A model generated the notes under the pieces. The model made no database searches. It saw only the letters and a program-made list of their open reading frames with translations, and was not told the DNA's origin. The position numbers and the translations under genes are program-made. From Deltaproteobacteria bacterium (GTDB lineage Bacteria > JAUYMQ01), in contig JAUYMQ010000084.1 of the NCBI GenBank assembly GCA_030698575.1, positions 1 to 7,905 on the forward strand: a DNA stretch of 7,905 bases, read 5' to 3'. This document shows positions 1 through 7,905 of the stretch, in pieces (the first letter of the stretch is position 1; each line of letters opens with the position of its first letter).

Positions 1-376
1 GGACGCCGCGGCGGTCCTGTTCCCGCTGGGCGAGGACGCGAACCCCTTCACGATGGGCGACGACCGCAACCCCGTGAACGCCTGGTTCTGGAAGGCCGAC
101 CGGGAGGAGCCCTTCGACGTGATCGCGCGGGGCTACAGCACGAGCCAGCGGCGGCCGGGCGGCGCGAGCGGCCTGGTCGCGCGGGCCGAGCACCGGCAGG
201 ACGCCTGGGTCGGTGTGTTCCAGCGCCCGCTCCGGCCTGCGCCCGGCGAATTCACGCACTTCGAGCCCGGCGCCACGGCGCGCATCGCGTTCGCGGTCTG
301 GGAAGGAAGCAACGCCGAGCGGGGCGGCCAGAAGGCGGTGTCCGGCGCCTTCCTCGATCTCGAGTTCGACGGCTAG
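1..376 (+). CDS. C-terminal part of a heme-b (gamma) subunit, ethylbenzene dehydrogenase / type II DMSO reductase group (partial)
   Basis: The reading frame is open from base 2 and ends at the TAG at 374-376; the start lies outside the window. About 124 residues are visible. The segments MGDDRNPVNAWFWKAD and IAFAVWEGSNAERGGQKAVS are characteristic of the heme-b subunits of ethylbenzene dehydrogenase, dimethylsulfide dehydrogenase, selenate and chlorate reductases. In that family the periplasmic gamma subunit carries one heme b and passes electrons between the molybdenum/iron-sulfur subunits and a cytochrome. The known EbdC axial ligands are a Met and a Lys about 100 residues apart, the Lys 13 residues from the C-terminus. 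Here the Lys at 332-334 is also 13 residues from the end, and the Met at 53-55 lies 93 residues before it, so both are plausible ligands. The catalytic subunits would lie upstream, so the substrate cannot be assigned. The LLM gene follows after 44 bases. Confidence 0.8.
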   Translation, partial: DAAAVLFPLGEDANPFTMGDDRNPVNAWFWKADREEPFDVIARGYSTSQRRPGGASGLVARAEHRQDAWVGVFQRPLRPAPGEFTHFEPGATARIAFAVWEGSNAERGGQKAVSGAFLDLEFDG

Positions 377-405
377 CAGCGCGCACCTCAACCCGAAAAC
401 AGGAA

Positions 406-411
406 AAGGAG
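406..411 (+). promoter_or_regulatory. Ribosome binding site of the LLM oxidoreductase gene
   Basis: AAGGAG ends 9 bases before the ATG at 421, a near-perfect Shine-Dalgarno match that fixes the start. It sits in the 44-base gap after the heme-b subunit gene. No terminator-like hairpin is visible there, so the two genes are probably co-transcribed. Confidence 0.7.
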
Positions 412-420
412 ATTGCGACG

Positions 421-1455
421 ATGGGCAGCCCGGGCAGGAAGGAAATTCGCTACTGGAACATTCTCCAGCCGTTGCCGGCGCCCATCCTGATCGAGCTGGC
501 GAAGCAGGCCGAGGCTCAGGGGATCCACGGAAGCTTCGCGCCCCAGGTCTATGGCCCGCCCTTCCTTCCCCTGGCGGTGGCAGCCGGGGTCACCGACAGA
601 CTGCAGCTTGCGAGCGGCATCGCGATCGCCTCGGCCCGCAGCCCCTTCGAGACCGCGATGGCGGCCATCGACATGGATCGCATCTCGATGGGGCGCTTCA
701 CGCTCGGCATTGGCGCCAGCGTGCTCGCCTGGTCGCGCGGCGTGTTCGGCGCGCCCGAGCACAAGCCCCTCGCGCACCTGCGCGAGACCGTGGCCGCCGT
801 GCGGCACATCGTAAGCGGCGCGGGAGGGCATCTCGAGCCCTTCGAGGGCACCTACTACAAGGCCGACTTCACCCACTACCAGCCGCTGGAACCGCCGCTG
901 CGAACCGAGATTCCCATCTGGGTGGCCGCGCTGCGCGCGCCCATGGTGCGCCTTGCCGCCGAGATCGGCGACGGCGTGATCGGGCATCCGATGTGGTCGG
1001 CCGACTGGGCCGTGAATCACATGCAGCCCGAGCTGGAGGCGGCGCTGGCGAAGGCGGGCCGGAAGCGAGAGGACATCGAGGTGAACCTCTGGCCCTGGGC
1101 TGCGCCCAACCCGGACGAGGCGGAGGCCATCGAGGACTCACGCGCCACGATGGCTTTCTACGGAGGCGTGAAGCAGTACGAGTCGTTCTTCGAGGCGCAC
1201 GGCTTCCTCGACGTGGCGCGAAAACTCCAGGAAGGCGTGCAGCGCGGCGACTACCGGAGCGTGGCCCACCTCGTGCCCGACGAGATGGTGCGCGCCTTCG
1301 TCGCCGTGGGCGAGCCCGAGAAGGTGAAGGAGCAGGTGGGCCGCTACGCGTCCGTGGCCGACAGTCTTTGCATTGTCCCGCCGGTCTACGCGCTTCCGCC
1401 CGAGAAGGTCTTCCAGTACGTGAACGCCATCGCAGCGACGTTCTACGGCGGATAG
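421..1455 (+). CDS. LLM-class (luciferase-like) flavin- or F420-dependent oxidoreductase
   Basis: The product is 344 residues, the usual size of the bacterial luciferase-like TIM-barrel family. Family marks are GIAIASARSPFETAMAAIDM (residues 66-85), the following SMGRFTLGIGAS (89-100) at the usual SxGRFxLGxG position, the HLRETVAAVRHI helix (119-130), and a C-terminal segment with VGEPEKVKEQ. Members use FMN with oxygen, or F420 as a hydride carrier without oxygen; the sequence seen here does not settle which. The N-terminus and overall pattern resemble the F420-dependent group of actinobacterial and soil bacteria. The gene follows the heme-b subunit with an excellent ribosome binding site and ends only 9 bases from the stop of the convergent activase gene. 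Substrate unknown. No signal peptide is evident, so it is probably cytoplasmic. Confidence 0.85.
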   Translation: MGSPGRKEIRYWNILQPLPAPILIELAKQAEAQGIHGSFAPQVYGPPFLPLAVAAGVTDRLQLASGIAIASARSPFETAMAAIDMDRISMGRFTLGIGASVLAWSRGVFGAPEHKPLAHLRETVAAVRHIVSGAGGHLEPFEGTYYKADFTHYQPLEPPLRTEIPIWVAALRAPMVRLAAEIGDGVIGHPMWSADWAVNHMQPELEAALAKAGRKREDIEVNLWPWAAPNPDEAEAIEDSRATMAFYGGVKQYESFFEAHGFLDVARKLQEGVQRGDYRSVAHLVPDEMVRAFVAVGEPEKVKEQVGRYASVADSLCIVPPVYALPPEKVFQYVNAIAATFYGG

Positions 1456-1464
1456 CCGGCGTTA

Positions 1465-2487
1465 TCAGCTCTCCATATCCCGCCCGCCGTCCCCCTTCGG
1501 TTCCAGCCGGGTGCGGCCGGTGGCCAGGATGATCTCCGGATCGACGCCCGACCGTCGGGCGATTTCCTCCGAATGGCGGAGTTCCTCCTCGCTCATCAGC
1601 CTGGTTCCCTCGAAATCCCAGGTCATCCCCAGCCTCGCGTACTTGTCCGCCGCAAGATTGTTGAAGGCGCAAAGCTCCCAGCGCGTGACCACGTCGCCCA
1701 GGTGCCGGGCGATGAAGGCGCCGAGGCCGGCCAGGTTCTCGTCGCTGAAGGTGGCGCCGGGTATCAGCGGCGTGCGAATCCATAGCCGGCCGGGAAGCCC
1801 GCCTTCCCGTATTCCCCGGGAGAGCGAGATGAGATTGGAAAGGATCCTCTCATTGGAAACCCCCGTATGCCGGGCGTGCCTCCCGGAATCGATGTCCTTC
1901 AGATCGTAGAGGATCAGGTCGGCGTGCCGGGCCACCGAGTCGAGGGACCGGGCCGAGCACATGCCGGAGGTATCGATGGCCGTGTGGATGCGGAGCGAAC
2001 GGCAGCGTTCCAGGAAAGGCGCGACGAACCGGGCGCGAAGCGCGGGCTCACCGCCCGAAACGGTCACGCCCCCTTCAGAGGTCTCGAAGTAGCTCCGGTC
2101 CTTCAGGACCTCGCCGACGAGTTCGCGAAGCCCCCAGCGCCTCCCGAGGATTTCCAGGGCGGTCGAGGGGCATTGATCGGCGCACTCTCCGCAGGCCGTG
2201 CAGCGCGCGTGGTCGATCTCGATCTTGTCTTCAATTCGGCGGAGGGCGTCCTCGGGGCAGACCGCATCGCACAGGCGCGTGTTGAGGCACTTCCACGGGT
2301 GCCACACGAGTTGCGGCTTCGACACCAGCGCTTCGGGGTTGTGGCACCACCGGCAGGCAAGGCTGCAGCCCTTCAGGAAGACGGTCGTACGCAGGCCCGG
2401 GCCGTCCTCGGTGGACATGCGTTGAATGTTGAGGACCGTCGCGTAGGGTCCGGCCCCGGCCCCGTCCTTCTCACGCCCGGGCTGCAC
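1465..2487 (-). CDS. Glycyl radical enzyme activating protein (radical SAM, ferredoxin-like insert)
   Basis: The 340-residue product matches the pyruvate formate-lyase activase family in length and order. The N-terminal signature STEDGPGLRTTVFLKGC leads into the radical-SAM motif Cys41-x3-Cys45-x2-Cys48, which binds the SAM-cleaving [4Fe-4S] cluster. A ferredoxin-like insert follows at about residues 63-110, with Cys67, Cys73, Cys77-Pro and then Cys96, Cys99, Cys102, Cys106-Pro. The SAM-binding glycine motif TVSGGEPAL is at 142-150. The enzyme should use reduced ferredoxin or flavodoxin and SAM to abstract hydrogen from the radical glycine of its partner GRE, almost certainly the enzyme at 3745-6126. 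It is the last gene of the operon, 54 bases after the acyl-CoA dehydrogenase. The start is GTG. The second cysteine of the first ferredoxin motif is replaced by Thr70, leaving seven rather than eight insert cysteines. Confidence 0.95.
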   Translation of the reverse strand: MQPGREKDGAGAGPYATVLNIQRMSTEDGPGLRTTVFLKGCSLACRWCHNPEALVSKPQLVWHPWKCLNTRLCDAVCPEDALRRIEDKIEIDHARCTACGECADQCPSTALEILGRRWGLRELVGEVLKDRSYFETSEGGVTVSGGEPALRARFVAPFLERCRSLRIHTAIDTSGMCSARSLDSVARHADLILYDLKDIDSGRHARHTGVSNERILSNLISLSRGIREGGLPGRLWIRTPLIPGATFSDENLAGLGAFIARHLGDVVTRWELCAFNNLAADKYARLGMTWDFEGTRLMSEEELRHSEEIARRSGVDPEIILATGRTRLEPKGDGGRDMES

Positions 2488-2493
2488 CGTGAT

Positions 2494-2498
2494 CCTCC
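2494..2498 (-). promoter_or_regulatory. Ribosome binding site supporting the GTG start of the activase
   Basis: On the - strand, GGAGG lies 6 bases before the GTG at 2487-2485. This perfect core match supports the non-ATG start. The resulting N-terminus puts the conserved GRE-activase signature near residue 25, as is usual for the family. Confidence 0.7.
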
Positions 2499-2541
2499 GC
2501 TATAGCCGGCAGCGGCTCTCCCGCGCGAACGGCAGGGGAGG

Positions 2542-3717
2542 TCACCGCTCGGACGACGGGGCTTTCTGATTGAACCGCCTGCCGAACAGGATGCTGGCCA
2601 TCGTGATGCGGAGCATCTGGACCGTGCCGCCGGCCACTCTCCAGGCCAGTGCGTCGCGGTGCATCCTCTCCAGGGGGAATTCCTTGCTGTAGCCGTAGCC
2701 GCCCAGGATCTGCATGGCCCCGTCGGTGACCTCGGCGGCCATCTCGTTTGCGAAGCACTTCCCCATCGAAGATTCGTACATCGAGGGGAAGCCCTGCCCG
2801 GCGCCGGTGGCGGCGCGGTAGACGAGGAGGCGCGCCGCGTCCAGCTTCATGGCCATGTCGACGATCCGGAACTGGACATCCTGGAATTCGCAGATGGGCC
2901 GGCCGAACGCCTGGCGCTCAAGGGTGTAGGCCCTGGCCTCCTCCAGCGCCCCGCCCGCGATTCCGAGGCACATTGCGGCGTTGCCGCAGCGCTCGAGATC
3001 GAAGGTCGTCATCAGCTCGGCGAACCGCCCCGCTCCCAGGACCACGCTTTCCCCGGGAATCCCCACGTCCTTGAAGATCAGATCGCAGGAGGGCATGCCC
3101 CGGAGGCCCATGAATTCTTCCTGCCTTCCGAACGTGAATCCGGGCGCATCCTTCTGCAAGAGGACGGCGCCGATGCCCTTGTAACCGGGCACGTCGCCGA
3201 AGCGGCAGTAGACCATGTAGTGGCTGGCCTCCCCGCCGCCCGAAATGAACGTCTTGCGCCCGTTGAGGCGGAACCCGTCGCCGTCCTCCGTCAGCTTCGT
3301 TCTGAGCGACACCAGATCCGATCCCGCCTCCGGCTCGGTCATGCCGACCGAGACGCTGGCCTCACCCCTGCAGACCGCGGGCAGGACGGCGCGCTTCTGC
3401 GCGTCGGTGCCGAAGGCGTCGATCACCCTGACCGGACCCAGGTTCGATTCGAAGACCGGCGCGGCGATCATGGGGCTGAACTTCGCCAGTTCCTCGATGG
3501 CCAGGACGGCGGTGACGCCAGGTTGCCCGCCGCCCCCGTATTCGGGAGACAGCGTCATGCCCAGGAGCCCCAGGTCGGCGAACTTCTTCATCAGGTGCAG
3601 GGGGAACTCGCCGGTCTTCTCGGTCCGGGCCGCCAGCTCCCTGAACTTCTCGCGCTGGCCCATGGTGCGGATCGTCTCCACCAGGGCCCGTTCTTCCTCG
3701 TTCAGCGCGAAGTCCAT
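2542..3717 (-). CDS. Acyl-CoA dehydrogenase (isovaleryl-/long-chain-type catalytic base)
   Basis: The 391-residue product has the full acyl-CoA dehydrogenase layout: helical N-terminal domain, beta domain with GMTEPEAGSD (125-134), and C-terminal domain with RQAFGRPICEFQ (268-279) and QILGGYGYSKEFPLERMHRD (336-355), the FAD-binding and dimer region. It should oxidise an acyl-CoA to the 2,3-enoyl-CoA and pass electrons to ETF. Where medium- and short-chain enzymes carry the catalytic Glu (EGT motif), this protein has Gly363-Gly364-Thr365. Instead, Glu242 in FDLER aligns with the base of isovaleryl-CoA dehydrogenase (DLERLVLAGG), so a branched or bulky substrate is plausible. Its ATG is preceded by GGGAG with a 6-base spacer. 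It sits between the GRE gene (27-base gap) and the activase gene (54-base gap). Benzylsuccinyl-CoA-dehydrogenase-like activity is possible but not shown. Confidence 0.93.
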   Translation of the reverse strand: MDFALNEEERALVETIRTMGQREKFRELAARTEKTGEFPLHLMKKFADLGLLGMTLSPEYGGGGQPGVTAVLAIEELAKFSPMIAAPVFESNLGPVRVIDAFGTDAQKRAVLPAVCRGEASVSVGMTEPEAGSDLVSLRTKLTEDGDGFRLNGRKTFISGGGEASHYMVYCRFGDVPGYKGIGAVLLQKDAPGFTFGRQEEFMGLRGMPSCDLIFKDVGIPGESVVLGAGRFAELMTTFDLERCGNAAMCLGIAGGALEEARAYTLERQAFGRPICEFQDVQFRIVDMAMKLDAARLLVYRAATGAGQGFPSMYESSMGKCFANEMAAEVTDGAMQILGGYGYSKEFPLERMHRDALAWRVAGGTVQMLRITMASILFGRRFNQKAPSSER

Positions 3718-3744
3718 TCGGTTCTCCCGGCCGTCAGGAAAGGA

Positions 3745-6126
3745 TCAGCACTCGAACTCGGTGCGGCTGATGATCTCGTTCTGCGCGATCTCGCTCAGGC
3801 CCGTGAACAGCGCCGAGTAGCCGCTGACGCGCACCACCAGATCGCGGTGCTTCTCCGGGTGCGCCTGCGCTTCGCGGAGAACGGCGGAGTCGATCATGTT
3901 GAATTGCACCTGCACGCCGCCCTTCTTGAAGTAGGTTTTCAACAGGGCCCCTAGTGTTTCCGGGCGCAGCCGGACGGGGTTGAAGCGCATGTTGAGGTTC
4001 ACCCCGTTGTGGGCCCTCAGGAGCGGCAGCTTCGTGACCGAGTTCATGATCGCCGTGGGGCCGGTCGTTGCGCTGCCGTTCGAGGGGGTGATGCCGTTGC
4101 CCAGCACGTCGCCGGCGAAGCGCCCGTCCGGGCTCGCGCCCGCGAAGGCCCCCATGGCGATGTGGAAGCCGACGGAGAACACCCCGGGCCAGAAGGTGCC
4201 GCCCCGGTAATTCCGGTGCTCGAGCACCCGATCGCAAAAATGATCGAGCACTCTGGCCGCCATGGAATCCGCGCCGTCGTCGTCGTTGCCGTACTTCGGG
4301 ATCCGGTTCAGGAAGTAGGCCCGCCGGTCCCCGGCATCGTCCCAGTCATCCAGCAGCATCTCCGACAGCTCCTTCATCGTGACGACGCCCTCCTCGAAGA
4401 CCGCCTCTTTCACCGCATACAGGCTGTCCACGACGTTGGAGAAGCCGATGAGCTGCACGCCGGTGGAGTTATAGACCGCTCCACCTCGCGTCAGATCCAT
4501 TCCCTTCTCGAACGGCCCGTCGATCATCGCGGATGCGAAGGGGGAAGGAACCCGATCGGCGATAGCCTTGTCGAGGACGGCCATCCCCCGGGCCATCTGC
4601 CCCATGAAGTGCCTCACCTGCGCGTCGTAGGCGTTCCAGACGTCTTCGAAGGAGGAGAACGAACCCGGGTCGCCGGTGCTGAGACCCGATTGACTGCCGA
4701 AAATGCTGTCCATTCCATCGCTCAGGGCGAACTCGAGGCACTTCATTCCGCTGAACTGGACCGCGAACGTCGAGCCGAAACTCTTCCCCTGGGCATTGGG
4801 CTCCAAACACCCCACGACCCCGTAATCGCGCGCATCCTCGAGTGTGTGGCCGGCGCGCTGAAGCGATTCGACGATCACCTCGTCATTGAAAAGGTGGAGC
4901 GGCACGCCCGCCTTCGCGTACCGTACCGCCCTCAGGAAAAAATCGTCCGGCGTGCCGGGCCCCACGCGCACGCCGAAGTTGGGCTGAACGGTGCTCAGGG
5001 CGGCGAAAGCGTCGAGGCCGATATAACTCAGCTCGTTGGTGACGTCCTCGCCATCGGGTCCCATGCCGCCGACGGTGACGTTCTGCGTGGTCTTCCCTTC
5101 CACCCCTTCTCCCCCGGGGATGAACGCATCCTCGAGAATATTCCAGATCTCGTTCGTCTTCAGGAAGAGCATCGAGAGAAGCTCGCGGGCCCTGTCCGGC
5201 GTGATTGCGCCCGCTTGCCTGTCCGCCTCGTAGTAGGGGAAAAGGTGCTGATCGATGCGCCCCAGCGAGACCGAGTTGCCGCCCGATTCAATCTGGGCGA
5301 CCAGGTGGATGAAGTAGACGCACTGAACCGCCTCATGGAAGGTCCGCGCCGGATGCGCGGGGACCCGCCGGCACGTTTCGGCGATCGCGCGCAGTTCCTC
5401 CGCGCGCGCCGGATCGGGCTCCTCGCCGGCCATACGTTCGGCGACATCGGCATGGCGGTTGGCAAAGCGGATCGCCGCCCTGCAGGAGCGCGCGGCGGCA
5501 TCGTAGAAGCGGCCCTTCTCTCCCTCCCGATCCTTCGCCGAAAGCGCCGCGTACCGCTGTTCCGCGTCGCTCGCGATTCCTTCGAGCCCCGTCTTCAGGA
5601 TTCGGGAATGATCCATCGTGAAATGGCCGATGCCGTAGGTGATCTCCAGGACCATCGTGAAGACGTACTTGTCGATGTCTCGGGCGACGTCCTCCGGAAG
5701 AGCTTCCTCCAGATGGTCCTCGACGGTTCTGCCTCGCCAGAAGGGAAGGATGTCTTCCCGCAGCTCGCGTTGCTGCTCGGCCGTGATCTTCACATTCTGG
5801 AGTTCGCGCTGCCCGAAGCCTTCCATGTCCTTTTCGATCCACCGGCACTTGTTCTCGGGGAAGAACGGCGCGCCTTTGAGCCTGGAAGTGCGGCACCCCA
5901 CGATGAGCTCGTCGTCCCGGATGATCACGCTGATCTTCTCGATGACGTGCTCGAGGGCCAGGCTCATTCGCGTGAGCGGATGCCTATCCCAGTTCTCCGC
6001 CATGGACTGCGTGAAATAGCGCGCCCGCTCGACGCAGGCCTCTCTGGGCGCCTCGATGATGCGGCTCCTCAGGCGCTCCACGCGGTCCAACGAGGCGGAT
6101 CTTACGATCGGTTGCACGGCCGACAT
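3745..6126 (-). CDS. Glycyl radical enzyme of the pyruvate formate-lyase family, unassigned substrate (probable lyase/dehydratase)
   Basis: This 793-residue protein is full length; glycerol dehydratase and hydroxyproline dehydratase are close to 790. The PFL-like barrel covers roughly residues 12-660 and the glycine radical domain about 665-793. The radical site is RVSGYSALF with Gly769, 24 residues from the C-terminus. The thiyl site is YGVVGCLEP, with Cys440 and Glu442; this Cys-x-Glu pattern is typical of GRE dehydratases and decarboxylases rather than pyruvate formate-lyase. Other family marks are IESGGNSVSLGRIDQ (279-293), IPKYGNDDDGAD (609-620) and GASPDGRFAG (663-672). The GKxxGWHD-like stretch recalled for choline lyase and glycerol dehydratase is GKSFGSTFAVQF here (447-458), so the pocket differs. 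The enzyme is oxygen-labile once activated. AGGAG lies 8 bases before the ATG. A C-C, C-O or C-N lyase role cannot be separated from sequence alone. Confidence 0.95.
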   Translation of the reverse strand: MSAVQPIVRSASLDRVERLRSRIIEAPREACVERARYFTQSMAENWDRHPLTRMSLALEHVIEKISVIIRDDELIVGCRTSRLKGAPFFPENKCRWIEKDMEGFGQRELQNVKITAEQQRELREDILPFWRGRTVEDHLEEALPEDVARDIDKYVFTMVLEITYGIGHFTMDHSRILKTGLEGIASDAEQRYAALSAKDREGEKGRFYDAAARSCRAAIRFANRHADVAERMAGEEPDPARAEELRAIAETCRRVPAHPARTFHEAVQCVYFIHLVAQIESGGNSVSLGRIDQHLFPYYEADRQAGAITPDRARELLSMLFLKTNEIWNILEDAFIPGGEGVEGKTTQNVTVGGMGPDGEDVTNELSYIGLDAFAALSTVQPNFGVRVGPGTPDDFFLRAVRYAKAGVPLHLFNDEVIVESLQRAGHTLEDARDYGVVGCLEPNAQGKSFGSTFAVQFSGMKCLEFALSDGMDSIFGSQSGLSTGDPGSFSSFEDVWNAYDAQVRHFMGQMARGMAVLDKAIADRVPSPFASAMIDGPFEKGMDLTRGGAVYNSTGVQLIGFSNVVDSLYAVKEAVFEEGVVTMKELSEMLLDDWDDAGDRRAYFLNRIPKYGNDDDGADSMAARVLDHFCDRVLEHRNYRGGTFWPGVFSVGFHIAMGAFAGASPDGRFAGDVLGNGITPSNGSATTGPTAIMNSVTKLPLLRAHNGVNLNMRFNPVRLRPETLGALLKTYFKKGGVQVQFNMIDSAVLREAQAHPEKHRDLVVRVSGYSALFTGLSEIAQNEIISRTEFEC

Positions 6127-6211
6127 GGCTGCTTCTCCTGCCGAAGGTTTGATGGTCTCTTGATCTTCCCGGAACCCGCTTCCGGTTTCGCGCGCCAGGT
6201 CCCGGCGCGAA

Positions 6212-7039
6212 CTACACCCGGATGTCCATCTGCCCCAGGAGAATCCGGTCCCTGAGCGCCCTGGGCAGAAATCGATTCAGCTTGAGGAAGAACCGGCTCT
6301 TGAAGTCGATCTGGTTGCAGACAGCCGGGCGTTCGGACTCGATGATCCCGGCGATGACCGCCGCGGCCTGGCGCGGGGTGGGAGCGGTCCTGATCAGCTC
6401 CTTGTCACGCTGGATAAAGCGCCTCACACGCTCCCGGTAGGGTGATCCCTCGGGCGGAAGCACGTGGATCTTGGCGGCGAAATCTGTCGATACCTGCGCG
6501 GGCTGAACCAGCGACACCCTGATCCCGAACGGCTCCACCTCGTAGCGCATCGACAGGGCCAGTCCCTCGACGGCGAATTTGCTGGCGGAGTAGATCGATT
6601 CGAAAGGGAAGGGTATCTCTCCGACCAGCGACGAGACGGCGACCAGCTTCCCACTGCGCCTTTCACGCATCGCGGGAACGAACGCCTGGAAGATGGCGGC
6701 GGTGCCGATCACGTTGATCTCCATGCACCGCAGCGCGCCTTCCAGATCGATCTCCTCAAAGGGGCCGAAGAAGCCGATGCCGACGTTCGAGAGCACCGCG
6801 TCGACATGGCCGAACTTGCCAAGCACCTGATCCCTGAACCGGAGGATGCCCGGGCGGTCGCGGATATCCAGCACCTCCAGCAGCGATTCCGCGCGCATCT
6901 CGTCGAGCTCGGATTTCAGCGATCCGACGGCGCCCGCATCGATGTCGAAACCCGCTACGACGTTTCCGGATGCGGCCAGCAGCTTAGCCACTTCGCGTCC
7001 GATCCCCTGCGCCAGTCCCGTGATTACGACCACCTGCAT
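6212..7039 (-). CDS. Short-chain dehydrogenase/reductase (classical SDR)
   Basis: The 275-residue product is a classical SDR. The nucleotide-binding motif TGLAQGIG (7-14) is followed by Asp32 at the end of the second strand (GFDID), which favours NAD(H) over NADP(H). The structural motif SNVG (84-87) replaces the common NNAG. Asn109 (MEINVIGT), Ser137, Tyr150 and Lys154 (YSASK) form the complete catalytic tetrad. It would interconvert an alcohol and a ketone. The C-terminus, about residues 243-275, is rich in Phe, Leu, Arg and Lys and looks like an amphipathic tail, as in SDRs acting on lipids near membranes (inference). The ATG at 7039 has GAGGGG 8 bases upstream. It lies between the SCP2 gene (39-base gap) and the GRE gene (85-base gap), so it probably acts on the GRE substrate or product. 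Confidence 0.93.
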   Translation of the reverse strand: MQVVVITGLAQGIGREVAKLLAASGNVVAGFDIDAGAVGSLKSELDEMRAESLLEVLDIRDRPGILRFRDQVLGKFGHVDAVLSNVGIGFFGPFEEIDLEGALRCMEINVIGTAAIFQAFVPAMRERRSGKLVAVSSLVGEIPFPFESIYSASKFAVEGLALSMRYEVEPFGIRVSLVQPAQVSTDFAAKIHVLPPEGSPYRERVRRFIQRDKELIRTAPTPRQAAAVIAGIIESERPAVCNQIDFKSRFFLKLNRFLPRALRDRILLGQMDIRV

Positions 7040-7078
7040 GCTTCAAGCCCCTCGTCGATTGTCCATTCCGGTGACGCC

Positions 7079-7621
7079 TCACTTCCTGGTGAGGATCAAG
7101 TGCTCCAGGTTCATATCGCCCAGGACCACCGGAAACGTCTTGAAGGCGGATCTCACCACCGGCAGGAGCTTCAGCATCGCGACGATGTTTCCGCCCTGCT
7201 TGACCTTGCCCGTCGCCACGGACGTGATCGGATTTTCGTGACCATGCCAGAATCGGTGGGAGTGATCGGCCGACTGCCTGGACCAGACGTCGGGCTTCAG
7301 ATCGCACTCACCGAGGTAGAAGGCGCCGTGATAGCCGGGCTTGGAAGGGGGATTCTTGAGATCGATGGTGATCTCGGAATCGGGGTCCGTGTAGATGAAC
7401 TTGATGATGAGATTGGCCCGGGACATCTTGGGGCCAATCTTGTCGTCCTGCAAAATACGGCTCAGGAAAGCATCGTAAATGCGGTAAAGCTGGTCCGCGT
7501 CCCGGTAGTACTCGCCCATTTTGAATCCGTTCTGCCGAACAAACCGCGTATGAACATCATTGACGATCTCCGCCATGCGTGCCACCCGAAAATCGCGATG
7601 TTGGGAGAGGGAGCCGTGCAT
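7079..7621 (-). CDS. SCP2 sterol-binding domain-like protein
   Basis: The product is up to 180 residues. The central and C-terminal part (about residues 68-178) has the layout of a stand-alone SCP2 / sterol-carrier domain: strands such as ANLIIKFIY and SEITIDLKN, then DVWSRQSADHSHRFWHG, and the family-like helix segment TSVATGKVKQGGNIVAMLKL (133-152) that corresponds to the FxTGKLKxKGN region. Such domains bind lipids, sterols or acyl-CoAs in a hydrophobic tunnel. No signal peptide is seen. The given start is the most upstream ATG, but it has no clear ribosome binding site. The internal ATG at 7576 (Met16) follows GGGTGG by 5 bases and may be the true start. It is the first gene of the probable GRE operon and could carry or present the hydrophobic substrate. 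Confidence 0.7.
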   Translation of the reverse strand: MHGSLSQHRDFRVARMAEIVNDVHTRFVRQNGFKMGEYYRDADQLYRIYDAFLSRILQDDKIGPKMSRANLIIKFIYTDPDSEITIDLKNPPSKPGYHGAFYLGECDLKPDVWSRQSADHSHRFWHGHENPITSVATGKVKQGGNIVAMLKLLPVVRSAFKTFPVVLGDMNLEHLILTRK

Positions 7622-7730
7622 GCCGAGCGGCGCGGACTTGCCGTGGAACTTTACCCGACTGGATGACTCTGGTTTTATGACCCGGCTCGGGCCGTGATCC
7701 CTCTCGAAGCGCGTCCGTCATCGCGCAGGT
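7622..7730. other. Intergenic gap upstream of the GRE operon, possible promoter region
   Basis: These 109 bases separate the right-edge gene from the SCP2 gene, the longest gap on the - strand. It contains an AT-richer patch around 7655-7682 and a short inverted repeat, GCGCG/CGCGC, at 7709-7726 with an 8-base loop just past the stop of the right-edge gene. I see no convincing -35/-10 pair or U-tract, so both promoter and terminator roles are only suggested by position. Confidence 0.25.
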
Positions 7731-7905
7731 CTAGGGGCGGTCCTGATCGGCGTCACCCTTGGTGACGAACCAGTTTGCGCCGTCGGTGAAGAAGGCGGGA
7801 TCGAGATCGGGGCGGTTCGGGCGGACGAAGAAGGTCATGGGCGAGTCGCGGACCACGAAGCCGAATTTCCGGAGATGCTCTTCCGCCGTGGGATTCAGCA
7901 CCACG
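7731..7905 (-). CDS. C-terminal end of an unidentified protein, possibly a GNAT-family acetyltransferase (partial)
   Basis: A - strand frame is open from the right edge and stops at the TAG at 7733-7731, giving 57 residues; its start is outside the window. The visible tail reads HLRKFGFVVRDSPMTFFVRP, then DPAFFTDGANWFVTKGDADQ. A helix followed by LGF/FGF and a strand, with an aromatic NWF(V/L)T-G-D-D ending, resembles the C-termini of some GNAT N-acyltransferases. This rests on recall of the pattern, not an alignment. It is co-directional with the GRE operon, but the 109-base gap leaves open whether it is co-transcribed. Confidence 0.6.
   Translation of the reverse strand, partial: VVLNPTAEEHLRKFGFVVRDSPMTFFVRPNRPDLDPAFFTDGANWFVTKGDADQDRP

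Follow-up and report, generated by a model that had tools for sequence, protein, structure and literature searches.

The window examined here is an entire contig of 7,905 bp from an assembly of 4.1 Mb (653 contigs, 91.6% completeness), and the upstream end of the operon that it carries is therefore cut off. In minus-strand order, this operon encodes an SCP2-fold carrier protein (146 aa, positions 7079-7519), a classical SDR oxidoreductase (275 aa, 6212-7039; adh_short, 153 bits), a glycyl radical enzyme (GRE) of putative eliminase type (793 aa, 3745-6126; assigned by HMM scan, residues, and tree), an acyl-CoA dehydrogenase (ACAD; 391 aa, 2542-3717), and a GRE-activating radical SAM enzyme with an extra 4Fe-4S domain (340 aa, 1465-2487). 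An initial sequence-only reading had described five same-strand genes separated by 39, 85, 27, and 54 bp, and indeed each of the five ORFs was recovered from the minus strand, with coordinates that reproduce these gaps exactly. The flanks of the operon contain other genes. At one side is the end of an upstream ORF without a confident family (7731-7904, minus strand), which is cut by the contig edge. At the other, a plus-strand gene (421-1455) encodes a luciferase-like (LLM) oxidoreductase, for which TIGR03617 is the nearest family; it is convergent with the GRE operon, the two stop codons being ~10 bp apart. It is preceded by the C-terminal part of a type II DMSO-reductase family gamma (heme b) subunit (2-376, plus strand), which resembles that of ethylbenzene dehydrogenase and is likewise truncated by the contig edge.

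The SCP2 gene was the one member of the operon that required amendment. The sequence-only reading had named the correct family, but it placed the start at position 7621, to which the ORF does extend, whereas the aligned homologues begin at the motif MGxYYRDA and for this reason the gene is most likely 7079-7519 rather than 7079-7621. By sequence profile, the protein scores 14.7 bits against the SCP2 Pfam family, which is under the 21.3-bit gathering cut-off. We regard the predicted fold as the stronger test, and it outweighs the sub-threshold score: an AlphaFold (AF2) model with a mean pLDDT of 84.7, built upon an alignment of 13 sequences (12 of them sound and one, from locus L040, wrong owing to a mis-set frame, at 20% identity), has SCP-2 proteins as its top structural matches, with Z of 12.1-12.5 for the best of these. 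The best match is human multifunctional enzyme 2 (MFE-2), through its SCP-2-like domain, and the comparison with the SCP-2L structure 8af3 gave Z 12.5 over 112 aligned residues at an rmsd of 2.6. Peroxisomal MFE-2 also pairs an SDR with an SCP2 fold, except that here the two are separate bacterial proteins linked to a GRE and the identity over the SCP2 part is ~26%. The SCP2 homologues found within the related clusters described below are 61-72% identical to the window protein.

The SDR retains its NAD motif and S-Y-K catalytic residues in 17 homologues, and its nearest solved structure is, weakly, 17beta-HSD1. The ACAD possesses the N-terminal, middle, and C-terminal Pfam domains in the HMM scan, while the usual C-terminal catalytic Glu is replaced by Gly (AGGT, not YEGT) in all clade members scored. 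A Glu within a D[LIV]ER motif is conserved across the members scored, where we place the alternative base known from isovaleryl-CoA and long-chain dehydrogenases. The ACAD appears to rely on a catalytic Glu of this isovaleryl/long-chain type, and a substrate with a branched or bulky acyl chain would be in keeping with it. The activase scores 292 bits against TIGR02494 (cut-off 174). Since the genome encodes one GRE and one above-cut-off GRE activase, both of them in the window, the two can be tied together as a pair.

The GRE scores 644 bits for the PFL-like domain and 91 bits for the Gly_radical domain. Both the glycyl radical motif (G769) and a CXE motif (C440-L441-E442) are present and conserved in its clade, together with H168 and S285. 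Among GREs, CXE is a feature of eliminases (PMC8473560). Its presence here makes elimination more likely than C-C cleavage or fumarate addition. The best solved relatives are the glycerol dehydratase 1r8w (548 bits) and 9rco (514 bits), at 37-38% identity; 9rco is entered simply as a 'glycyl radical protein' and a search of the open-licence literature returned no paper for it. When mapped onto 1r8w, the catalytic residues H164, S282, C433, E435, and G763 are retained throughout the clade, whereas four other positions have been exchanged (H281N, Y339T, D447F, and W445S) in all clade members scored, and the combination N/T/F/S at 281/339/447/445 is absent from every other GRE examined. In the numbering of the window protein, the clade signature is N284, T347, and F454. 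Because the catalytic residues are kept and the pocket residues replaced, the GRE should be an eliminase whose pocket has been reshaped and made less polar to take another substrate.

These same relationships raise the question of whether the GRE could be a conventional 1,2-diol dehydratase, acting on glycerol, propane-1,2-diol, or some short diol, that simply resides in an unusual neighbourhood. The B12-independent glycerol and propane-1,2-diol dehydratases are members of the GRE family that share the CXE motif, the His164 and Ser282 equivalents, and a radical SAM activase with the window system. The best PDB matches are the glycerol dehydratase 1r8w and the related protein 9rco, C433 and E435 are retained as well, and several of the clusters described below include aldehyde oxidoreductases. 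We nevertheless consider this explanation improbable, as identity to 1r8w, 9rco, and 5i2a is only 34-38%, H281, D447, Y339, and W445 have been replaced, and the reference dehydratases (1r8w, 5i2a) form their own 100/100 group in a maximum-likelihood tree, apart from the window GRE, which falls inside a separate 100/100 clade of 21 sequences. Furthermore, glycerol and propanediol need no ACAD, SCP2, or CoA-transferase, while the neighbours here are SDR, ACAD, SCP2, and CoA-activation genes. Given the loss of D447, H281, and the aromatic residue at 339, a plain 1,2-diol may not be the substrate.

Other GREs with known substrates are no closer. The window GRE scores well under every NCBIfam equivalog cut-off, with 458 bits against 1050 for CutC, 534 against 1100 for HypD, and 546 against 1000 for sulfopropanediol dehydratase. 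Choline TMA-lyase, hydroxyproline dehydratase, sulfopropanediol dehydratase, and isethionate sulfite-lyase are likewise GRE eliminases with CXE, but for the first three the scores are about half of the cut-offs or less, for isethionate sulfite-lyase they are 347-355 bits, and all four have other gene neighbours. Accordingly, among the clades tested by tree and equivalog score, the GRE lies outside any with a known substrate, so that one of the two outcomes named by the sequence-only reading as refuting it did not occur. Fumarate addition to hydrocarbons or C-C bond cleavage by the GRE, in the manner of the benzylsuccinate, alkylsuccinate, and limonenylsuccinate synthase (bss/ass/lss) loci, might be suspected from the company of ACAD and CoA-transferase, which feature in both the bss/bbs-type and limonene (PMC12583861) pathways. 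However, we judge this highly improbable: benzylsuccinate synthase TutD and MasD matched at 256 and 264 bits, compared with 548 for glycerol dehydratase 1r8w, the structure 8iof ('benzylsuccinate synthase alpha subunit') reached 381 bits, which is also far under 1r8w, the window GRE has the CXE motif of eliminases, and no BssB/C-like gene is present within the window, in agreement with the earlier remark that small extra subunits are not seen. The limonene GRE was likewise set aside, because it is a fumarate-adding enzyme (PMC12583861) that falls outside the window GRE clade.

Two relatives are 52% identical to the window GRE. The GRE of locus L004 joins the 21-sequence clade at 100/100, while that of L055 (genome G024, 2514-4871, plus strand), included as an outgroup check, has the same pocket signature but adjoins a sulfatase and is outside the conserved cluster; a sister function is possible for it. 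About eight GRE matches occur in the genome G024 and about ten in G035, mostly without an assigned function.

When a collection covering the genomes of 84,980 species was scanned, 20 loci emerged whose GREs are 60-74% identical to that of the window, from records named Dehalococcoidia, Ardenticatenales, Desulfobacteraceae, Desulfosudis, Syntrophaceae, Deltaproteobacteria, Binatota, and Actinomycetota. All 20 of these records are metagenome-assembled genomes, and thus no cultured host was found among them. Taxon-wise searches yielded 22 further loci, for a total of 42 beyond the window (43 including it), all with a GRE in this 60-74% range, whose hosts belong to the Chloroflexota, Thermodesulfobacteriota, Binatota, Actinomycetota, and others. 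The RpoB of the window's genome is closest to that of G035 (70% identical) and to those of Desulfobacterota/Binatota records (64-67%), several of the Chloroflexota matches not being RpoB. Among the 42 loci, which are not statistically independent and were counted only where enough flanking sequence was available to score presence by blastp thresholds, the GRE was accompanied by an SDR in 35/37, an extended SDR in 30/34, an ACAD in 27/29, SCP2 in 20/24, CoA-transferase A and B in 28/34 and 28/33, respectively, MmgE/PrpD in 24/30, and a PadR regulator in 23/32. An activase was near the GRE in only a few. The commonest order, with identities taken from Pfam, is PadR, extended SDR, SDR, GRE, CoA-transferase A, CoA-transferase B, MmgE/PrpD, ACAD, and SCP2. 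The main exceptions are three, as the GRE of L046 is without SDR, ACAD, or SCP2, while L142 has SDR and SCP2 and lacks ACAD, and L032 has CoA-transferase, MmgE, and ACAD and lacks SDR. Close GRE homologues therefore share a neighbourhood rather than being scattered among unrelated ones, which was the other outcome named as refuting. With these gene families found again beside this GRE in dozens of genomes, spread over several phyla, the five-gene set is not a product of chance. The finding is in fact stronger than the sequence-only reading had stated, as it concerns a cluster conserved over at least four phyla and a GRE clade of its own. The placement of ACAD beside GRE and activase, which that reading had emphasized, holds for the window, and the compact SDR-GRE-ACAD order is also found in L122 and L141, but it does not generalize, as CoA-transferase A/B and MmgE/PrpD usually intervene and the activase is mostly outside of the cluster.

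The fuller clusters of other genomes also supply the CoA-activation genes that the sequence-only reading had proposed to look for beyond the contig, in the form of either a CoA-transferase or an AMP-forming ligase. Among solved structures, glutaconate CoA-transferase is nearest to the CoA-transferase pair (192 bits), and 26 of the 28 subunit B homologues retain the catalytic Glu motif (ESG). An IpdAB-type steroid-ring hydrolase was rejected as the identity of this pair, given the retained Glu motif and scores of about 76 bits, versus 192, for the structure entries that we take to be IpdA-like. Wherever the GctAB-like CoA-transferase is complete and the flank long enough, MmgE/PrpD adjoins it (L032-L051 and others). 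L034, L049, and L037 have neither CoA-transferase nor MmgE, their place being taken by an AMP-forming ligase, beside an aldehyde:ferredoxin oxidoreductase in L034 and an aldehyde dehydrogenase in L049. Overall, aldehyde:ferredoxin oxidoreductase homologues occur in seven loci, including L114, where the gene directly follows ACAD, and aldehyde dehydrogenases occur in three. Because of these variants, we regard the GRE, carbonyl oxidation, CoA activation, and ACAD as the shared logic of the cluster. A genome-wide search of the window's organism found no close CoA-transferase A (nearest 33% identical) or MmgE/PrpD (nearest 31%), so, within the limits of the 91.6% completeness, the window form seems to lack these genes rather than to carry them on another contig, and CoA activation would be encoded elsewhere in the organism. 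Its nearest aldehyde:ferredoxin oxidoreductases are 29-41% identical.

From these results, we consider it probable that the GRE is a new eliminase with an unlisted substrate, serving, in mostly uncultured bacteria from at least four phyla, an undescribed anaerobic catabolism of a hydrophobic compound in which SCP2 hands over the intermediates. With slightly less confidence, but still on the favourable side, we read the window as a compact version of a widespread and apparently undescribed catabolic cluster around a new glycyl radical eliminase clade, operating as follows. The activase would place the radical on Gly769, and Glu442 and His168 would help a leaving group, most likely water, to depart from the neighbouring carbon to generate a carbonyl product, a mechanism carried over from the known eliminases by way of the conserved residues. 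The carbonyl would then be oxidized to an acid by the aldehyde:ferredoxin oxidoreductase or aldehyde dehydrogenase present in some clusters, the acid converted to a CoA ester by the clustered CoA-transferase or AMP-forming ligase (or, in the window's organism, by an enzyme encoded elsewhere), and the ester desaturated by ACAD. The SDRs would interconvert alcohol and ketone or aldehyde, either before or after the GRE step, and SCP2 would carry the hydrophobic intermediate, free or CoA-bound. The analysis shows the gene set, its conservation, the residues, and the SCP2 fold. There is good support for the predicted class of chemistry, in which a radical elimination would supply a CoA-ester oxidation, while we infer the order of the steps, dehydration as the reaction, and the hydrophobic nature of the substrate. 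The sequence-only interpretation, a radical C-C or C-O cleavage coupled to CoA-ester oxidation, is partly supported, C-C cleavage being the less favoured option. Counting against this pathway, the window's operon itself includes no CoA-activating or aldehyde-oxidising enzyme. A search of the open-licence literature, which is weak evidence in this regard, returned no description of this cluster, whether by way of MmgE, SCP2, ACAD, or CoA-transferase. The benzylsuccinate, alkylsuccinate, and limonenylsuccinate synthase loci do combine a GRE with CoA-transferase and ACAD, but the window GRE appears to be an eliminase and is not accompanied by small subunits. Each new GRE substrate, such as choline, hydroxyproline, or isethionate, has revealed a hidden piece of anaerobic carbon metabolism. 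With a fixed and distinctive active site and a very consistent neighbourhood across phyla, the present clade turns a 'pyruvate formate lyase-like' annotation into a concrete and testable pathway.

A biosynthetic or lipid-modifying role, rather than a catabolic one, could be entertained, as lipid metabolism, too, employs SCP2 proteins and SDRs and one neighbour in L034 has a CER1-like domain. We think it quite improbable, because the combination of ACAD, CoA-transferase or ligase, aldehyde oxidoreductases, a PadR regulator, and MFS transporters points to inducible catabolism. Less improbable, though still unlikely, is a hydrocarbon or steroid pathway in which an ethylbenzene-dehydrogenase-like Mo enzyme hydroxylates a hydrocarbon to an alcohol, which is then handled by the SDR, GRE, and ACAD. 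Such a scheme would narrow the radical elimination pathway proposed above rather than contradict it. The gamma subunit at the left edge of the window is consistent with it, as are the EbdA-like alpha genes near the GRE in L037 and L046 and the nearest solved relatives of the SDR, which are, weakly, steroid dehydrogenases. However, this amounts to only 3 of the 43 loci, the neighbourhoods of the other clusters yielded no enzyme of this kind, and in the window the genes on the gamma-subunit side are on the opposite strand and convergent. The window's genome also encodes five EbdA-like alpha subunits, four of them full-length and one partial, a set which suggests that the organism is a hydrocarbon or steroid degrader; the EbdA-like Mo enzyme genes are located on contigs C330, C54, C102, and C145 of that genome (G000).
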